Positions 1 to 8,710 of a stretch of 8,710 nucleotides of DNA are shown here, piece by piece. This stretch comes from Myxococcales bacterium (lineage in GTDB: Bacteria; Desulfobacterota_B; Binatia; UBA1149; SPBQ01). The first letter of the stretch is position 1; every line of letters begins with the position of its first letter. A program made the position numbers and the translations under genes. The DNA lies in contig SPBQ01000068.1 in NCBI GenBank assembly GCA_004525875.1, positions 1 through 8,710 on the forward strand, written 5' to 3'. The notes under the pieces are model-generated. The model was given only the letters and a program-made list of their open reading frames with translations. It did no database searches and was not told the origin of the DNA.

Positions 1-1
1 A

Positions 2-2974
2 GCGAAGATCGGACGACGCGAGACGCTGAAGGCTTGCCCGGCGTTGGTGCTGTTAGCGGCGGTGGTCTTGGGGTCGCCCGTTCAGGCTTTGGCTCAGAGC
101 GAGGACCAGCAGCGCTGTGTCCGCACGCGCCACCAAGGCTTCGAGAAGATGCTCAAGGAGCAGGCGGGAGAAGCTCGTCGCTGCTTGAAGGATGCGGCGA
201 AGGATCAGCTCGCCGCTTCGTTCGGAGCGTGTCTGGGAGCGGACGCGAAGGGAGGCGTCGAGAAGCGGCGCTTCAAGAACATCGACAAGGCGTTAAAGGA
301 TTGTACCGAGGCGCCCAGCTTCGGGCCGCGCGACGTCGCGACTGTGAACGCGACGGCGATCCAGTCCCAAGGTGCGATGCTCGAAGACGTCTTTGGCTCG
401 GCCCTCGATACCGCGATCGCACGACAGGCCGTCGCGCCCGACGCTGCGAAGTGCCAGCAGGCGGTATACAAGGCAGTCGACGGATGTCAGCGCAGCAAGC
501 TCACGGGTGTGGGGAAGTGCATCAAGAAAGGACTCCAGGACGGGAGCGTTGCGGGCGAAGCGGGTGTTGCGGCATGTGCTGATGGAATCGACTCCGGGGC
601 GGACGACGCGAAAGTTCTGAAGGCCTGCGGCACAGGGAAGATCCTCAAGCAGATCCGCAAGCGTTGCGACGCAACGGGAGTGAATCTCACGGCCGCGTTT
701 CCCGGCTGTTCCGCCGCAGGTGATTCTGCCTCACTGGCACGGTGCCTCGACAGTGTCGTCGAGTGCCGGGTCTGCCTGTCGCTGAATCGCGCCGACTTCC
801 TGGACCGGGACTGCGACGCGTTCGACGACGGAGCCAAGAATGGTAGCTGTCTCGGTGTCGACCGCTGGGGGGGACACACGAGCGTCGAGAGCGGGGCGAC
901 AGGCCGCTTTCGTGTCGAAGAGATTGACGGGCTCTGGCACTTGATCACGCCCGATGGTCACGGGTTCTTCGCGGCCGCGGTCAACAGTGTGACCCAGGGC
1001 GCGTTCTCGCCGCCCATCGGGACCAATCCCTACAAGGACAACATTCTCGCGCTGTACGGAAGCGAGGATGTCTGGGTCGAGGTCAGCCTCGAGCGTCTGC
1101 AACGCTGGAACTTCAACACGGTGGGGGCCTTCGGGCAAGTGATCTCGGCGGGGCGCATGCCCTACACGCCGGTGCGTGACTTCAACTCGACCGCCCCGGA
1201 AGTTCCCGGATGGCCTGCGGGCCAGACGGGTAAGCGTGTTCGCGACTACTTCGACCCGGGCTGGCCTGCAGCGGCTGCGTTGCGCGCCGAGGACCTGCGT
1301 TTCTGCGCCGAGGATCCGTTCTGCATCGGCGCGTTCAGTGACAACGAGCTAGCATGGGGACCGGGCGTGTTCATGGTCGGCACCTACATGGATGCCTACA
1401 TGTCGTTGCCCGCGAGCGCCCCCGGAAAGCTCGAGCTGCAGGCGTTCTTCGAGGAACGCTATGCGGATCTGGCCGCGTTCAACGCAGTGTGGGGGCTCGG
1501 CCTGGCGAGCTTCGACGAGCTTCAGGATCTCGACTCGATCGGTAGCGACCTCGTGTGCGAAGACGGCGGCCGCACGGCCGACCGCCGGGCGTTCATGGTG
1601 TGCGTGGCCACGCGCTACTTCGAGGTGGTCCACGATGCGCTGCGCACGCTCGGATCCGACATGCTGATCCTGGGCCCTCGCTTCACGACGACCTCGGTCG
1701 GACCCGATGTGATTGGCGCTGCGGCGCCCTATCTGGACGTGATCTCGCTCAACCACTACCTGCTCGACGCGGGCGCGCTCAGTATCTTCGCGGGCAACGG
1801 GGGTGTGCTCTACGACTACTACTTCCTCGACAACCGCTTCGCTGATCTCGACGAGATCAACACGCTGTCGGGTCGCCCACTGATGATCACGGAGTACACG
1901 ACGCGGGTGCCGACGCCCGGCGTGGCGGTGCTCTTTCCGCCGTTCTTCCCGACCTATGAGACGCAGGAGGAGCGCACCGGCGCCTACGAGGAGTACCAAC
2001 GCCAGGTCCTCTCGCGCCCGTTCATGGTGGGCACGCACTGGTTTCAGTGGGAAGATCAGCCGGCTACGGGTCGCGGCGACGGCGAGAACAGTCGTTTCGG
2101 CCTGGTCAACATCGAGGACACTCCCTACGAGCTGCTCACTGAGCGCATGACGTTCATGAATGCGCTGACGCCCGAGCGTCCGCTGCCCGCACCGCCGCCG
2201 GTGTTCTTTCCGGATCCCGGTGCGTTCGTCGCAGACGTTGCCGGCTTCACCGAATTCTCGAGCTCGAACATCATCACTGCGCAGACGGTCGCAGGTGCGC
2301 TCGGAACTCGCGTGTTCAGCATCGCGCCGACGGGCTCGGACCGCACCGGATTCTACGTGGGCATACTCCCGGGCCAGAATGTGGCCAGCGCCGCGACCAG
2401 TGGTCCGCTGGTCCTGGAGGCGGGGATTCCCGACGCGAGCGGCCATGCGCCGCTCATGCTCGCACAAGACGTGGTTCTCGGAGTTCAGGCGTTGGTGGGC
2501 GACGTGATCTGTCTGCGACTGACGGCGGCGGGAAGCTCGGGCACGCTGAGCTGCGACGGCGCGATGGGCCACGACGTGACGGTGACGAGCGAAGCCGGCG
2601 AGCTCGCTCCCCCCGAGACGACTCAGGCGTTCCTGGGCACCGACTCGGGCCCGGGCGCCGCGACGCTGATGGTCGTGACCGAGATCGCGCAGCTGCCGGC
2701 GGGCGCGGCGCTGACCGATTGTCTCACGACCGATCAGTACGACCCGCCACGGGTGCGGGCATTCAGCACCGCGATCACGACCGTGACGAAGGGCAGTGAG
2801 GAGCTCATCCTGTCGGGCGAGAACTTCGTGTGCGGTGACGCCGGCACATCGTGGCCGCTCGGCGACTCACCCGGCATGCTCGGCTTCGGTCTGCCGAGCT
2901 TCGATAGCCGCGTGCCCGGTGGCAATCTCGCAGGCGGCTTGCTCTTCGCGGACCGCGCCGACGCGTGTCCCTGA
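2..2974 (+). CDS. Exported agarase-like glycoside hydrolase (clan GH-A type), 5' end outside window
   Basis: Probably hydrolyses a polysaccharide outside the cytoplasm. The frame is open from base 2 and the first available start (TTG at 44) falls inside a signal peptide, so the real start is probably left of the window. Upstream codons give GRRETLK, then a hydrophobic stretch and a cleavage site near ALA-Q. Numbering from TTG 44, residues about 20-270 form a Cys/Lys-rich module ending in DCDAFDDGAKNGSC, a style I know from Binatota-like exported proteins. Residues about 275-715 resemble GH50/GH42-like agarases: TPDGHGFFAAAVNSV, DPFCIGAFSDNELAWG, GPRF, NHYL, MITEYT, HWFQWEDQPATGRGDGEN. E435 (DNE) is the likely acid/base and E617 (TEY) the likely nucleophile. 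Residues about 720-976 form an unrecognised beta-rich domain with a few cysteines. The glycosidase class is fairly sure; the substrate is not. Confidence 0.8.
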   Translation, partial: AKIGRRETLKACPALVLLAAVVLGSPVQALAQSEDQQRCVRTRHQGFEKMLKEQAGEARRCLKDAAKDQLAASFGACLGADAKGGVEKRRFKNIDKALKDCTEAPSFGPRDVATVNATAIQSQGAMLEDVFGSALDTAIARQAVAPDAAKCQQAVYKAVDGCQRSKLTGVGKCIKKGLQDGSVAGEAGVAACADGIDSGADDAKVLKACGTGKILKQIRKRCDATGVNLTAAFPGCSAAGDSASLARCLDSVVECRVCLSLNRADFLDRDCDAFDDGAKNGSCLGVDRWGGHTSVESGATGRFRVEEIDGLWHLITPDGHGFFAAAVNSVTQGAFSPPIGTNPYKDNILALYGSEDVWVEVSLERLQRWNFNTVGAFGQVISAGRMPYTPVRDFNSTAPEVPGWPAGQTGKRVRDYFDPGWPAAAALRAEDLRFCAEDPFCIGAFSDNELAWGPGVFMVGTYMDAYMSLPASAPGKLELQAFFEERYADLAAFNAVWGLGLASFDELQDLDSIGSDLVCEDGGRTADRRAFMVCVATRYFEVVHDALRTLGSDMLILGPRFTTTSVGPDVIGAAAPYLDVISLNHYLLDAGALSIFAGNGGVLYDYYFLDNRFADLDEINTLSGRPLMITEYTTRVPTPGVAVLFPPFFPTYETQEERTGAYEEYQRQVLSRPFMVGTHWFQWEDQPATGRGDGENSRFGLVNIEDTPYELLTERMTFMNALTPERPLPAPPPVFFPDPGAFVADVAGFTEFSSSNIITAQTVAGALGTRVFSIAPTGSDRTGFYVGILPGQNVASAATSGPLVLEAGIPDASGHAPLMLAQDVVLGVQALVGDVICLRLTAAGSSGTLSCDGAMGHDVTVTSEAGELAPPETTQAFLGTDSGPGAATLMVVTEIAQLPAGAALTDCLTTDQYDPPRVRAFSTAITTVTKGSEELILSGENFVCGDAGTSWPLGDSPGMLGFGLPSFDSRVPGGNLAGGLLFADRADACP

Positions 2975-2996
2975 ACGGCATCGTCGCGCACGATCG

Positions 2997-3014
2997 CGCC
3001 GCTCAGTAGCGGCG
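2997..3014. terminator. Hairpin between convergent genes, possible bidirectional terminator
   Basis: A perfect 7-bp inverted repeat, CGCCGCT/AGCGGCG, with a 4-nt loop CAGT lies 22 bases after the glycosidase stop and 47 bases beyond the stop of the convergent secreted-protein gene. It has no clear T-tract on either side, so intrinsic termination is inferred from position and symmetry only. Confidence 0.4.
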
Positions 3015-3061
3015 TGATCTCTCGACTCTCCTGCGCTCGCGCGGGCTCGTGATCCTCGTGA

Positions 3062-3736
3062 TCATGGCGCGCACGCGCAGGCCTGCTGGCCTCCGCCGGC
3101 CGCCAGGTTCGGATCCAGAACGCCACAGTTCAACCTCGCGCCGCCCGACTCGTAGCAGCCGGTTGGCTGGAGGCATGCTGCGTCGAGGGCGGGCGTGCCC
3201 CCGGCGCCGAGCGCGTCGAGAACCTCGTCGCAGTTGGCCGCAACTGAGAGGGCATAACCAGTGCCGGCTGCATCGTACGTCAGGCCCGCCGCGGCGCACG
3301 TATCGTTGCAGTTCACGCCGAGATCGGTCAGGAAGTACGACGCGCCGCCGACAATCGTACCGGGCGTCGATGGCATGCACACCAGCGTTGCCTTCTTGAG
3401 CTCGAGCGTGTGGATCGTGAGCTGATCGTTGGCGGTGACATCGGACGGTAGGGTCCCGGTGCACTTGGCCTTGTAGCAGACGAATCCCGCCGAGGCAGGG
3501 CCTCGCGGGTCGTCGCCGGCGTCTTTCTCGGAAGGCGACAGATAGAACCCCGCCTTCTTCGGTTCGCACGTGAGGAGGGTTCCGTTGTCGTCGAGCGTGA
3601 AGGTCCCACCGGCCTTGAACTTGTCGAGATCCTTTATCTTGTAGCCCATGAGGTGGTCGCGCTCCGCGTGTGCGGCCTCGATGCCGAGCGCGAGCGTCAC
3701 GACGGCGACCGTCGCCAGAACCCGTTTGAGTGTCAT
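3062..3736 (-). CDS. Secreted cysteine-rich protein with a DHxxxYK-type domain, function unknown
   Basis: A 224-residue protein with a clear Sec signal peptide: MTLKR, a hydrophobic core, and a likely cut after AHA at about residue 25. The mature part opens with DHLMGYKIKDLDKFK. It continues with paired segments typical of a domain I recall as DUF7450-like: LLTCEPKK, then FVCYKAKC, and finally a DQL...TLVCMPS closing element at about residues 25-125. The C-terminal half (about 140-224) is a separate Cys-rich module beginning GVNCNDTCAAAGLTYD and ending in QQACACAP; it contains the phrases LGAGGTP and CYESGGARLNC. No catalytic motif is visible, and an extracellular binding or structural role is only a guess. 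The start is supported by GGGGGAG six bases upstream. The gene converges on the glycosidase. It lies downstream of the AhpD-like operon on the same strand but probably has its own promoter in the 74-base gap. Confidence 0.85.
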   Translation of the reverse strand: MTLKRVLATVAVVTLALGIEAAHAERDHLMGYKIKDLDKFKAGGTFTLDDNGTLLTCEPKKAGFYLSPSEKDAGDDPRGPASAGFVCYKAKCTGTLPSDVTANDQLTIHTLELKKATLVCMPSTPGTIVGGASYFLTDLGVNCNDTCAAAGLTYDAAGTGYALSVAANCDEVLDALGAGGTPALDAACLQPTGCYESGGARLNCGVLDPNLAAGGGQQACACAP

Positions 3737-3742
3737 CGGTTA

Positions 3743-3749
3743 CTCCCCC
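3743..3749 (-). promoter_or_regulatory. Ribosome binding site of the secreted cysteine-rich protein
   Basis: On the minus strand GGGGGAG is followed by six bases (TAACCG) and then ATG at 3736. It fixes the start of the signal peptide. Confidence 0.7.
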
Positions 3750-3810
3750 TGTGAATCAATATCGCGTCGGGCTCCCGAAGGGACAGTTCACGCCCGCGCG
3801 ACTACTTTAG

Positions 3811-4008
3811 TTACGCGGTCACTGGCGGCTTGTCTACACACGAGCTGGGGGCGGGGTAGGATTTGTCGACGTCGATCACGATGGCGCAAGTGAGGATGCC
3901 GGACGCGCGGGCTGTCGTGACCGCGTCGCTGGCGTCCACGGTACAGATGCGCAGCCTCAAGGGCTCGATGCCAACGGGGACTGGCAGCGTGAACCGCGCG
4001 CCGCTCAC
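3811..4008 (-). pseudogene. Short ORF or C-terminal gene remnant overlapping the AhpD-like stop
   Basis: Sixty-five codons from a GTG whose GTGA overlaps the TGA of the AhpD-like gene, ending at TAA 3811. The translation reads like a protein C-terminus: FTLPVPVGIEPLRLRICTVD, then SGILTCAIVIDVDKSYPAPS. It alternates hydrophobic residues as beta strands do, has three cysteines, and has no signal peptide. This resembles the tail of a secreted Binatota-style protein rather than a complete gene, so I favour a remnant. Alternatives are a small translationally coupled protein, although the only candidate ribosome site, GGAGG, is 12 bases from the GTG. It could also be a true extension of the AhpD-like protein hidden by a frameshift in the run of seven C on the minus strand (4010-4016). 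I do not recognise the sequence. Confidence 0.3.
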
Positions 4009-4598
4009 CGGGGGGGCGGTCCTCCGTCCGACCGTGGCTTCTCGGGAAGCGCACACACCGCTCCCTCCGAGAAGTCCTGTGATCCAATGTCGAGCGCGTG
4101 GTTGAAGCGCGCGCGGTAGTTCTCCCAGGCAATCGCGGCGGTTAGCTCGACGAGCTGAGCGTTGTCGAAGAGGGCGCGGAGGCGGTCGAAGAGCTCGTCT
4201 CTCACCTCGACCGGTGTGCCCGTCATGCACTCGGCGTACGTGAGAACGAGCTTCTCCGTCTCGTCGAACGCTCCGCTCTCGCCGTAGCGCGGGAGCTCGT
4301 GCATCTGCTCTTCCGTGATGCCGACTTTTCTGCCGGCGGCAGAACCGATGTCGATTCAAAACGGGCAGCCGACCATCGCGCCGGCCTTGAGCCCTGCCAG
4401 TACCTTGAGCTTCGGATCGACGCGCCTGGCTCGCTCCAGCCCCGTCTCGTAGGCGCCGTAGGCTCCAAGGATCCAGGCAGAGTGAGCCGCGACCGCCACC
4501 GGCTCGGCGACCTTGCCGAGCTTGCGCCTCGAGTAGCGATAGGAGAGCCGGGCGAGGAGGCCGGCACGGCTCTCGGGGACGCCGTCGATTCTGCTCAT
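4005..4598 (-). CDS. AhpD-like (carboxymuconolactone decarboxylase family) probable selenoprotein with CPF-U motif
   Basis: Read through one in-frame TGA, this is a 197-residue AhpD/CMD-fold protein, a family of small thiol-based peroxidases and related enzymes. Residues 1-80 (MSRIDGVPESRAGLLARL through LAGLKAGAMVGCPF) and 82-197 (IDIGS, GITEEQ, ELPRYGESGAF, EKLVLTYAE, NAQLVELTAAIAWENYRARF, FSEGAVCALPE) are the two halves of one known family, in the same frame with nothing missing. The TGA (4356-4358, codon 81) replaces the second cysteine of the family's GCPFCIDIGS, giving C78-P-F-U81. A hairpin follows at the right distance. The ATG at 4598 matches the family N-terminus (M-x-R-I) and overlaps the stop of a 12-codon leader ORF (ATGA). 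It probably shares a transcript with the oxidoreductase upstream. The alternatives are a nonsense-mutated pseudogene or a base-call error (TGC to TGA), but the hairpin makes selenocysteine more likely. AhpD-like selenoproteins with CxxU are a known class. Confidence 0.75.
4321..4358 (-). promoter_or_regulatory. Candidate bacterial SECIS element after the in-frame TGA
   Basis: On the minus strand the TGA is followed by 11 bases, then TTCTGCC-GCC-GGCAGAA. This is a perfect 7-bp stem (4344-4338 with 4334-4328) with a 3-nt apical loop whose first base is G. The loop begins 18 bases after the TGA, inside the 16-37 range I recall for bSECIS elements. A lower stem of 5 pairs (TCGAC 4354-4350 with GTCGG 4325-4321, one G-U) closes over a 5/2 internal loop. 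The stem is encoded by GGT TCT GCC GCC GGC AGA AAA; TCT, AGA and AAA are AT-richer choices than is usual in this GC-rich gene, as expected if RNA pairing constrains the codons. The base pairing is seen directly; the function is inferred. Confidence 0.65.
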
Positions 4599-4633
4599 GC
4601 GCTCGCTCGTAGCCAGAATAATAGTAGTCTCAT
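4595..4633 (-). CDS. Twelve-residue leader ORF coupled to the AhpD-like gene
   Basis: ATG at 4633 has the best Shine-Dalgarno of this operon, AAGGAG, six bases upstream. It encodes MRLLLFWLRASA and stops at a TGA that overlaps the ATG of the AhpD-like gene as ATGA. All four leucines use rare codons for this genome (CTA, CTA, TTA, CTA), beside AGA and CGA. The layout suggests translational coupling, with ribosomes recruited to the leader and passed to the next start, whose own upstream bases (GAGCGAG) are weak. Rare leucine codons would allow leader-mediated control, but I see no terminator/antiterminator pair. A rival reading is that the AT-rich stretch is a promoter -10 (TATTAT, minus strand 4623-4618) for a short-leader transcript, so that the ORF is accidental. 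Confidence 0.4.
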   Translation of the reverse strand: MRLLLFWLRASA

Positions 4634-4639
4634 TCGGAT

Positions 4640-4665
4640 CTCCTTACCGGCGTGTCGAGCGCCGG
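4640..4665 (-). promoter_or_regulatory. Shine-Dalgarno with abutting hairpin before the leader ORF
   Basis: On the minus strand CCGGCG-CTCGACA-CGCCGG (4665-4647) forms a perfect 6-bp stem with a 7-nt loop. One base later comes AAGGAG (4645-4640), six bases from the leader ATG. The stem has no following T-tract, so it is not a typical intrinsic terminator. It could protect a processed mRNA end or modulate ribosome access. Its role is inferred from position only. Confidence 0.4.
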
Positions 4666-4700
4666 AGCTCGAGGAACACACGACACGGATGGCCGAAATG

Positions 4701-5708
4701 TCACGGGCCAGTGCCGTCGCTCCCGCCGCCCACGCGCACGACGATCCGGCCCACCGAATCGCGGTCGGCGACCCGCTGCAGCGCGACCGGGACTTCTTCG
4801 AAGCCGACGGTTGCGTCGATGTGGGGTCGAAGGGCGCCGCGCTCGAACAGGTCGAGCAGCGCGTCGTGGTTGCGCTCCATCGCGACGCGCCCGAAGCCGT
4901 TGGGGAGCACCCCGACGATCGACAGGTTGTTCATCAGGACCAGGTCCATCGGCGCGCGTCCCCAGCGCCCGCTGGCGAACCCGATCGGAAGAATTCGACC
5001 GAGCATCGCCATGCACTCGAATGACCGCTCGTAGGTATCGCCGCCGACGGGGTCGTAGACGAGGTCGACGCCGCGCATGTCGGTGGCCTCGCGAACGGCC
5101 TCCACGAAGTCGCGGGCGCGGTGGTCGATCACCGTGTCGGCGCCCATGCGCTCGCACACGGCCACCTTGTGCGGTCCGCCGGCGGTGGCGATCACGTTCG
5201 CCCCGAGAGCCTTGCCGAGCTGGATCGCTGCCGTACCGACGCCGCCGGCGCCGCCGTGAACCAGGAGCGTCTCCCCCGCAACCAGCTTTCCCCGCGTGAC
5301 GAGCCCGACGTAGCCGGTGTGGTAAGCGATGAAGAATGCAGCGGCTTGCTGCGCGCTCATGCTCTCTCCCACGCGGTAGAGCTGCTCCTCCGGTACGACG
5401 GCACGCTCGGCCAGCGCGCCATGCCCGGTGATGAAAGAGGAGACGCCGAGAACGCGGTCGCCCGGCTCGAACAGTCGCGCACCGAGGCCGCATGCGACGA
5501 CGGTGCCGGTGAGCTCCTGGCCGGGAGTGAAGGGGAGGCGAGGCGTCAGCAGGTAGCTGTCGCGACACATCAGCGTGTCGGGGAGTCCGAGCGCCACGGC
5601 GCTCACCTCACAGAGGACGTGGCCGGGGGGTAGCTGCGGGTCAGCGACGTCGACAAGGGACATCACGTCGCCGGGTGCGCCGTGTGCGGTGACGTGCCAC
5701 GCCTTCAT
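4701..5708 (-). CDS. MDR-superfamily NADPH:quinone oxidoreductase-like protein (zinc-free)
   Basis: A 335-residue cytoplasmic medium-chain dehydrogenase/reductase, probably reducing quinones or alpha,beta-unsaturated carbonyls with NADPH. The N-terminal GroES-like catalytic domain (about 1-120) carries PGQELTGTV (62-70) and EPGDRV (81-86). The Rossmann domain carries HGGAGGVGTAAIQLGKALGA, with the nucleotide-binding glycines GGAGGVG at 152-158, followed by IDHRARDF and VDLVYDPVGG. The cluster of four structural-zinc cysteines and the catalytic Cys/His zinc ligands of alcohol dehydrogenases are absent, which places it in the quinone-oxidoreductase branch. I chose ATG 5708 because MKAWHVTAHGAPGDV is the family start; an in-frame ATG at 5753 would add 15 unrelated residues. 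No strong ribosome site precedes 5708. It leads the probable operon with the AhpD-like gene 67 bases downstream (to the leader start), consistent with a shared redox or detoxification role. The true substrate is unknown. Confidence 0.85.
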   Translation of the reverse strand: MKAWHVTAHGAPGDVMSLVDVADPQLPPGHVLCEVSAVALGLPDTLMCRDSYLLTPRLPFTPGQELTGTVVACGLGARLFEPGDRVLGVSSFITGHGALAERAVVPEEQLYRVGESMSAQQAAAFFIAYHTGYVGLVTRGKLVAGETLLVHGGAGGVGTAAIQLGKALGANVIATAGGPHKVAVCERMGADTVIDHRARDFVEAVREATDMRGVDLVYDPVGGDTYERSFECMAMLGRILPIGFASGRWGRAPMDLVLMNNLSIVGVLPNGFGRVAMERNHDALLDLFERGALRPHIDATVGFEEVPVALQRVADRDSVGRIVVRVGGGSDGTGP

Positions 5709-5750
5709 GGCGCGAGATTGTCGCCAGTCGGCCGAGACATGGCCAGCGCG

Positions 5751-5762
5751 CACCAGCTGGTG
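5751..5762. promoter_or_regulatory. Perfect 12-bp palindrome in divergent intergenic region, possible operator
   Basis: CACCAGCTGGTG is a perfect palindrome in the 180-base gap between the divergent oxidoreductase (start 5708) and radical SAM gene (start about 5889). It could bind a dimeric repressor controlling one or both. There is no second copy in the gap and no clear -10/-35 pair to anchor it, so the call is weak. Confidence 0.25.
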
Positions 5763-5888
5763 AGCTTGCTCTCGCCGAGCAGCTCGACGGGATCACGCGG
5801 GGGTCGAGCGGGCCGAGAAGAGCAGTGCCCGGCCGCGGCATCTGCAGGCGGTGTGATACGGGTGTCTTCTCGCGTGAGCGATGCTAGG

Positions 5889-7721
5889 ATGCGCCGCCGC
5901 GGGGGTGCCGGGCTGCAGCCAACGACCAAAAAACGATTCCATCTGATCCTCATCAAGCCGTCACACTACGACGACGATGGCTACGTGATCCAGTGGATGC
6001 GGTCTGCCGTGCCGTCCAACACCATGGCGGCCATCTATGGTCTGACACTCGATTGCATCGAGCGAGAGGTTCTCGGGGCCGATGTCGAGATCATTGTCAC
6101 TGCGCTCGACGAGACCAATACCCGGATCAACGTAAAACGCCTGGCTCGCGTGGTGCAGCAATCGGGCGGTCACGCCCTGGTTGCCATGATCGGCGTGCAG
6201 ACGAACCAGTTCCCGCGAGCGGTGGATCTCGCGCTTCAGTTTCTCGAACGTGGTGTCCAGGTCTGCATCGGCGGCTTCCACGTGAGCGGCTGCACGACGA
6301 TGCTGGCCGAGGTTCCTCCGGATCTACGGGACGCGATGGATCGAGGCATCTCCCTGTTCGCCGGCGAGCTCGAGGGGCGATTGGCGACCGTGCTTCACGA
6401 CGCGTACGGCACGCGATTGAAGCCGCTTTATGATTTCACCGCGGATCTGCCGAGCCTGGGCGATCAGCCCACGCCTTACCTGCCAGCCGGGGTCGTCGGT
6501 CGCATGACCGAGTCGCGAGCCAGCTTCGATGCTGGGCGTGGATGTCCTTTCTTGTGTAGCTTCTGCACGATCATCAACGTCCAGGGGCGCGAGTCGCGCT
6601 ATCGTACGCCGGACGACGTCGAGCGCATCGTGAGGGCGAACGTCGCGCAGGGTATCCACAAGTTCTTCATTACCGACGACAACTTCGCCAGAAACAAGAT
6701 CTGGGAGAGTCTGCTCGACCGCCTGATCGAGCTGCGAGAGGAGCAGGGCCTCGAGCTCAAGCTCACCGTTCAGGTCGACACCGCCTGTCACAGGATCCCG
6801 CGCTTCATCGAGAAGGCGGGACGCGCGGGTGTCGAGAAGGTCTTCATCGGTCTGGAGAACATCAACCCGGAATCCCTGCAGGGCTCGAGAAAGACGCAGA
6901 ACAACATCACCGAGTATCGCAGGATGCTGCAAGCCTGGCACAGCGTCGGTGCGGTCACGCTTGCCGGGTACATCCTGGGCTTTCCCACCGATACGCCGGC
7001 GAGCATCCTCAGGGACATTCGGATCATCCAGCGTGAGCTCCCCGTCGATGTGCTGGAGTTCTTCATCCTCATCCCGCTTCCCGGCTCGCAGGATCACAAG
7101 GAGCTCGTCGAGCAAGGCGTCGCGCTCGACCCGGATATGAACTCGTACGATTCGGTCCACGTGACCGCGCCGCACCCGCGCATGTCGAAGCAGGAGTGGG
7201 TGGACGTGTACCACCAAGCATGGGACGCGTACTACACGCCCGCTCATGCCGAGACGGTCATGCGCCGCGCGCGGGACTGGGGTGAGCGCGCGAACAAGCT
7301 CAAGTGGGTGATGCTCTCCTTCCACAGCACCGCCAAGATCGAGAGGCTGCATCCACTGGACGGCGGTTTGTTTCGACGCAAGTATCGCCGCGATCGCCGA
7401 CGTGGCCTGTCACTGGAGAATCCTGCCGTCTTCTACGGTCGCTACCTGTGGGAAGTCGTGCACAAGCAGGCCCGTCTACTCGCAATGGTTGCGAGCTATC
7501 AACGCATCTATCGTCGCTCCGCGAGAGGAGACTCTCCATCCGTCACCGGTGATCTTGCCATGGAGCCGATCCGAGACGAGGAACTGAGCAGTCTCGAGCT
7601 CTTCACCGCGACGCCGGCGGCGAGATCTGTGGCGACCAAGGCGATGCAGAAAGCGAACCGAAGAAAGGCGGCGGACAGTGACCGCGCTATCGAGCGCAGC
7701 CTGCATCGGCCGGAGTGCTGA
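5889..7721 (+). CDS. Radical SAM enzyme with N-terminal B12-binding-like domain, substrate unknown
   Basis: A 610-residue protein if it starts at ATG 5889. Residues about 12-150 form a Rossmann-like cobalamin-binding-type domain: FHLILIKPSHYDDDGYVIQW, AMIGVQTNQFPRAV, VCIGGFHVSG. It lacks the DxHxxG lower-ligand motif, so cobalamin, if bound, would not be His-on. The radical SAM core carries C219-P-F-L-C223-S-F-C226 for the 4Fe-4S cluster, then FFITDDNFARNK, VQVDTACHRIPRFIEKAG, VFIGLENINPESL and AGYILGFPTDTPASI (about 205-430). The last 180 residues are basic and helical, with no SPASM cysteines. Family members methylate unactivated carbons or rearrange substrates; nothing here names the substrate. 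GTG 5874 is an alternative start. The longer frame back to 5682 overlaps the divergent gene and looks non-coding. No strong ribosome site is seen. Confidence 0.85.
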   Translation: MRRRGGAGLQPTTKKRFHLILIKPSHYDDDGYVIQWMRSAVPSNTMAAIYGLTLDCIEREVLGADVEIIVTALDETNTRINVKRLARVVQQSGGHALVAMIGVQTNQFPRAVDLALQFLERGVQVCIGGFHVSGCTTMLAEVPPDLRDAMDRGISLFAGELEGRLATVLHDAYGTRLKPLYDFTADLPSLGDQPTPYLPAGVVGRMTESRASFDAGRGCPFLCSFCTIINVQGRESRYRTPDDVERIVRANVAQGIHKFFITDDNFARNKIWESLLDRLIELREEQGLELKLTVQVDTACHRIPRFIEKAGRAGVEKVFIGLENINPESLQGSRKTQNNITEYRRMLQAWHSVGAVTLAGYILGFPTDTPASILRDIRIIQRELPVDVLEFFILIPLPGSQDHKELVEQGVALDPDMNSYDSVHVTAPHPRMSKQEWVDVYHQAWDAYYTPAHAETVMRRARDWGERANKLKWVMLSFHSTAKIERLHPLDGGLFRRKYRRDRRRGLSLENPAVFYGRYLWEVVHKQARLLAMVASYQRIYRRSARGDSPSVTGDLAMEPIRDEELSSLELFTATPAARSVATKAMQKANRRKAADSDRAIERSLHRPEC

Positions 7722-7806
7722 AGGTGGCTGCGCATGTGCCGGCTTGCGGGCGCGCGGGATCGTGTACGATGCGGACAGCGAGACGATTCATAGGGTCCGG
7801 AGGTGT

Positions 7807-7826
7807 GTGCCACGGTAGCGTGGCGC
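7807..7826 (+). terminator. Hairpin downstream of the radical SAM gene
   Basis: GTGCCACG-GTAG-CGTGGCGC forms an 8-bp stem (one T-G pair) with a 4-nt loop, 85 bases after the radical SAM stop and 52 before the small lysine-rich gene. No T-tract follows. It could be a Rho-independent-like stop, an mRNA stabiliser, or part of the small gene's leader. Confidence 0.3.
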
Positions 7827-7868
7827 TCTGCGGGCGTCGAGGCGAGGCCGTCAACGTGATATCGAAAC

Positions 7869-7873
7869 GGAGG
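7869..7873 (+). promoter_or_regulatory. Ribosome binding site of the small lysine-rich protein
   Basis: GGAGG lies five bases (CTACC) before ATG 7879. It is the strongest translation signal on this strand and the main support for the short gene. Confidence 0.7.
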
Positions 7874-7878
7874 CTACC

Positions 7879-8019
7879 ATGGGCGACAAGTCACCCAAGT
7901 CGAAGCAGCGCGATCAGAAACAGAAGGCCGCCACGAAGGCGAGTGGTGCCGTGGCGGCGAAGTCCAAGCAGGACGCCAAGAGCCGTGAGGCGGTGCTGAC
8001 CCCGAAAGGCAAGAAGTAG
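7879..8019 (+). CDS. Small lysine-rich protein beginning MGDKSPKSKQ, function unknown
   Basis: Forty-six codons from ATG to TAG, preceded by an excellent GGAGG. The product is about one-quarter lysine, very basic, with alternating Lys/Ala/Gln segments (KSPKSKQRDQKQK, AAKSKQDAKSR) and the tail TPKGKK. It has no signal peptide and no membrane segment and is probably helical or disordered. I recall short proteins opening MGDKSPKSKxxxQKQK in many proteobacterial genomes, always uncharacterised, which argues that it is real. A nucleic-acid-associated role would fit its charge but is only a guess. It follows the radical SAM gene by 157 bases on the same strand and likely has its own promoter. Gene callers with a 50- or 60-codon cutoff would miss it. 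Confidence 0.75.
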   Translation: MGDKSPKSKQRDQKQKAATKASGAVAAKSKQDAKSREAVLTPKGKK

Positions 8020-8075
8020 CTCGAGCGGCGCGTTCGGGCTGTTCCGGTTCATGCACCAACGCCCAGCACGGCCGG

Positions 8076-8710
8076 CTACGGAGCCTCCGCCTTGAACGAC
8101 GAGACGCCGGTCTTGGTGAGGAGCGATGCCGTGACCGAAAAGCACTCGGGGAGATCTGTGCCGAAGAGCTGAATCGTCGCCCCGGCCGTTGATTCGGCCA
8201 GGGCGGTCGCAACCCCGAGAGGCAACCCGGTCCCGCCGCGGCCTTTGACGACCACCGACGAGCGACCGGCCTCGCGTGCCTTGAGCGAGACCGAGCGGAT
8301 ACCGTAGGCGGTAAGATCGCGGTCGTTGTATCGGTAGCCCTTGGCTGCTGCCGTCCCGCCGAGCACTTTCCAGCAGGGATTCCCTCTGCACGAGGCCCCG
8401 GCGCGATCGATCTTGTATTCGCCGACGAGAGCGCCGCTGTCGCCGTACACGCACATCGCGTAGGCCGTCGTGCCGCTGCTCGGGTCGCCGAAGTCGGCGG
8501 CCACGAGCTGGGGCCCGGCTTTCCATTTGGCAACCAGCTTTTCCTTGCCCGCCCTTCGCTCGTCGACCGTGAGCAGCGCCTTCGCGAACACGGCCCCACA
8601 ATCACCGTCCGGCGCTGCGGGGCACGTGATCAAGGTCGTTGTCGTAGTCGAAGCCATGCTCGTGCTGGTGCTGGACGTGGATGTGGTGGTGGACGTGCTC
8701 GTCGTGGTGC
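8076..8710 (-). CDS. Thr/Ser-linker secreted-style protein, 5' end outside window
   Basis: The frame is open to the right edge, so the true start and any signal peptide are missing. An internal ATG at 8657 sits inside the linker and is unlikely to be the start. The visible 210 residues open with a Thr/Ser tract (TTTSTSTTTSTSSTSTS, then STTTTT). A domain follows with CPAAPDGDCGAVF, KLVAKWKAGPQ, FGDPSSGTTAYAMCVY, CWKVLG, GYRYND, SLKAREAGRSSVVVKGRGG, TIQLFGTDLPECF. This linker-plus-domain plan, with a KWK-type segment and FGDP...YxxCVY, is one I associate with surface proteins of Binatota-like genomes. The function is unknown; no catalytic motif is visible. The tract probably joins the domain to an upstream exported module. 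Confidence 0.8.
   Translation of the reverse strand, partial: TTTSTSTTTSTSSTSTSMASTTTTTLITCPAAPDGDCGAVFAKALLTVDERRAGKEKLVAKWKAGPQLVAADFGDPSSGTTAYAMCVYGDSGALVGEYKIDRAGASCRGNPCWKVLGGTAAAKGYRYNDRDLTAYGIRSVSLKAREAGRSSVVVKGRGGTGLPLGVATALAESTAGATIQLFGTDLPECFSVTASLLTKTGVSSFKAEAP
8640..8710 (-). repeat. Low-complexity Thr/Ser codon tract
   Basis: On the minus strand this stretch is almost entirely ACC/ACG/ACA/ACT (Thr) and AGC/TCC/TCG (Ser) codons, encoding the flexible linker of the right-edge protein. Such tracts vary in length by slippage and are prone to misassembly, so the exact count may be unreliable. Confidence 0.6.

Follow-up and report, generated by a model that had tools for sequence, protein, structure and literature searches.

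An AhpD-like gene interrupted by TGA at codon 81 is very probably a selenoprotein gene carrying a compact SECIS-like hairpin

AhpD-like proteins with a CxxU motif were reported in 2005 from the Sargasso Sea, where they numbered 27 sequences and a figure legend names a predicted SECIS for the AhpD-like protein (PMC1088965). The Global Ocean Sampling (GOS) data comprise 299 sequences of AhpD-like 1 and 70 of AhpD-like 2 (PMC2398784), and two reviews, of 2022 and 2026, mention several AhpD/CMD selenoprotein families (PMC9312934, PMC13188914). The known class of AhpD-like selenoproteins to which the original prediction appealed has therefore been in print since 2005. These COG2128/PF02627 proteins resemble the gene described here in their CMD/AhpD domain, their CxxU motif and their many Cys homologues, a likeness drawn from the published descriptions, and the two surveys (Sargasso Sea and GOS) are marine.

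The gene lies in a stretch of 8,710 nucleotides, called the window below. Comparison of its read-through product with the NCBIfam models showed that the best match is NF053654 (GroundWater_YciW, YciW-related (seleno)protein), with 123.1 bits and an E value of 1e-35, residues 1-175 aligning on model positions 1-175 of 179. The curated threshold of this model is 310 bits, so that by its measure the window protein is not a member. Nine of ten relatives scored between 92 and 138 bits, and the tenth, the TGA relative L036, scored 250.9 bits; the motif of the window protein is CPFU-IDIGS while that of L036 is CVFU-QDINAA. The window protein also remained under the cut-offs of TIGR01926 (peroxidase-related enzyme, 24.0 against 81.8 bits) and TIGR00778 (AhpD core domain, 20.5 against 27.8 bits), and it reached the cut-off of no NCBIfam model.

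With the Cys homologues among P0002-P0121 (carboxymuconolactone decarboxylase family), the 120 best listed relatives, identity reaches 69% across 95% of the window protein. These differ from the window gene in that most have CxxC and are predicted as unbroken proteins. The AhpD-like alkyl hydroperoxide reductase of Deinococcus radiodurans (6k40) and the debrominase Bmp8 (6ohi) share 17-18% identity with the window protein; both are presumably Cys enzymes, and the title of the related entry 6ohj names a C82A substitution. Among the papers listed by our literature search we saw none on the subfamily of the window gene, and there was no match joining Bmp8 with AhpD or debrominase with carboxymuconolactone decarboxylase; for Binatota with selenocysteine, the word was found in a reference title only.

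The gene occupies positions 4005..4598, as originally predicted, and is on the minus strand, which the prediction did not give. It runs from an ATG (4598-4596) to a terminator TGA (4007-4005) and encodes 197 residues when its single internal TGA, codon 81 at 4356..4358, is translated as U. This TGA occupies the place of the second Cys of the homologues' CxxC, so that the predicted redox motif is C78-P-F-U81, as had been proposed. The frame 3' of the TGA (4008..4355, residues 82-197) is conserved and belongs to the same predicted domain. The read-through protein matched PF02627 (CMD) with 32.2 bits against a curated cut-off of 23, while neither the 80-residue half nor the 99-residue half alone passed the Pfam threshold of E 0.001. 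Together with the full-length relatives, this match bears out the claim that the two halves are one family in one frame, and mechanical ORF calling reproduced the anticipated split into pieces of 80 and 99 amino acids. No other disabling change was seen in the gene, and a search of the window with Rfam (gathering thresholds) and ARAGORN gave no matches. Of 2157 candidate relatives of the read-through protein, 1064 passed at an E value of 0.001 or better, and the counts of homologue motifs refer to the best 120 of them.

Under the length rule of the search a full-length query misses truncated relatives, and short relatives were therefore sought with the N-terminal half (80 residues). Of 42 candidates, 38 passed, and all 38 end exactly at GCPF; their lengths are 58-93 residues, with 80 residues in 28 of them, and their identity to the window protein ranges from 41 to 94%. 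Among the 120 best listed homologues, CxxC is found at the Sec place in 116, in the form CE[FWY]C in 107 of these, while the other four have either a W (P0053, P0111 and P0120) or a lost first Cys (P0087). We then aligned 29 short relatives with three full-length proteins and scanned public species genomes with the resulting pattern, which ended at GCP and so demanded no codon at position 81. The scan gave seven loci (L001-L007), six titled as of Acidobacteria type and one as Chloroflexi, and codon 81 was TGA in all seven.

Both phyla were then searched more widely. In the phylum of G002 (titled Acidobacteria, 396 genomes), 14 genomes matched at 1e-20 with 16 matches, 14 having TGA and two TGC (L037 and L042) at codon 81. 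In the phylum of G007 (titled Chloroflexi, 400 genomes), 22 matched at 1e-25, with TGA in 18 and TGC in four (L051, L052, L069 and L070). Two repeats (L032 of L002 and L060 of L007) were dropped from the hairpin, tree and machinery counts. The TGA is thus kept at codon 81 in relatives down to 31% identity, and the exchange of TGA with a Cys codon, which had been put forward as a check, is seen among the relatives, most loci having TGA and six having TGC. In one TGA locus, L055 (G772), another in-frame TGA follows 26 codons 3' of the Sec codon, which may reflect a double Sec or decay. An in-frame TAG in two matches of the G007 phylum was discarded, as codon 81 is TGA in L050 and TGC in L051 and no TAG lies within the aligned region.

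A SECIS-like hairpin, TTCTGCC-GCC-GGCAGAA (4328..4344, minus strand), begins 11 nt after the TGA and consists of 7 bp closing a 3-nt loop. It was aligned in 19 of the 21 TGA sequences available at that stage, leaving out L043 and L044, in which the hairpin is 2 nt further on. In this alignment 92.5% of the cells were paired, with changes on both sides in five of the seven pairs, and none of 500 shuffles equalled the observed paired percentage, number of double-changed cells or covariation score; for two less strict measures, 3 and 9 of the 500 shuffles reached the observed value. Shifting the partner by 1-3 columns reduced pairing from 92.5% to 31-60%, and RNAalifold, unprompted, returned the same helix with 6 pairs and a 5-nt loop.

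Extension to 38 TGA sequences showed that 34 have all five core pairs and that L033 and L034 have four of the five. L043 and L044 have a complete 7-bp hairpin at +2 nt, an offset picked after viewing both; they form a distant CEYU-TRAHT branch, and their 5' arms (CTGCTTC and CCGCTTC) are unlike those of the other sequences. The core was complete in none of the six TGC loci, L042 having four of the five core pairs and L069 six of the seven pairs at the +2 offset. The mean number of pairs was 6.33 of 7 over 36 sequences, against 3.68 (sd 0.20) when synonymous codons were redrawn and 3.53 (sd 0.20) when they were redrawn with GC-rich third bases, and none of 2000 draws reached 6.33 under either control. 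The window hairpin alone gave P values of 0.007 and, with GC-rich third bases, 0.003. The loop opens with G in 35 of 36 sequences, and the loop GCC of the window occurs in one of the 36. When the 45-nt piece of the window that starts with the TGA was folded alone, a different structure was preferred (-16.4 kcal/mol, z -2.2), and the hairpin was the minimum-energy fold only in a shorter piece (-9.1 kcal/mol, z -1.9). A SECIS downstream of the TGA had been suggested as a further check; the covarying hairpin answers to it and exceeds the synonymous-codon controls, while the lone fold of the window is equivocal.

Comparison of L002 with L003 gave a dN/dS of about 0.11 (dN 0.065, dS 0.619) over the 106 codons 3' of the TGA and of about 0.15 (dN 0.088, dS 0.569) over the 78 codons 5' of it. 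Between the window and L001 the ratio was about 0.23 after the TGA and about 0.19 before, at dS values (1.1 and 2.0) that are unreliably high. Judging from these codon comparisons, the frame after the TGA is evolving as protein, under purifying selection, in the relatives.

A quick tree was built from 106 rows (38 Sec, 65 Cys and 3 W), in which the 120 listed database proteins are represented by 62. The Sec and Cys states need seven changes on this tree, at least three of which are forced by well-supported branches, and the residue at codon 81 has therefore probably been exchanged between Sec and Cys more than once. The tree program warned of long branches, L037 and L042 included. The window sequence falls, without strong support, near L001 (Sec) and P0002-P0006 (Cys). 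A Glu follows the first Cys in 54 of 65 Cys homologues and in 8 of 38 Sec copies; the idea that Sec makes this nearby residue (Glu79) unnecessary was set aside, as just three independent pairs lie on well-supported branches, they disagree, and the difference may be lineage history.

The data on Sec machinery come entirely from the genomes of relatives. In six of the seven scanned genomes selB, tRNA-Sec and selA were over the cut-off, while G003 had none of the three. All seven had selD over the cut-off, with an in-frame TGA in G001, G002, G003, G005 and G007, in which selenophosphate synthetase is probably itself a selenoprotein; as the selD of G003 has its own in-frame TGA, this genome is likely an incomplete or mixed bin. 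Among the TGA-form genomes, 32 of 35 had selA over the cut-off; of the misses (G003, G111 and G619), G111 has a tRNA-Sec and G619 has none at E 1e-9, a threshold at which the tRNA-Sec model matches, among the controls, Thermus composti besides Escherichia coli and Methanocaldococcus jannaschii. Against the background of the G002 phylum (250 of 396 genomes) the binomial tail of this excess is 1.6e-4, a figure that mixes phyla and ignores kinship. As selA was also over the cut-off in five of six Cys-form genomes, the machinery fails to separate the Sec and Cys forms. The association of selA with the TGA form exists but is not sharp.

The exchange of TGA with Cys, the conserved hairpin, the purifying selection on the relatives' frame beyond the TGA and the presence of selA in 32 of 35 TGA-form genomes support the selenocysteine reading of the original prediction, and we put at about 95% the probability that the window contains a genuine selenoprotein gene of the AhpD-like/CMD-fold superfamily with Sec at codon 81. 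A pseudogene, with the TGA as a nonsense mutation and the C-terminal half in decay, would account for one in-frame stop within a conserved domain, and would fit the fact that the Sec machinery is known from the genomes of relatives and not from that of the window. We hold this to be very improbable, given that the TGA stands at the same codon in relatives down to 31% identity, that a hairpin is kept 3' of it, that the frame beyond it is under purifying selection in the relatives and that the window gene has no other disabling change. The Cys form is just one base away, so a TGC could have been read as TGA through an error of sequencing or assembly. This is the least credible of the readings, since P0122 and 37 other short relatives stop at the same codon; at 41-94% identity to the window these cannot be copies of one error, and P0122, being 94% identical, is not the window's own product.

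Decoding of the TGA as another residue, such as Trp through an altered code or near-cognate readthrough, would agree with the W at the Sec place in P0053, P0111 and P0120, although these W residues (GCPFW) are probably TGA codons translated by a code-4 gene caller. This reading is also very unlikely: the window gene's own terminator is a TGA (4007-4005), apparently about where the relatives end, the exchange partner at the redox site is Cys, and the TGA is accompanied by the SECIS-like hairpin and by selA in the genomes counted above. A different chemistry for the same selenoprotein gene, a reductive dehalogenase like Bmp8 instead of a peroxidase, is unlikely, though less so than the three readings above.

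Decoding of UGA by means of a hairpin, SelB and Sec-tRNA is the established bacterial mechanism of Sec insertion, and the SECIS elements of bacteria are often decoded inefficiently by a foreign SelB. On the selenoprotein reading, ribosomes would arrive at the UGA of codon 81, and the hairpin just 3' of it would recruit SelB carrying Sec-tRNA, leading to the insertion of selenocysteine. The modelled product is one all-helical domain, in which a helix begins at the CPFU selenenylsulfide centre. From the fold and the motif, Sec would attack the substrate and Cys78 would resolve, and the most likely role is that of a small-molecule thiol/selenol peroxidase or a thiol/disulfide oxidoreductase or reductase.

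The selenoprotein gene is preceded in the window by a 12-codon ORF (4595..4633, minus strand), which has a strong AAGGAG in front (4645-4640) and whose TGA overlaps the ATG of the gene. It may be a leader or serve translational coupling, or may be due to chance; in L001, L004 and L006 (three of six relatives inspected by eye) it is instead the selenoprotein gene itself that has a ribosome-binding site immediately in front. Upstream on the same strand lies a gene for a PIG3-like NAD(P)H quinone oxidoreductase or zinc-type ADH, below the model cut-off (4701..5753), which is a possible operon partner, in the window only. A conserved operon was rejected: four window proteins (the quinone oxidoreductase, the radical-SAM protein and those at 44-2974 and 3062-3736) were compared by tblastn at 1e-8 with 73 loci and matched nowhere, while the positive control P0001 had 46 matching stretches. 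This search tests mainly L001-L007, with up to 6 kb per side; in the loci from the wider genome searches the flanks do not exceed about 1.5 kb, and many of the 73 are selA, selB, selD or tRNA loci. The radical-SAM protein (P0160, 5682-7721, plus strand) matched NCBIfam models but reached the cut-off of none, and one of its listed homologues (64% identity) is named Candidatus Binatia. Its matches in 199 genomes of the G002 phylum had no more than 56% identity, and 201 genomes of the G007 phylum gave no match at 1e-60, a blank that carries no weight by itself. The proteins at 44-2974 (plus), 3062-3736 (minus) and 8076-8708 (minus) had no Pfam match at E 0.001; by eye, the first two have signal-like N-terminal stretches and are apparently Cys-rich.

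The gene may belong to an un-modelled AhpD-like selenoprotein subfamily (CPFU-[IM]-DIGS), whose SECIS is compact and has a triloop, spread over mostly uncultured lineages, with several Sec/Cys exchanges, and hidden in databases under short 'hypothetical proteins' ending where Sec is encoded; we consider the chances for and against such a subfamily to be about even. Thirty-eight database protein clusters end at the Sec codon without a Pfam domain, and only two have an AhpD-type name, so the use of Sec by the AhpD-like family, as far as these sequences tell, is probably undercounted. The hairpin can help to find relatives, and the mixed tree of Sec and Cys forms offers pairs for testing the contribution of selenium to an AhpD-like enzyme. 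If the window comes from Binatia, at which one named homologue of the radical-SAM neighbour hints, a Sec-using lineage may be added. The gene is ordinary in kind, but useful as an example that is clean, can be tested and is mis-annotated in a systematic way: a stop-interrupted gene of an apparently uncultured bacterium that most likely functions as a selenoprotein gene and is not debris.
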